From assembly GCF_009498235.1 (NCBI RefSeq), contig NZ_CP044205.1:1049716-1113715 (forward strand): 64,000 nt of DNA, read 5' to 3'. Below, in pieces: positions 1 to 64,000 of the stretch. The notes beneath the pieces are model-generated. The model saw only the letters and a list, made by a program, of their open reading frames with translations. It searched no databases and was not told the origin of the DNA. Position numbers and translations under genes: made by a program. The stretch's first letter is position 1; each line of letters begins with the position of its first letter. The stretch comes from Candidatus Methylospira mobilis. Its GTDB lineage: Bacteria > Pseudomonadota > Gammaproteobacteria > Methylococcales > Methylococcaceae.

Positions 1-1
1 G

Positions 2-361
2 CCCATCAATAAGAACCTGATTATAAATCGTCTGCGAGTAGAGCTTAACCGCTCCGCCAAGGGTAAGATCAAATTTATCGGCCGTGAGTACGATTATGCA
101 CTGCAACGCGAGCGATCGCTCAAGCGTGAAGGTGAAACCGATATCGGCACAACCGGTCTGACTAAAGCGCTGTTCGGGGTCGATTTTAAGCTTGTCGGGA
201 GTATCGGTACGCTCGATACCAGCTCTTTCCGCAGTAGCGGGATGTATCAGCGCTATACCCAGGTTACCTTCGAAATGCTCGACCTGGAGAGCGGGGAAAT
301 TATCTGGAGCAATAATTACGAAATTGAAAAAGCGGCCGCCGATAGCGCGGTATATCGCTGA
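2..361 (+). CDS. LpoB-like penicillin-binding protein activator, 3' part
   Basis: Open frame entering from the window edge, 119 codons to TGA; the N-terminus with its presumed lipobox lies outside. The tail, with a VGSIGTLDT strand, an SSGMYQ stretch and the segment DLESGEIIWSNNYEIEK, matches the LpoB/FlgO-like periplasmic lipoprotein fold, in which LpoB activates a class A penicillin-binding protein at the outer membrane. Two further lipoprotein genes follow on the same strand, the arrangement seen where LpoB, a COG3014-type protein and YcfL are neighbours. The family call is from recognised sequence character. A role in PBP1B activation is inferred and could differ in this lineage. Confidence 0.7.
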   Translation, partial: PINKNLIINRLRVELNRSAKGKIKFIGREYDYALQRERSLKREGETDIGTTGLTKALFGVDFKLVGSIGTLDTSSFRSSGMYQRYTQVTFEMLDLESGEIIWSNNYEIEKAAADSAVYR

Positions 362-536
362 GATCTAGCTTGTCCACCCGCTCTAATGACTGCGATACTC
401 CAATGAAAATGCGGTCGCGTGGGGTACACAATGGTTACCGTTACGGGCAGGTAAGATATTCGTAACGGTAGCCTGCTCGTTGAAACCCGACTTCGAGCGA
501 ATAAGTTATTTCCGAAAATTAAGCTTAAATATTCAA

Positions 537-1847
537 ATGCGGAAAAGTTATTGGTTTTTTGTCGCTGCGGCGCTTGTGGAGACGCTATTGAGCGGGTGCG
601 CCTCAATTGATCGAAACTATCTTGCTCAACCTGCAGAAATACAGGCGTTTATTGCGAATAAACCCGCTGAGCTGCGCCCTTTTTTTAAAACGCTATTCGA
701 AGATGGCGAGCGTAATGCAGTTTTAAATGAAGACCGCCTGGGACTTGCGGCCCTCGAAGCCCGGCACTATGCCATTGCGGAACATGCGCTTGATGACGCT
801 ATTGCGCGGATCGACGCTATTTATGCCAATAATCCGCAGGCGGAAGCGGCGCGTTCCAATTTTCATCAGGAAAAAGTTAAAGACTTCAAGGGCGAAGCCT
901 ACGAGCGCGCCATGACATATTATTATCGGGGACTTCTTTATCTGCGCTCAGGTGAGTACGACAACGCCAGGGCGGCTTTCCTCGGCGCCAGCCGTCAGGA
1001 TAGATTTTCCGAAAACCCGAGCTACAACGAAGATTTCGGTCTTATGGATTATTTGGCGGGTTGGTCATCCATGTGCATGGGGGATCAGGCGTCGGCGCAG
1101 GATCATTTGCGCCGCGCCGCGCGCGTCACGCCATCGTTGACGAATCTGATCGATAATCCGGGCAAGTTTCTGGCTATCATGGAGTCCGGATATGCACCTC
1201 TAAAGATTAGAGAAGGTAAGTATCAGGAATTGCTGCAGTTTACCGACAATCCGGCCAACCGGAATAGCGATGTTCGATTGTACCAGGGGCATGCCGCCGT
1301 CGGCACGCCTGTTATGGCCGGGGATCTGTACTATCAGGCCGAGACCCAGGGCGTGCGCGTTGTCGATACGATCAACGCAGACAAGGCCCAATTCAAAAAC
1401 AATGCGTATACTGCTGCCGGGGTGGGTGGCGTAATAGCCAGAACTGGAACGATGATGACATTCTCACGCGATTCGAAAAGCCGGGATGCGGGTTTGGCGA
1501 TGATTGCGGCGGGTGCTTTGGTGAGTCTGATATCCAGCGGTATCGCGGCTGCTACTACGCCGGAGGCGGACATCCGGACGTGGGAAGGCTTGCCCAGGCA
1601 CATTTATCTGGAACCCCTGGAAACTCCGCCATCCGATCTGGGCGCGCTGACCATGAAGGTGCATGCTGCTTCGGAGCCGGTTTCGTTCGCTGTGAACTCT
1701 CAGCATGGCGAATGCGGATTTGCCTGGGCGCATTTCCCTTCGGCAAAACAACAGTTACCCCAAGCCCAAATCATACCCGAAGATACCGGTGAGCAGCGCG
1801 GGCAAGAAAATATGGCCTTTCGCGAACGATTGAAAACGCAGTTTTAA
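537..1847 (+). CDS. COG3014-like TPR-containing lipoprotein
   Basis: A 436-residue protein. The ATG at 537 is chosen because a signal peptide and lipobox follow at once (hydrophobic run, then LLSGC with the lipidation Cys), whereas the upstream in-frame ATG at 480 only adds 19 polar residues. The middle third is helical and TPR-like (YYYRGLLYLRSGEYDNA, DYLAGWSSMCMGD), and a hydrophobic glycine/alanine stretch lies near residues 280-340. It sits between an LpoB-like and a YcfL-like gene, an arrangement known for the COG3014 family of uncharacterised lipoproteins. A role in cell-wall synthase regulation is suggested only by this context. Molecular function is unknown. Confidence 0.7.
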   Translation: MRKSYWFFVAAALVETLLSGCASIDRNYLAQPAEIQAFIANKPAELRPFFKTLFEDGERNAVLNEDRLGLAALEARHYAIAEHALDDAIARIDAIYANNPQAEAARSNFHQEKVKDFKGEAYERAMTYYYRGLLYLRSGEYDNARAAFLGASRQDRFSENPSYNEDFGLMDYLAGWSSMCMGDQASAQDHLRRAARVTPSLTNLIDNPGKFLAIMESGYAPLKIREGKYQELLQFTDNPANRNSDVRLYQGHAAVGTPVMAGDLYYQAETQGVRVVDTINADKAQFKNNAYTAAGVGGVIARTGTMMTFSRDSKSRDAGLAMIAAGALVSLISSGIAAATTPEADIRTWEGLPRHIYLEPLETPPSDLGALTMKVHAASEPVSFAVNSQHGECGFAWAHFPSAKQQLPQAQIIPEDTGEQRGQENMAFRERLKTQF

Positions 1848-1927
1848 CGTGTTACGGAGACGATATATTATCGTCGGGGCCGCTAACCCAGTATTGTAAG
1901 CTGATTGCACTTGAGGAGAGAAACTTG

Positions 1928-2386
1928 ATGAATCCCAAACTAACTCTGGTGCTGGCGGCAGCGCTGCTGGCCGCCGGATGCGCGGAGCCCCGGACCATGG
2001 TCGTGGAGTGCAAATTTCCAACTCAATATATGCCGGACGGGCCGGCCCTGGTCGCGCAGGAATACGGTGAAATGAGTCCAATTCCATTGGATGCCGTGCA
2101 ATTCAACAACCCTCTGCTGAAGGAGCGGCTGGTGGTGCAAACATTGAAGGCCAGCCGTACCCCGACAAATACCGTGCAGGTTTCCGCACGCATAGTGAAC
2201 TGTACCGATGCGCCGCTGGTGCTGGGGTTGCGCTCACATTTTATGGGCGAAGACGCGGTGGAGAACGAGCCGGAAAGTGTCTGGCGCAAACTTATTATCC
2301 AGCCCCGCGCGCTAGGTAATTACAAGGAGTCCTCCCTGACTGCGGATGTGAATAATTACCTGATTGAAATCAGGGACGCGTATTGA
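1928..2386 (+). CDS. YcfL-like (DUF1425) lipoprotein
   Basis: A 152-residue protein. The ATG at 1928 follows a GAGGAG ribosome site at about 1913; a TTG lies one codon earlier. The signal peptide ends in LLAAGC, so it is a predicted outer-membrane lipoprotein. The body (LVVQTLKASRTPTNTVQVSARIVNCTD split over beta-strands, then SVWRKLIIQPRALG) fits the immunoglobulin-like YcfL/DUF1425 family, which is encoded beside LpoB in many gammaproteobacteria. Its stop overlaps the possible upstream TTG of the next gene, so the three lipoproteins and the peptidase probably form one transcript. No biochemical role is established for the family. Confidence 0.7.
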   Translation: MNPKLTLVLAAALLAAGCAEPRTMVVECKFPTQYMPDGPALVAQEYGEMSPIPLDAVQFNNPLLKERLVVQTLKASRTPTNTVQVSARIVNCTDAPLVLGLRSHFMGEDAVENEPESVWRKLIIQPRALGNYKESSLTADVNNYLIEIRDAY

Positions 2387-2412
2387 TTCATAAAACGGAT
2401 TCCGGATTCATA

Positions 2413-3333
2413 ATGAATAAACTCAAGATTGTTGCATATACTTTGTCGCTGTTACTGCCGGCTATACTGCTGGGAGGACAAGCTGTGCCACCTCCCGATC
2501 CTGTTGAGTTAATCCCCGCCGCTCCGGCGGAAATGTATAGAAATAATTTACCGCCGGTGCTGGAAAAACACGCCACCGGCTATATCCCGGAAAATCCGGA
2601 AAAGTACCTGGTCATGCCCCAGGTGCCTCATTACCGCGATATCTCGCCGCCGGAGTCGGTGCTGGCGCCGGAAGCCGATTTGTCTGCGATGTTTCCAAAG
2701 CCCGGCAATCAGGGTAAACAGAATTCCTGTGTCGCCTGGGCGACGGCCTATACGCGCAGTTATCACGAAGCTCGCAAACAAGGCGGCAGCAAACCCAGCG
2801 ATCCTGAACATATTTTCAGTCCGGCATTTATCTATAACCAGGTTAAAGTTGGAGGTTGCGATAGCGGCAGCAGTATTTCAGAGTCTTTGGGGCTGATGAA
2901 AAAAGCGGGCGTGGCCACGGAAGCGGTATTTCCTTACGAAGAAAACAATTGCTCGCGTTTGCCGGACGACCGGGCGTTAACTGACGCGTCGCATTTCCGC
3001 ATCGACGGCTGGAAAAAACTGGATACTCAGGAGATCGATGATATTAAAGGGCAAATTATCGCTGGAAACCCGGTGATTTTCGGCATGTATGTTTCCGATT
3101 CTTTCGACAGGCTGCGCGGCGACCAGGTTTACGATGATTTAACCTCGCCACGCACCGGAGCGCATGTCGTGGTGCTGGTGGGCTATAGCGAAACCAGACA
3201 GGCATTCAAACTGTTAAACTCCTGGGGCGAAAATTGGGGCGATAAAGGTATGGGCTGGATATCCTACGGCGCCCTGAAAAAATGGGCGGAAAACGCCTTT
3301 GTAATCGAGCTCGCCAGCACCCAACCACATTAG
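2413..3333 (+). CDS. Papain-like (C1 family) cysteine peptidase, secreted
   Basis: A 306-residue protein starting at ATG 2413, directly followed by a signal peptide (KLKIVAYTLSLLLPAILLGG). The catalytic Cys lies in NQGKQNSCVAWATAY with the preceding oxyanion Gln, the catalytic His in GAHVVVLVGY and the Asn in LLNSWGENWGDKG. This is the full C1 peptidase signature, so the enzyme is predicted to be active in the periplasm or outside the cell. A proline-rich linker precedes the domain. It ends the lipoprotein cluster and lies 127 bp upstream of the NifA site of the nif operon, so its relation to nif is probably only positional. The substrate is unknown. Confidence 0.8.
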   Translation: MNKLKIVAYTLSLLLPAILLGGQAVPPPDPVELIPAAPAEMYRNNLPPVLEKHATGYIPENPEKYLVMPQVPHYRDISPPESVLAPEADLSAMFPKPGNQGKQNSCVAWATAYTRSYHEARKQGGSKPSDPEHIFSPAFIYNQVKVGGCDSGSSISESLGLMKKAGVATEAVFPYEENNCSRLPDDRALTDASHFRIDGWKKLDTQEIDDIKGQIIAGNPVIFGMYVSDSFDRLRGDQVYDDLTSPRTGAHVVVLVGYSETRQAFKLLNSWGENWGDKGMGWISYGALKKWAENAFVIELASTQPH

Positions 3334-3430
3334 ATGTCGGAGATCCTGATACCGCCGCCTGCTACAAGAGACTTGCGGGCTGCGGTTGAAGTGGCGAGCC
3401 CGGAAACAAGTATTAACAACATTCAGTATT

Positions 3431-3444
3431 GTCACACTTGTGAC
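3431..3444. promoter_or_regulatory. Perfect 14-bp palindrome upstream of the nifE promoter
   Basis: GTCACACTTGTGAC is fully self-complementary. It also holds a near-match to a NifA half-site pair (TGT-N10-ACT from 3430). It lies just 5' of the clean NifA site and may be a second, weaker activator site or the operator of another regulator. Confidence 0.35.
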
Positions 3445-3459
3445 TCCGCATTTCGGCTT

Positions 3460-3475
3460 TGTCCGGTTGCCTACA
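3460..3475 (+). promoter_or_regulatory. NifA upstream activating sequence
   Basis: TGT-N10-ACA (TGTCCGGTTGCCTACA) matches the NifA binding consensus exactly. It is centred about 50 bp upstream of the -24 element of the nifE promoter. That spacing is a little short for the usual 80-150 bp but workable. Confidence 0.65.
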
Positions 3476-3517
3476 CGTATTTTCTTTGAGCCCTGTTGTA
3501 TTTGCTGCCTTCTATTA

Positions 3518-3533
3518 TGGCATGTGGTTTGCT
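3518..3533 (+). promoter_or_regulatory. Sigma-54 (-24/-12) promoter of the nifE operon
   Basis: TGGCATGTGGTTTGCT has the GG and GC dinucleotides at the required 12-bp spacing of an RpoN promoter. Transcription would start about 3544, giving a short leader before nifE at 3571. Confidence 0.75.
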
Positions 3534-3570
3534 TTGCATAGGTATAGACACAGTATTCGTGAGGGTTCCA

Positions 3571-5040
3571 ATGAAATCAGGCAAAGATATCGCACAGCTT
3601 TTGGACGAACCTGCTTGCGAGCATAACAAAAAATCGAAATCCGGGTGCGCCAAGCCCAAGCCGGGCGCGGCGGCGGGAGGGTGTGCGTTCGACGGCGCGC
3701 AGATCGCACTGCTGCCCATCGTCGATGTGGCGCATATCGTCCATGGTCCGATAGCCTGCGCGGGAAGTTCCTGGGATAACCGCGGCACGCGTTCATCCGG
3801 TCCCAAGCTGTACCGCATCGGGATGACAACTGATCTGACCGAGCAGGATATTATCATGGGGCGCTCGGAAAAACGCCTGTTTCATTCCATCAAGCAGGCT
3901 ATAGACAGTTATGATCCGCCTGCAGTGTTTGTTTACAACACCTGTGTGCCGGCGCTGATTGGCGACGATATCGATGCGATTTGCAAGGCGGCCGCGGAAA
4001 AATACGGTACCCCGGTGGTGCCGGTGGATTCTGCCGGATTTTACGGTACCAAGAACATGGGTAACCGCATTGCCGGTGAATCGATGGTGAAATACGTCGT
4101 CGGCACGCGCGAGCCCGATCCTTTGCCGGAGAGCGCAAAGCGTTCGGGTATTCCGGTATACGATGTCAACCTGATAGGCGAATACAACATTGCCGGCGAG
4201 CTTTGGCATGTGATGCCGTTGCTGGACGAGCTCGGCTTGCGGGTCTTGTGTACTCTGTCCGGCGATGCGCGTTACCGCGAAGTGCAAACCATGCATCGTG
4301 CGCGCGTCAACATGATGGTTTGTTCCAAGGCAATGCTGAACGTTGCACGGAAACTGGAAAGCCAGTTCGGCACGCCGTGGTTCGAAGGCAGTTTTTACGG
4401 CATTACCGATACCAGTCAGGCGTTGCGCGATTTTGCTCGCGTCATCAATGATCCTGATTTGATCGAGCGAACCGAAGCCGTTATTGCCCGTGAGGAAGCG
4501 CGCATTGCCGCCGAGTTGGCGCCCTGGCGCGAAAGGCTGGGGGGAAAACGCGTTTTGCTCAACACTGGCGGAGTGAAGAGCTGGTCGGTGGTGTCCGCGC
4601 TACAGGATTTAGGCATGGTATTGGTTGCAACCGGCACCAAGAAATCCACTGAGGAAGACAAGGCGCGCATACGAGAACTGATGGGCGAAGAGGCGTTGAT
4701 GCTTGATGACGTCAGTCCGCGCAAGCTGCTGCAGGTGGTGAAGGATTATCGCTGCGATATCCTGATAGCCGGCGGTCGCAACCTGTACACCGCTCTGAAG
4801 GCGCGTCTGCCTTTCCTGGATATCAATCAGGAACGTGAATTTGGCTATGCCGGTTATCGCGGCATGCTGGAGCTGGTCAGACAACTGGCTTTGACCATGG
4901 AAAGCCCGGTTTGGGAAGCGGTTCGTACGCCTGCGCCGTGGCATGTACCGAAAACCATCCAACCGCTAAGCGCGGAAACAGCCGAAGATGCTGACGAGTT
5001 GACCGAGTTCGGACATGGGGCGGAGGCGATACATGGCTGA
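3571..5040 (+). CDS. nifE: Nitrogenase FeMo-cofactor scaffold subunit NifE
   Basis: A 489-residue protein. The ATG at 3571 follows a GTGAGGG ribosome site, and the product starts like other NifE proteins ([18 protein letters not shown]). The alpha half of the NifEN scaffold finishes FeMo-co assembly from the NifB cluster before transfer to NifDK. The Cys ligands lie in [23 protein letters not shown] and [13 protein letters not shown], and [14 protein letters not shown] is typical of the family. Length is normal. It is the first gene of the sigma-54/NifA operon and overlaps nifN by 8 bp. There is no sign of damage. Confidence 0.96.
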
Positions 5041-6475
5041 GACTCCTGTTATCTCCAAGCGAAAAAAAGCGCTGTCGGTAAATCCGCTAAAGGCCAGTCA
5101 ACCGGTTGGCGGCTCGCTGGCGACGCTGGGGTTTAACCGCTCCATGCCGATGCTGCATGGCTCGCAAGGTTGTACTGCGTTTGCCAAGGTTTATTTCGTG
5201 AGGCATTTCCGCGAGCCGATTCCGCTGCAGTCAAGCGCGATGGATCAGGCCAGTTCGGTGATGGGCGCGGACGATAATGTAATCGAAGGCTTGAAAAACA
5301 TTGCTGAAAAGTCTGCGCCGGATTTGATTACCGTGCTGACTACCGGACTTTCCGAAACCCAAGGCACCGACATCAAGCGTTGCGTGCATGAGTTCCGTGC
5401 AAAGTATCCGCAGTTTGCTCATATTGGCGTGGTGGGAGTCAATACACCGGATTTTACCGGCTGCCTCGAAACCGGTTACGCAGCGACGCTGGTGCAGATC
5501 GTCAGCGAGTTGGTGCCGTTGGCGTCAGAAGCCGGCACCCGTCCCGGCAACCGGCCGCGTCAGGTTAACGTGCTGGCAGGATCGCTGTTGACACCGGGCG
5601 ACCTCGAACATCTGCGCGATATTATAGAGTGGTTCGGCTTGCGGCCGGTTATTGTTCCAGATGTGTCCGATTCTCTGGACGGACATTTGACGGATGAGGA
5701 TTTCAGTCCGGTCAGTCTGGGCGGAACGCCGATGTCCGAGTTGCGTACCTTGGGCGATTCCATCGCCAGTCTGGTTATCGGTACCTCGTTGAGCAAGGCG
5801 GGAGAAATACTGGAGCAGCGCACCGGCGTCAAATCCTTTTATTTTAATCATGTTTGCGGGCTGAAGGCGACCGACGCCCTGGTTAAAACCCTGGCCGATG
5901 TTGCAGCTGTACCGGTTCCGGAGCGCCTGGAACGTCAGCGCGCGCAATTGCTCGATTCCATGGTGGATACCCATTTCATGCTGGGTTTCCTTAGAGTTGC
6001 TATTGCAGCCGACCCGGATTTATTGGCCGCGTTGGCGAGCGTCGTGCATGAAATGGGCGGCCAGGTTGTTGCTGCGGTTGCGTCCAGCGACGGGCCGGCA
6101 TTGGCGCTGGCGCCGGTGTCTGCGATCAAGATCGGTGATCTGGAAGATTTGGAAGCGCTGGCGCGTGAGACTGACGCCGAACTGCTGGTCGGCAACTCTC
6201 ACGCCGCGCAGAGCGCCGAGCGTCTGAATATCCCCCTGTTACGGTGCGGTTTTCCGTTGTACGACACGGTGGGTGCTTATCAAAAGCGTTATGTCGGCTA
6301 TGCGGGAACCCGGCAGACATTATTCGATTTTGCCAATCTGGCGCTGGCTATGGTTCATCGGCACGAAGTTCCCGTTTACCGGTCGATCTTCGGGCAAAAA
6401 CCGGCCGAAGAGTTGGCAAGCTACCCGTTAGAGGCAGAATCCCATGGCGCTACTCCGACGCATGCGCATCATTGA
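5033..6475 (+). CDS. nifN: Nitrogenase FeMo-cofactor scaffold subunit NifN
   Basis: A 480-residue protein. The ATG at 5033 is preferred over 5015 because GGAGG at 5022-5026 is correctly spaced before it; this makes an 8-bp overlap with the nifE stop. It is the beta-type partner of NifE in the scaffold. The NifK-like landmark [20 protein letters not shown] carries the conserved Cys. [10 protein letters not shown] and [13 protein letters not shown] are further family markers. Length and context are normal. Translation is likely coupled to nifE, fitting the equimolar complex. Confidence 0.95.
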
Positions 6476-6494
6476 TCAGACCCAGGAACAATGT

Positions 6495-6926
6495 ATGGCC
6501 CCACATTTGAAAATTGCTTTTGCTACCGAAGACATGAAGCAAATCAACCAGCATTTCGGCTCGGCTAAAACCTTTGCGATTTATGCGATCAATCAGGATG
6601 AGCATACGCTGGTAGAAGTCGCCGAATTCGGCAAGCTGGAGCAGGACGGCAACGAAGACAAGCTGGCATCGAAAATAGCCTTGCTGCACGATTGCGCCGC
6701 GGTGTATTGCGAAGCTATAGGCGCGTCGGCGGTGCGACAGTTGATGGCGAGCGGCATCCAGCCGGTCAAGGTCTATCGCGGCAGCCTGATCAGTGATTTG
6801 TTGTGCGACTTTCAGAACGAACTGCGTTCAGGGCCTTCCGCGTGGGTGGCCAAGGCGCTGGCCCGTCAGGCCGCTCCCGATATGAGCCGCTTCGACCGTT
6901 TGGAGGCCGAGGGTTGGGATGAGTAG
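6495..6926 (+). CDS. nifX: FeMo-cofactor precursor carrier NifX
   Basis: A 143-residue protein starting at ATG 6495 (MAPHLKIAFATEDMKQ) after an AGGA site; an in-frame ATG at 6444 overlaps nifN and is less likely. It is a single NifX/NifB-C-type domain: INQHFGSAKTFAIYAI is the cofactor-binding His-containing strand-loop, and YCEAIGASAVRQLMASGIQPVKV is the second half. NifX binds the NifB cluster or FeMo-co between NifEN and NifDK. It follows nifN by 19 bp. A repeat element separates it from the next gene. Confidence 0.93.
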   Translation: MAPHLKIAFATEDMKQINQHFGSAKTFAIYAINQDEHTLVEVAEFGKLEQDGNEDKLASKIALLHDCAAVYCEAIGASAVRQLMASGIQPVKVYRGSLISDLLCDFQNELRSGPSAWVAKALARQAAPDMSRFDRLEAEGWDE

Positions 6927-6955
6927 TTACCCACGAACAGATTAAAAAGAGTTTT

Positions 6956-7051
6956 CCACGGAAAATACGAAAGACACGAAAAAAGCGCGGGTTGAATGGT
7001 TTGTGCTCAGACGCGAGTTGGCAGATAAAAATTTTCGTGATTTTCGTGGAC
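6956..7051. repeat. Inverted-repeat element of the ACGAAA family inside the nif operon
   Basis: The left arm 6956-6983 (CCACGGAAAATACGAAAGAC, then ACGAAAAA) and right arm 7031-7051 (ATTTTCGTGATTTTCGTGG) are imperfect inverted copies around about 47 bp of unrelated sequence. The same arms recur at 35551-35580 and 36645-36665, so this is a dispersed repeat. It lies between nifX and the DUF269 gene and could fold in the mRNA. Confidence 0.6.
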
Positions 7052-7105
7052 AGTATGAAGTCAAAAAAACCTCGCGCAGCGAGACAAAAAACAGAGGAAA
7101 CCATA

Positions 7106-7579
7106 ATGACCGAAGCCGGGCTTGTAATCGAGGAAACCGATGAAACACTCCAGTCGGATATCTCAAAGGAAATTTTAAAACAACTGAAGGCCGTGGACAG
7201 CTACGGCACCTATGACGGCTGGTCGGATGCAAAGATACTCGATCCGTTGATTCTGACCAAGGAGCGTAAACGCGCCATTCCGATTATCGGCGATCCCGAT
7301 GAAATTACCATGTCGCGCGTCAAATCCTATTACAACGCATTAGCCAGTCTGATCGAAAAGGAGTCCGGTCTGATGGCGGTGCCGGTGATTAATCTGTCGC
7401 ATGAAGGTTTCGGGCGCGCATTTGTCACCGTCGGCAGGTTGATCGTGCTGGACAAGACCTTGCGCGATGTGCATCGCTTTGGCTTTCCGTCGCTGGCAAA
7501 GTTGAACGAAGAAGCTGTCACCCTGATTAACAGGGCGGTGGAGTTAATCAAGACCTATCCTGAGGTCGCCAATCTCTAG
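7106..7579 (+). CDS. NifX-associated nitrogen fixation protein (DUF269)
   Basis: A 157-residue protein. The ATG at 7106 has a GAGGAAA ribosome site; a longer frame from 6992 runs through the repeat element and is rejected. The sequence (LKAVDSYGTYDGWSDAKIL, SHEGFGRAFVTVGRLIVLD, NEEAVTLINRAVELI) is the DUF269 family found after nifX in proteobacterial nif clusters. It is small, soluble and largely helical, with no metal-binding cysteines. It is presumed to act in cofactor assembly or transfer. The exact role is not known. Confidence 0.88.
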   Translation: MTEAGLVIEETDETLQSDISKEILKQLKAVDSYGTYDGWSDAKILDPLILTKERKRAIPIIGDPDEITMSRVKSYYNALASLIEKESGLMAVPVINLSHEGFGRAFVTVGRLIVLDKTLRDVHRFGFPSLAKLNEEAVTLINRAVELIKTYPEVANL

Positions 7580-7597
7580 TTAGTGCGAGGAATGATA

Positions 7598-7816
7598 ATG
7601 ACCCCTGAAGAGTTGCAAAAACTGGAAAAGGAAGTTGCCAAGGCCAAGCGTATCGCCACGGAATGGGCATCGAAAGTCCATGATCTGGTGGAGGATCGAC
7701 TGCCTGCCGGTTATGAAGAAATTCCCGAACTGGCTCAGTCAACCTTTGACGCATGCAAAGCCTGGGCCGAAGTAAACGAACGCCTGAAAGAGGCGAAGAA
7801 AGCATTGGCCGCCTGA
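7598..7816 (+). CDS. CCE_0567-type (DUF683) nif-associated small protein
   Basis: A 72-residue, highly charged helical protein (TPEELQKLEKEVAKAKRIA at the start, LKEAKKALAA at the end). The third of three clustered in-frame codons, ATG 7598, has the best spacing from GCGAGG at 7585-7590. The family forms a helical hairpin and is almost always encoded beside the DUF269 protein in nif operons. It has no enzymatic motif, and a partner or chaperone role is assumed. It lies 18 bp after the DUF269 gene. Confidence 0.85.
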   Translation: MTPEELQKLEKEVAKAKRIATEWASKVHDLVEDRLPAGYEEIPELAQSTFDACKAWAEVNERLKEAKKALAA

Positions 7817-7831
7817 GGCCGGGAGAAAAAC

Positions 7832-8143
7832 ATGAGCGATGTTGTAACCGGCGTAACCGCCGGCGGAACGGTATGGACGCCGACTTTTGTAAAGGCTATC
7901 GATCCGGCTCGTTGTATCGGATGCGGACGCTGTTTCAAGGTATGTCCGCGCGATGTCTTCGATCTGGTCGATCGCGGCGATGTCATGTCCGAGGAAGAAA
8001 TCGACGAGTTCGAGGATCTGGACGAGGATAACGCGCAAGTCATGACCATAGCGCATGCCAATGATTGTATCGGCTGTTCGGCGTGTTCCCGCGTTTGTCC
8101 GAAAAGTTGTTTTACTCACGCGCCATTGGCCGTAGCGGCCTGA
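7832..8143 (+). CDS. fdxB: Nif-specific ferredoxin III, two [4Fe-4S] clusters
   Basis: A 103-residue protein after a GGGAG site. It has two cluster motifs: CIGCGRCFKVCPRDVF near residues 28-43 and CIGCSACSRVCPKSC near 79-93. An acidic insertion lies between them (EEEIDEFEDLDEDN). This is the FdxB/ferredoxin III of nif operons, a low-potential electron carrier probably used in cofactor synthesis or for electron supply to NifH. It is co-transcribed with the nifX block. Confidence 0.93.
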   Translation: MSDVVTGVTAGGTVWTPTFVKAIDPARCIGCGRCFKVCPRDVFDLVDRGDVMSEEEIDEFEDLDEDNAQVMTIAHANDCIGCSACSRVCPKSCFTHAPLAVAA

Positions 8144-8154
8144 GGATAAGAGAA

Positions 8155-8481
8155 ATGCCCAAACCCAGTAAACACGTTTTTGTCTGTGTTCAGCGCAGAC
8201 AGGAAGGACACCCGCGCGGGTGCTGTGCTCAGCAGGGCGGCGATGCGGTGATGAATGCGTTCCTGACGCAAATCCAGCAGCGCAATCTGTTCAACACAAT
8301 TTCGGTAACCAATACCGGTTGCCTGGGTCCTTGCAGTTTCGGAGCCAGCGTGCTCGTTTATCCGGAAGGAATTATGTACGGCAAGGTGACTCCCGAGGAT
8401 GTACCGGCCATCATAGATGAACATCTGCTGAACGACGTACCGGTTGAGCGGCTCAAAGTGCCTGAGTTTGTTTGGGGGTAG
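8155..8481 (+). CDS. Thioredoxin-like [2Fe-2S] ferredoxin
   Basis: A 108-residue protein starting at ATG 8155 (MPKPSKHVFVCVQRRQ). The cluster ligands are visible as Cys in VFVCVQ, GCC after HPRG, and NTGCLGPC. This is the (2Fe-2S) ferredoxin fold related to NuoE and the Shethna-type proteins, with a thioredoxin-like core. In nif clusters such proteins serve as electron carriers or protect nitrogenase from oxygen. Which applies here cannot be read from the sequence. It lies 11 bp after fdxB. Confidence 0.85.
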   Translation: MPKPSKHVFVCVQRRQEGHPRGCCAQQGGDAVMNAFLTQIQQRNLFNTISVTNTGCLGPCSFGASVLVYPEGIMYGKVTPEDVPAIIDEHLLNDVPVERLKVPEFVWG

Positions 8482-8490
8482 GAGAGAATC

Positions 8491-8997
8491 ATGACGCCGG
8501 TAGGATTTGTCGAAGACCCCGTTTTTTTTGGTGTGGGCATCAAACGCACGACGCACAGGCGTTTGCAGTATGCCGTATCCAGGAATCGCAGCAATCGCCT
8601 GGAAGCGGAGCGCGCGCTGTGGGAGGTCCAGGCCGACGACCCTTGCTGTTTGCAAGTGTATTTTGCGCTGTATAAATTTTATGCGCATCATTGTCGTTTG
8701 GGCGATGCTGAGCGTGCGGCGCGCCTGGCGTTGTCGGAGTCGGCGCGGCAGGGACGCTTTAATCCGAATTGGGATGAACTGGTTAAAAAGGCTGCCCCGC
8801 GTTCCTTGTATGCAAGTGAAGCTGGTTTGTTTTATCTGTTTTCGCTGAAGGCCTTGTCATTTATCAAGCTCAGGCAGCATAAGCCTGAAGAAGCCGCTTC
8901 GGTATTGAAAGTATTGTTCAAACTGGACCCGGATGATCGATCAGGTGCATCGGTAACGCGCGCACTGGCGGAGTCGGTGGGTGTGGAGTTCGAATGA
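8491..8997 (+). CDS. Nif-operon helical repeat protein, unknown function
   Basis: A 168-residue protein with an AGGAG ribosome site. It is mostly alpha-helical with two TPR-like units (CCLQVYFALYKFYAHHCRLG, then GLFYLFSLKALSFIKLRQH and KPEEAASVLKVLFKLDP). There is no signal peptide or membrane segment. A CC pair and CRLG supply cysteines but no clear cluster motif. It lies 9 bp after the 2Fe-2S ferredoxin and overlaps the next gene by 4 bp (ATGA), so it belongs to the nif transcript. A protein-binding scaffold role is plausible. I do not recognise a characterised homologue. Confidence 0.75.
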   Translation: MTPVGFVEDPVFFGVGIKRTTHRRLQYAVSRNRSNRLEAERALWEVQADDPCCLQVYFALYKFYAHHCRLGDAERAARLALSESARQGRFNPNWDELVKKAAPRSLYASEAGLFYLFSLKALSFIKLRQHKPEEAASVLKVLFKLDPDDRSGASVTRALAESVGVEFE

Positions 8998-9371
8998 TGA
9001 CGGTTAACGAATTATCGGTTGAAAACCGGATACGCGCCGAGCGGCTGTGTCGGCGTATCGGCGATGAACTGGCGGCTTTGCATTTTGCTTTGGGCGAAGC
9101 CGCCTCCCCCAGCGTGGATACCCTGCAATTTGAGGCTGTTAACGATCCCTACAGCGGCGAAGCATCGCATTGCGGGCGCTGGCTGGGGAATGGCGGCTAT
9201 CGTATCGGTGAGATTACCCTGCATGCCGATGGGTCGTTTTATGGCGAATACGATGTCGTTCGTCCGCATCCGCACAAAAAAAACTGGTTTGTCGAAGCCA
9301 TTGTCGTATGGGGGCGGGGCGAAACCATCAAGGCGGAAGCCCGTTTACAGCCGGCGCCGGACTCCGCATGA
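8994..9371 (+). CDS. Nif-operon conserved protein, unknown function
   Basis: A 125-residue protein starting in an ATGATG pair that overlaps the previous stop; GGAG lies 5 bp upstream of the first ATG. The N-terminal 40 residues are helical. The rest looks like a beta-sheet domain (WLGNGGYRIGEITLHADGSF, YGEYDVVRPHPHKKNWFVEA). The HPHKKNWFVEAI segment is histidine-rich. It is translationally coupled on both sides, which implies it works with its neighbours. No function can be assigned. Confidence 0.72.
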   Translation: MMTVNELSVENRIRAERLCRRIGDELAALHFALGEAASPSVDTLQFEAVNDPYSGEASHCGRWLGNGGYRIGEITLHADGSFYGEYDVVRPHPHKKNWFVEAIVVWGRGETIKAEARLQPAPDSA

Positions 9372-10333
9372 TCGCACCTTACGAAATATACGATTTATTG
9401 CAGGACTATGCCGGAGGCTCGCAGGCGCTTGAAGAACTGATTCTGGGGCAGGTCTGGACTTATTGCGATGCGGGAGCAATCGGCTTGGCGATGAGCCCGG
9501 ATGCGTCTACGCGCACATTGCAGTGGTCAGGAGAGTTGAAGGGGCAGCGCGTTTCGGCCCTGACGGGATGGTTGCGAGAGTTCGACGTTTGGAAATCCGT
9601 GGTCGGCATGGCGGTTGTCAATGCAGGCATCAATGCGCGCGCGTCCGCGCCTGAAGGCATTGATCTGACCTCGGAAGGTTTCAGTAATAATCTCGCGGTC
9701 TTCGAGCATTTCCGTTCCGAGCTGACGGGTAAACATGTCGTGGTGATCGGCCGTTACCCCGGATTGCACGAATGGGCGCAAAAAAATCAAATCGATATGG
9801 CCGTGCTTGAACGTCAGCCCGGCCCGCAGGATTATCCGGACAGCGCCTGCGAATATCTTCTGCCTGACGCCGACTGGGTATTTATTACCGCGAGCAGTCT
9901 GACCAATAAAACCTTCCCTCGGCTGGCGCAGCTCGCGCGCGGTTCAACCACGGTGTTAATGGGGCCGACCACGCCCTGGCTACCGGAGCTTTATCACTTC
10001 GGCATCGATTATCTGGCCGGCGTGGTCATGGACGACAGTGCGCAGATAAGAACAACGCTTGCCGAAGGCGGCGGCGTGCGGCTTTTCGAGGGGGGGCTGC
10101 ACTACCGCATCGTCGCTGTCAGCCATGCCGCCTGTTCCGATTGGAGCAGGGCGCTTATCGCGCAGACGGCCAGAGAAAAGGAAAGCCTGAGCAAAGGCAT
10201 GGAGCTTTGGTATGCACATGGCAACAAAGCGCGATTTCCCCATTATATTCAGCTCGAAGCGGTAAATCGGCGTCTTTCGCGCCTCGATACTTGTTTTAAA
10301 AAACTCTGGGATAGCTCCAAGCCTGAACACTGA
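9368..10333 (+). CDS. DUF364/Rossmann-like nif-associated protein
   Basis: A 321-residue protein with an ATGA overlap at 9368. The N-terminal 100 residues resemble the DUF4213 partner domain (YDLLQDYAGGSQALEELILG, GMAVVNAGINAR). The C-terminal part has a Rossmann-like core (GKHVVVIGRYPGLHEWAQK, PDADWVFITASSLTNKTFPRL, TTVLMGPTTPWLPELYHFG), as in DUF364, a family annotated as putative heavy-metal chelation. The PTTPWLPELYHFGID segment is characteristic. In a nif operon it may handle molybdenum or another metal for cofactor synthesis. That is an inference from domain and context. Confidence 0.78.
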   Translation: MIAPYEIYDLLQDYAGGSQALEELILGQVWTYCDAGAIGLAMSPDASTRTLQWSGELKGQRVSALTGWLREFDVWKSVVGMAVVNAGINARASAPEGIDLTSEGFSNNLAVFEHFRSELTGKHVVVIGRYPGLHEWAQKNQIDMAVLERQPGPQDYPDSACEYLLPDADWVFITASSLTNKTFPRLAQLARGSTTVLMGPTTPWLPELYHFGIDYLAGVVMDDSAQIRTTLAEGGGVRLFEGGLHYRIVAVSHAACSDWSRALIAQTAREKESLSKGMELWYAHGNKARFPHYIQLEAVNRRLSRLDTCFKKLWDSSKPEH

Positions 10334-10339
10334 ATTCTT

Positions 10340-10780
10340 ATGTCATTAACGGAACCTCATTTTCTCGCCTATCACAAGCAGGCGACCAGCGCCCGCACCC
10401 TGTTTTTGCGGATGAATAACGGCAGTGTCATGCTGCCGGAGCCTTTTCCGTTTTTGTCGTCTCCGCTGGAACCGGGTGAGGTTGTTTATGATAATGGCTG
10501 CGCGCAATTAGAACATCCCGCCACGCTGGGGCAACGTTTCTCGACCGTCCTGGGATTGCCTCCGGAAAGTGTTGAGGTCGAAACCGATTTTATTGAATCT
10601 GTTGAAATACCAAGCGGTACGGTCACGGTTTATCTGGCGCGTTTGAAGGCTATGGACCCCCCGCGCGCGCATTTTGCAGAAACCGGCGCCGGATTTTACC
10701 CAATCACCGAATTGCGCGGAGGGCATCCGGTCGAGATGGATTTGTTGCGCAAGGCCTATGAGTTTATTTTGGGCGGGTAG
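10340..10780 (+). CDS. Nif-operon conserved protein, last gene, unknown function
   Basis: A 146-residue protein 6 bp after the DUF364 gene. It begins SLTEPHFLAYHKQATSARTL and ends with LRGGHPVEMDLLRKAYEFIL. The second half (TVTVYLARLKAM, GAGFYPITELRGG) recalls the strand order of a Nudix-type fold, but there is no Nudix box. It has no signal peptide or cysteine motif. It closes the operon and converges with the NHLP gene only 15 bp away, without an obvious terminator between them. Function unknown. Confidence 0.7.
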   Translation: MSLTEPHFLAYHKQATSARTLFLRMNNGSVMLPEPFPFLSSPLEPGEVVYDNGCAQLEHPATLGQRFSTVLGLPPESVEVETDFIESVEIPSGTVTVYLARLKAMDPPRAHFAETGAGFYPITELRGGHPVEMDLLRKAYEFILGG

Positions 10781-10795
10781 AAGGGGAGTCATGAG

Positions 10796-11272
10796 TCACC
10801 ATGGGCGATTTTTCCAGAAGTGGCTGCCTGTCTCGCCCGGCTGCCTCTCGACCAGAGTACCTCCCACCCACTGATAGCCGGCTCTTATGTCCTTGCCCGC
10901 GGCTTCGCCATGGTTCTTGAGCTCGATAAAACCGGCAACGGTATGGTTTTTGATCGTCACACCGGTTCTGCCGATAGCAGCGCGGATCTTTCTGAAATTA
11001 ACGCCACCAGCAACTCCGTCCAATTCCTCATCGGACAACTCCGCCGTTCTTTCGGGAATCACTATATGAAACAGGCTATCCGTGTTCTCCAAAGCTTTAA
11101 CGGTAACGCCTTCAGCTAGCTCGAAGCCTTCCTCTTTCAGAGTTCCCTCGGTATTCGTAAGTAGTTTGGCCTTGAATGTAGCGTCCGACCAGCATTTGGC
11201 AATCAATCTTGCATATTGTACCTCATATTCCGCTTGCTCATCGTTCGCAACTTGCTTGTATTCTGTGTTCAT
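10796..11272 (-). CDS. NHLP-type RiPP precursor peptide
   Basis: A 158-residue product from ATG 11272 (GGA about 8 bp upstream; two upstream ATGs are in frame). Residues about 10-90 form a nitrile-hydratase-alpha-like leader (YARLIAKCWSDATFKAKLL, EEGFELAEGVTVKALENTD, LFHIVIPE) ending in the export/cleavage motif ELDGVAGG. The roughly 67-residue core after the double glycine is basic and Gly/His/Trp-containing, with no Cys. Such leaders are cleaved by a peptidase-containing ABC exporter and often feed modification enzymes. None is encoded within this window, so it is an orphan precursor. It lies 93 bp downstream of an outer-membrane protein gene on the same strand. Confidence 0.8.
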   Translation of the reverse strand: MNTEYKQVANDEQAEYEVQYARLIAKCWSDATFKAKLLTNTEGTLKEEGFELAEGVTVKALENTDSLFHIVIPERTAELSDEELDGVAGGVNFRKIRAAIGRTGVTIKNHTVAGFIELKNHGEAAGKDIRAGYQWVGGTLVERQPGETGSHFWKNRPW

Positions 11273-11365
11273 TATTAATTCCATCATCGTTGCCAAGCTC
11301 CAATCGGATTTGATTTGGGACAGTCATTGTATAAGTAACAATACGCCATTATTAGTTCTCTTCGG

Positions 11366-12226
11366 TTAAAAACTGTACTCGATACCGGCTGCTCCCATGT
11401 TGTAGTACATGCCTCCAAAGTTGACATTCCATGGGGTGGTGGCAATATGGGTAGGGTATACGGTAGTGCCGAAAGTGTAATTGGTCGGAGAGATATAAAG
11501 AAAACGGTATTCGACAAACAGCGACAAGTGGTCGACAATCTCGGCGCGAACGCCTGCTTTGGCCTGGGTGGCAAACCCCCAGTTGGAAGCGTTCGGATTC
11601 GAGTTGAAATGGTTTATTCCCGGCTCAGCCGGATTTGTCTGCGCTGAGTTGGCGCCTGATATCGACACGATTGCGGCTCCGACGCCGGCCCCGACGTAGG
11701 GAAAGATAGTGTCCAGATAAGGGGTGCGCAGGCTGAACAGTGCGTTGGTCAAGAGTACCCCTGCATTAACGGGAAAGTTGTCGCTAAAAGTGTGTTCCGG
11801 AACTCTGGGGGTTGGATTCAGCAATTGCCCGCTTTGCGTGGTTCCTAGATAATAGCCTTCAAATTCGGCAGAAGGAAGCAGGCCCCATCTTGCCCCTTCC
11901 TGGCCCATCATCCACCCCGCCCATTCATAGCCAATATGAAGTCCGCCAATCCCGGTTGAATTGGAGTTGGCGGCGCCTTGCGCATTGACAACCAGGGGGC
12001 CGCCTTTGGCGTCGCCGTAAAGAGCCGTCCCACTCTGGGTGAAATTATTGTTGTTGGAGTTTCCTCCGCCCCCGAAAATACCCAGATATAGCCCTCGTGA
12101 CATTGAAGGAAGTTCCTGTTGGCCTGGTGCGCAGGCCTCGGCTCCGTTCGCATCAAGGCAAGTCAGTTCCAACGATAAAAATCCCAATAGCACCAAAATA
12201 TATTGCTTTCTGAATGACAAAAACAC
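11366..12226 (-). CDS. Outer-membrane beta-barrel protein
   Basis: A 286-residue protein. A GTG start at 12226 is chosen because GAGGGAGCAGC precedes it, and a signal peptide follows (YILVLLGFLSLELTC, cleavage near NGAEA). The mature protein has alternating aromatic and small residues, Asn/Gly-rich loops (GGGGNSNNNNF), paired strands (GVRAEIVDHLSLFVEYRFLY) and the C-terminal YSF phenylalanine that signals BAM-dependent insertion. This suggests an OmpA/OmpW-sized 8-stranded porin-family barrel. No ligand can be inferred. The NHLP precursor follows on the same strand. Confidence 0.75.
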   Translation of the reverse strand: MFLSFRKQYILVLLGFLSLELTCLDANGAEACAPGQQELPSMSRGLYLGIFGGGGNSNNNNFTQSGTALYGDAKGGPLVVNAQGAANSNSTGIGGLHIGYEWAGWMMGQEGARWGLLPSAEFEGYYLGTTQSGQLLNPTPRVPEHTFSDNFPVNAGVLLTNALFSLRTPYLDTIFPYVGAGVGAAIVSISGANSAQTNPAEPGINHFNSNPNASNWGFATQAKAGVRAEIVDHLSLFVEYRFLYISPTNYTFGTTVYPTHIATTPWNVNFGGMYYNMGAAGIEYSF

Positions 12227-12459
12227 GCTGCTCCCTCGCTGTATGAACTTAATGAGCTTAAAGTATAAAGACTTCCCGGATATTTTTGTACCGTAAGTAT
12301 ACAGCGGCACGGAAGAAGATATGTTGACGAGCGGTGGAAAAGGTTGTAACGGCAGCTTATTATGGAGCTTCCCCTGCAAAAAAGGACACACTGATTTAAC
12401 TGAATCCATGCAAATTGTTTTTCAACGTCTGCCAGACGCTTCCAATCGGGAGATGCCCC

Positions 12460-13938
12460 TCAAAAATCCGCTAGCCGGATAGAGTTTTTTGCGCGCGTAG
12501 CGGCCACATAATAGATGTTTATTTCTTCCTTCAATCTCGCCGGGTTGAGATCGGATTTGCCTGAATTGTAAAGCCGGGCCAGATCTTCGCGCGTGGTAAA
12601 GTCGTCCTGCACCATTTCCACATCTTCGTATTCCTGCCCTTTGGCTTTGTGAGTAGTGGTAAACACGGCTTGCGCGTATTGCTTTGCAACCAGACGTTCC
12701 TTTATGCTGCGGTCGAACTCGAACAGCCGGCTGCCATGACGCTGCACCAGATCCCAAGCCAGCGATAAGGCTTGACTCTGCGCGTCCTGCGCAAAGCGTT
12801 TTACTTCATCGAATGACGGAAAGCGCTGGATAAAGGGATCATTGATTTTTGCGGCTTGACCCTCTTTGAGATAATACAGGCCGACCACTCGCGAATTCAA
12901 AAAGCCATATCCAGGATGTCCTCCCTCAAAGTAGAGGTTGCGGGCGTTGCGCGTAATGTGCTCAATGACCGACTCAAACAGCGACAGGTTGCTGCGCGCG
13001 ATAACGGTTTTGTGCGATTGCTGTTTCCGCACTTGTTTTCCGAAGCGGGTATCCTGTTCCGTACCCCGGATTTGCAGAGATATCGTTTCATCCAATATTT
13101 CATAGGCATTGTTGATTTGCGCGCTGAGATGGCGCGCGAGCTTATCGCCAAACCTGAACGTCTGAGTCAGCCAATAGCGATTGCCTTCGATGGCGCCGAG
13201 CGAGTCGATTGCAAAGCGGAATCCGTAAATCTGCTGAAAGGAGTCGCCGACAAATATCTGGCGCAAGTGTGATTGTCTGCGGACGATGGCCAGCATGACC
13301 GGCGACACGTCCTGCGCTTCGTCGACCATGACCAGATCGTAGGGTAGCCGGGCCGGAACAAACTGGAATAACTTCAGATAAAAATCATGTATCGCCGGCG
13401 TGCGTCCCGCTCGCATATCGGCCAGAATGTTGCGCAGGATGGCAAGCATTTCCTCGCCGTGCCGTTCGATAAGTGCGCCGGCCTGATCGCTGGGCGCCGT
13501 TATGGTCATGTGTGCGCGCAGCAGGCTGTCGTCCAGTGCGCGTATATCAGAATTCAGGTAGAAGTTGAGCAGATCCTTAAGCAGCCAGGCATAGAGCGTT
13601 GCGTGTTCGGTAGCGCGCTCCGCTGCCGGAACATATTGGTCGAGCAGGCGCCATTCGCTGATATCGCCTTCCAGCTTCAGACTGTGGCTGCCGGTGTAAC
13701 GATAAGCCAGGCCGTGCATGGTGCTGACGGCGACATGCTTTAGATTGCGGGCCAGCAGCCTTTCTTTCAGCTCTGCGGCGGCCGAGCGATTATAGGCCAG
13801 ATAAAGAATGCGTTCCCGGGGGCGGCAGGCCGCATATTCGATCAGTGTCGTGGTTTTTCCGCTGCCTGCTACGGCATTGATTATAGAAACCTGGTTATCC
13901 GATTCGATAACGGCGCGCTGTTCATCGGTGAGTCGCAT
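12460..13938 (-). CDS. UvrD/FBH1-like superfamily 1 DNA helicase
   Basis: A 492-residue protein beginning MRLTDEQRAVIESD. The Walker A motif is NAVAGSGKTTT near residues 20-30, the Walker B is VMVDEAQDVSP, the Q-containing motif III is IFVGDSFQQIYGFR, motif V is TTTHKAKGQEYEDV and motif VI is YYVAATRAKNSI. All SF1A helicase motifs are present, but the protein is shorter than UvrD/PcrA (about 700), as in FBH1-like helicases. It probably acts on recombination or replication intermediates. It ends the minus-strand block that begins at msbA and starts 1 bp after the membrane-protein gene. Confidence 0.85.
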   Translation of the reverse strand: MRLTDEQRAVIESDNQVSIINAVAGSGKTTTLIEYAACRPRERILYLAYNRSAAAELKERLLARNLKHVAVSTMHGLAYRYTGSHSLKLEGDISEWRLLDQYVPAAERATEHATLYAWLLKDLLNFYLNSDIRALDDSLLRAHMTITAPSDQAGALIERHGEEMLAILRNILADMRAGRTPAIHDFYLKLFQFVPARLPYDLVMVDEAQDVSPVMLAIVRRQSHLRQIFVGDSFQQIYGFRFAIDSLGAIEGNRYWLTQTFRFGDKLARHLSAQINNAYEILDETISLQIRGTEQDTRFGKQVRKQQSHKTVIARSNLSLFESVIEHITRNARNLYFEGGHPGYGFLNSRVVGLYYLKEGQAAKINDPFIQRFPSFDEVKRFAQDAQSQALSLAWDLVQRHGSRLFEFDRSIKERLVAKQYAQAVFTTTHKAKGQEYEDVEMVQDDFTTREDLARLYNSGKSDLNPARLKEEINIYYVAATRAKNSIRLADF

Positions 13939-13939
13939 G

Positions 13940-15253
13940 TCATCCGGAGCAGTAGTGGAACCGTGCGCACAGCAAGGTGCGTAAACAGGAAACTCCCAAT
14001 GCTCCGGCTATCGCCATGGCCGGCAATAATGCGGAAATGTCGCCGTAATGGGTGTATCTCGCCATGAGTCCTATCGCCAAACCCAACGGAAGCGACCAGC
14101 CCAGCAAAAGTCTGCCGAGCGGAGAGAGCAAACTCAGCGTGACGAGCAATAGCGGCGCGATCCATGATTTCAGCGTAATTAATGGCGTATGGTGGAAAAG
14201 CCGCAGGCTAAAGATGTAAGGCTGGGGGACTTGTACCCAGGTCAAAGCAACCGTGTTGCCGAGCACGATGGATTGTCCGTATTTGTAAAGATACCAGCTG
14301 CCGGCTATAAGGGTGATCAGTGTAAATGCTTTTATGCAGAGTTTTCTGCACAGGAGATGGCATTGACACTTTCTTCCTGTCTGTATAAACCATACCAACG
14401 GAAGCGTCAGGGCCGGATAAATCCCGGAGATCTGTGTTACCGCCGCGCCGGCAGCGATGAATGTGGTTAATTTAAACAGCCAGATATGTTTGCGCCCGCT
14501 GGTTGTTCCCGACAGCACTAATGCATACCCTACCACCGAAACCAGATAAATAACCAGGTAGCCGGAAAACCCCGAGTAGGCGCAGGCCAGATTTTCGGTG
14601 AACGCGGCAAGCGCGATCAGCAGGACAAATCCCCAGCGTATTTCCCTTTTGTAGGCCGGAAGCAGCACAGCCATCCGCGACCAGATCAATGACGTTAAAA
14701 TAACCCAGCAAAGCGGCAGCAGGCAGGCGAAAAGTTTTTCGTCGGTGCTTCCCATGAACAGGTAATTCAGGGATAAGAGCGCCGGGAGCATTTGCGGATA
14801 GTACCCTGTAGCATGGGGCAGGTGACCATGGTACCAGTCCTCCGCCCAACGATCCCAGAACATCAGAAACTCTTCTCCGGCAAATGCGGTTTTCATTTGC
14901 AGGAATATCAGCATTCCGCTGGCAAGCGCAAGCAACATCAGTAAACCGCTGGCATAATCGGGTATCAGATCGCGTATGCTCATCCATTCGCCCGCTCCTT
15001 CGGTATTGCGCTCGTCGTGCATCAGCGACAGTACCAGCAAGGCCTCGAATACAAACAAGGCGAGTACGGTTTCCTGGGTATAGATACCGGTCAAGGTCAG
15101 GGATGCTATCAGGCAGTAACTGGTGACGATACTGAGTGGAGCGACCAACAAAGCCTGATCTATGCGCGGCAGCCATCCCAGCCCGACGCTGGCTATCAGC
15201 CAGCCGGGCAGGAAAAACATCTGGATCAGGGACAATAGCCCCAACATGACCAT
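13940..15253 (-). CDS. Polytopic inner-membrane protein, possible GT-C glycosyltransferase
   Basis: A 437-residue protein from ATG 15253, with GGAG 8 bp upstream and the msbA stop just before; a longer frame would overlap msbA. About ten or more hydrophobic segments are visible (LLSLIQMFFLPGWLIASVGL first, a run at the C-terminus last). A periplasmic-type loop after the early helices (FWDRWAEDWYHGHLPHATGYY, shown in part) resembles the catalytic loop region of GT-C/GT39 enzymes. Its place between msbA and other LPS genes suggests a role in modifying lipid A or core sugars. The enzyme family is not certain. Confidence 0.6.
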   Translation of the reverse strand: MVMLGLLSLIQMFFLPGWLIASVGLGWLPRIDQALLVAPLSIVTSYCLIASLTLTGIYTQETVLALFVFEALLVLSLMHDERNTEGAGEWMSIRDLIPDYASGLLMLLALASGMLIFLQMKTAFAGEEFLMFWDRWAEDWYHGHLPHATGYYPQMLPALLSLNYLFMGSTDEKLFACLLPLCWVILTSLIWSRMAVLLPAYKREIRWGFVLLIALAAFTENLACAYSGFSGYLVIYLVSVVGYALVLSGTTSGRKHIWLFKLTTFIAAGAAVTQISGIYPALTLPLVWFIQTGRKCQCHLLCRKLCIKAFTLITLIAGSWYLYKYGQSIVLGNTVALTWVQVPQPYIFSLRLFHHTPLITLKSWIAPLLLVTLSLLSPLGRLLLGWSLPLGLAIGLMARYTHYGDISALLPAMAIAGALGVSCLRTLLCARFHYCSG

Positions 15254-15272
15254 AAACGCAACTCCGTAACCT

Positions 15273-17036
15273 TTAGGCGATTGTTTCGCCAAATTGCAGT
15301 GCGTGAAGTTCGGCAAAGCATGATCGGGCTTCAAGCAACTCCGCATGCGAGCCGGATTCGACTATACGTCCGTCGCGCATGACATGGATGCAGTTCGCAT
15401 CCTGTATCGTCGATAGTCTGTGCGCTATCATCAGTGTGGTGCGGTTTTTCATTAATACATCAAGCGCTTGTTGTACATGGCGCTCCGATTCGGCATCAAG
15501 CGCCGAGGTTGCTTCATCCAGTATCAGTATCGGCGCGTTTTTAAGCAGCGCTCTGGCAATCGCAATGCGCTGACGCTGACCGCCGGAAAGCACGACGCCC
15601 TGTTGTCCGACCAGCGTATCAAAGCCCTGCGGCAGTTCTTCGATAAAGTCAAGCGCGTGAGCCTGTTGCGCCGCATCGCGTATTGCGACGAAAGGTACCT
15701 GCTCGCCTTTTTCTGCGCCGTAGGCAATGTTGTTGAGGATGGTGTCATTGAACAGTGTGACCTCTTGTCCTACGTAGGCAATGTGTTTGCGCAGGTTACG
15801 CAGGGAAAATTCGCGGATATTATGTCCGTCTATCAGGATTTCACCGTTGGTCGGATCATAAAGGCGCGGCAGCAGGCGTATCAGCGAGGTTTTTCCGCTG
15901 CCGGACTGTCCGACCAGCGCGACCGAGCAGCCAGCCGGAACTCGCAGGTTGACATCATCCAGCGCGTTGCCGAGGCGCCCGTCATAAGCCAGCGTGACAT
16001 GACGATATTCGATATCGCCTTTCACATGATCCAGCTCCAATGTACCCCGGTCCGATTCACTATCCAGATCGACCAGTTCGAAAATACTGTCGGCTGCCGC
16101 TACGCCGCGCTGAATGACGCCAAAGTGCTGGGTAATGCGTTTGATTGGACTCTGCATCATCGCCATTGCCGCCACGAACGATATCAGGCTGCCCGGCGTG
16201 ATGCTTGCCCGTACGCTGTCTATGGAAACGACATAGAGAATAGCTGAAAAACCGCAGATATAAATGAACTGGATCACTGAACTGCCCATCGCATCGTTCA
16301 TGATCATTTTCATCTGCTGCGTTTGATTCCACTCGTTTTCCTTGGCGAACTTTGCTGCCTCGTAACTGCGTCCGTTGAAAACCTTGACGATGCGCTGGTT
16401 ATCGATGACTTCCTGGGCCACATGGCCGACATTACCCATCGATTCCTGAATATGCGCGCTGATGCGGCGGAAACGTTTCGCAATTTTGCCAACGCCGCCA
16501 GCAAGTAACGGACCTATTACCAGGAAGACCAGAAAAAGCTGAATGTTTTCGTAAATCATCAGCGCGGTAAGTCCGATGATGGCCAGACCGTCCTTGACCA
16601 GACTGACAAAGCCACTGGTCATGGCGTGTGCGACTTGCTCGGTATTGTACAGCAGGCGCGACAGCAACTCGCCCGACGAGGATTTGTCGTAAAATTTACA
16701 GGGCAGGTTCAGCAGCTGATCGAAAAGCTTGCGACGCATATCGGCAATGATGCGCCTTCCGACCCAGCCCGAATAATAATCAGCCAGAAAGCCGGTGATC
16801 CCTCGAGCCAGAGATAAACCCAATAAAATAAAGGGCGCTTCGCGTAAAAAACTGGGGTCGTTCCTGATGAAGCTGCCATCGATCAACGGTTGGATCAGCT
16901 TGGCGAAAACCGGGGTAAGACTCGCGTAGATCGCCATCGAAACCAGAGATACGGCAAACATCTTCCAGTAGGGAAGGCCGATCTGCGACAACCTGCGGAA
17001 TACGGCGAGGCTGTTGTTGCGATGAATTTTGGGCAT
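15273..17036 (-). CDS. msbA: Lipid A export ABC transporter MsbA
   Basis: A 587-residue half-transporter. The N-terminal exporter membrane domain (about residues 20-310) has six helices, and the C-terminal ATPase has Walker A GQSGSGKTSL, signature LSGGQRQRIAIARALL, Walker B ILILDEATSALD and the switch His in MIAHRLST. Length and the start (SLAVFRRLSQIGLPYW) fit MsbA, which flips core-lipid A across the inner membrane as a homodimer. The neighbouring waaC and glycosyltransferases support this over a peptide exporter. It has no N-terminal C39 peptidase, so it is not an exporter for the NHLP precursor. Confidence 0.92.
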   Translation of the reverse strand: MPKIHRNNSLAVFRRLSQIGLPYWKMFAVSLVSMAIYASLTPVFAKLIQPLIDGSFIRNDPSFLREAPFILLGLSLARGITGFLADYYSGWVGRRIIADMRRKLFDQLLNLPCKFYDKSSSGELLSRLLYNTEQVAHAMTSGFVSLVKDGLAIIGLTALMIYENIQLFLVFLVIGPLLAGGVGKIAKRFRRISAHIQESMGNVGHVAQEVIDNQRIVKVFNGRSYEAAKFAKENEWNQTQQMKMIMNDAMGSSVIQFIYICGFSAILYVVSIDSVRASITPGSLISFVAAMAMMQSPIKRITQHFGVIQRGVAAADSIFELVDLDSESDRGTLELDHVKGDIEYRHVTLAYDGRLGNALDDVNLRVPAGCSVALVGQSGSGKTSLIRLLPRLYDPTNGEILIDGHNIREFSLRNLRKHIAYVGQEVTLFNDTILNNIAYGAEKGEQVPFVAIRDAAQQAHALDFIEELPQGFDTLVGQQGVVLSGGQRQRIAIARALLKNAPILILDEATSALDAESERHVQQALDVLMKNRTTLMIAHRLSTIQDANCIHVMRDGRIVESGSHAELLEARSCFAELHALQFGETIA

Positions 17037-17188
17037 GGATGGCTATTGTCGTTAGGGTCAAGCTCGTGGGGTTTTAATCTGGAACCTGCTTTGTATGTGC
17101 GGCTGGCGCTAATGGAGCTAAGTTTATCACAAAGTAAATGGCTTACTGATTTATTCGGAATGACCTGGTATTTCATTGATAATATTAA

Positions 17189-18184
17189 CTACTTGTCAGC
17201 GATGGCGGTCCTGGGAAACGCCGGCTCAAGCAAGGCCAGTAAGCTTTCCGAGACCCGTTCCGGTTCGAGATCAGAGGTTTCGCAATAATTTGCGATAAGC
17301 GGACCGTCGGGTTCGCATAGAACGCCGAAGCGGCTGATAGCTGTGGACGGGTAAAGCCCGATGCCGGGTTTACGCAAAGCGGCGGCAAGATGCATGAGCC
17401 CTGTGTCGACGCCTACCACGCCTTGGCAGGATGCGACAATTGTGGCTAATTGCCTTAGTCCCATTGTCGGCAATACCGTGCCGCCATACGCGGCCAGTTG
17501 TTCGGCTCTCTGTTTCTCTCTGGCGTTGCCCCAAGGCAGGGCTACCGGCCAGCCAGCCTTCGAGCAGCGCTCGATCAATACTTTCCAGTCGGCGAGCGGG
17601 TATTCTTTTTCACGCCGTGCCGTTCCGTGCAGCGCCAGCAGATAGCGCGCCGGAAGAAAATCAGCGGGTGCGGTTGCGAAAACGGAGCCTATTCCGTAAT
17701 TCAAAGGCGCATCGTCGGCTATTTGATAGCCTATTGCTCCGGCCATCAGCAGACGGTTGCGCAGTATGGCCGCAATGTTTTTTTCGACGGAAAAGCGTTT
17801 TTGTAAAAACAGGGACGAAAATGGCTCGCGCACAGAGGCAAAGCTGTAACCGCTACGCACGCCGCGAGCCAGCATGCCGACTGCGGCGCTTTTGATCAGC
17901 CCCTGGCTGTCGATAATGAGGTCGTAGGGTTCCTTTCGTAGGGATGCTGCAAAGCTGCCGATTTCGCGGCGTACCGATGCCGACAGCGGGGTTTTGCGCC
18001 AGCGTCTAAGTGCGATGGGAATAATGCGGCCAACTGCCGGATGCAGTTCGGGGATGGCGGCAAAATTCTCTTCCACGACCCAGTCGACGCTTAATCCGGG
18101 TAAACGCGCCGCTGCGTCGGTTAAGGCGGGAAGCATATGCACGATATCGCCCAGCGAGGTCATTTTGATAATCAGGATACGCAT
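17189..18184 (-). CDS. waaC: LPS heptosyltransferase I
   Basis: A 331-residue GT9 enzyme. The N-terminus MRILIIKMTSLGDIVHMLPA and SVDWVVEENFAAIPELHP are hallmark WaaC segments, and the donor-site VGVDTGLMHLAAAL near residue 265 binds ADP-heptose. It transfers the first L-glycero-D-manno-heptose onto Kdo of lipid A on the cytoplasmic side. It sits between msbA and a divergent WaaE-like gene, so this is an LPS inner-core locus. The 160-bp divergent region upstream holds AT-rich promoter-like sequence. Confidence 0.9.
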   Translation of the reverse strand: MRILIIKMTSLGDIVHMLPALTDAAARLPGLSVDWVVEENFAAIPELHPAVGRIIPIALRRWRKTPLSASVRREIGSFAASLRKEPYDLIIDSQGLIKSAAVGMLARGVRSGYSFASVREPFSSLFLQKRFSVEKNIAAILRNRLLMAGAIGYQIADDAPLNYGIGSVFATAPADFLPARYLLALHGTARREKEYPLADWKVLIERCSKAGWPVALPWGNAREKQRAEQLAAYGGTVLPTMGLRQLATIVASCQGVVGVDTGLMHLAAALRKPGIGLYPSTAISRFGVLCEPDGPLIANYCETSDLEPERVSESLLALLEPAFPRTAIADK

Positions 18185-18357
18185 GTGAGGTTATCGGAAT
18201 ATGTGTGGACGAACAGCTTCGGCGTTCACGAAGGTTGATGGATACATTATGCCTTATATTAGCATTTTTATAGAAAAACGATATGATGTGCGGGTTGTTA
18301 TTTGCAGGATAACGCCGGTCTGATTATGTTTTCCGTGCAATTGTTATGGAGGTAAAT

Positions 18358-19146
18358 GTGAGGCAATTGCCTGTTAGTGTTATTCTTATCATTAAAAATG
18401 AAGAGCACAATTTAGATCGTTGTTTAAAATCCGTTCATGCTTTCGCTGGCGAAATTGTTGCTGTACTTAACGATTGCACAGACAATAGCGAGGCTATTCT
18501 CTTGCGATATGGAGCGCGTGTTTATCACCATCAGTGGCAGGGATTCGTCAATCAAAAAAATCTTGCATTGAGTTATGCCAGGAATGATTGGGTTTTCAGT
18601 ATTGATGCCGATGAGGAAACTACGCCGGCGTTGAGAAATGAAATGGAAAAAGTTGTTGCAGAAAATGATGAAAGAATTGCAGCGGTAAGTTTTTGCCGTA
18701 AAACCTGGCTGCTCGATCGCTGGATAAAGCACGGTGATTGGTATCCGGATCGCGTGGTTCGTCTGTTCAGAAGGGATCGTGCGCGTTTCGAAGGTAATTA
18801 TCTTCATGAGAAGCTGGTGGTAGATGGCGGGATATTGAAGTCGCGTGAAAATTTATTGCATTACAGCTTTCAAACCATGTACTTGTTTCTTGCAAAAAAC
18901 GACAGCTTTACCAGGGCGTTTATCGACGCCAACCTCGGTGTAAAAAAATTCAGCATGGCGGGCGCCATTTGGCGTTCGTTTTGGAAGTTCTTTCGTGGCT
19001 ATTTTATCAAGCTGGGGTTTCTGGATGGATATCCGGGGTTTATTATTGCGGTGCAGCAGGCTTACAGTACTTTCTTTCGTTATAATATGCTTCTGGAGTA
19101 TTCCTTGAAAGATGGGCCGATTTATCGTGATAAGGAAGATGAATAG
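18358..19146 (+). CDS. WaaE/KdtX-type LPS core glycosyltransferase (GT2)
   Basis: A 262-residue product if started at GTG 18358, which lies 5 bp after a perfect GGAGG (18348-18352); the in-frame ATG at 18346 overlaps that ribosome site. The GT2 fold begins with PVSVILIIKNEEHNLDRCLK. The DXD-like metal motif is FSIDADEETTPAL, and RVVRLFRRDRARFEGNYLHEK is typical of WaaE-type beta-glucosyltransferases adding a hexose to core heptose. A C-terminal amphipathic region (RSFWKFFRGYFIKLGF) probably binds the membrane. It overlaps the next glycosyltransferase by 8 bp. Confidence 0.85.
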   Translation: MRQLPVSVILIIKNEEHNLDRCLKSVHAFAGEIVAVLNDCTDNSEAILLRYGARVYHHQWQGFVNQKNLALSYARNDWVFSIDADEETTPALRNEMEKVVAENDERIAAVSFCRKTWLLDRWIKHGDWYPDRVVRLFRRDRARFEGNYLHEKLVVDGGILKSRENLLHYSFQTMYLFLAKNDSFTRAFIDANLGVKKFSMAGAIWRSFWKFFRGYFIKLGFLDGYPGFIIAVQQAYSTFFRYNMLLEYSLKDGPIYRDKEDE

Positions 19147-20284
19147 GCCTAAAATTCTGATTGTCGATGCTCAAATCGCCGGGCATCACATCCTGTGGCT
19201 GGGTCTGGTGGCGCGATCCATGCTTGAATTGGGCTGCGACGCTGTTTTGCTGGCGCATGGCGACCTTGATGAAGTAAAGAGCAGAATCAATCAATTAGAC
19301 GGCGAGCTTCTTTCCGTAGTGACGCTGGCCGGTTTTCCGCGCGGGCGGAAAACGTCGGTGGAAACCTATTTGTCTGCGGTTGCGGCGGTGTTTTTGCAAT
19401 ATCGTTGCGACCGGATCATTCTGAATAATTTCGATACGATTGCGTCTGGTTTGTTTCGTAAGGTGTTGCTGGGTTATAGGCCGCCTCAGTGCTTGTTCGG
19501 TAAAATAAACGCGATATATCATCGTCCGCGCCCTCTAGACGTCACGCAGAAAACGCTGGGGAATACCTGGAAGCGCCAGGGAATGCGCTTGCTGTTACAT
19601 CAAGGGTTTTTTGCCGGAATATTACTGCTCGACCCGTTTTTGATCGAAAGCTCCGTTGAAATGTACGGTGCTTATTCCCGCTTTGTATTTATTCCCGACC
19701 CGTGGCGCGATAACGACGAAGATCCGGTTTGTCCGCCGGAGTTGGTTGGCGCGCAGACCCGCGGAATACGGTTGCTGCAATATGGTGTTGGCGATAGGCG
19801 CAAGGGAACAGAATTGCTGGTAAACGCGCTAAAGCAGGCGGATGCAGATGTTCCGTTAACCTTGATAATTGCCGGGTTTCAAAGAAACACAGGGTTGACT
19901 GACAGTCTCGCTGGGTTGAAAAAACCGCATTCGTTCGTGTTGATCGACCGTTTTATCAGCGGTGCTGAAGAGAAATTTCTGCTGCAATACGCTGATTATC
20001 TAACGATACCTTATTTGTCGCATTATGGCTCATCCAATATATTATCCAAGGCGGCCCAATATGCGAAACCCGTTATTGCCAGCGATTATCATTTGATCGG
20101 GCGCCTGGTGGGGAATTATGGGTTGGGTGTCTTGTTTAAGGATAATGATGCGCGTGCGCTTGCTTCAGCAATCGAATCGTTGAGCGCAACTTCATCCTGT
20201 TCGGAACAGTTGAACAATTACCGTCATCAATGCTCCTATCAGGCGTTTAAAAAAGCGCTGGCAAGCATTATGCGCTTCGCATAG
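19139..20284 (+). CDS. GT4-type glycosyltransferase
   Basis: A 381-residue protein with ATG at 19139 just after GGAAG, overlapping the WaaE-like gene end. It is a GT-B fold: the N-terminal half starts RPKILIVDAQIAGHHILWLG. The C-terminal half carries YGVGDRRKGTELLVNAL, TLIIAGFQRNTG and the nucleotide-sugar site FLLQYADYLTIPYLSHYGSS, then AKPVIASDYHLIG. This indicates a retaining transferase acting on LPS core or O-antigen. The sugar donor is unknown. Coupling to the WaaE-like gene supports a shared pathway. Confidence 0.78.
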   Translation: MNRPKILIVDAQIAGHHILWLGLVARSMLELGCDAVLLAHGDLDEVKSRINQLDGELLSVVTLAGFPRGRKTSVETYLSAVAAVFLQYRCDRIILNNFDTIASGLFRKVLLGYRPPQCLFGKINAIYHRPRPLDVTQKTLGNTWKRQGMRLLLHQGFFAGILLLDPFLIESSVEMYGAYSRFVFIPDPWRDNDEDPVCPPELVGAQTRGIRLLQYGVGDRRKGTELLVNALKQADADVPLTLIIAGFQRNTGLTDSLAGLKKPHSFVLIDRFISGAEEKFLLQYADYLTIPYLSHYGSSNILSKAAQYAKPVIASDYHLIGRLVGNYGLGVLFKDNDARALASAIESLSATSSCSEQLNNYRHQCSYQAFKKALASIMRFA

Positions 20285-20518
20285 GCGCATTTAATAAGCT
20301 GTTGTAATTTTCATCTGCCGGTATAGGGATGCGCTGATTTAATCCGTTTGTACCATGAAATACGCGGCAAGCCTTTGATTGTATGTGCCCACAATCGTTT
20401 GAATTAATCAGTGGTTCCATAGATAAGCACCCGTTCCATGTGATCAAGATCCTGTTTCATTATCGCAAGACGCGCTATAGGTGATTTGAAAAGAACACGC
20501 ATCAGTGTAATGGTTTAA

Positions 20519-20643
20519 GGTGATTAGCACTGAAATTCACGAAAGTATGGATTAGACCAATGGAGATCTTTGAATTATAATGATAAGATGATTTCCGCCC
20601 TGCACGAGTAATCAATGGCTTGTGAACATTAGCGCTAATCACC
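20519..20643. mobile_element. MITE-like element, copy 1 (125 bp)
   Basis: It has perfect 10-bp terminal inverted repeats GGTGATTAGC / GCTAATCACC and no coding potential. It aligns without gaps to the reverse complement of 47474-47598 at 111 of 125 positions by my count. No target-site duplication is evident here. It fills most of the 383-bp gap between two convergent glycosyltransferase genes (20285-20667), where I see no gene. Confidence 0.82.
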
Positions 20644-20667
20644 AAATTATATGTATCCAGTTTAGAA

Positions 20668-21516
20668 TCAGGATGCATATTCCGTAATCGCTTCTGCGCC
20701 GTGGGGGGCGGCATATTGGTCAATCCCGTTTTGCGCCCGTATCTGCGCTTTTGCGAGCCGCTGCTCCAAATTTGCCCTATTGATTGCTTCACGGCTGCGG
20801 TCGCTCTCAGTGTGCCAGAGATGTAGGACGGGCAGCGCAAATTGTCCGTGCTTGCGCGATACTCCGCTATGCAGAAGACGTACCGCGAGATCGGCATCCT
20901 CGTGTCCCCAGCCTTGAAATGTTTCGTCAAAGCCATTGACGCGGAAAAAGTCGCTACGCCAGACAGCGAGATTAAAGGTGCGTATGCCTTTCCAATGCTT
21001 GTTTTTCTGCTTGCGCCACTTATGCCCTGGTAGCATTAGCAAAGGCAACAACCTATTGACATGCTTGCATAGCCGGGCTTGCAGCCAGAAAAAAGGGCCC
21101 CAATGTGCCGGTTGTTCCTGTTGTTGTTCTATGCGGCGGGTGAGTTCCTGCGAGCATAGAATGCGGCTACCCATGACTATATGCTTGGTTTCGGCCAGAG
21201 CCCGGTGTTTGGCTACAAAGTCGGGAAAAACCAGGCAATCGCCATCCAGAAAAATCAGATAATCGCTGCGCGATGCAACCACAGCACGGTTGCGCGACCG
21301 AGCCGCCCTAAACCCCAGATTTTTCTGCCACACGTGTTGCAGAGGGCACGGAAATTTTTTTTGCCAGATGCTGATCAGATCGGCTGTTTCCGCGCCGGAG
21401 CCGTCGTCGGCGATAATAACTTCGTCGGGTAGTCGAGTTTGCGCGGCAAGACTGGAAAGCACGCAATTGAGCGCGAGCGGTCTTTGATAGGTGGTGACAA
21501 TGACGGCGATAGACAT
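20668..21516 (-). CDS. GT2 glycosyltransferase with galactosyltransferase-type C-terminal domain
   Basis: A 282-residue protein starting MSIAVIVTTYQRPLALNCVL after GGAATTATC. The GT-A landmarks are DEVIIADDGSGAETADL and DYLIFLDGDCLVFPDFV (DXD). The C-terminal GFDETFQGWGHEDADLAVRL is the ED-containing acceptor/catalytic motif shared with beta-1,4-galactosyltransferase-like bacterial enzymes. It is soluble or peripherally bound. It belongs with the next gene and the O-antigen ligase on the minus strand. The specific sugar is not predictable. Confidence 0.82.
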   Translation of the reverse strand: MSIAVIVTTYQRPLALNCVLSSLAAQTRLPDEVIIADDGSGAETADLISIWQKKFPCPLQHVWQKNLGFRAARSRNRAVVASRSDYLIFLDGDCLVFPDFVAKHRALAETKHIVMGSRILCSQELTRRIEQQQEQPAHWGPFFWLQARLCKHVNRLLPLLMLPGHKWRKQKNKHWKGIRTFNLAVWRSDFFRVNGFDETFQGWGHEDADLAVRLLHSGVSRKHGQFALPVLHLWHTESDRSREAINRANLEQRLAKAQIRAQNGIDQYAAPHGAEAITEYAS

Positions 21517-21570
21517 GATAATTCCAATGTGCGAACAATACGCTGAATTTTGGATCGACTGCTTACCCGC

Positions 21571-22395
21571 TCACAACCAGTGGAAACTCTCATTTTCCCT
21601 CTGCCCATGCATGCTGAAGCCGAATTGCCGGACCTCGGCATCGCGCCATGCCTTGAGTTGCCGGGTACGCGCCAGCTTTTTGAGCTTGCGCTCCAGCCAG
21701 GACTGTCGCAATAGATGGTGATTGTAACGGTAGCCGAGTTCGTCTTTCTGGGATAATCCTCGTTCCAGCTTCATGGCGGTTTGCGTGACCGAGCCGTAGT
21801 GATGCAGCCATGAGCGCCCGGTGATGCCGGGTTTTATTCCTGCTTTGTCCAGTTCGTGAAAAAACATGGTGTCTTCATAGCCTAACAGCTTGGGGACGGG
21901 TTGAAAGTAGCCAATCTCCATCCACACTGAACGATGCACAGCCATACAGACTGCATGCCCGACTCCCAGCCGCAAGGCCTGTTTCATCTTTACGCCGGCA
22001 TTTGCGGCAAAAGCGTCGAAGTCATAGTCCAGCGCGCCTTCAATCATGGCAGGAGAGATCACTCTCAACTGATACTCCTCGGCAGCTTCGATCAGATTGT
22101 GAAGCCAACCCGCCGATACCAATACATCATTGTTCATGATGATGCTCCAGTCCGCCTGCAAGGCCAGAACGCCCTGATTCCACGCAACGCCGCAACCGAG
22201 GTTGTCCTGGTTGAAAATCAGTCCACCCAGCGGCAATGATCGCAGATAAGCGCGAGTATCGTCATGCGAACAATTGTCTACAACCACCAGACGGCTTAAA
22301 TCCTGACCATGCCTGACCATGCTGTCTACGCATTGGCGAGTGTAGTCGACCTGGTTGTAACAGGCAAAGGTTATTGCGACGGTGGGAGGGGACAT
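21571..22395 (-). CDS. GT2 glycosyltransferase, rhamnosyltransferase-like
   Basis: A 274-residue protein. The GT-A core has VAITFACYNQVDYTRQCVD, LVVVDNCSHDDTRAYL, GGLIFNQDNLGCGVAWNQG and WSIIMNNDVLVSAGWL (the NND variant of DXD). LLGYEDTMFFHELDKAG is the later acidic motif. The pattern fits WbbL/RfbF-like rhamnosyltransferases of LPS synthesis. It lies 6 bp downstream of the O-antigen ligase gene and is probably co-transcribed with it. Confidence 0.8.
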   Translation of the reverse strand: MSPPTVAITFACYNQVDYTRQCVDSMVRHGQDLSRLVVVDNCSHDDTRAYLRSLPLGGLIFNQDNLGCGVAWNQGVLALQADWSIIMNNDVLVSAGWLHNLIEAAEEYQLRVISPAMIEGALDYDFDAFAANAGVKMKQALRLGVGHAVCMAVHRSVWMEIGYFQPVPKLLGYEDTMFFHELDKAGIKPGITGRSWLHHYGSVTQTAMKLERGLSQKDELGYRYNHHLLRQSWLERKLKKLARTRQLKAWRDAEVRQFGFSMHGQRENESFHWL

Positions 22396-22401
22396 AACAG
22401 T

Positions 22402-23679
22402 TTACGATTCCAATGCGATGAGAGGGGCGCTCAGGCTGATCAGCATCAGCGCGTAGAGTGCTGCAGTGTATTTTAACTCGAATACCTCGGTAGTCATGGC
22501 ACTGATCAACTCGATTATGACATAGCTGAATCCGACGACGGCGGTGTTGCGGGTCAGTTTGTCGCTGGCGCGCAGCCGCGAGCCGAACAGTAGAAGGGGC
22601 GCCAGAAAAAGCGCTACGCTGGAGCACAGACCCCAGACGCCGGAACGCACCATGTTGGTGGTGATTTCATTGTGAAAACCTGACATCACGGCGCCCCAGC
22701 GTCCGAACTGGCTGGTAAAAGCCGCAAACTCGGGCGTGTTAATGGCTGAGAAATAGCCCATATCTCCCCACCCGCCCCAGGGATGCATTAAAAACAGGTG
22801 ATAGCCCATGCGCGCGAAAGAGATGCGCAGTCCCACCGAGGTGTCGGGGTTAACTTCGTTCCAGCGGTAGTCGGCAAACTCCCGTATTCCCAAAGCCAGT
22901 CTGTCATGTACGACATCAATGTGTTGATAAAGTAAAAGACTGGCCAGTATCGTTGCCAGCGTAGCGAGGATCTTCACCCATAAAGGATGTCTGCATTGAG
23001 GACCTTTGGTGAACGCCAGCAGGATCAGAACAAGAGGAAACGCCATCCACCCGGTTCGGCTGGCGGAACGTACCGACAGGTAGCAAGCCAGGATGAATGC
23101 GGCAACCTTGAACAGCTTGACTCCCCATTGATCAATTCCTGTCCAATTGACGGACGCGAGGCTCAGCAGCCCCAGGGACAGGGTAATACGGCCGAAGTTG
23201 AGCGGATCCGCTACCGAAGTCGCCAGTCTTTCTTCTCCCCAATGCAGGTTGGGAGCGTAAGACGCGATGGCCCAGGTTGCGAAGACTGAAAGCGGAATGC
23301 TTAGATGCAGCATGCGCGGCGTATTTACACGGGTGCGCAACAACGCCAGCAAAATCGGAATTGCGAGCAGAAAGCGCAACGGCGAGTCGAAACCCGGCCA
23401 TGAAAATTGCTGTCGGAAAAGCTGTCCCAGAAAGACCGCTACGGCGGGAGCAAGCAAAATGACCGTCAAAACAGCGATCCAATTCCTGTGTGACTGTGAT
23501 TGTCTGATGTTCCGGGTGCAAAATAGTATGTATAGAGCGATGAATGCGGCGGCGAAAATGGCGACATTAACCCAGCGCGGTACGGTTAGCGCAAAAACCG
23601 GGAAACCGGCCATGCATATGAAGAATAGCCGGCAGGCCGCTGTGAGTACGTTTGGTTTTTGTGTATCGGGAAAATCCAT
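22402..23679 (-). CDS. O-antigen ligase family protein
   Basis: A 425-residue polytopic inner-membrane protein with about 10-12 hydrophobic segments. The conserved Arg appears in SVRSASRTGWMAF and the large periplasmic loop ends in SGFHNEITTNMVRSGVWG, whose His and Arg match the WaaL catalytic region. The Wzy_C/WaaL family joins undecaprenyl-linked O-polysaccharide to lipid A-core. An alternative is an O-antigen polymerase. Position at the head of the glycosyltransferase genes and beside heptosyltransferases favours the ligase. Confidence 0.78.
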   Translation of the reverse strand: MDFPDTQKPNVLTAACRLFFICMAGFPVFALTVPRWVNVAIFAAAFIALYILFCTRNIRQSQSHRNWIAVLTVILLAPAVAVFLGQLFRQQFSWPGFDSPLRFLLAIPILLALLRTRVNTPRMLHLSIPLSVFATWAIASYAPNLHWGEERLATSVADPLNFGRITLSLGLLSLASVNWTGIDQWGVKLFKVAAFILACYLSVRSASRTGWMAFPLVLILLAFTKGPQCRHPLWVKILATLATILASLLLYQHIDVVHDRLALGIREFADYRWNEVNPDTSVGLRISFARMGYHLFLMHPWGGWGDMGYFSAINTPEFAAFTSQFGRWGAVMSGFHNEITTNMVRSGVWGLCSSVALFLAPLLLFGSRLRASDKLTRNTAVVGFSYVIIELISAMTTEVFELKYTAALYALMLISLSAPLIALES

Positions 23680-23814
23680 CAGCGGACAGGGATTAAACGG
23701 AGAGAGAACATTATTCGGTCTGAATTTATGTAGTATGCTTAAATTTTGGTAAACTAACGCTCAAATTCTAGCATACCCTGTTGATGTGGTGCCGTCATTA
23801 AAAAGACTGTTTCA

Positions 23815-24984
23815 TTGAGCCTGTATCTGGCCGCTCATACGCTGCTGCGCATACTCGCTAATCCGTTCTGGCTACCGGTTGCGCTCGGAAAAATGGCTAA
23901 TCTGTTAAAGGATACCGGGGTGGCAGGTTTCAAACAATACCTGTTCGGTGAATATCTGCCGCGCAATTATTTGCTGAAAACCCGCTATAGTCTGCGCGAA
24001 CCCACGCCATCCGTTTATGAAAAGGTTGCTCCCTTGTTGCCGGACGGCTTTTTCCGGGACAAACAGGCTTATTCCGCACGAGGGTTTACCTGTAAACCGC
24101 GCATACTGGTGATACGATCCGGCGCTATGGGCGACGTCCTGCTGGCGACGCCGATTATCCGCAAACTGCATCAGGACAGGGAGGGGTATTGCGAAATAGA
24201 TGTGGTTACCCGTTACCCCGAGGTGTTTGCCAACAGCCCGTATGTGCGCGCAGTGCTGACGCGCAAGTTGCTGAAAAAGCAGCGGCGGGCTTACGATCTG
24301 ATAATCAATCTCGATATGGTGCTGGAGCGTAACAAGGCCGTGCACGTGACCGACTCTTACGCGCTGTATGCTCATGGCGTAACGGACTATGATAAACAGC
24401 CGGAGCTTTTTCCTGGGGAAGGAGATTCCGCCCAGGTGCGAGCGCTTACCAGCGGGTTTGTTCAGGGGTATATCGTTGCCCATAACCGGCGCGACCCCAC
24501 TCAAGCTTACCGCAATGTAGATGAAACGCTTTGGAAACAACTGCTGGAAGATCTTTCCGTTTACGGCTTGCCTATCCTGCAGGTCGGCTTGCCGGGTCTG
24601 GATATTGCGCTTCAGGGCGCCGGGCTGATGGATTTCCGTAATCGTCTCAGTCTACAGCAATTACAGCTACTGATCGCAGACGCCCGTTTATTCGTAGGAA
24701 CCGATGCCGGACCGCTGCATGTAGCGGCAACCACCTCAACGCCGATAGTCAGTTTTTTTACTCTGGCGCATCATGACGCACGTAAACCGTTACGTGCTTC
24801 GATGGATGAGCGTTTCATTCCAATTACGCCGGAACTCGATTGCTATGGCTGTAATCAGGATAATCCGCTACCATGGGGGGGGTTTTCGTGTAGACGCGGA
24901 GATAATGCCTGTTCCGGCGCTTTTTCGATGGATAAAGCGCGAGCCGCCTGTGTGCATCTCGGAAAACTTCTCGATTCATTATAA
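23815..24984 (+). CDS. GT9 heptosyltransferase-like glycosyltransferase
   Basis: A 389-residue frame; the TTG at 23815 is the only common start before the conserved part, and the next ATG is at residue 27, so the start is uncertain. The N-terminal 95 residues are an extension. The GT9 core follows: PRILVIRSGAMGDVLLATPI, YDLIINLDMVLERN, ARLFVGTDAGPLHVAATTST. A late Cys cluster (DCYGCNQDNP, SCRRGDNACSG) is unusual and could bind metal. It is probably an additional core heptosyltransferase. It lies divergent to the ligase gene and upstream of the GDP-mannose gene. Confidence 0.78.
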   Translation: MSLYLAAHTLLRILANPFWLPVALGKMANLLKDTGVAGFKQYLFGEYLPRNYLLKTRYSLREPTPSVYEKVAPLLPDGFFRDKQAYSARGFTCKPRILVIRSGAMGDVLLATPIIRKLHQDREGYCEIDVVTRYPEVFANSPYVRAVLTRKLLKKQRRAYDLIINLDMVLERNKAVHVTDSYALYAHGVTDYDKQPELFPGEGDSAQVRALTSGFVQGYIVAHNRRDPTQAYRNVDETLWKQLLEDLSVYGLPILQVGLPGLDIALQGAGLMDFRNRLSLQQLQLLIADARLFVGTDAGPLHVAATTSTPIVSFFTLAHHDARKPLRASMDERFIPITPELDCYGCNQDNPLPWGGFSCRRGDNACSGAFSMDKARAACVHLGKLLDSL

Positions 24985-25015
24985 CTGACTGATAAGCTGG
25001 TATTACTAATTGACT

Positions 25016-26467
25016 ATGCTGATTCCTGTGATCTTGTCCGGCGGCGCCGGCACCCGGTTATGGCCGGTTTCGCGCGAAGGCCATCCGAAACCTTTCATGA
25101 AACTTGCCGATGGCGAAAGTCTGCTTGGCAAGACCTATCGGCGCGCTGCAGCATTACATGACAAGAATGGCGGCAAACCGAAAACTATATTGACGGTTAC
25201 CCACCGCGATTATTACTTCATGAGCCGCGACGAGTTGGATCAGAGGGATTTGAACGGCGAGTTTTTATTGGAGCCTTTTAGCCGTAATACCGCCGCCGCG
25301 ATTGCTCTGGCGGCTCGTTATGCGATAGCGCTCCATGAGCCGGAAGCGGTGTTGCTGATTTTGCCTGCAGACCATCTTATCCTGGATCAGGCTGCATTCG
25401 CACAAGCCGTCGTTCAGGCCGGACGTTTGGCTCAGCAAGGATATATGGTTACTTTCGGCATCAAACCCAACGCGCCTGAAACCGGTTTTGGTTATATCGA
25501 ATGCGGGCAGCTTTTAGGCGGGGAGGGGGCTGGGTATGACGTCGCCCGTTTTGTCGAGAAGCCCGATCTGGAAACAGCAAAAGGTTATGTGGATTCGGGG
25601 CGGTACCTTTGGAATTCCGGCATGTTTGCATTTCAAGCGGCTACCTTTTTGCAGGAGTTGTCGCGTCATGCGCCTGAAGTGAGTCTGAGTGTCGAACAGT
25701 GCTGGAATCATCTGGCATCGTCCGCTAAAGACGCCAGCTTTATTGAAATACCGGCGGATATATTTGCGCATGTTCCTGATATATCAGTGGATTATGCCGT
25801 TTTTGAAAAGTCGGAACGCGTCGCTGTTGTGCCGGGCGATTTTGGCTGGAGCGATATAGGTTCTTGGAATGCGGTGCGCGATCTGCTGTCGCCAGATGAA
25901 AACAACAACCGTAGCTGCGGAGATGTCGTTCTGATCGATTCTTCAAATACCTATGTTCAAAGCGATGGACGGCTGGTGGCGGCGTTGGGCCTCGATAATG
26001 TCATGGTGATCGATACACCGGACGCATTGCTGGTCGCGCATCAGGATAAGGCGCAGGATGTCAAGAAAGTTGTCGCCCAGATTAAAAAAACCAATCATGA
26101 GGCCTACCGACTTCATCGCACCGTAGTGCGCCCGTGGGGTAGTTATACCGTTCTCGAAGAAGGCCCACACCATAAAATCAAGCGTATTGAAGTTAAACCG
26201 GGCGCATCGCTTTCACTGCAGTTGCATCATCATCGCAGCGAACATTGGGTGGTGGTTAGCGGAATGGCGAAAATTACCTGCGACGGTCGCGAAACGCTGA
26301 TACAGGCCAACGAGTCCAGCTACATCCACGCCGGGCAGCAACACCGCCTGGAAAACCCAGGTATTCTTCCTTGCACGATGATAGAAGTTCAGTGCGGAGA
26401 GTATCTGGGGGAAGATGACATCGTGCGTTTCGACGATAAATACGGGCGTAGCACCGGGGCGCTTTGA
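25016..26467 (+). CDS. Mannose-1-phosphate guanylyltransferase / mannose-6-phosphate isomerase
   Basis: A 483-residue bifunctional enzyme; ATG 25016 begins the canonical MLIPVILSGGAGTRLWPVSR, and a TTG two codons earlier is less likely. The nucleotidyltransferase half has the pyrophosphorylase loop plus ILPADHLI and FVEKPDLETAKGY. The C-terminal cupin (RPWGSYTVLEEGPHHKIKRI, LQLHHHRSEHWVVV) is the type II phosphomannose isomerase with metal-binding His. Together they make GDP-mannose from fructose-6-phosphate via mannose-1-phosphate for O-antigen or exopolysaccharide. Named cpsB, manC or algA in different hosts. Confidence 0.93.
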   Translation: MLIPVILSGGAGTRLWPVSREGHPKPFMKLADGESLLGKTYRRAAALHDKNGGKPKTILTVTHRDYYFMSRDELDQRDLNGEFLLEPFSRNTAAAIALAARYAIALHEPEAVLLILPADHLILDQAAFAQAVVQAGRLAQQGYMVTFGIKPNAPETGFGYIECGQLLGGEGAGYDVARFVEKPDLETAKGYVDSGRYLWNSGMFAFQAATFLQELSRHAPEVSLSVEQCWNHLASSAKDASFIEIPADIFAHVPDISVDYAVFEKSERVAVVPGDFGWSDIGSWNAVRDLLSPDENNNRSCGDVVLIDSSNTYVQSDGRLVAALGLDNVMVIDTPDALLVAHQDKAQDVKKVVAQIKKTNHEAYRLHRTVVRPWGSYTVLEEGPHHKIKRIEVKPGASLSLQLHHHRSEHWVVVSGMAKITCDGRETLIQANESSYIHAGQQHRLENPGILPCTMIEVQCGEYLGEDDIVRFDDKYGRSTGAL

Positions 26468-26633
26468 AGGCGAGCAATGCCTGTCTTTTACTGTCCTTGT
26501 GCCGAGTGAAAAATCGGTCCGGGGGCATGCACTCCTGGACGCACTCAATGCGGCGACCCGAAATGTAGTTCCATAGCGCTTGCGTAATGCGGGGTACGCA
26601 TGGCCCCCGCCCCCTGTTTTGTTAAAGGGCTAT

Positions 26634-27392
26634 TTACACAGCCGGTTCAGCCGAAGGCGTAATACCAGATTGCCGGTCGTCAGGCAGGCTTTGAATTCCG
26701 TACAGGCTTAACAGTACGGATACTGCGACCAGTCCTAATGAAAGCGGCGTTTTCGGCAGGACCAGCAAAGTGAGGGCGGTTACAACAAATAATATCTGCA
26801 ACAGCTTTTTCTTCGACTCATAACTCAGCGCGTAGTTTTGTTCCCAGTCGCGGAGAATGTCTCCGAGAAAGTGCGATTTCAGTAGTTGCGTGTGCAGCCT
26901 CGGCGAAGAACGCGCCAGATAATAGCTGGTGAGTATCAGAAACGGCAAGGTTGGGATACCGGGCAGGATCATTCCTATAATCGTCATTACAAAGCTGGCG
27001 GAGGCCTTTAAAAGCAGCCAGATACGTAGTTTGCCCGTAGCTACAATCGGCTGTGCGCGCAGCATTTCCGTATGGGTCTGCGTTGCGTCGTCTGATTTCC
27101 CTGCCGGTAGCGCCTTCCAGGCCGTCAGGCCGGCGCGAATGGCCTCGGCAACAGAGTTTGCCAGTTGATTCGGGCTATCGCACCCGGGAGTGAAATCGAC
27201 GTTGAGCGTAGCAGCGTTCAGATCGATATAGGCGTGATCTATATTGGGCTGCCAGAGCAACGCCGCGATAATTTCACGGCATAAGCGTCTGTGCTTTGCT
27301 TGAAACAATACGTGGCATTGGATGTACAGCGCATTGCAGCCATTTGAAAATGAAATTTCGAATTTCGGCGCGCCGTGACCTTTTTTGTGCAT
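26634..27392 (-). CDS. Membrane protein with HMA-like N-terminus and DUF454 domain
   Basis: A 252-residue protein from ATG 27392 after GGAGG (9 bp). The N-terminal 90 residues resemble a heavy-metal-associated fold (FEISFSNGCNALYIQCHVL, HAYIDLNAATLNVDF) but have no CxxC. The C-terminal half is a DUF454/YbaN-type inner-membrane domain (LLLKASASFVMTIIGMILPG, LPFLILTSYYLARSSP). It is the last gene of the decayed bufferin/redox operon and is itself intact. A metal-related envelope role is suggested by the fusion and the neighbours. Confidence 0.72.
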   Translation of the reverse strand: MHKKGHGAPKFEISFSNGCNALYIQCHVLFQAKHRRLCREIIAALLWQPNIDHAYIDLNAATLNVDFTPGCDSPNQLANSVAEAIRAGLTAWKALPAGKSDDATQTHTEMLRAQPIVATGKLRIWLLLKASASFVMTIIGMILPGIPTLPFLILTSYYLARSSPRLHTQLLKSHFLGDILRDWEQNYALSYESKKKLLQILFVVTALTLLVLPKTPLSLGLVAVSVLLSLYGIQSLPDDRQSGITPSAEPAV

Positions 27393-27482
27393 TGAACTAT
27401 TCCTCCTTCCGCAGCTATGCCTTGGATTATCATAGCAGACTATCATGCACGCCGGGTCACTGCGGAATTATCCGGAGGATTA

Positions 27483-28091
27483 TTACTTCGGCAATGCCGA
27501 GTCTGTGCCGAGCTGAAGTTTGTTGATCCAAGCGTCCAGACCAAGCATGCCAGCCCCGCCAAACAATAGCGGTAACAGCATGGTCAGATCCAGCAGTGGC
27601 AATTTGTAGTTGCCGTGGCCGCTGTCGGTAATCGCATAGCCCGATAGCAGCTCCGCATAGCTTGACCATTGCGCAGGCGAGTGCACACTCGCAATGGCTA
27701 CCAGGGTAATGGTTATCAGAGCAAAGCTGAAAAACCGCGTGGCTATTCCAGGCAATAACGATGCCGCGCCGATCAATTCGAACCAGGTAGCCAGCCACCA
27801 GTTTGTTTCCGTGGAAAACAGGCTGAAAGGAAACGGAAAGCTGAGATCGGTAAACCAATTTTCGCCGTACAGTTTCATCAATCCCGCTTCCCCGAACTCA
27901 TAAGCGAGAATCAAGCTGAGAAAAAATGGTGGTATCAATGCAGCTTTACCATTCAACCAGTTTGATAGCTTACGGTAACCTTCGACTGTCCTGCTTGGCG
28001 TCGGCAGCCGGATCAATGCCTGAGCAGGACAAAGTGGACAGGTGTTTTCCGCAGTTTGATGGTGGGCTTGGTTTTTACTGCAATCGTTCAT
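27483..28091 (-). CDS. DoxX family membrane protein
   Basis: A 202-residue protein. ATG 28091 is taken because GGAGCAAACC stands before it, though the frame stays open upstream into the bufC remnant. The N-terminus has CPLCPAQ. Four hydrophobic segments follow, with the DoxX markers ILAYEFGEAGLMKLYGENWF, ELIGAASLLPGIATRF and PLLDLTMLLPLLFGGAG. DoxX-like subunits (GigT/BufD type) accompany the MNIO and its partner in bufferin operons, possibly moving electrons at the membrane. It is intact while its operon partners are broken. Confidence 0.82.
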   Translation of the reverse strand: MNDCSKNQAHHQTAENTCPLCPAQALIRLPTPSRTVEGYRKLSNWLNGKAALIPPFFLSLILAYEFGEAGLMKLYGENWFTDLSFPFPFSLFSTETNWWLATWFELIGAASLLPGIATRFFSFALITITLVAIASVHSPAQWSSYAELLSGYAITDSGHGNYKLPLLDLTMLLPLLFGGAGMLGLDAWINKLQLGTDSALPK

Positions 28092-28810
28092 GGTTTGCTC
28101 CGTAGCTAAGGCAGTTTGCGGTAAAGGCGCTGTAGCGGCTATGCCACCCCGCTGTCTGAGTTGGTGAAGAATATCCAGGCCGAATGCAATAATTGCATCG
28201 GCATCGGGCGACTGCATTTCTGTTGCCAATTGCAGCAAGGCTTGCTTTCCGGATAAAACGCCGTTTGCCAGCAGTCCGATCAGACGTGCAGTCGCGGTGC
28301 GTTGATCTCGAGAAATTGAGCCTGATCGTCTCGGTCGCGAAAGCCGAAAACATATGTTTCCTCCTGCATGCGCTCTTGAAAGGACTCTTGTCGCCACGGT
28401 TGCCATTTTTGCCAATCGTGTTGTTCCGGTCCGATACGGTGTACCGGGTAGGCATAGCGCAATAGCGTTCTTACCGGCATGAAAATGATGCGGTTTTTCA
28501 GTAGATCGCCGTTGTTTTCCATCGGCTTTTCCTCAGCTTGTGCGATGGCGAGCACCAGTTCCATCCATTCGAAATGCGCAAGCTCGTTCAGAAAAGGCGG
28601 ATCGGAAGGGTCTGAGCGTTCATGCTGAAGGAAGTTGATGAATTCGTCAGGTATTTGGCGGTAAAACGGCGACAGGCAGCGATGCCGGGCAATAAAGTCC
28701 TCGACCAGGTTTTCCCAGCGCCGTTCGCCCAGCAGCCCGTGGCTGATTGGAAAACAGCTCAACAAACTGTCTTCTATTTTATTTCTCAGCAAACCGGCGT
28801 AGATATCCAT
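28092..28810 (-). pseudogene. Frameshifted bufC (DUF2063 partner protein)
   Basis: The N-terminal 176 codons (28810 to 28280) read as a DUF2063/HvfC-type partner of MNIO enzymes: FIARHRCLSPFYRQIPDEFI, FLNELAHFEWMELVLAIAQ, FGFRDRDDQAQFLEI. At about 28300 the frame breaks and stops. One frame over, the family C-terminus continues as ARLIGLLANG, KQALLQLATEM and AFGLDILHQLRQRG. One missing base between AACGCACC and GCGACTGCA restores it. The shifted frame then runs without a stop into doxX. BufC normally helps the MNIO dock the precursor; here it would be truncated by about a third. Confidence 0.8.
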
Positions 28811-28939
28811 ATCTGCCGTTGCAACGCCCTGTGGCGGCTGAACAGCGCGCGGATTCGCAAATACTGCGTAAACTCATGCTGGTAACGTTGAAAAGACGGG
28901 AGCGGGGTTGTTGCGCGCACTATCATTGCGATTACTCCT

Positions 28940-29176
28940 TCAGGCCGTGCGTTTTAGCTGGCTGACTTGATGGATGCGTTGCCGTTCGGCTATCTCTCCC
29001 ACTTCGGACAGCAGATGTTCCAACGGCGGAATATTAAAATCGCGTTCCAGCAGGGTCGGGAACACGCCAAACGCGTCATATGCCGTATCCAGCAAATCCC
29101 AGACCGGATCGATCACCGGCTGTCCGTGAGTGTCGATGATCAAATCGGGTTTTTCCCGATCGTGTCCGGCGACATG
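28940..29176 (-). pseudogene. 3' remnant of bufB (DUF692/MNIO)
   Basis: Only about the last 78 codons survive, starting with HVAGHDREKPDLIIDTHGQP and continuing DPVWDLLDTAYDAFG and PTLLERDFNIPPLEHLL. These are the conserved C-terminal segments of DUF692 multinuclear iron oxidases that convert precursor cysteines to thiooxazole-type groups. Roughly the first 200 codons, including most metal ligands, are gone. The remnant is joined directly to the bufA coding sequence in a different frame. It cannot encode an active enzyme. Confidence 0.82.
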
Positions 29177-29396
29177 CCTTGGTCTTGGCGGCCGTCGCCG
29201 CGTCGGGCGCTTTTTTAGCGCTGCATTTGCCTTCGCCGCATTTTCCGGCCTTCATCTTGTCGCTCGCTTCCGCGACCACCGTAGCGTTGGGCAGCGTTTT
29301 CATTGCGAAGGGATTTTCGCTTGCGTTCACGGAGGGAGAGAGCGCAACGGAAGCAGCAATAGCGCCCAGAGTCAGCGATAAGGTCTTGTTGTTCAT
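29076..29396 (-). pseudogene. bufA bufferin precursor fused out of frame to the bufB remnant
   Basis: From ATG 29396 (MNNKTLSLTLGAIAASVALS) the product has a signal peptide cleaved near VNA, a Cys motif (KAGKCGEGKCSAKK) and an Ala/Lys/Asp-rich stretch. This is the EGKCG-type bufferin/HvfA precursor, a secreted copper-binding RiPP. After about codon 73 the reading enters bufB sequence in the wrong frame, giving an Arg/His-rich nonsense tail to 29076. The first 60-70 codons could still yield a secreted Cys peptide, but without an MNIO it would stay unmodified unless served by an enzyme elsewhere. Confidence 0.78.
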
Positions 29397-29480
29397 GTCG
29401 TATTCCAAGGGTAATGATGGCCGAAAATATCAAAACAAATAGCGGGACAGAGCGCACATGATTTCAATAGGATGTTTTAT

Positions 29481-29720
29481 TCATGTGCGTACTGTTTTTT
29501 TGATGCGTTCCCGTGCTTCGTCGCTGAGTCCGGCATGACCGGATTGATGCCGATCATCCAGCCGGTTAACCGCTTTGCGTAGAAACTTCAGTTGTTTCTC
29601 AAAGTTCGAGCAGGCGGAACAAAGCCAGAGATGGATGCGCAGCTCAATGCGTTTCATGCGCGTCAAGCGCTGATCCATCCCTTGCGACAGCAGGTAACCG
29701 GCTTCCTTGCAAGTCAACAT
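29481..29720 (-). CDS. Zinc-finger anti-sigma factor
   Basis: A 79-residue protein whose ATG overlaps the sigma stop (TAATG). LTCKEAGYLLSQGMDQRL and HLWLCSACSNFEKQLKFL give the H-x3-C-x2-C zinc-finger of ZAS-type anti-sigma factors (zf-HC2). It is small and soluble with no membrane helix, so it would bind the adjacent ECF sigma in the cytoplasm, possibly in response to thiol or metal stress. The gene is intact, whereas its cognate sigma gene is frameshifted. Confidence 0.85.
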   Translation of the reverse strand: MLTCKEAGYLLSQGMDQRLTRMKRIELRIHLWLCSACSNFEKQLKFLRKAVNRLDDRHQSGHAGLSDEARERIKKTVRT

Positions 29721-30329
29721 TATTCTGCCTCCCGGCTGTTTTCAAACCAGCGATATTCCAGGCATTGCCGCAAACTCATACGGGCACGGTAGAGGATCAC
29801 CCCTACGTTGGTCGCACTGCAATCCAGTTCATTACAAATTGCTTCGTTGCTCATGTCGTGTAACTCTTTCAGGATAAACACCTGGGCCATTCTGGGCGGC
29901 AAGCGCTCCATACAGCGCTGTAAAAAATCGAAAAACTGATGTTGTTCCAAAGTCTTGACGGGATTGCCCCAGCGCGCAGGGCGTGTATTCCAGTGTCCGT
30001 CCTCTCTAAAAAAAATCATCGGCATCCGTTTCGCCGGGTAACGCGGCGGCGCTATCCTCGTCCAGCGGCTGTTCGCGTCGGCTGCACCGGAAATGATCGA
30101 TGATCTTGTGTTTGAGTATGCCGGTCAGCCAGGTGCGCTCGCTGGACAGTCCGGCACGCTGATGATGCGCGGACAAAGCGGCCAGCAGGGTTTCCTGCAC
30201 CATATCTTCGGCAGTGCTTTCGTTTTGAACCCGCAGCAGCGCAAAGCGGAAAAGATAGTCGCCGTGTCCGTCCAGCCACTGTTCGGGCGTGGAACTATGA
30301 CTGAAATCCCGTGATTGCATTACATCCAT
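29720..30329 (-). pseudogene. ECF sigma factor split by a T8 tract
   Basis: Region 2 is read from 30329 (YLFRFALLRVQNESTAEDMV, TWLTGILKHKIIDHFR) and region 4 from about 30025 to 29720 (LPPRMAQVFILKELHDMSNE, CSATNVGVILYRARMSL). The two frames meet at a run of eight A on the plus strand (30008-30015). With seven, the reading continues DDFFREDGHW and gives one protein of about 202 residues. This could be a real loss, transcriptional slippage or a homopolymer error. Such sigmas control bufferin and gig-type metal-stress operons, which fits the neighbours. Confidence 0.82.
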
Positions 30330-30362
30330 ATTTAATAATGAATCTTGTTGCCTGTTACCGGT

Positions 30363-31083
30363 TTATACTGAAATGCTAAGCCGTATCAACCATAGGGGAG
30401 CATGGTTTAACACCCAGGCCTCGAAGGTTTTATCCAGTCCTGTGACGATCAGGATGCCTACTATCAATAGTAAGCATCCAAGCAGCTTCTTTCCTGTGTT
30501 GCCTGTAGCCGACAATCCGGTCTTGAAGCGCAGTATGGCCTGGTGAGACAAGCTACCCATCACGATCAGAGGAAGGCCCGCACCGAAGCCAAACAACGCC
30601 ATGATCAATGCGGCCTGGCCCAGATTTTCTCCCTGACCGGCCAGCGTGATGGTTGCACCAAGGGTGGGGCCGACACAGGGGCTCCAGACAACGCCTAAAA
30701 TCAGACCGAACAGAAACTGGCCGGTCAAGCTATCGCCGGATATATGTTCGAGCAGAGGTTGCCCGTCGCTGCTTAAACCTGATGCGGTGGAGGCAAACTT
30801 CTGCTGCAAACGTCCGGATAGCAATATCAGGCCGAACAGGATTAACAGAACGGCGGCGATGTTGCGGAGCAGAGCCTCATCCAGGCCGATCAACTTCCCT
30901 ATCGTTGCCAGGAAGATGCCGACTACCGCAAACGACAGGCCCAGCCCGAACGCCAGGCCCCAGCCCGTGCGCGGTCAAGGCCGTGCCGACGAGTATCGGA
31001 ATCAGCGGCAATACGTACGGAGACAGCGCGGAGAGTCTGCCTGCAAGGATACTGAATCCGTAAACGCCTAATGCAGCCAGCAT
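30363..31083 (-). pseudogene. CcdA/DsbD-type transmembrane reductant conduit, frameshifted
   Basis: The N-terminal part from ATG 31083 reads LAALGVYGFSILAGRLSALS and PLIPILVGTALTAHG. The frame is lost near 30967 and resumes in another as GLAFGLGLSFAVVGIF and LIGLDEALLRNIAAVLLILF down to 30363. The family moves electrons across the inner membrane through two membrane cysteines. The second is kept (VVWSPCVGPTLG), but the first has become Tyr (LSPYVLPLIP instead of SPCVLPL). Both lesions argue for loss of function. It follows the thioredoxin-like gene. Confidence 0.8.
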
Positions 31084-31117
31084 GGTCAGTAGCTCAAAGC
31101 GCTTTTTTGAGCAACGC

Positions 31118-31472
31118 TTAGATACCCTGTTTGCTGGTATCGCCGAGGCTGCGCCCCATTTCCCGCCCGCCCTTGAACATAATGAGCGTGCTTTGTCTGT
31201 CGGCGTTGAAAGTTTTCACTACCTGTTTTTGCCCATCGAAATCGACGCGCAACGCGTTGATATGCCGGTAACTGTCCTGTTTGAGCAGTTTCTCGATGAT
31301 GGGAGGCTTGCGCTCTGCATGTCGGGTACCAATCCGCATGGATGGAAATCAGAATCGGCTGACCTTCTTTCTGCAGACGATCGAACTTTTCCTGCGTAAA
31401 GGGTTCTTCGCCGGCAAAGGCCGGCGCGGCGAGCAATAGAGATAGAAAAGCGGAACGGAGTAATTTGATCAT
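31118..31472 (-). pseudogene. Secreted thioredoxin-like protein, frameshifted, active-site Cys lost
   Basis: ATG 31472 has a GAGG site and a signal peptide (KLLRSAFLSLLLAAPAFAG). The domain begins FDRLQKEGQPILISIHADW, then YPTCRAQ, where a WCPTC motif would be expected. The codon is TAC, one G-to-A change from TGC. Just after RAQ the frame shifts, and the rest reads PIIEKLLKQDSYRHINAL, ALRVDFDGQKQVVKTFNA and LIMFKGGREMGRSLGD in the alternate frame to 31118. It would have passed electrons with the CcdA homologue in the periplasm. Confidence 0.82.
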
Positions 31473-31513
31473 TTTACTGCCTCGAAAGAACAAAGCGATG
31501 CCGTGACTTGACA

Positions 31514-31643
31514 TCAAAACCAGTTGAATAACCGGTGACCGGCTGCTCCCGGCATGGCCATCAAGATGATAAGTGTCGTCATCCATAATGCACGGGCCTT
31601 TGGTGGCGCAGCATTTATCGTTCATTCTACCCATCAGTGACAT
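31514..31643 (-). pseudogene. Possible small membrane protein with frameshift
   Basis: From ATG 31643 or 31625 the frame gives MNDKCCATKGPC and then becomes polar. One frame over it gives LWMTTLIILMAMPGAAGH, ending NWF at a stop at 31514. Joined, this resembles a short Cys-containing single-pass membrane protein of the kind found in metal-resistance loci. Its position just before the broken thioredoxin gene makes it a candidate further member of the decayed operon. Support is limited to this pattern. Confidence 0.35.
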
Positions 31644-31820
31644 GGCGACTCCAATACGAAAGTGAAGGGGGATGGAATCACGGTTGCGATTCCGTTCATT
31701 AGTCGTGATAGGAAGCCTGTTGTTACAGAAGAACAAATCAAAGTACGAAAGTGGTCTACACGCCGGCCATCTTTAATGCCGTGCGCGCCGTACCCGTAAT
31801 TGTGGTGCAATACAGCGCTT

Positions 31821-32771
31821 TTAACGCTGCGTCGTCCGCCAGTAACCAGGGGCATGCCCTAGCTCTGCCTTAAAGGTGCGGGTAAATGACGGCGCGGCTT
31901 CATAACCCAGACGATGGGCAATCTCTGCAATGGATACATTGCTATCGATCAGCATCCGGCAGGCCAGATTCATGCGCCAGCGCGTGATGTAGGTCATCAC
32001 CGCCTCATTCATGGTTTCCCTGAAGCGGGCGGCGAAACGCGAAGGCGATAAGGCCACCGCATCGGCCAGTTTCGCCACGCTCCAGGGCGCGCCCGCCTCC
32101 GCGTGAATAAACCACAGCGCCTGCGCAATCTTGGGATCGTTCAGTCCGCGAAACCAGCCGGGCGGATGGTTTCCGCCGCGACGCCAGTAGGCGCGAATGG
32201 CCTCGGCGCAAAAAATTTCCAACAGGCGCGATGCGGTAAATCCTTCTCCGCGAGACGGGCGTGACAGTTCCAGCGTCAGCATGTCCGCCGCCAGCGCCAA
32301 CATCGGATCGGCTTGCGGGCCGGCGGTCGCAACGGTTAATACCGGCGGCAGGGCCGACCATAACGGATTGAGGGGCGCGGCTTGCAGCATGAACACGCCG
32401 CATAAAAGCTCCGTGGTATCCGGCGCGTCCGGCGCTCCCGGAGCGGGCTCCGATCCGGAAATGACTTGCTCCAGCGTGACGGCTTGATCAGGCGACCCAA
32501 AGGTCATGCGGTGCGCCGCGCCGCCGGGGCAGATAACCACCTCATGCGTTCGCACCGTGACAGGCGCATCCTGTTCCATCTGAAGGCTGAATTCCCCCTT
32601 GCGCACCAGATGAAAGGGCACGACACGTTTTGAGCGGTCGAGTTTGAGCAACGCCTTGATCTGCGCTTGTTCGGGTAAATCGATAGCCCACGGCGGCGCA
32701 TAGCATCTATGCAACAGCGCGCTGCCGCTGATACGTAAATCGGCTAAAGCGTCTTCGAAGGGTTTGTCCAT
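31821..32771 (-). CDS. AraC family transcriptional regulator with cupin sensor domain
   Basis: A 316-residue protein. The N-terminal half is an AraC cupin (VPFHLVRKGEFSLQMEQDAP, EVVICPGGAAHRMTFG). The C-terminal 100 residues hold two helix-turn-helix motifs (WSVAKLADAVALSPSRFAAR, SNVSIAEIAHRLGYEAAPSF, then FTRTFKAELGHAPGYWR). It is divergent from the MAPEG/GST/SDR genes with 105 bp between, so it probably controls them in response to a small electrophile or aromatic compound. The inducer is unknown. Confidence 0.88.
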   Translation of the reverse strand: MDKPFEDALADLRISGSALLHRCYAPPWAIDLPEQAQIKALLKLDRSKRVVPFHLVRKGEFSLQMEQDAPVTVRTHEVVICPGGAAHRMTFGSPDQAVTLEQVISGSEPAPGAPDAPDTTELLCGVFMLQAAPLNPLWSALPPVLTVATAGPQADPMLALAADMLTLELSRPSRGEGFTASRLLEIFCAEAIRAYWRRGGNHPPGWFRGLNDPKIAQALWFIHAEAGAPWSVAKLADAVALSPSRFAARFRETMNEAVMTYITRWRMNLACRMLIDSNVSIAEIAHRLGYEAAPSFTRTFKAELGHAPGYWRTTQR

Positions 32772-32876
32772 TGACGAAAAGTTGTTTCTGCTAAAAAAAC
32801 AGTATTAATAGATATATTTGCTACTGTGTCAACAGGGGATACTATTTCCTCCAGTCACTACTAGGAGCAACACACC

Positions 32877-33290
32877 ATGCCACAAGCCATTACACATTTA
32901 TCCAGCGAACTTTTATACACCGCGCTGACGGCGCTGTTCACCGGGCTGATCTGGGTACCGATCATCATTAACCGTCTGAGCGAAAACGGCGCATGGTCGG
33001 CGCTGAAAAATCCGAAACCCGATACCCGCGCGCGCGCCGAATGGGCCTACCGCGCGGATCACGCGCATCGCAATGCGATAGAAAACCTGGCGGTGTTCGC
33101 ACCGCTGGCGATCATTGTGCATATACTGGGCCTTTCCACGCCGTTAACGGCGGCTGCGGCGCTGCTGTTTTTTGTCAACCGTGTCGCACACGCGGTCATT
33201 TATATTATGGGTATACCGCTGGCGCGCACCATCGCGTTTGCGATAGGCTTTTTCTGCCAGATGATACTGGCCTGGCGCATTTTAATGTAG
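32877..33290 (+). CDS. MAPEG family membrane protein
   Basis: A 137-residue protein with an AGGAG site 10 bp before ATG. It has four hydrophobic segments (LLYTALTALFTGLIWVPIII first), the charged loop TRARAEWAYRADHAHRNAIE that carries the MAPEG-type Arg/Asn residues, and FVNRVAHAVIYIMGIPLART. MAPEG proteins are trimeric membrane enzymes related to glutathione transferases and eicosanoid synthases. Adjacency to a soluble GST supports a glutathione-linked detoxification role, likely under the divergent AraC regulator. Confidence 0.82.
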   Translation: MPQAITHLSSELLYTALTALFTGLIWVPIIINRLSENGAWSALKNPKPDTRARAEWAYRADHAHRNAIENLAVFAPLAIIVHILGLSTPLTAAAALLFFVNRVAHAVIYIMGIPLARTIAFAIGFFCQMILAWRILM

Positions 33291-33311
33291 GGAATGGCTC
33301 GACCGTCCGGC

Positions 33312-33393
33312 GGATGCGCTACGCTTATCCGCCCTACAATAGGGCGGCGTCATCTGCTGGGGTGACGAAGCGTAGCGCGTCCGCCAACACACT
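33312..33393. repeat. Inverted dispersed repeat between MAPEG and GST genes
   Basis: GGCGGATGCGCTACGCTTAT at the left and its near reverse complement CGAAGCGTAGCGCGTCCGCC at the right face each other. The left half also pairs with the adjacent ATCCGCC. This kind of palindromic intergenic repeat (REP-like) is expected to recur in the genome. It lies in the leader of the GST gene. Confidence 0.6.
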
Positions 33394-33409
33394 GTTCATT
33401 GGAGGAATC

Positions 33410-34063
33410 ATGGCTATCAAATTTTATTATCTATCCGGTTCGCCGTTTGGCTGGAAAGTCTGGCTGGCGCTGGAACGCAAACGCATTGACTACGAGATGG
33501 TTTTACTCAGCGCCGATGGCGGCGATTTGAAGCAGCCCGGTTTTCTGGCCATCAACCCGCGCGGCAAAGTGCCGGCGATTAGCGATGACGGCTACAATCT
33601 TTATGAATCGTCGGCAATTTGCGAATACCTGGATGAGCGCTATGCCGATAGCGGCGCTGGTCTATGGCCTGGCAACTTGTGTGACAGAGCTACCGGAAGG
33701 CGCATGGAATCGGAAGTGGGCGCTTATATTTACCCGCCGCTGCGCCGTCTGGTTGAAGAGCTGCTGTTCAGGCGCGAGGGCATTCCCGATGAAGCGGCCA
33801 TATCTTCGGCGCGCGAGGCCTTGGCAAGCGAATTAAACTTGTTCGCGCAGGCAGCCGTGGGGGATTTTCTGCTGGGACATGAGCCGTCGCTGGCCGATTT
33901 TGCTCTTTATCCGATGACAGCGCTGCTGGACCGACTCGATCTGCGCCACCCGCAACGCGCGTTTAGCGGGTTGATGCCCGAGCCGCTCAAATCCTGGTCC
34001 GGTCGCGTGGAGGCGCTGTCGTATTTTCAAAAGACCGTGCCGCCGCATTGGCGCGCCGGATAA
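33410..34063 (+). CDS. Glutathione S-transferase
   Basis: A 217-residue protein starting at ATG 33410 with GGAGG at 33401-33405. The thioredoxin-fold N-terminal domain (IKFYYLSGSPFGWKVWLALE, NPRGKVPAISDDGYNLYESS) contains the ESSAI glutathione-gamma-Glu site. The C-terminal helical domain ends near LADFALYPMTALLDRLDL with the N-capping Asp. The catalytic Ser/Tyr position carries SGSPFG. It is a soluble dimeric conjugating enzyme. Neighbours point to an electrophile detoxification set. Confidence 0.88.
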   Translation: MAIKFYYLSGSPFGWKVWLALERKRIDYEMVLLSADGGDLKQPGFLAINPRGKVPAISDDGYNLYESSAICEYLDERYADSGAGLWPGNLCDRATGRRMESEVGAYIYPPLRRLVEELLFRREGIPDEAAISSAREALASELNLFAQAAVGDFLLGHEPSLADFALYPMTALLDRLDLRHPQRAFSGLMPEPLKSWSGRVEALSYFQKTVPPHWRAG

Positions 34064-34097
34064 AGCCCTTCATGCACCAACGATAACGGAGCGTCCC

Positions 34098-34808
34098 ATG
34101 TCAAATATAAAAAATCCGGTCTGCGTCATAGTGGGCGCAGGACCCGGTAACGGAGCCGCTCTGGCGAAAAAATTCGCCGGGGAAGGCTTTGAAGTTGCGC
34201 TGCTGGCGCGCAACAGGGAGCGTTTGTCCGAATTGGCCGCCGCTTTGCCGCGAGCGCAAGCTTACGCCTGCGATGTCATCGATACCGCGTCGGTCAGTTC
34301 TGCATTTAACGCCATCGCTCGGGACATGGGCGCTGTGGATACCGTGATTTACAACGCGGGTAAAGGCATATTGGGCGACGCCTTATCGGTCTGCATTGAT
34401 GACTTCGAATCAGCCTGGCGCGTCAACGCGCTTGGGGCCTTTGTCGTCGCCCAGCAGGTCTTGCCCGCGATGAGACAGGCGGACAAAGGGACGATTTTAT
34501 TCATGGGCGCAACGGCTTCGCGGCGCGGCGGCGCGAAAACCGCCGCGTTTGCGCCTGCCAAGGCGGCTCAGCGCATTTTTGCGGAATCGCTCGCCCGCGC
34601 CTACGGGCCGGACGGTACTCATGTCGGCTTGATCATTATCGATGCGGTAGTGGACGAACCGTACGCGCGCTCGCAGTTTCCCGACCGCGAAGACAGCTTC
34701 TTCTGCAAACCCGCCGATATCGCCGACTCCGCGTTCATGCTGGCGAAACAATTGCCGTCGGCCTGGACATTCGAACTCGAGCTGCGTCCGTCCGGCGAGC
34801 GCTGGTAA
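34098..34808 (+). CDS. SDR family oxidoreductase with Phe at the usual catalytic Tyr
   Basis: A 236-residue protein after GGAG. The Rossmann motif is CVIVGAGPGNGAALAKKFAG and the NAG-type motif is VIYNAGKG. The active-site stretch is MGATASRRGGAKTAAFAPAK, with Ser and Lys present but FxxxK in place of YxxxK. The same Phe occurs in a subgroup of SDRs I know from other bacteria, so this is probably a family trait and not damage. Substrate and direction are unknown. It is likely in the AraC-controlled group with the GST. Confidence 0.82.
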   Translation: MSNIKNPVCVIVGAGPGNGAALAKKFAGEGFEVALLARNRERLSELAAALPRAQAYACDVIDTASVSSAFNAIARDMGAVDTVIYNAGKGILGDALSVCIDDFESAWRVNALGAFVVAQQVLPAMRQADKGTILFMGATASRRGGAKTAAFAPAKAAQRIFAESLARAYGPDGTHVGLIIIDAVVDEPYARSQFPDREDSFFCKPADIADSAFMLAKQLPSAWTFELELRPSGERW

Positions 34809-34924
34809 GCGGCAACCAAATAGCCGGCGCGTGCAGGTAACTGCTGGGTTGGCAACCGCCGGGACGCTTGTCAGCTCAATGACTCGCATGTTAATTTTGT
34901 GCCGGCGGCAACCCGGAGCTTATT

Positions 34925-35521
34925 ATGGCACTCGCATTGAAAGACAATAACTTGTACTGTTACGGCGACTATCTGAACTGGCCGGACGATGTCCGCTACG
35001 AGCTGATCGACGGTTATGCTTATTTGATGTCGCCCCCCGGACCCGATTTGTCGCATCAGGACATAGCGGGTGAAATTTATTTTCAGGTTCGACAAGCACT
35101 GCGAGGAAAACCCTGCCGCGCTTTTATTGCACCGCTGGATGTTCGCCTGCCCAAACAAAATGAAGCCGACGCGCAGATCGACACCGTGGTTCAACCCGAC
35201 GTCATGGTGGTTTGCTCGCCTGAAAAGCTGGACAGGCGCGGCGTACGCGGCGCGCCGGACTGGGTCGTCGAGGTGCTGTCGCCGTCTACCTCCGGGCATG
35301 ACCAGATCAAAAAGCGTAGCGTATACGAACGCCATGGCGTGCGCGAGTATTGGCTGGTGCATCCGACCGACCGCATTCTGACTGTTTACCGGCTGGAAAA
35401 CGGCGAATACGGAAAGCCGCTGCAGTCGCAACTGGAAGGCGAAACCCCGGTTGGCATTCTGCCGGACATCGTGATTCGCTGGGACGAGGTGGTCGCGCGC
35501 TTACCAGAAGATCCTTATTGA
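34925..35521 (+). CDS. Uma2 family (DUF820) PD-(D/E)XK nuclease-like protein
   Basis: A 198-residue protein. The DUF820 pattern is clear: YELIDGYAYLMSPPGPDLSH, VVQPDVMVVCSPEKLDRRG, APDWVVEVLSPSTSGHDQ, KRSVYERHGVREYWLVHPTD. The Asp, Glu and Lys of the restriction-endonuclease-like fold are present. These proteins are abundant in cyanobacteria and some proteobacteria, often near mobile DNA; their function is not established. It stands just before an IS4 remnant. Confidence 0.85.
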   Translation: MALALKDNNLYCYGDYLNWPDDVRYELIDGYAYLMSPPGPDLSHQDIAGEIYFQVRQALRGKPCRAFIAPLDVRLPKQNEADAQIDTVVQPDVMVVCSPEKLDRRGVRGAPDWVVEVLSPSTSGHDQIKKRSVYERHGVREYWLVHPTDRILTVYRLENGEYGKPLQSQLEGETPVGILPDIVIRWDEVVARLPEDPY

Positions 35522-35550
35522 CTTGGTAGGGGTGCAAAGCAAAAGCGCTG

Positions 35551-35580
35551 TCCATGAAAGACACGAAAAGCACGAAATGT
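35551..35580. repeat. ACGAAA-family repeat arm, left
   Basis: TCCATGAAAGACACGAAAAG and CACGAAATG match the left arm of the element at 6956-7051. Together with 36645-36665 it brackets the IS4 remnant. Confidence 0.5.
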
Positions 35581-35714
35581 GGTGGCAGTTCAGCTCAATG
35601 AACCAGCGCAAGTCAGAATGGGGTCACCGATGAAGGGGTGTGGCAAACGCGAGTGCCGGATTGACAGGGCGACGGTCAGACGCATCCGGATGAACTGACG
35701 GAACGGACACATGG

Positions 35715-36537
35715 TTGGAAAACCAGGGATTCAGTCGGCCATTGATGCATATAATTGACCGGGAAGCGGATCCGGCTGGCCATTGGCGGCAATGGAACAC
35801 AGCCGGGCAAAGATGGCGGGTACGGATCAGGGGCGGATCAAAAGTTCACTTTGAAAATCGGGCCCATAGCGTTGAGGAGGCAGCCCGGCAGCTGGTGTTC
35901 GAGCAGGTGCGTGGAGTGGATTGCAAAGGTCGGACGGGAGAATAATGGCTGGCCAGTGCCGAAGGGGTTGTCACCCGTCCCGCCCCAAAGGAAAAGACGC
36001 CCAAGGCCAACGGGTAACAGCCATTCCGGGCCACCCCTTAGCCGCCCGCTGGGTGGCTGGCCGGATACGGGACCAGGAAGGCAAGCTCCTCGCGGAATGG
36101 TATCTGCCGACCAACGCGGAGTTATCTGTTCCGGCAGAGCGGATTGCCTTGTGGTACAACTATCGCCGGCAGATAGAATCGTTCTTCAAACTGCTCAAGG
36201 CAGCGGGGCATCAGTTGGAATGCTGGAACAGGAAACCGGACCGGCGTTATTCAAGCGCGTCCTCATTGCCACGCAGGCGTGCGTACTGGCTTGGCGGCCG
36301 ATGCGGGAAACCGGTGAACAGACGGTGCGCACGCGGGAGTTTTTGGTGCGTTTATCGGGACGGCAAACGAAGCGAACGCGCCCGGTCACCGCACCCGCTT
36401 TGCTGGATGGTCTGTTCAAGCGCTTCAGCCTATGGGGCGTCTTGAATGAATATTCCATTGAGGAATTGCAAGCCTTCGCCGACTTTGCCTTTCCTCGAAG
36501 GTTTGAAACTCCAGGAAAGGCGAAGGGAGATGTGTAG
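35715..36537 (+). mobile_element. IS4-family transposase remnant
   Basis: Three overlapping frames together read as one transposase. The segment 35715-35945 gives MHIIDREADPAGHWRQW and QLVFEQVRGVDCKG. The segment 35921-36230 gives GQRVTAIPGHPLAARWV, LAEWYLPTNAELSVPAERI and LWYNYRRQIESFFKLLKAAG (the YREK-type region with the catalytic Glu). The segment from about 36200 to 36537 gives RVLIATQACVLAWRPM, FLVRLSGRQTKRTRPVTA and ALLDGLFKRFSLWG. At least two frameshifts and a missing N-terminus make it inactive. Terminal repeats of the IS were not identified. The sequence from 36538 to 36715 holds no gene. Confidence 0.82.
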
Positions 36538-36644
36538 ATGCCCATGCTCCCATGGAGAGGGAGTTAAAAACAATTACTTATTTACTTGCGTAGATACCCA
36601 TGTCTAAAAGGGATAGGCAGCGGTATCTGAATAGTTACCTTTGA

Positions 36645-36665
36645 TATTTTCGTGACTTTCGTGGG
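36645..36665. repeat. ACGAAA-family repeat arm, right
   Basis: ATTTTCGTGACTTTCGTGGG matches the right arm of the element at 6956-7051 and faces the left arm at 35551, with the IS4 remnant between them. Confidence 0.5.
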
Positions 36666-36715
36666 CATGCACGCTTTTTCTCTGAGTCTGTAATCGGCTA
36701 TTGGCCCGGCTTTTC

Positions 36716-37087
36716 TCACTTCCCCACTCTTTTTTCCGCGACCATCGGCAAGTCTTTCGCTTCGAGCAGCGCGCTCAAGCGGTAACTCATCTGCGCCCGT
36801 TCGCCAACGGTCAATGCATCCAGACTCAGTAGCATATCGGCCATCCAGTCATCTTCGCAAAACAGATAGGCTACCGGCACCTCAAGCATCCGGGCAATTT
36901 TCTTCGCTACGTCGAAGGGCGGTTCATGCACGCCCGTCTCGTAACGGCTGATTCTCGCACTGCTGCAGCCTTCATCCAAACCGATCAACACCCCCAGGCG
37001 ATCCTGAGGCATGCCAAGACGATTGCGCGCTTCGCGCATTCGTTTTCCGAAACAGCTGGTAATCTGCTTTTGTTTTTTTGCTCCCAT
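36716..37087 (-). CDS. XRE-family helix-turn-helix regulator
   Basis: A 123-residue protein. The HTH lies near residues 14-75 (FGKRMREARNRLGMPQDRLG, ARISRYETGVHEPPFDVAKK, ARMLEVPVAYLFCEDDWMAD). The C-terminal 45 residues are a short helical tail. It resembles cytoplasmic repressors of the P22 C2/SinR type found in chromosomal regulators as well as phages; no phage genes are nearby. A perfect inverted repeat 36 bp upstream of the start suggests autoregulation. Confidence 0.82.
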   Translation of the reverse strand: MGAKKQKQITSCFGKRMREARNRLGMPQDRLGVLIGLDEGCSSARISRYETGVHEPPFDVAKKIARMLEVPVAYLFCEDDWMADMLLSLDALTVGERAQMSYRLSALLEAKDLPMVAEKRVGK

Positions 37088-37122
37088 GCGGGAATAGTCC
37101 CGGTATAGGCGTTGCGCCGTCT

Positions 37123-37137
37123 CTACGTTTTACGTAG
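37123..37137. promoter_or_regulatory. Candidate operator CTACGTTTTACGTAG
   Basis: A perfect 6-bp inverted repeat with a 3-bp spacer, located in the upstream region of the XRE regulator gene. It is the expected size and position for its own operator. Confidence 0.45.
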
Positions 37138-37379
37138 AATGGAAAGCAGAACCCGAAAGTATACAGAATGATGAACCATTACTGTCAACGGCAAGGCAAC
37201 GAAGCCGCCGTCTGAGCGGAATGGATTGCCGATGCCCGTCGGGGTATATCCGGCCGATCAAGGATTGTGTAAGCAAAATATTGTAAATGAAAGATTTCAT
37301 AGCTGATTCACTATAAAATATAGATCCGGTGTCCAGACAACGGTTTCAATCAAAAACTAACGTCACCAACAGGATAAAG

Positions 37380-38759
37380 ATGTATTCTGTTTTGCCCGCC
37401 ATTGTTTCTCTGATATTCCTTTGCTACGGCATTTATGCGCTGATCGATCAGGGCTTTACCCAGATCAGCTTCAGCCTGTTTTTGCTGTGTATCACAACTT
37501 TCTGCTGGCAGTTCGGATGGACAGTGCTTTTCCAGCTAACCGATCCTGAAGCGGCTCTGTTCGTCATCAAGTTTGGCTATCTGATGATCCTTTTCATACC
37601 TGCCAGCATTTATCATTTCCTGAGCGAAATTTGCGAACGCAAGCAGGAGCGGCGCTATGTATATTTTTCCTACGGTTTTTCCGCGTTGCTCGCGGTTTTC
37701 CTGTTCGGCTCCGATCTTTTTGTTTCAGGATATTACCGCTATTTCTGGGGCTATTACCCCAAAGTCGGACCGCTTCACTCCGCGCATTTGTTGCAGACAT
37801 TGATTGTGTTGATCCGCGGGCTTTATATTACGTACAGGGCGCAAAAGGATTCGGCTCCCAATATGCGCATGCGCTACAAGTTGTGTCTATGGAGCCTGTT
37901 AATCTATTCTTTTGCCGGAGTCGATTATCTTTGCAACTACGGATTCGAGTTCTATCCTCCGGGCGTGGCGTTTATCGCCATCAGCCTCGGAATCATCGCA
38001 TTCGGTATCGTCAAATACGATATTCTTAACCCGATAGCAATTGCTGCAACGGTCGCGCACGAAATGCGTACGCCTCTGGCGACAATTCGCATTCAAGCGA
38101 TGACAATCTCTCAATATTGGCCGGAACTGTTCGAAGGCTATCAGCTTGCGGTCAAACACGGGCTTTGCGAACAGCGTATCCGCCCCCGTCATTTGCACAT
38201 TCTGTCCGACTTGTCGAACAGAATAGCGCGTGAAGTCGATCGTTCCAACATGGTGATCGATATGATGCTCGCATCGGCTTCAATAGAACAACCCGATACG
38301 CTGGTTTTCGAGCGACATTCCATTTGGCATTGCGTGGATGAAGCGCTGGAGCGTTACCCGTTTAGTGACGGCGCCAAGGAAAGGCTTAGCGTAAACAAAA
38401 ACGACGCGGGTTTCGACTTTCATGGTTCGGATACGTTGCTGGTCTGCGTGCTGTTCAATCTGTTGAAGAATGCCTTGCATGCGCTGACATCTTCGGGCAG
38501 CGGCGAAATTTACATCAGCAGCGCCAAGGCGGGACAGTACAATCATTTAATAGTCACAGATACCGGCCCTGGCATTCCCGCCGAGTTACTGCCGCATATT
38601 TTCGATATCTTTTACACCACCAAGCGCACCAGTGGAAGCGCGGGGCTGGGGCTGGCATTTTGCAAGCGGGTAATGACCGCATTCGGCGGACGCATTTCAT
38701 GCGACTCCAGCGTCGGCGAATATACCCGTTTCATACTGGAATTTCCGGCAATCGCTTAA
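37380..38759 (+). CDS. 7TM sensor histidine kinase
   Basis: A 459-residue protein from ATG 37380 (AGGA 5 bp upstream; a GTG at 37329 is possible). The N-terminal 220 residues hold about seven membrane helices of the 7TMR-HISK kind (VLPAIVSLIFLCYGIYALID, FIPASIYHFLSEICERKQER). The kinase core has VAHEMRTPLATIRIQAM with the phospho-His, an insertion (RIRPRHLHILSDLSNRIARE) like that in CqsS/LuxN-type quorum-sensing kinases, then N-box LLKNALHALTSSG, TGPGIPAELL and SAGLGLAFCKRV. No receiver domain or response regulator is adjacent. The ligand is unknown; a lipid-like signal is conceivable. Confidence 0.85.
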   Translation: MYSVLPAIVSLIFLCYGIYALIDQGFTQISFSLFLLCITTFCWQFGWTVLFQLTDPEAALFVIKFGYLMILFIPASIYHFLSEICERKQERRYVYFSYGFSALLAVFLFGSDLFVSGYYRYFWGYYPKVGPLHSAHLLQTLIVLIRGLYITYRAQKDSAPNMRMRYKLCLWSLLIYSFAGVDYLCNYGFEFYPPGVAFIAISLGIIAFGIVKYDILNPIAIAATVAHEMRTPLATIRIQAMTISQYWPELFEGYQLAVKHGLCEQRIRPRHLHILSDLSNRIAREVDRSNMVIDMMLASASIEQPDTLVFERHSIWHCVDEALERYPFSDGAKERLSVNKNDAGFDFHGSDTLLVCVLFNLLKNALHALTSSGSGEIYISSAKAGQYNHLIVTDTGPGIPAELLPHIFDIFYTTKRTSGSAGLGLAFCKRVMTAFGGRISCDSSVGEYTRFILEFPAIA

Positions 38760-38882
38760 ACAGGCTACACAGTTTTTCCTGCCGCAGTCATATTCCTGAT
38801 GCAGAATAAAGTCGCCCTAATCAGGGCCGGCTATGCATTGCGCGCCGAAATTTCTACATTTTTCTTCTTTCAGGAGTTAGAC

Positions 38883-39382
38883 ATGTTAAAAAAAACATTT
38901 TACTGCAAACTGATCTGACCACCCCGCTGGAGTCTCCTGCGAACTACGTGCCGGCGATTAACGCCCAAAAAACCTTCCGCCACATTCTGGATATTTGCCT
39001 CAAGGATTCGAATGCATACGGCAACACCTATTTCGCCCGGTATTTCGAGTGGCAAGGCGTCTGCCGCGAGCAATGGTTTTATCGCTGCGTTGCCAGCGAC
39101 ATGCTTCAATCGCAAGGCGTATTCGTCACAAAATGCGCCCATCAGGATTACGCGCATGAAACTTTCCCGTTCCAGACGGTGGAGTGCCATCTGAACAGCT
39201 TCAACGTCAGAGCCTGCTCCTTTCATCTGCTGTTCCGCTTTTATGTAGACGGCGTTCTTGCGTCTACAGGGTTTCAGCAAATCGTATTCGCCAGCCATGA
39301 CCGGAAAATCATCAGGTTGCCGAAAAGCGTGATCGAAGAAATCAGGCTATACGAAGACGCTCAATTCGTGCCGAAAGGCTAA
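38883..39382 (+). pseudogene. Hot-dog thioesterase with frameshift in an A8 tract at codon 3
   Basis: ATG 38883 stands 7 bp after CAGGAG, an excellent ribosome site, but as written the frame stops after 11 codons. With one more A in the run 38888-38895 the reading becomes LKKNILLQTDLTTPLESPAN and continues without a break as NAQKTFRHILDICLKD, YGNTYFARYFEWQGVCREQW, FPFQTVECHLNSFNVRA. This is a 4HBT/FadM-like acyl thioesterase of about 166 residues. The only in-frame alternative (GTG 38948) has no ribosome site. It may be a true mutation, phase-variable slippage or a sequencing error. It follows the histidine kinase gene. Confidence 0.75.
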
Positions 39383-39391
39383 ATCAAACGA

Positions 39392-39415
39392 GGCCCGCCG
39401 CTTTGGCGGGCCTTT
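39392..39415 (+). terminator. Rho-independent terminator after the thioesterase
   Basis: An 8-bp GC stem (GGCCCGCC / GGCGGGCC) with a 5-nt GCTTT loop followed by TTT, starting 9 bp after the stop codon. Confidence 0.8.
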
Positions 39416-39438
39416 CCCGATAAATATTCGGCAAAGAA

Positions 39439-39467
39439 TTGCACTGTCACTATCTGCATCGTATACT
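39439..39467 (+). promoter_or_regulatory. Sigma-70 type promoter for pqqA
   Basis: TTGCAC (39439-39444), a 17-bp spacer, then TATACT (39462-39467). The start of transcription would fall about 54 bp before the pqqA ATG. Confidence 0.6.
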
Positions 39468-39527
39468 TTACCTTGAACTCGAAAGAGTCCGTAAAATTCA
39501 AGCAAACACAAACTCTGGAGTACCAGC

Positions 39528-39602
39528 ATGAGATGGGAAAAACCGAGCTACAACGATCTGCGCTTCGGCTTTGAAGTCACGATGTACATCTACAACCGTT
39601 AA
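39528..39602 (+). CDS. pqqA: PQQ precursor peptide PqqA
   Basis: A 24-residue peptide, MRWEKPSYNDLRFGFEVTMY plus four more residues ending in Arg, with GGAG 7 bp before ATG. It carries the invariant Glu and Tyr of the E-V-T-M-Y motif that PqqE crosslinks to make pyrroloquinoline quinone, the cofactor of methanol dehydrogenase. It has its own promoter and terminator and no pqqBCDE beside it, so the biosynthetic genes must lie elsewhere, or this is an additional copy. It is too short for ordinary gene finders. Confidence 0.93.
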   Translation: MRWEKPSYNDLRFGFEVTMYIYNR

Positions 39603-39620
39603 TCCGGTTTGATGTAGCGG

Positions 39621-39656
39621 AAACGGGGTAGTGCACATCAAGTACCACCCCGTTTT
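39621..39656 (+). terminator. Terminator after pqqA
   Basis: AAACGGGGTAGT pairs with ACCACCCCGTTT around a 12-nt loop and ends in TTTT, 19 bp downstream of the pqqA stop. Confidence 0.75.
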
Positions 39657-39751
39657 CAATGCGGTAATACTACTCGCCAACTCCGTGGCGTCTTATTCCA
39701 GCGGCCAAGGATTCTTGCCGGGCGGCAGCTGTTATCATTATCCCCGATTAT

Positions 39752-39967
39752 TCAGGAAACAATCGTAGTTCCTATGGTTTTTCCATTCTGTGCATGAGTC
39801 GGCCTGACCTTTTTACCTGACACGTCGTCCACGTTGACGCCGGACATCGGAGACCATGATAGCGTACTCGGCTTATCCGCATACTCGACCTGCAAGCGGG
39901 TGCCGTTGTTCAGCGCGACGAACTCGCCGAAGCTTTCTATTTTTTTTGATATTGTATCTTCAGGTAC
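39752..39967 (-). other. Possible coding remnant on the minus strand
   Basis: In the 499-bp stretch between pqqA and the TPR gene, one minus-strand frame stays open for 71 codons and reads like a protein end: TISKKIESFGEFVALNNGTR, LQVEYADKPSTLSW, VDDVSGKKVRPTHAQNG, stopping after TIVS. Codon choice looks protein-like, but no start codon or ribosome site is present and the frame ends upstream at a stop. It may be the 3' end of a decayed gene. The rest of the stretch (39968-40101) shows nothing I can name. Confidence 0.3.
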
Positions 39968-40101
39968 TCAGTATCATTCGAACCACTCCTTCGGTTTGGA
40001 GGAACACAAGGACTGTACAAGGTTTATGATAGTCCGCAAGGCTGTCAAAACTGACTGGAAGCAATTCTACATGGCTGCAAGCATAGAGCGAGTATCCAAC
40101 C

Positions 40102-41808
40102 ATGACCATACAAATTGCAAATCGCATTGTTTGTTATCCCGATCCGTCGCCGTTGCAGGCTGCTATCGCCGGGGCTAGCGGTCTGATTAGGGAGTTGACA
40201 GCGGTTTTGGAACGCGAAGCCGGTGCCTTGTACGAAAATGCGATGCCTGCGGATTTGCTGGAAGTCAAGGCCGGTCTGATCGCCGCCCATGCTCGCGCAC
40301 TTGAGCGTCTTCGCGCGACGCCTATAGCGCATGAGTTGACTCTGGACGAATTGCGGATGCTCGACGAATTGAAAGCGCTGGACGCCGCGTTGATGACGGC
40401 GGCCCTGGACAGCCTGATTGCAGCCGATCCCGGAGTAATCGAACTGCGTTTCCGCAGAGCCGGCATGCTGGTGCGACAGGGGCGCGATGAGGAGGCGCAC
40501 CGCGACTATCTGGCTGTGCTGGACAAAGACGCTGCGCATTTCGACGCACTTAACGACTTCGGCAACCTGCTGTTCGATACCGGCTATCGCAGCGCAGCGC
40601 GCACCCTTTTTTCCCAGGCGGTGGATACGCACCCCCATCGGCCTGCCGGTTATGTCAACCTTGCCAACCTGTTGCTGTCGCAGGCCGATTATGATGCGGC
40701 GAAAAGCTTTTACCAGACAGCCCTGATTTTGGACTCCACGCTGGCCGAAGCGCATCGCGGCATGTCTTACGCCCTGAGCGAGCTGGGCGACGAAGCCGCA
40801 GCGTCCGCGCATCGAGAACCCGGCTTTCGCGGTCACGCGGTCATGACCTGGCCGCACCGCGGGCCGGGCAGAGCCTTGCCTTTGCTGGTGCTGAGTTCGG
40901 CGATAGGTGGCAACATTCCGTTCAAGCATCTACTCGACGAACGTACCTTTTTGTCTTCGGTCATCCTCAGCGAATATTTCGATCCGGAGACCCCCCTGCC
41001 GCCGCACCGGCTGATCATCAACATTGTCAGCGATGCCGATCTGTGCCGTCAGGGGCTGGACGCCGCCGAGCGTTTGCTGGCAAAAAGCCCTGCGCCGGTT
41101 ATCAATTCACCGCAATTGATCCGGCCTACGGGGCGGCTGGATAACGCACGCCGGCTCGGCGTTCTTCCGGGCGTGATCGTACCCCGTTCCGCGCTGATAC
41201 CGCGTGCGGAGCTGGTGAGCGACACGGCGCAGGATCTGCTGGCCGATCAGGATATCGGATTTCCGTTGCTGCTGCGCAGCCCCGGATTTCATACCGGACG
41301 GCATTTCGTGCGTGTGGATGCGCCGGAGGGTCTGGCAGCGGCGGCCGGCGCCTTGCCGGGAGCGGCGTTGCTGGTCATGCAGGCCCTGGACGCGCGCAAC
41401 AGCCGCGGAGACCACCACAAATACCGCGTAATGTTCGTGAACGGAGCGCTTTATCCGTTGCATCTGGCCTTCTCCAATAACTGGAAAGTGCATTATTTTT
41501 CTTCCGCGATGGAAGATCAGCCTGAGTACCGGGCGCTGGAAGCGGCGTTTCTCAACGACATGCCCTCGGTGCTGGGCTCTAAAGCCATGACGGCTCTGAA
41601 CAGCATTTGTCAGACATTGGGGCTGGATTACGGCGGCATCGACTTCGCGCTCGGCGACGATGGTGATATTCTGCTGTTCGAGGCCAATGCGACCATGGTG
41701 GTGTATCGTCCGGAGAACGACGAAAAATGGACCTATCGCCGGGCGGCGGTTGAGAGGATACTGGATGCGGTTCGGGCCATGGTCATTGAGCGGGCGCTGT
41801 GCGCCTGA
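40102..41808 (+). CDS. TPR and ATP-grasp-like fusion protein
   Basis: A 568-residue protein. Residues about 90-240 form TPR units (ALDSLIAADPGVIELRFRRA, DALNDFGNLLFDTGYRSAAR, GYVNLANLLLSQADYDAAKS). The C-terminal half, from about 260, looks like a RimK/D-Ala-ligase type ATP-grasp: PAPVINSPQLIRPTGRLDNA, IGFPLLLRSPGFHTGRHFVR, YRVMFVNGALYPLHLAFSNN, LGLDYGGIDFALGDDGDILL, FEANATMVVYRP. It would form an amide or similar bond using ATP on a substrate recruited by the TPRs. It stands alone between pqqA and the nifJ cluster. The substrate is unknown. Confidence 0.78.
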   Translation: MTIQIANRIVCYPDPSPLQAAIAGASGLIRELTAVLEREAGALYENAMPADLLEVKAGLIAAHARALERLRATPIAHELTLDELRMLDELKALDAALMTAALDSLIAADPGVIELRFRRAGMLVRQGRDEEAHRDYLAVLDKDAAHFDALNDFGNLLFDTGYRSAARTLFSQAVDTHPHRPAGYVNLANLLLSQADYDAAKSFYQTALILDSTLAEAHRGMSYALSELGDEAAASAHREPGFRGHAVMTWPHRGPGRALPLLVLSSAIGGNIPFKHLLDERTFLSSVILSEYFDPETPLPPHRLIINIVSDADLCRQGLDAAERLLAKSPAPVINSPQLIRPTGRLDNARRLGVLPGVIVPRSALIPRAELVSDTAQDLLADQDIGFPLLLRSPGFHTGRHFVRVDAPEGLAAAAGALPGAALLVMQALDARNSRGDHHKYRVMFVNGALYPLHLAFSNNWKVHYFSSAMEDQPEYRALEAAFLNDMPSVLGSKAMTALNSICQTLGLDYGGIDFALGDDGDILLFEANATMVVYRPENDEKWTYRRAAVERILDAVRAMVIERALCA

Positions 41809-42106
41809 GTGAGGCGCGGCGGCTGGAATCGTCAAACAGTTGTCATGATGTTTCGGATATGATTGCCTGCCGGATGATGGCATGATTGTGTCGACAGGGT
41901 GGGCTCTTGTCCGGATGTCATCCATGAGCGACCTTGAGGATAGCGTGAGGGCCGGCAAAGCGAGGCAAAACTTTTCTTAATCATTCAGGTTGTTAGCGGA
42001 TGCGCTGTTATGGGGCGGGGGTTACGGGAAGTTATCGTTGACCAAACCCCTCAAGCCGATTGCTGAAATTGTTACAACCTTTCAAGCCGAGATAGGAGAT
42101 AAAGCG
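41809..42106. other. 298-bp intergenic region before the nifJ cluster
   Basis: No gene, no TGT-N10-ACA site and no -24/-12 element were found here. An AGGAG ribosome site for the following gene lies at about 42094. The nifJ cluster therefore does not show an obvious NifA/RpoN promoter. Confidence 0.5.
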
Positions 42107-43749
42107 ATGACGGGTTCCAGACTGAGCGATATGACGCGCCCCGCAGACCTGGCTTTACATGGCAAGGGCACCGGGCCGAGCCGCAGCCAGCGTCCGGTTT
42201 ATCTGGATTTATTGCCCCCTTGCAACAACGCCTGTCCCGCCGGCGAGAATATCCAGGCCTGGCTGGCGCTGGCGCAGGCCGGACATTACCAGCGCGCCTG
42301 GGAAACCCTGCTGCGCGACAATCCGATGCCGTCGGTGCACGGCCGCGTCTGCTACCACCCTTGCGAAAGCCAGTGCAACCGCGCGCAGGTCGACAGTTCC
42401 GTCAGCATCCACGCCGTGGAGCGTTTTCTCGGCGACCTGGCCTTGAGTTCCGGCTGGCAGATCAAACCGGACAAAGCGCCCAGCGGCAAGCGCGTGCTGG
42501 TGGTCGGGGCCGGCCCCAGCGGTTTGTCGGCGGCTTATCATCTGGCGCGCCTCGGTCATGCGGTCGAGATTTACGATGCCGGACCGGTAGCCGGCGGCAT
42601 GATGTACTTCGGGATACCGGCCTACCGTTTGCCGCGTCATGAGCTGGCCCAGGAAATTTCGCGCATCGAATCCCTGGGGGTGAAGATCCGCCTGAACCGT
42701 AAGGTCGAAGATATCCTGGCGGAAAAAGCATCCGGAAATTTCGACGCGGTTTTTACCGCCGTCGGCGCGCATCTCAGTAAACGTGTCGATATACCGGCGC
42801 GCGATGCAGGCAAGATCTACGACGCCGTCAGTTTTCTGCGCGAGACCGCATCCGGACAGGCCCCGCTACTGGGGCGTCGCGTCGCCATTTATGGCGGCGG
42901 CAATACCGCGATGGATGCCGCGCGCACCGCTAAACGCCTCGGTGCGGAAGAAGCCTTGATCATCTACCGCCGCGACCGCGAACATATGCCCGCGCATAGC
43001 TTCGAAGCCGACGAAGCTATGGAAGAGGGCGTTAAAATCAATTGGCTGCGCACCATCAAGGAAATCGATCAGACCCGTATCCAGGTCGAAGTGATGAAGG
43101 TCAACGAGGAGGGTTATCCCGAGCCCACCGGTCAATTCGAAACCCTGGAGGCCGATGCGCTGATTTTGGCGCTGGGGCAGGATACCGATACCGGTTTTCT
43201 GAAAAATGTGCCGGATATCGAATTCAAGCGCGACGGCACGGTTATCGTCGATGCCAACATGATGACCGGCCATGCCGGCATTTTTGCCGGCGGCGACATG
43301 GTGCCGAGCGAGCGCACCGTTACCGTCGCGGTTGGACACGGCAAGAAAGCGGCGCGCCATATCGACGCCTATCTGCATGGCGAAACCTATGTCAAAGCGC
43401 CGAAACACGATCTGGTAGGCTACGAGAAACTGCATACCTGGTATCTGACCGAAGCCGAACAAACGCATCAGGACTCTGTGGCCGTCGAGCGTCGCAACTA
43501 CGGCTTCGACGAAGTGATTCATGGTCTTGGCGAAGACGCGGCGCTGTTCGAAGCGCGGCGCTGCTTTTCCTGCGGCAACTGTTTCGAATGCGACGGCTGC
43601 TACGGCGCCTGCCCGGAGCAGGCCATCATCAAGCTCGGGCCAGGACAGCGCTACCGCTACGATTACGATCTTTGCACCGGTTGCGCGGTTTGTTACGAGC
43701 AATGCCCCTGCCACGCCATCGAAATGACACAAGAGCCAGGAGTGAACGT

Positions 43750-43753
<4 letters not shown>
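42107..43753 (+). CDS. NifJ-associated GltD-like NAD(P)-dependent oxidoreductase with ferredoxin domains
   Basis: A 548-residue protein from ATG 42107. The N-terminal GltD-type Fe-S domain has CNNACPAGENIQAWL and RVCYHPCESQCNRAQ. The FAD and NAD(P) Rossmann motifs are RVLVVGAGPSGLSAAYHLAR and VAIYGGGNTAMDAARTAKRL. A dicluster ferredoxin tail is CFSCGNCFECDGCYGACPEQ and CTGCAVCYEQCPCHAIE. It overlaps nifJ by ATGA. It probably passes electrons between NAD(P)H and the ferredoxin used by or made by NifJ. It resembles glutamate synthase beta but has no partner GltB here. Confidence 0.88.
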
Positions 43754-47334
<3,581 letters not shown>

Positions 47335-47384
47335 TCGCTAACTATTCAGACCGATGAGCCGCCTGATGCTGAAATATTTTGTAT

Positions 47385-47440
47385 GAGCGGGCTTTAGCCC
47401 GCGAAAATATAGCAGGCCGCTCGCGGGCTAAAGCCCGCTC
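47385..47440. repeat. REP-like double palindrome
   Basis: GAGCGGGCTTTAGCCCGCGA and its reverse complement TCGCGGGCTAAAGCCCGCTC face each other across 16 bp; each half is itself self-complementary. It lies downstream of nifJ and could also act as a transcript-end structure. Confidence 0.75.
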
Positions 47441-47473
47441 CTACAAGGGTGGGTGGCGGTAGCTAAATAATTA

Positions 47474-47598
47474 GGTGATTAGCACTATTGTTCACAAGCC
47501 ATTGATTACTGGTACAGGACGGAAATTAGCTTGTCCTTATAATTCAAATGCTTCCATTGGTCTAATCCATACTTTCGTGAATTTCGGTGCTAATCACC
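47474..47598. mobile_element. MITE-like element, copy 2 (125 bp)
   Basis: It has the same 10-bp terminal inverted repeats as 20519-20643 and lies in opposite orientation. It is flanked on both sides by AATAATTA (47466-47473 and 47599-47606), an 8-bp target-site duplication. It has no coding capacity, so mobilisation would need a transposase supplied elsewhere. Confidence 0.88.
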
Positions 47599-47630
47599 AA
47601 TAATTATAGTAATTGTAAGAGTGGCTCGTC

Positions 47631-47653
47631 ATTCCGGCAGGGATTGCCGGAAT
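47631..47653. repeat. REP-like hairpin
   Basis: ATTCCGGCA-GGGAT-TGCCGGAAT forms a 9-bp stem. It has the look of the common CATTCCGGCAGGG-type dispersed repeat and is placed in the leader of the next gene. Confidence 0.55.
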
Positions 47654-47696
47654 CCAGATAGCAGGGATGCGGACGGATCAAGATAAAGAGGGCGCT

Positions 47697-48698
47697 ATGG
47701 ATCTCACCACCAAGTACATGGGATTGGAACTGCGGCATCCGGTTGTCGCGTCGGCATCGCCGCTGTCCGGCACTCTGGACGGCATCAAGCGGCTGGAAGA
47801 CAGCGGCGCGGCAGCGGTCGTGATGTTCTCGCTGTTTGAAGAACAAATCCGCCACGAAAACGAAGCGTTTTCTCACTTGATCGAATCCGGCAGCAACAGC
47901 TTTGCCGAATCGCTGAGCTATTTTCCCGATATCGACGAGCATCAGGCCGGTCCCGAGAGCTATCTGGCGCTGTTGCAACGCGCATCCGAAGCCACCGACA
48001 TCCCGATCATCGCCAGTCTCAACTGCATCAGCAGCGAGGGCTGGATCGACTACGCGCATCAGATGCAACAGGCCGGGGCGGCCGGGCTGGAGCTGAACAT
48101 TTATGCGATCGAAGCCGATCTCGAAATTTCCGGCGCGGAAGTCGAGCAGCGCTATCTCGATATCGTGCGCACGGTGAAGTCCAGCGTCGATATTCCGGTT
48201 GCGCTCAAGCTCAGCCCTTTCTTCAGCGCGATGGGCAACATGGCGAAGCGTCTGGACGCCGCCGGGGCCGACGCGCTGGTGCTGTTCAATCGCTTCTATC
48301 AGCCAGACATCGACATCAATAGCCTGGACGTATTGCCATCCCTGAGCCTGAGCTCGGCGAGCGAAATCCGTCTGCCGCTGCTGTGGATTGCGCTGTTGCA
48401 CGGCAAAATCAAGGCCTCTCTGGGCGCAACGCGCGGCGTTGAGCGTCCGGACGAGGTCATCAAATACCTGCTCGCCGGCGCCGACGCGGTGATGACCACC
48501 TCGGTGCTGCTGCGCAACGGACCGGCGTATTTATCGGTGCTGGTCGAAGGCCTGAAACACTGGATGGAAGCGCGCGGCTTTACTTCCGTCGATCAATTCC
48601 GCGGCAGTATGAGTCACAGTAAAGTCGCCGATCCGGGCGCGTTTGAGCGCGCGAACTATATCAGGGTGCTGGAGAGTTATAAGAGCGCGTATATTTAA
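47697..48698 (+). CDS. Dihydroorotate dehydrogenase-like protein (NifJ-associated)
   Basis: A 333-residue protein from ATG 47697 (MDLTTKYMGLELRHPVVASA). The FMN TIM-barrel pattern is clear: PIIASLNCISSEGWIDYAHQ, GAAGLELNIYAIEADLEISG, VDIPVALKLSPFFSAMGNMA, LLAGADAVMTTSVLLRNGP. It lacks the PyrD signature context; this subgroup is often encoded next to nifJ/POR genes. It may reduce a small substrate with ferredoxin-derived electrons. It is separated from nifJ by repeats, so it may have its own promoter. The true substrate is not known. Confidence 0.85.
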   Translation: MDLTTKYMGLELRHPVVASASPLSGTLDGIKRLEDSGAAAVVMFSLFEEQIRHENEAFSHLIESGSNSFAESLSYFPDIDEHQAGPESYLALLQRASEATDIPIIASLNCISSEGWIDYAHQMQQAGAAGLELNIYAIEADLEISGAEVEQRYLDIVRTVKSSVDIPVALKLSPFFSAMGNMAKRLDAAGADALVLFNRFYQPDIDINSLDVLPSLSLSSASEIRLPLLWIALLHGKIKASLGATRGVERPDEVIKYLLAGADAVMTTSVLLRNGPAYLSVLVEGLKHWMEARGFTSVDQFRGSMSHSKVADPGAFERANYIRVLESYKSAYI

Positions 48699-48748
48699 CC
48701 GGGGTCCTGTCGGCTAGCCGGATAAATGCTTGATCCGGCCTCCGTTCG

Positions 48749-49086
48749 TCACCGGCGTTCAGTGTTATTCATGTCTCTGTTGTAGGTCGCCACCGCTACG
48801 GGGTCGATATGATCGATCAGGTCGCTATTGCCGAGTTGCCGGTATTGCGACAGATCCACGGTGTACGGCAGCATCAGGACATCGATTTGATCCTCGATCT
48901 GCATTAATTCGGTAAACGGCATTTCGTCTCCTTGATGGTCAGATCGATATCGGAGCCGGGGCGGTGTGTGCCTTTGGCGCGGGAGCCGTAGATCAGCACG
49001 GTTTCGATGCTGTTATGCCGGACAAACACGCTGTTGAGTTTATCGAGCGTTGCCGAAGACAAACCGAATGCGAAAGCAGCGCTCAT
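48749..49086 (-). pseudogene. MNT-domain nucleotidyltransferase antitoxin, frameshifted
   Basis: From ATG 49086 it reads LDKLNSVFVRHNSIETVLIY and GSRAKGTHRPGSDIDLTIK, with the GS-x10-DxD nucleotidyltransferase motif. The frame is then lost and stops at 48904. The alternate frame continues with MPFTELMQIEDQIDVLM and YTVDLSQYRQLGNSDLIDHI, ending at 48749. One missing G after ATCAAG (about 48930) explains it. MNT proteins neutralise HEPN toxins by nucleotidylating them. The catalytic N-terminal half could still be made, but the fold would be incomplete. Confidence 0.8.
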
Positions 49087-49495
49087 GACAGGTTTTTTCC
49101 ATTTCGGCTTGCAAGGTTACAAACAGCGGGAAGTACTGGCCGATAATGATGTCGACCAGCTTGTCGGCGGTGAGTTCGTCATAAGTATGCGAAGAGATAT
49201 GGCGGCTTAGTATCATCGCCATCCACAGTTCGCCATCGGCGATCAGTTCGAGTTTGAAGGCTGCGCGTGTCGCGTCTTTCGAGCTTTTGATGTCATAATT
49301 GCCCTGATCCTGCAAAAAATCTTTCAATACCTTCCAGGCCAGTTCGTGGATAAATTCGAACGCCTGGATCACTCCCTGTTTCTCCAGCGACGACAGTTCG
49401 CGCTGCTCGCTCAGCTCTACCCCGTTTTGCAGTTGCCGAAGGGCTTTTTTATAATTGGCAAAGCGTTGCCGCCAACGGATATCGGGCTCGTTCAT
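49040..49495 (-). CDS. HEPN toxin, HI0074/nucleotidyltransferase-substrate-binding type
   Basis: A 151-residue helical protein. Family landmarks are RFANYKKALRQLQNGVELSE, GVIQAFEFIHELAWKVLKDF, KDATRAAFKLELI and the HEPN active-site region SRHISSHTYDELTAD (R-x4-H). HEPN proteins of this type pair with MNT nucleotidyltransferases as toxin-antitoxin modules and can be RNases. It overlaps the antitoxin start by 47 bp, more than usual; the last 15 residues may be a C-terminal extension caused by a small indel. The toxin itself looks intact. Confidence 0.82.
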   Translation of the reverse strand: MNEPDIRWRQRFANYKKALRQLQNGVELSEQRELSSLEKQGVIQAFEFIHELAWKVLKDFLQDQGNYDIKSSKDATRAAFKLELIADGELWMAMILSRHISSHTYDELTADKLVDIIIGQYFPLFVTLQAEMEKTCHERCFRIRFVFGNAR

Positions 49496-49572
49496 GGCGG
49501 TGTTTTCCGCAGGGTTTTAATGTCCATCACAAGGCTAAATTCATAATTGTGATTTTTTACAATGTCGTTTGT

Positions 49573-51309
49573 TTAATCTGTTCCCGCCAGCGTCAGCAAT
49601 TTCAGCATGAAGCGATGAACATCCTCGTGAATTTCATCGCTAACCATGTTGAGCGCGACATCCGTTCGCGTCAGTTGCAGCGAGGGCGAGCCGCTTTTCA
49701 GTTGCTGGAACAGCGCATTGTCGTTATCGAACAGCAGCCGCTTTCCGTCGACCACGCTGAAAATATTGGCGCCGACATTGCGCCAGTTTCTTCCGGGCGG
49801 TAAAGTCAGGTTTTCCGCATTAAAAAACGTATCGATGATTTGCAGCGGTATTTTCGCAAACAGATCGTCCGCGCCCGATTGCAGTTGTTTGAGTGCTGCG
49901 CGTTTCCAGGCATCCGGCACCAATAGATAATTTTCGATATTTTTGCGCCGCCATTCGAATAATGCGGGGTTGTCCGCCCCGGGATGAAATGCGTCGTCGG
50001 TGCCGTCGTAATCGAACAGCATCAGTTTCGCCTTGTGCGGCAGAATTTGCCGTAAAGCGGAAAAGTGCCGCTTGGCTTCTTCCATCATCAACTGTTTAGT
50101 GCCGCCACCCATGATTTTGAAGAAAACCTTATCCACAGCCGCCTGAGCGCCGCAGGCTGCGGCCCATGCGCGCAACAGCCGTTCGTCGTCTTCGCCTTCC
50201 ACATATACGATGCAGGGAGAAGCCGTCAGGAAGGTGATTTCCTCATTCGTAACATCCGACATCGCGCGCAGCATATCCGGGCTGGATTGCAAGCGTCTGG
50301 GTTCCAGCGCCAGCAGCGATACGATCTGGCAGGCGTCCACGCCGCGAACAAACTCCTCGGCATGCGTCGCAATCAGGAATTGCGTGCCCCTTTCCATCGA
50401 TTTCTGCTTGAAATAGTCGAGAATTTCGCGCTGCAAGTTGACGTGCAAGTGTGCGTCCGGTTCGTCCAGCAGTATCGTGGTCGGTTTGTAACCGTAAAGA
50501 AATCCGAGCAATGTCAGCGTTTGATGGAAACCGCTGCCGCCGGCGATGATGTCGTAGTTTTTGCCGTTTTCTTCGCGATATTCGACGTTGATGTAAACAT
50601 CCTTGGCCGAATCGTATTTCGGCTCACGGATTGTGACCGAGAACCAGCGTTCGACGATATCGGCCAGTTCCCGCCAGTCAGCCGGCGGCATATGGTTTTT
50701 AGTGATGCGCCCGTTCTCGCGGGGAGGTTCCGGGCATACCCTCAACAGCAAATTGCGCAGTACGCTGCCGGGTTGCCCCTTGCCTACCTGCTGTCGAATT
50801 GGAGAAATATCCAGCCACTTTTCCTCAGGTTCCAATCCAGAGAACGGCGGTACGTAAGCAATAACCGGCAAATCTCCTTGCTGCTCGCAGTCGCGGAATT
50901 TGGCCCAGCCGTCTTCCGGGATCACGTAGATGGTTTGCGGCGAGTGATAGCGTAATTGCACGCCGAAGGCGGCAGTTTCGCCCGTTGCGCGCCGCCATTC
51001 CACACGAATGCCGATTAGAACATATTCCAGTTTCTTATCGGGATAACGGCGTTCGGTTTTGTCCTTCCACAGCAGCAGGAATTCCGGCACCGGCAATGCC
51101 GTGAAGTTGGGCAAAACCACCTGGATGCCCTTGGAGCCGCTACGTTTTGAACGATGAAATTCGTTGACGCAGAACTGCCAGATCGCCAGCGCCTGCAGCA
51201 CGGTACTCTTGCCGCTGTTGTTGCGTCCGACCAGCAGATCGAAGCGCGTAAAGTCGTAAGCCTGCTCGCCGATGCGCTTGAAGTTGCGTAAGGTTAACCG
51301 GGTAATCAT
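49573..51309 (-). CDS. OLD-family AAA ATPase with TOPRIM nuclease-like domain
   Basis: A 578-residue protein. The ABC/SMC-like ATPase has Walker A FDLLVGRNNSGKSTVLQALA near residues 24-43, a long insert, signature-like IIAGGSGFHQTLTLLGFLYG, Walker B TTILLDEPDAHLHVNLQRE and the His switch FLIATHAEEF. The TOPRIM part follows with CIVYVEGEDDERLLRAWAAA and MLFDYDGTDD. This is the architecture of OLD nucleases and of GajA in Gabija, but no GajB helicase is adjacent. With the HEPN/MNT pair beside it, an anti-phage or DNA-surveillance role is likely. It appears intact. Confidence 0.82.
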   Translation of the reverse strand: MITRLTLRNFKRIGEQAYDFTRFDLLVGRNNSGKSTVLQALAIWQFCVNEFHRSKRSGSKGIQVVLPNFTALPVPEFLLLWKDKTERRYPDKKLEYVLIGIRVEWRRATGETAAFGVQLRYHSPQTIYVIPEDGWAKFRDCEQQGDLPVIAYVPPFSGLEPEEKWLDISPIRQQVGKGQPGSVLRNLLLRVCPEPPRENGRITKNHMPPADWRELADIVERWFSVTIREPKYDSAKDVYINVEYREENGKNYDIIAGGSGFHQTLTLLGFLYGYKPTTILLDEPDAHLHVNLQREILDYFKQKSMERGTQFLIATHAEEFVRGVDACQIVSLLALEPRRLQSSPDMLRAMSDVTNEEITFLTASPCIVYVEGEDDERLLRAWAAACGAQAAVDKVFFKIMGGGTKQLMMEEAKRHFSALRQILPHKAKLMLFDYDGTDDAFHPGADNPALFEWRRKNIENYLLVPDAWKRAALKQLQSGADDLFAKIPLQIIDTFFNAENLTLPPGRNWRNVGANIFSVVDGKRLLFDNDNALFQQLKSGSPSLQLTRTDVALNMVSDEIHEDVHRFMLKLLTLAGTD

Positions 51310-51392
51310 GCGTCTCTTCCATTGCTGCCGAGTTAGTCACTTACACAGAATGTAACTCGTTGAGGTAAGCTCCCGGCTTTGCCAAGGGTAAT

Positions 51393-52334
51393 TTAACTGA
51401 TTCCGTACTTTTGCATTCTGTACAACAAGGTATCGCGCGTGATGCCGAGCAGTTGCGCGGAACGGGTGCGGTTGCCCTTGGTGCGCAGCAGTGCCTGGTT
51501 GATCAGGTCAATTTCCACTTTTTCAAGTTCGATGCCTGATTCGGGCAATTGTATGCATGAGGAACCGGGTTTGCTTTGGTGCGTAATTTCATTGGGCAGG
51601 TGAGCTTCTTCTATTGTTTGACCGGCCATCATGATGGCGAGCCGCTCGCACAGGTTTCTTAATTCGCGCACATTGCCCGGCCATGCATGATGTTGCAGGC
51701 GCGATATGGCGCTTTTACCCAGCGTCGCTTCGGGTAACTGGTGGCTTACAGCGAACCGCTTTAAAAAATGGCCCAGCAACAATTGGATATCGCCCATGCG
51801 TTCGCGCAACGGCGGCACTTCGAGGGGTACGACGTTGAGACGGTAATACAGATCCTTTCTGAACTCACCGCGCGAAATTCTTTCTTCCAGGTTGGAGTTG
51901 GTAGCGGCAATGATGCGGACATTGATGGTTTGCGCGCTGGTGTCGCCTACGGTTTGTATCTCGCCGGTTTCAAGAAAACGCAGTAACTTCGCCTGCAACG
52001 GCAGAGGCATCGAGTCTACTTCATCCATGAAAAGGGTGCCGCCGTGGGCGGCCGGAAGGCGGCCGGTCTGGTTTCCGACAGCCCCGGTAAAAGCTCCTTT
52101 ACGATGACCGAACAATTCCGACTCGGCGATCGCTTCCGGCATGGCGGCACAGTTGAGCGTTACGAACGGTTTGTGCGCTCGCGCACTGTTTTTCTGCAAT
52201 GCATTGGCCAACACTTCTTTTCCCGTACCGGTTTCGCCGACAATCAGCACGGTTACGTCGGTGGCGGCTATCATTCTGGCGCTTCTGATCAACGCTTCGA
52301 AATTGGGAGATTGCCCGATGATCGATTCAAACAT
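51393..52334 (-). CDS. Sigma-54-dependent activator without receiver domain
   Basis: A 313-residue protein made of an AAA+ core plus a Fis-type HTH. Walker A is VLIVGETGTGKEVLANAL, the sigma-54 contact loop is ESELFGHRKGAFTGAVG, Walker B is GGTLFMDEVDSMPL and the arginine finger region is EFRKDLYYRLNVVPLEVPPL. The C-terminal helix-turn-helix is NRTRSAQLLGITRDTLLYRM. It starts directly with FESIIGQSPNFEALI, so no receiver, GAF or PAS input domain is present, as in PspF. It is too short for NifA. Target genes are unknown; no psp genes are seen here. Confidence 0.85.
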   Translation of the reverse strand: MFESIIGQSPNFEALIRSARMIAATDVTVLIVGETGTGKEVLANALQKNSARAHKPFVTLNCAAMPEAIAESELFGHRKGAFTGAVGNQTGRLPAAHGGTLFMDEVDSMPLPLQAKLLRFLETGEIQTVGDTSAQTINVRIIAATNSNLEERISRGEFRKDLYYRLNVVPLEVPPLRERMGDIQLLLGHFLKRFAVSHQLPEATLGKSAISRLQHHAWPGNVRELRNLCERLAIMMAGQTIEEAHLPNEITHQSKPGSSCIQLPESGIELEKVEIDLINQALLRTKGNRTRSAQLLGITRDTLLYRMQKYGIS

Positions 52335-52352
52335 ATCCGCGCATTCCTTAAA

Positions 52353-53072
52353 TCAGGTTAACCGATGAACCATGGGATTCAGCCATGGAAAAGCAGCCAG
52401 CAAAGCCAGAATCAGCAGTGATGCCCCTGCCAGTTTGCGAAACTCTTTCATTCTGGATAACTCGACCATCATGTTGGTCATCAGGCCTACGCCGGCAACC
52501 GCAGGCAGGGTGCCGAGGCCGAAGAACAGCATGGTGAGCGTGCTTCTGAACTCATTTCCGGCCGTGGCGGATAATGCCAGCGCGGCATAAACCAATCCAC
52601 AGGGGAGCCAGCCCCATATCATGCCAAAAATATAAGCCTGTTTTAGCGTTTGCACCGGAAGCAGGCGGCGCCCATAAGGTTCGATTTCGCGCCATAACTG
52701 GGCTCCGGCGCGCTCGATATAGGCGAAGCGCGGGAACCAGCCGCCTATGTGCAGGCCGGCGCCGGTCATGACCAAAACCGAAATGATTTGCAGGATACGG
52801 TGTCCCTGGCCTTCTCCCAGCGGCAGCATCAGCACATTGTGCAGCAGCCCGGCAAGAAAACCGGCCAGGCCATAACTGCTGATGCGTCCGAGATTGTAGC
52901 TGAGTACAAAGGGCAGCAGTTGCGTTTTGTCTTCGCGAACTTCGCGCTTCAGGCTGAGCGTTAGAGAGCCGATGATGGAGCCGCACATGCTCAGGCAATG
53001 CAGCGTGCTGAATAGCCCCATGATAAAGGCTACCAGATACGAAGTGCTGAAACCGGGTTCCAGGTGATGCAT
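52353..53072 (-). CDS. Sulfite exporter TauE/SafE family (COG2836) membrane protein
   Basis: A 239-residue protein from ATG 53072, which GAGGG precedes by 6 bp. Six membrane segments are visible; the first contains YLVAFIMGLFSTLHCLSMCG, with Cys residues, and IFGMIWGWLPCGLVYAALAL has a further Cys. The COG2836 group is related to the DsbD/CcdA membrane domain and is often found with cytochrome oxidase assembly or copper genes. Export of sulfite is therefore not the likely function. It lies 18 bp upstream of the sigma-54 activator. Confidence 0.75.
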   Translation of the reverse strand: MHHLEPGFSTSYLVAFIMGLFSTLHCLSMCGSIIGSLTLSLKREVREDKTQLLPFVLSYNLGRISSYGLAGFLAGLLHNVLMLPLGEGQGHRILQIISVLVMTGAGLHIGGWFPRFAYIERAGAQLWREIEPYGRRLLPVQTLKQAYIFGMIWGWLPCGLVYAALALSATAGNEFRSTLTMLFFGLGTLPAVAGVGLMTNMMVELSRMKEFRKLAGASLLILALLAAFPWLNPMVHRLT

Positions 53073-53100
53073 AGAAGCCCTCATCCGTAAAGTAAACGTA

Positions 53101-53274
53101 TTATTCTATCACGAATTCTTTCTGTCTCCCCGGGAAAAGCTGATAATTCAGCTTCTGCGCCGGTATGTCCGAATAGCCGTATTTTCTGTAAAGACGCTTA
53201 TATTGTGCCATACCATCTGCGTTGAATGAGCATGCATTATTTACCCATTGCGTAACGGCATGGTATAGAATCAT
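53101..53274 (-). CDS. Small ORF upstream of the TauE-like gene, 57 aa
   Basis: ATG 53274 to TAA. The product is basic and aromatic-rich: MILYHAVTQWVNNACSFNAD, then GMAQYKRLYRKYGYSDIPAQ and a C-terminus with NYQLFPGRQKEF. It looks protein-like and lies 28 bp upstream of the TauE-like start on the same strand. No convincing ribosome site is visible at ATG 53274; an internal ATG (53211) is an alternative start. No family is recognised. Confidence 0.35.
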   Translation of the reverse strand: MILYHAVTQWVNNACSFNADGMAQYKRLYRKYGYSDIPAQKLNYQLFPGRQKEFVIE

Positions 53275-53335
53275 CTGCACGGAAACAGGTATTTCCGGAT
53301 TCAGATGTTGTTAAATCAATATAATGGAGATCGTC

Positions 53336-53551
53336 ATGGCATTGAAATTGAGCGCGCGTAATGTTCTAAAAGGCACCGTCAAATCCATTACGCATGGGGT
53401 TGTCGATAGCGAAGTGGTAATCGAGTTGTCGCCGGGCGTTGAGATCGTCTCGATTATTACCAAGAGTTCTGCGGAAAGTCTGGGGCTGAAAGTAGGTGAT
53501 GCCGCCTCCGCCATTATCAAGGCGCCAAATGTGATTATCGGCGTTGAGTAA
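53336..53551 (+). CDS. Molybdenum-pterin/molybdate-binding protein Mop (TOBE domain)
   Basis: A 71-residue protein from ATG 53336 with GGAG upstream. The single TOBE/Mop domain is complete: MALKLSARNVLKGTVKSITH, VDSEVVIELSPGVEIVSIIT, SAESLGLKVGDAASAIIKAP and NVIIGVE. Mop proteins form hexamers that bind and store molybdate in the cytoplasm, useful for feeding FeMo-co synthesis. It stands alone between the sigma-54 activator group and the nif operon end. No NifA site was found just upstream. Confidence 0.92.
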   Translation: MALKLSARNVLKGTVKSITHGVVDSEVVIELSPGVEIVSIITKSSAESLGLKVGDAASAIIKAPNVIIGVE

Positions 53552-53580
53552 GACAGTAGGGTTTTCTCGGTGAGGGAGAT

Positions 53581-53607
53581 AAAAAAAGACCCGCAAGGAT
53601 GCGGGTC
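53581..53607 (-). terminator. Terminator on the minus strand
   Basis: A 7-bp stem GACCCGC / GCGGGTC with a 6-nt loop is followed on the minus strand by seven T (53587-53581). It lies 43 bp downstream of the small minus-strand ORF that ends at 53650. Confidence 0.75.
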
Positions 53608-53649
53608 AAGGCTTAAGATAGGAGGAGAAACAACTACAGAGCGTCAGCG

Positions 53650-53754
53650 TCACTGTCTAAGTGAGCTATATGAATCGTTGAAGAGGCAGAACGCAATCGA
53701 GCCGCTCAACGTTGCTCCAAACAGCGAAACAAGTAGAAATTCAAGACCGGTCAT
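53650..53754 (-). CDS. Small membrane protein, 34 aa
   Basis: ATG 53754 has GAGG 7 bp upstream. The product MTGLEFLLVSLFGATLSGSI continues with AFCLFNDSYSSLRQ, giving one hydrophobic helix of about 20 residues and a polar C-terminus. A strong terminator follows 43 bp later on the same strand. Ribosome site, helix and terminator together make it a credible short gene between mop and the lrv end of the nif operon. Function and family unknown. Confidence 0.55.
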   Translation of the reverse strand: MTGLEFLLVSLFGATLSGSIAFCLFNDSYSSLRQ

Positions 53755-54192
53755 GGGACACCTCATCGTTTGTTCATTGACGGTTCCTATTCTGAATCAT
53801 TTCAATATAAATACAATATAGCCTGTATTTTACTTACTGTTTCTTAAAATGAAACTGTTGGGTGCGGCCTTACCCATCTGTTTTTATTCTTGTTTATTTA
53901 CAACGATTTGTAATGACTCGTAGCTTGAGTGAAATGGTCGGTAATGAGGGCCGTTTCGCGAATTTGTAACGAAATCTTTACTTCAATTTTATGGAAAAGG
54001 ATGTTGTAGAGCGGAGTTTGCTTGCTGGGTGAAGCGGTTTAGGGCGATTGAGAGCCCCAATTGCTCTTAAATTAATTCGTTTGTAGTCCGCCCGTTTAAT
54101 ATTGTTTGTTTAATTATCAACATGTTAGTGTCTTTTGTTGATCATTTGACAGGCATTCAGCGAACGGATAAATCAGATGCGTTACGCTTCTT
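53755..54192. other. 438-bp AT-rich intergenic region
   Basis: No gene, repeat, TGT-N10-ACA site or -24/-12 element was recognised. It lies between the lrv stop and the 34-aa ORF, which would need its promoter here. Clusters of TGTAACGAAA-like and TTTAATAT sequence are present without clear structure. Confidence 0.5.
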
Positions 54193-54933
54193 TCAACGGT
54201 TCTCTGTTTCGAGTCGTTCACGCACGATTTCACGGACTTCTTCCGAAGGGTCGTGTAGCAGTTTTCTAACGGCCTCCAATGGCGCGCGCGCGGCGGCCAT
54301 ATAACGGATCAGCCATTCCTTGTCTTCCAGCACCACAATCAGCGAGTTCTCGTCCATGCGTTCGACTACCACCCGTCTGACTTCAAGTTGCGGGTCATGC
54401 GCCATCAGTCCCAGACTGTACACCGGCAGCCGTTTCGCAACTTCCTTCCGCACCTGTTCGTCTTCGTCGCAAATCATACGGAACAGCCGGCCGTGCGGCA
54501 GGCGCCGCGCCACGTAGGTGCGCACCATGTAATCCGGGTCGTCGACCATTTGCTCAAGCTGATGTGCGGGTAAGCGGTCGGCGACGGTAATGCGTACTTC
54601 ACGGTCTGTGTCGCGCAGCAGGGTTTGCAGATGTTCGGGCGCAATGCGGTAAGCTACCGCCCTGCGCACCACTTCATCGTGGTCCCCGGTCAGCGGCAAC
54701 AGGGATTCCAGCGGAGCATAGCGCACTGCGATGGCTCGCCTTTCCCAAAAATCGTCCTGTAGATACTGCTCGGCCAGCATCGGGTTGCGTTTCAGGAAAC
54801 GGTCTATCTGCCGCCCGCTCATCGCGCGGATGCACGCATCTCCGGGCACGCACTGACCGCGGTCGAGCAGTAATGCGCGATGAGGACAATTTTCGCAATC
54901 CGCGCGAGGTGTTAGGTCGTCGGGCTCGCTCAA
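54193..54933 (-). CDS. 4Fe-4S-containing leucine-rich repeat variant protein (LRV)
   Basis: A 246-residue protein. An N-terminal Cys cluster (CENCPHRALLLDRGQCVPGD, then AC) binds [4Fe-4S]. About eight roughly 24-residue LRV repeats follow (ERRAIAVRYAPLESLLPLTG, DREVRITVADRLPAHQLEQM, EQVRKEVAKRLPVYSLGLMA). LRV proteins of this architecture are known from nif regions such as that of Azotobacter. The curved repeat suggests protein or nucleic-acid binding in nitrogenase maturation. It is the last clear gene of the nifH operon, 9 bp after bolA. Confidence 0.9.
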   Translation of the reverse strand: MSEPDDLTPRADCENCPHRALLLDRGQCVPGDACIRAMSGRQIDRFLKRNPMLAEQYLQDDFWERRAIAVRYAPLESLLPLTGDHDEVVRRAVAYRIAPEHLQTLLRDTDREVRITVADRLPAHQLEQMVDDPDYMVRTYVARRLPHGRLFRMICDEDEQVRKEVAKRLPVYSLGLMAHDPQLEVRRVVVERMDENSLIVVLEDKEWLIRYMAAARAPLEAVRKLLHDPSEEVREIVRERLETENR

Positions 54934-54942
54934 GGTCAGCCG

Positions 54943-55215
54943 TCAACCGATTTGCACAAGATTAGCTGCTTCGGCAGCTTTTTGTTTTTTCCACTCTTCC
55001 GGAGTGTAGGATTTAATGCTGAGCGCATGCAGCTCGCCGCTTTCCAGCCACGGCGTAGCCGCAGCATAGATCTGCTGTTGGCGTTTTACCGGTGAAAGTC
55101 CCTGGAAATGCGGGCTGACGACAAGGGCCGTCAGGCTGCAGGCTTCGCCTATCATGGTGACTTCGCTGTCCGCTACGGTAGCGGTTATGGCGCTTTTGAG
55201 TGCTTCTATATCCAT
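54943..55215 (-). CDS. BolA-family protein
   Basis: A 90-residue protein with the BolA/stress-morphogen fold: ALKSAITATVADSEVTMIGE, the LTALVVSPHFQGLSPVKRQQ helix-turn segment with the conserved His, and GELHALSIKSYTPEEW. BolA proteins bind [2Fe-2S] together with monothiol glutaredoxins. The gene directly upstream encodes such a CGFS glutaredoxin, so a Grx4-BolA pair dedicated to nitrogenase Fe-S supply or sensing is likely. Confidence 0.9.
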   Translation of the reverse strand: MDIEALKSAITATVADSEVTMIGEACSLTALVVSPHFQGLSPVKRQQQIYAAATPWLESGELHALSIKSYTPEEWKKQKAAEAANLVQIG

Positions 55216-55238
55216 GGGGTCGGAGGTCTCTGGTTGGG

Positions 55239-55556
55239 TTATTCGGTTACCGCACCTTTCAATATACCCGAAAGTTCGCCATTCTTGTGCAGTTCCTCAA
55301 TAATGTCGCAGCCGCCGATCAATTCTCCCGCGACGAAAAGCTGTGGAAAAGTAGGCCATTTGGAAACTTTGGGGAGTTTTTCGCGGATGAACGGCGCATT
55401 CAGCACATCGACCCAGGCGAAGGGAACGCCGATGGATTGAATCAGAGCGACCGCTTTGGCGGAAAATCCGCATTGGGGCGCGTCCGGAACGCCTTTCATA
55501 TAAATCAGTATAGGGTTGTTTTTGATCTGATCCAGTATTTTTTCTTCGGTAGTCAT
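55239..55556 (-). CDS. grxD: Monothiol glutaredoxin Grx4 type
   Basis: A 105-residue protein. The active site is PQCGFSAKAVALIQ (CGFS), with NPILIYMKGVPDAP before it. The glutathione-binding segments are SKWPTFPQLFVAGELIGGCD and IIEELHKNGEL. These proteins carry and transfer [2Fe-2S] clusters with glutathione. Placement in the nifH operon beside bolA suggests this copy serves nitrogenase maturation. There may be a second housekeeping copy elsewhere. Confidence 0.92.
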   Translation of the reverse strand: MTTEEKILDQIKNNPILIYMKGVPDAPQCGFSAKAVALIQSIGVPFAWVDVLNAPFIREKLPKVSKWPTFPQLFVAGELIGGCDIIEELHKNGELSGILKGAVTE

Positions 55557-55584
55557 GGTGGTTCCTGTGGGAAACGTATAAAAA

Positions 55585-56577
55585 TTAAACAGAGTAAGGT
55601 GCGTCCATCCATCTGCGCAAGGTTGCCGTATCGCGATCCGGCAGATAGGCGTAGTCTTTCTTCAGGTCGCGATGCACGCTTTCGCCGATGTGAGGCGAAA
55701 TCAGGCCCTTGACCATGAAAAAGTACCAGGCAAACGGGTAGCCGGCCTGACTGTCGAAACGGCTCAGCAAGGTCGCCAGCGGTTTGCCGTGGCGGGTGTT
55801 GGCCGACGCGTCGAGACTGGGCAGGTTGGAACTGGTGTTGAGTACAACTTCCACATTCATGCGCTGTTCGCCGTGACGGCCCAGATGCTGAGAAAGTCGT
55901 AAACTCCAGAAGTCGGACAGCGTGTGCATATTTGCGGGAGAGCTGTGATTCCAGTCGTCGAAGAAACGTTGAGCAGGATGAGACTCGGCTCGGTGTTTGC
56001 CCAGTTCGCTCATGAATAACGCCACTTCGGTTTTTCTTCGATAGGCGTAGCGCGCGGACCCGATTGCAAACGGTTTGATCTTGATCGGGATGATCGGGTC
56101 GATGATGCTTTCTACATCGTCGGGAGGGTCATCGTTATTGACCAGATAGCGCTCTGCCCATTCCTGGGTGCGGTCGACTTCGATCTGCACGAAGTCTTCG
56201 GCATTTACGCCGGTTTGAGCGGTCAGGTAGAGTGTTACTCCCTTGTGGTGGGTAGCAAGCAGATTCTGTTCCTCGCAGAATTCGACCAAAGCGTCCATGT
56301 CCTGTCCGCATTCCAGAAATGTTCGTTCGGCCCATTCGTTGAGATCGGCGGCCATACGGCTGCCGTCGGGTTTGACAATGCCGCCGAGCCGGTACCATTC
56401 GTGTCCGAAGCGGGCGCGCTTGATTTCGTAATCCGGATAGGCTTTCTGTATGCGCGTAATTAATTGTTCGTCGCCCTCGACGGCCAGGCTATCCCGGCAA
56501 ATGCGCGCCAGGGCGGGTCCGTCGAAGCTGGATACGGCTGGGGAGAGGCTTTCGGAAACTGCGTTGGATTTAGTCAT
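55585..56577 (-). CDS. Nif-operon protein of unknown function, about 330 aa
   Basis: ATG 56577 overlaps the upstream stop by 8 bp (MTKSNAVSESLSP start). The protein is soluble, Trp/Tyr-rich and acidic: YEIKRARFGHEWYRLGGIVK, AADLNEWAERTFLECGQDMD, LVEFCEEQNLLATHHKGVTL, IPIKIKPFAIGSARYAYRRK. It has scattered Cys and a THH, but no recognisable cofactor motif. Tight coupling to the 89-aa gene and to grxD places it in nitrogenase function. I do not recognise a characterised homologue. Confidence 0.75.
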   Translation of the reverse strand: MTKSNAVSESLSPAVSSFDGPALARICRDSLAVEGDEQLITRIQKAYPDYEIKRARFGHEWYRLGGIVKPDGSRMAADLNEWAERTFLECGQDMDALVEFCEEQNLLATHHKGVTLYLTAQTGVNAEDFVQIEVDRTQEWAERYLVNNDDPPDDVESIIDPIIPIKIKPFAIGSARYAYRRKTEVALFMSELGKHRAESHPAQRFFDDWNHSSPANMHTLSDFWSLRLSQHLGRHGEQRMNVEVVLNTSSNLPSLDASANTRHGKPLATLLSRFDSQAGYPFAWYFFMVKGLISPHIGESVHRDLKKDYAYLPDRDTATLRRWMDAPYSV

Positions 56578-56839
56578 CGGCGATGATCTCGGCAATGACC
56601 AGACCGGTGGCATGTTCCAGCGACTGCGTAAATTTGAGACAGTGCTCGCGTCCGTCAATCAGATAGAGATTGAATCCTTCGTGTTCCGCGTAGGGCGTTT
56701 GCACGCCGATATCGTCGTCCAGGCACCAGGTAAAATGGAGGCCCGGATAACTCTCACGCAGAATGGATAGGCTCGCTTCCTCCAGCGGCAGTTCGCCTAT
56801 ACGTTGTGCAATGTGCTGTACTTGCTCTGCTGTCAGCAT
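56570..56839 (-). CDS. Small nif-operon protein, 89 aa
   Basis: ATG 56839 lies 2 bp after the nafY-like stop. The sequence is acidic: MLTAEQVQHIAQRIGELPLE, EASLSILRESYPGLHFTWCL, then EHEGFNLYLIDGREHCLKFT and TGLVIAEIIADD. It resembles a small alpha/beta domain family found only in nif clusters (possibly the one called DUF6129, not verified). It is translationally coupled on both sides. Role unknown. Confidence 0.72.
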   Translation of the reverse strand: MLTAEQVQHIAQRIGELPLEEASLSILRESYPGLHFTWCLDDDIGVQTPYAEHEGFNLYLIDGREHCLKFTQSLEHATGLVIAEIIADD

Positions 56840-56841
56840 GG

Positions 56842-57579
56842 TTATTCATCGTCCCAACTTTCTTCGCTATTGAAACGCCTGCGCGTAGCCGGTGTTTCCC
56901 CCATTATTTTTGCCAGCCAGGGCGGCGGGTGTCCGTTCAGTATGGTCTGCAGCTTTATGATGACTTCATGCGCGCTGCTTTCTTCCGCCAGCTTCATCGG
57001 GTAGATGCCTGCCTTGATGACTTTGGCGGCGGCAGGACCGCCGATGGATACAACGTAAAGAATTTGGCAGTCCTTGATCAGTTCCGCACGAAAACGATTT
57101 CTGTCGTCGGATTCATCCGCGCCTTCGCTTGAACGCAGATCTATCAACCGCGCTTCGTCCTTGCCGACCTGATAGATCAGGTAGCGCTGGCAAGAACCGA
57201 AGTGACCGTCCATTTCCGCGCCGGTATTTGAAGCTATCGCCACGCGTATGGAACCCGGCATGTCTCCTTCCCGCCAGTCTTGCGGTTTCGGCAAGTCGTC
57301 TCTGGCTACTTCTCCCCAGAGTATACGTACCGCTTCCTTGTAATGCGGTATGGTGAGGGTGTCGAGGTGTTCGGTGTCTTCTTCGCCGTCCGGACTGGCG
57401 AGTCCGGTTTTAAGCTGTGTAACAGTGACGAGCGAGAGTTTTTCTTCGGTAAGCGGCGCGCCGAGCTTGTCCAGCAGAACTTCTACCAGTTGCTGCGCGT
57501 TGATATCAGGCAGTACGCGAGCTGCAAGGCCTATGCGCAACGCCACATCCCTGTCCATAATGGCGGCTGTAGCATTCAT
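56842..57579 (-). CDS. NafY/NifY-type FeMo-co and apo-nitrogenase binding protein
   Basis: A 245-residue protein. The N-terminal 90 residues are a helical NafY-type domain (RDVALRIGLAARVLPDINAQ, QLVEVLLDKLGAPLTEEKLS). The C-terminal half is the NifX-like cofactor domain (SIRVAIASNTGAEMDGHFGS with the cofactor-binding His, CQILYVVSIGGPAAAKVIKA, GIYPMKLAEESSAHEVI). The two-domain layout is that of NafY/NifY, which hold apo-dinitrogenase open and deliver FeMo-co. It stands between nifT and the unknown genes. The name nifY is also possible. Confidence 0.88.
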   Translation of the reverse strand: MNATAAIMDRDVALRIGLAARVLPDINAQQLVEVLLDKLGAPLTEEKLSLVTVTQLKTGLASPDGEEDTEHLDTLTIPHYKEAVRILWGEVARDDLPKPQDWREGDMPGSIRVAIASNTGAEMDGHFGSCQRYLIYQVGKDEARLIDLRSSEGADESDDRNRFRAELIKDCQILYVVSIGGPAAAKVIKAGIYPMKLAEESSAHEVIIKLQTILNGHPPPWLAKIMGETPATRRRFNSEESWDDE

Positions 57580-57599
57580 GTTTTACCTCATTGGAAGAT

Positions 57600-57619
57600 C
57601 CCTCTCCGCTGGGAGAGGG
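57600..57619. other. Hairpin between nifT and the nafY-like gene
   Basis: CCCTCTCC and GGAGAGGG form an 8-bp stem with a 4-nt loop in the 107-bp gap of the operon. There is no T-run. It may be an RNA processing or stability structure setting the ratio of nifHDKT to downstream products. Confidence 0.45.
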
Positions 57620-57686
57620 TGGCAAAAACAATTGGTTATAACGTTGTTTTGATATCCAGGTCGCAGGATGTGCAGCATATCAAATA

Positions 57687-57893
57687 TCACGCGCGCTTGG
57701 CGCGCAACGTGATCGGTAATTTGGGTTGCGGGATCGGTTCCAGATAAAAACGCTGGCCGTCGCCCAGAACAACTTCGCCGCCCCACTTTTCCGGCGTATC
57801 GAACTCGATCGATTCTATATTTTCTTCCAGGTCCTTCTTGGGAACATAGAAAATGAGCTTGTCCGCTTTTTGGCTGATCATGACTTCCGGCAT
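57687..57893 (-). CDS. nifT: Nitrogen fixation protein NifT
   Basis: A 68-residue protein from ATG 57893 (AGGAG site), MPEVMISQKADKLIFYVPKK, with GGEVVLGDGQRFYLEPI and an Arg/Lys-rich end. NifT/FixU is a small beta-rich protein that follows nifK in most nif operons; deletion usually has little effect. Spacing from nifK is 78 bp. Confidence 0.92.
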   Translation of the reverse strand: MPEVMISQKADKLIFYVPKKDLEENIESIEFDTPEKWGGEVVLGDGQRFYLEPIPQPKLPITLRAKRA

Positions 57894-57971
57894 GTGGGTC
57901 TCCTGTTTCGATTGTAAAGCAAAAAATATCAGGCATGCCGGTAAAAGCATGCCTGACCAAAGACAGACGGA

Positions 57972-59543
57972 CTAGCGAATAAGATCGTAGTTGTAGTCTG
58001 TCGTACCCATGCCGCGAGTATCTTCGTCCAGGCGATCCAGGATCGCATTGACAATTGTTTTTAACATATAAATAGCGCCTTCGTAGCCCAGCGTGGTGTC
58101 CCTGTGCAGGTGATGGCGATCGAAAATCGGGAAGCCGAGACGAATCAACGGCACCTCGAACTCCTTGCCTTTGTGCAGGGTGTCGCGCTGTATCCACTTA
58201 CCGTAGCTGTTCCCGATCATGAAGTCCGGTTTGTCGGTGAATACCAGAGAGCGCATATGCCATAGATCGCAGCCGATGTAAACCTTGCTGTTAACGCCGT
58301 AAGGAGAGTCCGCCAGGATTGCTTCCACCGCTTTTTTCCAGCGCTTGTTGGCATGGTTGCAAAGAACGTGGATGGGTTCGGCGCCCACTTCAAGCAGGAA
58401 CTTGGTCATGCCCATTACGAAGTCCGCATCGCCCCACAATGCAAAACGCTTGCCGTGCAGCCACGCATGTGAGTCGGTCAGCATATCGACCAGGCGTCCA
58501 CGCTCCAGTTCCAGCGAGGCTGGAATGGGTTTGCCGGTGATTTCCGATACTTTCATCAGGAATTCGTCGGTCCATTCCAGGCCCATCGGAATATTCAGTT
58601 TCGGTACTTCGTGCTTCCAGGTGTTCTCGACGTATTTTTTGGTTTTCTCGAGCTGCCAGGGCTGTAACAGGATGGTATTCAGCGCATTGGGCGCATCCTT
58701 GATTTCGGCTTGCGTGGTGCCGCCCGAATACATGCGGAAATGGCCGTCGGCCGGCGTATCCAGTACTTCGGATGGATCGCTCAGCAGAGTATGCTCGACA
58801 CCCATCTCATTGAGCATGCGGTGGATCACGCGGAAGTTGCCCAGGTAGGTTTCGAAGCCCGGCACCAGGTTCAGCTTGCCGTTGGAGCCTATTTCCTTGC
58901 CTTCCATGTAGTTGAGGGTATAGTAACGCGCCATGCCTTCGAACATATTGTCCCAGCCGGTGGTGTGGCTGCCGACAAAGCTTGGCGTATGTGCGAACGG
59001 GACCGGGAACTCCTGTTCGATATGGCCTTCCTTCTTGGCGTTGTTGATAAACGCGTTAAGGTCGTCGCCGATTACTTCCGCCATGCAGGTGGTGGACACC
59101 GCGATCACATCCGGTTTATACAGGGCCTTGGCGTTGGCCAGACCGTCGAACATGTTTTTTTGTCCACCGAACACTGCCGCGTCTTCGGTCATGGAGTCCG
59201 AAACGCAGGAAATCGGTTCTTTGAAATGGCGGTTGAAATAGGTGCGGAAGTAGGCGACGCAGCCTTGCGATCCATGCACATAAGGCAGAGTCTTCTCGAA
59301 GCCCAATGCGCACAGCACCGCGCCCAGAGGCTGACAGGCTTTTGCCGGATCAACGGTGAGGGCTTCGCGCTTGAAATTGAGCTCCTGATACTCCTGGGAC
59401 GTCGTCCACTGGAAGACCTCGTCGATCTTTTCCTGGGGGTGGCGTTCTTCAAAGTTCTCCCGCTTGTCCGCCAGCATGGCTTTGTAGTCGTCCTCGCGGA
59501 ACAGGGGGTAGCTCGGTTTGATATCGTCGATTGTTTGGCTCAT
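57972..59543 (-). CDS. nifK: Nitrogenase MoFe protein beta subunit
   Basis: A 523-residue protein. ATG 59543 is preferred to 59549 because GGAG is 8 bp upstream of it. P-cluster ligands are seen in AKACQPLGAVLCALGF, HGSQGCVAYFRTYFNRHFKE and STTCMAEVIGDDL. The N-terminal extension YPLFREDDYKAMLADKRENF is the normal NifK arm over NifD. With NifD it forms the alpha2beta2 MoFe protein. Length and all key residues are normal. The 145-bp gap to nifD holds its ribosome site. Confidence 0.97.
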   Translation of the reverse strand: MSQTIDDIKPSYPLFREDDYKAMLADKRENFEERHPQEKIDEVFQWTTSQEYQELNFKREALTVDPAKACQPLGAVLCALGFEKTLPYVHGSQGCVAYFRTYFNRHFKEPISCVSDSMTEDAAVFGGQKNMFDGLANAKALYKPDVIAVSTTCMAEVIGDDLNAFINNAKKEGHIEQEFPVPFAHTPSFVGSHTTGWDNMFEGMARYYTLNYMEGKEIGSNGKLNLVPGFETYLGNFRVIHRMLNEMGVEHTLLSDPSEVLDTPADGHFRMYSGGTTQAEIKDAPNALNTILLQPWQLEKTKKYVENTWKHEVPKLNIPMGLEWTDEFLMKVSEITGKPIPASLELERGRLVDMLTDSHAWLHGKRFALWGDADFVMGMTKFLLEVGAEPIHVLCNHANKRWKKAVEAILADSPYGVNSKVYIGCDLWHMRSLVFTDKPDFMIGNSYGKWIQRDTLHKGKEFEVPLIRLGFPIFDRHHLHRDTTLGYEGAIYMLKTIVNAILDRLDEDTRGMGTTDYNYDLIR

Positions 59544-59694
59544 GGTCATTCTCCTTTGCGCGCCACCAATCTGTGGACAGACGCAAATCGAAGTTGATTT
59601 AGTAAGGTCGGGTCAGGCTGATTGTGCGTAACCCGGCGCGGTGCCGCTGCTTGCCGGGTTACTGGTCACTACCCTGGCCGTGTTGGTTATACTG

Positions 59695-61182
59695 TTAAGC
59701 TACGGCGCGTTTGGCTTCCGATGCGTCTTCCGTCGCCGCTTTTTTCCACGGCGGCTGCATTTTGTTCCAGCACGGATTATTCAGCGTCAAATCCATATCC
59801 TTGGCGAAGATAGCGAAGCCGTCATAACCATGATACGGACCTGAGTAATCCCAGGAATGCATCTGGCGGAACGGAATGCCCATCTTCTGGAAGATGTATT
59901 TTTCCTTGATGCCGGAGCCGATCAGATCGGGTTTGATCCTTTTAACGAACTCTTCGAATTCGTAGCCGGTCACGTCGTCGTACAGCAGCGTCGCGTTGCC
60001 CATTTCCTTGATGGTCCGGTCGTAATCGTCGTTATGCGCGAATTCATAACCGGTGCCGACCACTTCCATTCCCAGATCTTCGTAGGCGCCGATTACATGA
60101 CGCGGACGCAGACCGCCGATGTACAGCATGACCCGCTTGCCTTCCAGACGCGGGCGAAATTTGGCGATAACCGCTTCGTACTCGACCCGGTATTTCTCGA
60201 TAACCCGTTCTGCGCCTTCCTTGATTTTGTCGTCGAAATGTGCGGCGATAGCGCGCAGGGATTCGGCGGTCTTGGTCGGTCCGAAGAAGTTGTACTCCAT
60301 CCACGGAATGCCGTACTTCTCTTCCATGTGCCGTGAGATGTAGTTCATCGAACGGTAGCAATGGACGAGATTGAGCTTGACCTTCGGGGTCAACTCCATC
60401 TCAGCTATGGTGCCGTCGCCCGACCATTGAGCGACTACGCGCAGTCCCATTTCTTCCAGCACCATGCGCGACGGCCAGATATCGCCGCCGATGTTGTAGT
60501 CGCCGATGATCGCAACGTCGTAAGGCGTGGTTTCAAAGCTGTTGTCGCCGTCGCGGTTGCCGATGACGTGGTCGCGGATCGCATCGTTGGCGATATGATG
60601 ACCCAGGGACTGCGATACGCCGCGGAAGCCTTCGCAACGTACCGGTACGACCGGTTTGTTGATTTCCTTCGAGGCCTTCTTGGAAACGGCTTCGATATCG
60701 TCGCCGATCAGGCCGATCGGGCATTCGGACTGAACCGAGATACCCTTGTTCAGCGGGAACAGGGTTTCGATTTCGCCGATCATTTTCGCCAGTTTTTTAT
60801 CACCGCCGAAAACGATATCCTTCTCCTGGAAATCCGAGGTGAAGTTCAGCGTGACGAACGCATTGACGCCGGTCACACCGATATAATAGTTGCGGCGTCC
60901 CCCGCGCGAATACTGCCCGCAACCGACCGGACCATGGGAAATATGGATCATGTCCTTGATTGGACCCCAGACCACGCCGCGCGAACCGGCGTAGGCGCAA
61001 CCGCGGATGGTCATCACGCCGGGCAGCGATTTGCGATTGGAGGTGATGCATTTGCTCGATTTTTCAACCGACTGGTCGTTGACCGCCAAGTGTTTGGCTC
61101 TGTCTTTCTTGGCCTTTTCAGGGTAAATCTCAAGCACCTCCTGGATGAGGGCTTCGGTTTCTTCTTTAGTAAGTGCAGACAT
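59695..61182 (-). CDS. nifD: Nitrogenase MoFe protein alpha subunit
   Basis: A 495-residue protein. P-cluster cysteines are in [35 protein letters not shown] and [16 protein letters not shown]. FeMo-co ligands are the Cys in [20 protein letters not shown] and the His in [19 protein letters not shown]. These mark a molybdenum enzyme and not a vanadium or iron-only one. It follows nifH by 62 bp with a GGAG ribosome site. There is no sign of an insertion element or excision site. Confidence 0.97.
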
Positions 61183-61244
61183 AGCGATGTCTCCTGATGG
61201 GAAAGGAAAGGGTGGGCGGTAGCGCCCACCCCGGGCCTTGATGG

Positions 61245-62267
<1,023 letters not shown>

Positions 62268-62272
62268 TCATG

Positions 62273-62288
62273 TGTAGCGACTCTGACA
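62273..62288 (-). promoter_or_regulatory. NifA upstream activating sequence of nifH
   Basis: TGT-N10-ACA (TGTAGCGACTCTGACA on the plus strand), about 68 bp upstream of the -24 element. The AT-rich stretch between (62221-62260) contains an AATCAA core on the minus strand that may help IHF bending, though the rest of the IHF consensus is poor. Confidence 0.75.
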
Positions 62289-62477
62289 AACTCCGGATTT
62301 TTGTAGGGTGAAGCGTTGTTTTCTTGTGTAACGGAAGGCGTTGCCGTCATCCGTTATTGCTGGCGACTATATATGGAATGTCCGGGTTGTCCGCAGTTTG
62401 TTTGCTATCGCATGCCTGGTGACGCTGATAACTGACGGGTTTTGGTGGTGATTACGCGGCTATCTCAAAAATCGTGC

Positions 62478-62506
62478 TTGACTTGTGTTCAATAGGTTTT
62501 TATAGT
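62478..62506 (+). promoter_or_regulatory. Sigma-70 promoter of mraZ
   Basis: TTGACT (62478-62483), 17-bp spacer, TATAGT (62501-62506), 47 bp before the mraZ start. The MraZ boxes lie just downstream of the -10. Confidence 0.8.
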
Positions 62507-62517
62507 CCCACCATATG

Positions 62518-62553
62518 TGGAGAATTGTGGTGAAAAATGGTTAAAGGTGGGGC
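62518..62553 (+). promoter_or_regulatory. MraZ-binding repeats (autoregulatory)
   Basis: Four TGG-starting repeats (TGGAG, TGGTG, TGGTT, TGGGG) begin at 62518, 62528, 62538 and 62548, exactly 10 bp apart, and end at the mraZ start. MraZ is known to repress its own operon by binding such TGGGN repeats. Confidence 0.85.
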
Positions 62554-63012
62554 GTGTTTCGCGGTGTAACCGCGATCAACCTGGACGAGAAGTGGCGATT
62601 GGCAATTCCGACTCGCTACCGTGCCGAACTTAAGGAATGCTGTGAGTATCAGTTGATATTGACCGTAAGCCTGGACAAGTGTCTGTTGCTTTATCCCTTG
62701 CCCGAATGGGAAGAGATCGAAAAAAAATTAGTCAAGCTCCCCGCGCTCAACAAACAGGCGAAACGCCTGCAACGCTTATTGATAGGCCATGCGACCGAAT
62801 GCGAGATGGATAATCAAGGGCGTTTTCTTATTTCAGAGCCCTTGCGCAAATTTGCCGGAATCGAAAAGCGCGCCATGCTGATCGGTCAAGGCAACAAGTT
62901 TGAAATATGGGACGAGGAGAGCTGGAATACCAGTAGGGATGAATGGGTTAGCGATGAAACGCTGAACGATATCAGCGATCTGTCGCCCGAGCTGGAATCG
63001 CTATCATTCTAA
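62554..63012 (+). CDS. mraZ: Transcriptional regulator MraZ
   Basis: A 152-residue protein from GTG 62554 (FRGVTAINLDEKWRLAIPTR). Two SpoVT/AbrB-like swapped-hairpin domains are seen, the second as ATECEMDNQGRFLISEPLRK. The usual first-domain motif DxKGR is DEKWR here, a small change. MraZ is the first gene of the dcw cluster, forms a ring and represses its own promoter. Its stop overlaps the rsmH start (TAATG). Confidence 0.95.
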   Translation: MFRGVTAINLDEKWRLAIPTRYRAELKECCEYQLILTVSLDKCLLLYPLPEWEEIEKKLVKLPALNKQAKRLQRLLIGHATECEMDNQGRFLISEPLRKFAGIEKRAMLIGQGNKFEIWDEESWNTSRDEWVSDETLNDISDLSPELESLSF

Positions 63013-63941
63013 TGGAAACGGACCGCGCCCATTTTCCGGTGATGCTGCCTGAGGCCATGGAGGGGCTGGCTATCGATCCCGCCGGTTTTTACGTGGATTG
63101 TACCTTCGGGCGCGGGGGGCACAGCCGGGCGATTCTGGGCGCTTTGGGTGAGCACGGGCGTTTGTTGGCCTTGGATAAGGACCCTGATGCAGTTGTGTCG
63201 GCAGACGCGCGCGAACTTGAACAAGATCCCCGTTTCGAAATCGCCCATGCCAGTTACGCGGAACTACAGCAACAAATCGAACGGCGGCGGCAAACAGGGC
63301 GGGTTTCCGGTGTGCTGCTGGATTTGGGCGTTTCTTCGCCGCAACTTGACAGAGGCGAGAGGGGGTTCAGCTTTTTACGCGATGGCCCGCTTGATATGCG
63401 CATGAATACGGCCCGTGGCATGACCGCTGCGCAATGGCTGGATACGATAAAGGAAGAAGAGTTGATTTTTGTGTTGCGCGAATATGGTGAAGAGCGTTTT
63501 GCCGGACGAATCGCGCACGCGGTGCTTGCGGCAAGACCTTTGCGGACGACACTGGAGCTGGCGAAACTGATCGAATCCGCAGTACCGGCGCGCGAAAAAA
63601 ACAAACACCCGGCAACCCGGAGTTTTCAGGCGATCAGAATGGCGTTGAACGATGAGCTGGGCGAGCTGGAGCTTTGTCTGCGGCAAACGCTAGATGTTTT
63701 GCGTGATCAGGGACGTCTGGTGGCTATTTCGTTTCATTCGCTGGAAGATCGGCTGGTCAAACGCTTTATACGCGATGAAGAGAAAGGTATTCCTGTTCCC
63801 AGGCATATGCCGGTGGTTGCCGTCCACGTTCCAAAAATGAAAAAGGTAGGCGTGGCAAGGAAAGCGTCGCAGGCGGAACTGAATGTCAATGTAAGGTCCC
63901 GTAGCGCGGTGCTCAGGGTGGCTGAAAGAGTTGTTCTATGA
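63012..63941 (+). CDS. rsmH: 16S rRNA (cytosine-1402-N4)-methyltransferase
   Basis: A 309-residue protein. HFPVMLPEAMEGLAIDPAGF, YVDCTFGRGGHSRAILGALG (SAM site), GVLLDLGVSSPQLDRGERGF, PLDMRMN and LVAISFHSLEDRLVKRFIRD are all standard RsmH segments. It methylates N4 of C1402 in the ribosomal decoding centre. It lies between mraZ and ftsL as usual, overlapping both (1 bp and 4 bp), so translation is coupled. Confidence 0.96.
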   Translation: METDRAHFPVMLPEAMEGLAIDPAGFYVDCTFGRGGHSRAILGALGEHGRLLALDKDPDAVVSADARELEQDPRFEIAHASYAELQQQIERRRQTGRVSGVLLDLGVSSPQLDRGERGFSFLRDGPLDMRMNTARGMTAAQWLDTIKEEELIFVLREYGEERFAGRIAHAVLAARPLRTTLELAKLIESAVPAREKNKHPATRSFQAIRMALNDELGELELCLRQTLDVLRDQGRLVAISFHSLEDRLVKRFIRDEEKGIPVPRHMPVVAVHVPKMKKVGVARKASQAELNVNVRSRSAVLRVAERVVL

Positions 63942-64000
63942 AATTCATGATGTTCCTTTTGCTCATGATATTGGCGTCGGCCATGGCGGTGGTGCATGCC
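63938..64000 (+). CDS. ftsL: Cell division protein FtsL, 5' end
   Basis: ATG 63938 overlaps the rsmH stop (ATGA). Twenty-one codons are visible, MKFMMFLLLMILASAMAVVH then Ala, i.e. the start of the single membrane helix of FtsL, the FtsB/FtsQ partner of the divisome. The identification relies mainly on its fixed position after rsmH. The rest lies beyond the window. Confidence 0.85.
   Translation, partial: MKFMMFLLLMILASAMAVVHA

Follow-up and report, generated by a model that had tools for sequence, protein, structure and literature searches.

Genes and lesions of the operon remnant

Frameshift-aware alignment to intact relatives, combined with codon comparison, places an eight-gene operon remnant on the minus strand (31472-27483) of the 64,000-nucleotide window analysed here, from Candidatus Methylospira mobilis. 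Its genes run in the order thioredoxin, CcdA-type protein, ECF sigma factor, anti-sigma factor and HvfA/B/C/X (bufA, bufB-MNIO, bufC-DUF2063 and DoxX). Six of the eight are broken compared with intact relatives, by seven disruptive lesions: six frame-breaking indels, one of them a 0.7-kb deletion spanning bufA and bufB, and one nonsense codon. Two further changes convert motif cysteines to tyrosine. A sequence-only reading had proposed a decayed bufferin/redox operon with at least six independent lesions; the decay is confirmed by the lesions placed here, and their number exceeds that estimate.

The thioredoxin-like pseudogene (31094..31472, minus strand) carries Cys49Tyr, which turns WCPTC into WYPTC (codon 31328-31326), a +1 frameshift near 31304 and the nonsense codon TAA at 31120-31118; its orthologues are open in four relatives (L108-L111). 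The CcdA/DsbD-type membrane pseudogene (30363..31083, minus strand; Pfam DsbD_TM, 38.4 bits vs 27.1) carries Cys23Tyr, which turns SPCVLP into SPYVLP (codon 31017-31015), and a net loss of 8 bases near 30966. Both cysteine changes are TGC-to-TAC. For these two genes the comparison uses four orthologues, with a ccdA match in G004 (35% identical) left out.

In the ECF sigma gene (29720..30329, minus strand) the frame is broken by a +1 in a T8 run at 30008-30015, where relative L109 has T7 and is in frame. Taken alone, this homopolymer lesion could be an error. The T8 run might also be a slip site at which programmed frameshifting restores the sigma factor, making the lesion regulatory rather than a sign of decay, and none of 41 invariant positions is altered across the two halves; however, eleven relatives are in frame without a shift at the break point, and the genes to either side have been inactivated by different lesions, which leaves this explanation exceedingly improbable. 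The anti-sigma gene next to it (29481..29720, minus strand; 79 aa) appears intact: it matches the antisigmaE model (66.2 vs a cut-off of 50), scores slightly below the cut-off for Pfam zf-HC2 (21.5 vs 22.2) and alters none of 8 invariant positions.

The precursor gene bufA/hvfA (29076..29396, minus strand), identified by alignment and codon comparison, has lost its C-terminal part. It can be aligned to about residue 74 of relative L067, after which comes the deletion; at the junction (29176..29178, minus strand, from alignment and codon comparison) bufA is joined to residue 205 of bufB, and from there the bufA frame is read in a different phase from bufB until it stops at 29076. The shortened precursor, in which none of 11 invariant positions is altered, keeps the motif GKCGEGKCS, while the remainder including the C-terminal Cys region is gone and an unrelated tail is gained. 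The same deletion removes 204 of the 282 residues of bufB (the matching span in L067, from coordinates, is 717 bases), bearing out the earlier statement that bufB had lost most of its length. What is left of this gene (bufB/hvfB, 28940..29176, minus strand) encodes the C-terminal 78 of about 282 residues and covers only positions 198-261 of the 263 in PF05114, short of a full-length MNIO, with 0 of 18 invariant positions altered. The bufC/hvfC (DUF2063) pseudogene (28092..28926, minus strand) has a -1 near 28857 and a +2, or equivalent shift, near 28297; it lacks a stop ahead of doxX, into which its final frame runs. Its middle piece still matches HvfC (173.1 vs a cut-off of 142), identifying the DUF2063/HvfC partner despite the twice-broken frame.

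The last gene, doxX/hvfX (27483..28091, minus strand), is an open frame of 202 aa, recognised by alignment and by the HvfX model (103.8 vs a cut-off of 80). Of 44 positions that do not otherwise vary, it has changes at 4 (R59S, A111S, W138S and Y168D in L067 numbering), the highest count among 26 sequences, and it has, narrowly, the longest terminal branch of the 26 (0.325, the next being 0.321), so that the DoxX sequence, although its frame is open, bears marks of relaxed constraint. These changes bear on the possibility that the operon is partly alive, with the anti-sigma factor, DoxX and the shortened HvfA being made and the precursor modified in trans by HvfB and HvfC encoded at 1.82 Mb. 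The anti-sigma gene, doxX and the N-terminal part of hvfA are indeed all open, part of PMC12452194 reports precursors encoded away from MNIO genes, and in four relatives neither bufB nor bufC lies between bufA and doxX. Against this stand the DoxX substitutions and branch length, the altered end of the precursor and the frameshift in the sigma factor, the presumed activator of these genes, and we consider partial function very improbable. Indels apart, the sequence is still well kept, since no invariant position is changed in sigma, anti-sigma, bufA or the bufB remnant. We hold with high confidence that the remnant is a decayed operon, probably one that decayed recently, whose ancestor probably combined thioredoxin and CcdA, an ECF sigma/anti-sigma pair and an HvfABCX cassette.

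The list of operon members first proposed stands from trx to doxX, while its two outer members found no support. A DUF454 gene (26634..27392, minus strand; PF04304, 80 bits vs 35.1) went unmatched in all 30 related loci searched (21 + 9, among them L004 from the same genome); it is therefore probably a mere neighbour, and we rejected it as an operon member. No model matched its N-terminus, earlier labelled HMA. A small membrane-protein ORF at 31.6 kb was likewise rejected, as no small ORF is shared ahead of trx in four relatives (by eye). Among the members, trx, ccdA, sigma and bufC are damaged, and bufA itself must be counted as broken; of the supposed survivors the anti-sigma gene looks intact, DoxX is open with the reservation given above, and no evidence here ties DUF454 to the operon. 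The flanking genes are intact as judged by ORF lengths only. Scans of the window with Rfam (gathering threshold) and for tRNAs gave nothing.

The same genes in relatives and the error background

Alignment with related loci showed the same genes mostly open, and the broken frames are not common to the relatives. In L067 the order sigma-anti-bufA-bufB-bufC-doxX is the same, all genes are open, and they are 61-74% identical gene by gene; bufA, bufB, bufC and doxX occur together in 20 of 28 related loci (27 genomes). Frames broken where relatives are open thus affect 6 of 8 genes here vs 2 of 138 relative gene copies, both of the latter doxX (a frameshift in L072, a TGA in L080). The 138 copies are those that aligned over 60% or more in 29 loci, with the references and one distant bufB of L108 counted in and L073, L122, L126 and L130 (the same place as L083) omitted; near-end doxX frameshifts in L070, L082, L117 and L123, which have open frames of 211-243 aa, and stops within about the last 12 residues in L079 (bufC) and L112 (bufA, doxX) were not counted. 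A further doxX, in L125 (G121), is short; its match contains a TAG and lies below the 60% alignment limit. With doxX also damaged in L072, L080 and L125, such lesions are not peculiar to the genome studied here. In G011 a deletion scar joins sigma codon about 68 to doxX codon 147 between neighbours seen in G012, a loss that is, from the alignments, independent of the one here.

No match to trx or ccdA was found in the stretches of 20 complete relative loci, so a single ancestral operon including this pair is inferred from gene order here. Searches of the genome found no second CcdA (to E 1e-15), no second DoxX (to E 1e-10) and no close second sigma (next best match 27 bits).

If most lesions were sequencing or assembly errors, the operon would really be intact. 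The T8 run in sigma, T7 in L109, fits such an error, but the clean-junction 0.7-kb deletion, the nonsense codon, the two TGC-to-TAC changes and the 8-base loss are not homopolymer errors. Elsewhere in this genome all 14 full-length RND genes are unbroken and one ABC domain is split among about 61 (about 60 unbroken), which summed gives about one frameshift per roughly 69 kb of conserved coding sequence and therefore about 0.05 expected in 3.4 kb. On this low background general assembly error was rejected, general sequencing error is an unlikely cause of the lesions, and an intact operon is very improbable. The decay of the operon is ordinary genome erosion.

Cassette type and a second hvfABC locus

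The remnant resembles HvfABCX / Buf_EGKCG-oxazolin clusters (Haemophilus-type 'oxazolin'; 'fontiphorin') in its gene set (a precursor, here a fragment, with KCGEGKC, MNIO, DUF2063 partner and DoxX), and the NCBIfam HvfB, HvfC and HvfX models match remnant pieces or the intact relative L067. It differs from them in that bufA, bufB and bufC, three of the four core genes, are broken and that the cassette is preceded by ECF sigma/anti-sigma genes and a trx-CcdA pair. The precursor fragment weakly resembles the EGKCG/HvfA kind: it scores 19.3 vs a cut-off of 19.5 with NF050137 and 22.7 vs 95 with NF050188, a model that gives only 36.2 vs 95 on intact L067. Bufferin 1 clusters share the MNIO, DUF2063 and DoxX partners, but they have DUF2282 precursors, whereas the 82-aa piece here matched no Pfam family at E up to 0.01, and thus no DUF2282. 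Part of PMC12452194 reports ECF sigma genes in Bufferin 1 clusters and places sigma/NrsF genes in Buf1, not Buf2, clusters; its main text does not contain the word 'thioredoxin'.

A search of the genome for a second buf locus found an intact hvfABC at 1.82 Mb (G000; L004:6969-9032), likewise with an HvfA-type Cys-rich precursor (motif 31.6 vs 19.5), HvfB (421.6 vs 360) and HvfC (290.3 vs 142). Unlike the remnant, this locus has no DoxX, sigma or trx-CcdA match. The two are 62% identical in the bufB C-terminus and 41% in bufC, which makes the 1.82-Mb genes a long-diverged paralogue rather than a new copy; they are too distant for a recent duplication to explain the decay, and that explanation was rejected. 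The earlier proposal that the strain is losing, or has lost, its peptide system is therefore well supported for the remnant operon and qualified by the intact locus, through which HvfABC chemistry is predicted to be retained by the organism.

Proposed history and significance

The ancestral operon would have joined a thiol-reducing pair (thioredoxin plus CcdA) and an ECF sigma/anti-sigma switch to an HvfABCX-type RiPP cassette, in which a secreted Cys-rich precursor would have had its cysteines modified for metal binding by the MNIO enzyme HvfB with its partner HvfC, HvfX/DoxX being the putative membrane protein. With six of eight genes disabled by indels, the nonsense codon, the 0.7-kb deletion and the two motif-cysteine losses, no modified peptide should come from the remnant locus; the anti-sigma factor would be left as an orphan and DoxX would be drifting. 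The second hvfABC probably covers any remaining need, and redundancy may be the reason for the loss.

In methanotrophs methane oxidation is under the control of copper, and peptides made by MNIO enzymes have recently emerged as one means of handling this metal; the product of the remnant operon was probably a copper-binding peptide, a role taken from the literature. The locus is a natural knock-out beside an intact paralogous operon, with an independent loss in a relative, which suggests that the ECF-linked cassette is dispensable and provides a ready comparison for its function.

Two of the three MNIO loci in this genome appear, from their sequences, to be disabled. A tentative and rather doubtful idea is that the set of copper peptides made by MNIO enzymes is being reshaped in this lineage, with a methanobactin operon gained, HvfABCX decayed and mbnB hit, one change in copper supply linking all; if so, only one of three MNIO loci is undamaged. 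Methanobactin operons of this kind are known from alphaproteobacterial methanotroph plasmids. Methanobactin-type genes are present in this genome; among 201 genomes from the order they occur in 1. An insertion element overlies the start of mbnB, and an MbnA-like peptide is encoded between mbnC and mbnM.

Anatomy and lesions of the operon remnant

The operon remnant lies on the minus strand, from 31472 to 27483. The window covers G000:C1:1049716-1113715 of a 4.70 Mb genome in a single contig, with a listed completeness of 100% and contamination of 0.64%. Three-frame translation and frameshift-tolerant alignment gave the order thioredoxin-like (trx), CcdA/DsbD-type, ECF sigma, short anti-sigma, bufA (hvfA), bufB (hvfB), bufC (hvfC) and doxX (hvfX). 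Pfam and NCBIfam back the names of CcdA, sigma, anti-sigma, MNIO (bufB), DUF2063/HvfC (bufC) and DoxX/HvfX. Neither the thioredoxin fragment nor that of bufA had a Pfam match within an E limit of 0.01; the label of the former is based on its WxPTC motif and orthologues, while the bufA fragment matched HvfA models weakly. MNIO, DUF2063 and DoxX are shared with the EGKCG/oxazolin clusters, in which PMC12452194 describes these three.

When lesions were located by frameshift-tolerant alignment and codon comparison to relatives, six of the eight genes were found broken, bearing out the sequence-only reading that the operon is decayed. In trx, the first Cys of WCPTC is altered (TGC to TAC), one base is gained near 31304 and a TAA stands at 31120; ccdA carries TGC to TAC in SPCVLP and is 8 bases short near 30966 relative to its orthologue in L108. 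We take the altered cysteines in both motifs to be catalytic. The sigma gene has one surplus T at 30008-30015 (T8 here, T7 in the relative locus L109), and bufA is fused to residue 205 of bufB, a junction whose matching span in L067, a relative locus with open frames from sigma to doxX, is 717 bases (computed from coordinates). Finally, bufC has lost one base near 28857, shifts by +2 near 28297 and lacks its stop ahead of doxX, so that a single 310-aa frame (28415-27483) holds the end of bufC and the whole of doxX.

As a background for assembly error, we scored two gene families across the genome. For ABC ATPase domains, scoring 150 of 173 candidates yielded 64 matches, of which 62 were above cut-off; one domain is split across two frames and no match contains an internal stop. 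For RND pumps there were 18 matches, 17 of them above cut-off, again without internal stops: 14 genes are full length, each in one open frame (two of them, apparent mutual duplicates, were matched in two parts of a 1080-aa frame); of the others, one matched in part within a 618-aa frame and one fell under cut-off. Since these genes are nearly unbroken, frameshifts are rare in this assembly.

Relatives and the extent of the decay

When 151 genomes of the order were searched for DoxX, 28 had the window-type protein, the window's genome counted, and wider stretches were read at 28 loci from 27 other genomes. The sequence-only reading had proposed aligning the same locus in Methylococcales relatives; when this was done, bufA, bufB, bufC and doxX were adjacent in 20 of the 28 loci, and decay across several genes was seen, among the loci read, in the window only. 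Contig ends truncate two loci (L066 and L128), and L126 holds doxX, sigma and anti-sigma only. At L083/L130, L118, L122 and L124, bufA and doxX occur without an intervening bufB or bufC, as precursors without a local MNIO; three of these have sigma/anti-sigma nearby.

Alignments covering at least 60% of the gene were obtained for 138 copies at 29 loci, counting the references and a single distant bufB. Internal breaks occur in two of these copies, both of them doxX: a frameshift at L072 (G015) and a TGA at L080 (G124). A third doxX, at L125 (G121), is short with a TAG in its search match, but fell under the 60% limit and outside this count. Damage in these three makes doxX the most often damaged member, and it seems to be the one most easily lost. 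In the relative G011, a deletion scar (L073:6904-7226) joins the sigma start to doxX codon 147, and the flanking genes are those seen in relative G012, showing that the same operon was lost there independently.

To gauge the extent of decay we counted window residues that differ where all other sequences are invariant. None had changed in sigma (0/41), anti-sigma (0/8), bufA (0/11) or the bufB remnant (0/18), and one of 22 had in bufC. The counts for trx (7/57; others 4 to 12) and ccdA (10/116; others 4 to 28) are unexceptional, with four orthologues only for each, and include one motif Cys apiece. By length, terminal branches of the window sequences ranked fourth of 23 for bufC and second of 20 for sigma. 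We infer that the loss of the operon was recent. The earlier claim that DoxX survives holds for its frame, which is open; however, 4 of 44 invariant positions have changed (0 to 3 in the other 25 sequences) and its terminal branch is, narrowly, the longest of 26 (0.325, next 0.321), which is suggestive of relaxed constraint. Altogether, the window very probably holds the genuine remnant of an HvfABCX-type operon, with a sigma switch and a thiol-reducing pair, whose decay was probably recent. Such decay is a commonplace event, of use as a natural knock-out.

The trx-CcdA pair

Besides the window's own genome, five of the 151 searched have a window-type CcdA match, the one in G004 being only 35% identical; the loci of the other four were read. 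In G014 (L108:6146-11731), Cys-rich peptides and an MNIO-DUF2063 set come downstream of the pair, with a DoxX-like frame after the set; the DUF2282 likeness of the precursor and the DoxX likeness of the last gene were judged by eye. One trx-CcdA copy in G077 comes after a sigma/anti-sigma pair, and in G102 and the stretch read from G125 no buf match adjoins the pair. It is reasonable to infer that trx-CcdA is a thiol-reducing pair serving such Cys-rich peptides. In L108 the pair is followed by two small proteins with abundant NPCA repeats (partly by eye). A second case of CcdA decay occurs in G077 (L113:546-1495), where a ccdA fragment with 6 TGA codons has an MNIO gene and a small Cys-rich protein as neighbours.

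Other MNIO loci in the genome

The genome has three MNIO matches: the window remnant, one in an hvfABC set at 1.82 Mb and one at 2.43 Mb, in a locus of methanobactin type. The search for a second buf locus, also proposed from sequence alone, thus found an intact one (L004:6969-9032). Directly downstream are transposase-like frames, IS3-type by eye (L004:9203-10077).

The methanobactin-type genes (L005:4455-9020; G000:C1 about 2.431-2.436 Mb) run mbnB-mbnC-mbnA-mbnM and score 390.8 bits against a cut-off of 325 for MbnB, 280.9 against 185 for MbnC, 551.6 against 285 for MbnM and 29.4 against 24 for the 31-aa MbnA-like peptide. In two Methylocystis plasmid loci, by contrast, B-C-M comes after the precursor, which is either mbnA or a domain of a sigma factor. 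In searches of 201 genomes of the order and 369 of the class, MbnC turned up each time in a single genome, this one, and the nearest MbnB in the plasmid collection are 54-60% identical (Methylocystis and Methylosinus). PMC4688376 states that methanobactin may be limited to a few type II methanotrophs; among the titles listed by our literature searches, none reports a Methylococcales methanobactin operon.

Abutting mbnB is an insertion element that looks IS3-like by eye. It has at least 12 copies of full length, 95-100% identical, among the 40 scored of 47 candidates. The native codons of mbnB start FTQGSTLE while Methylocystis parvus MbnB starts MQIGFNFTLNGTLD, indicating that the start and about six codons have been lost. 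Adjoining the methanobactin genes is a 725-aa LanM-like protein (L005:2158-4335; 120.9 bits against a LanM cut-off of 304).
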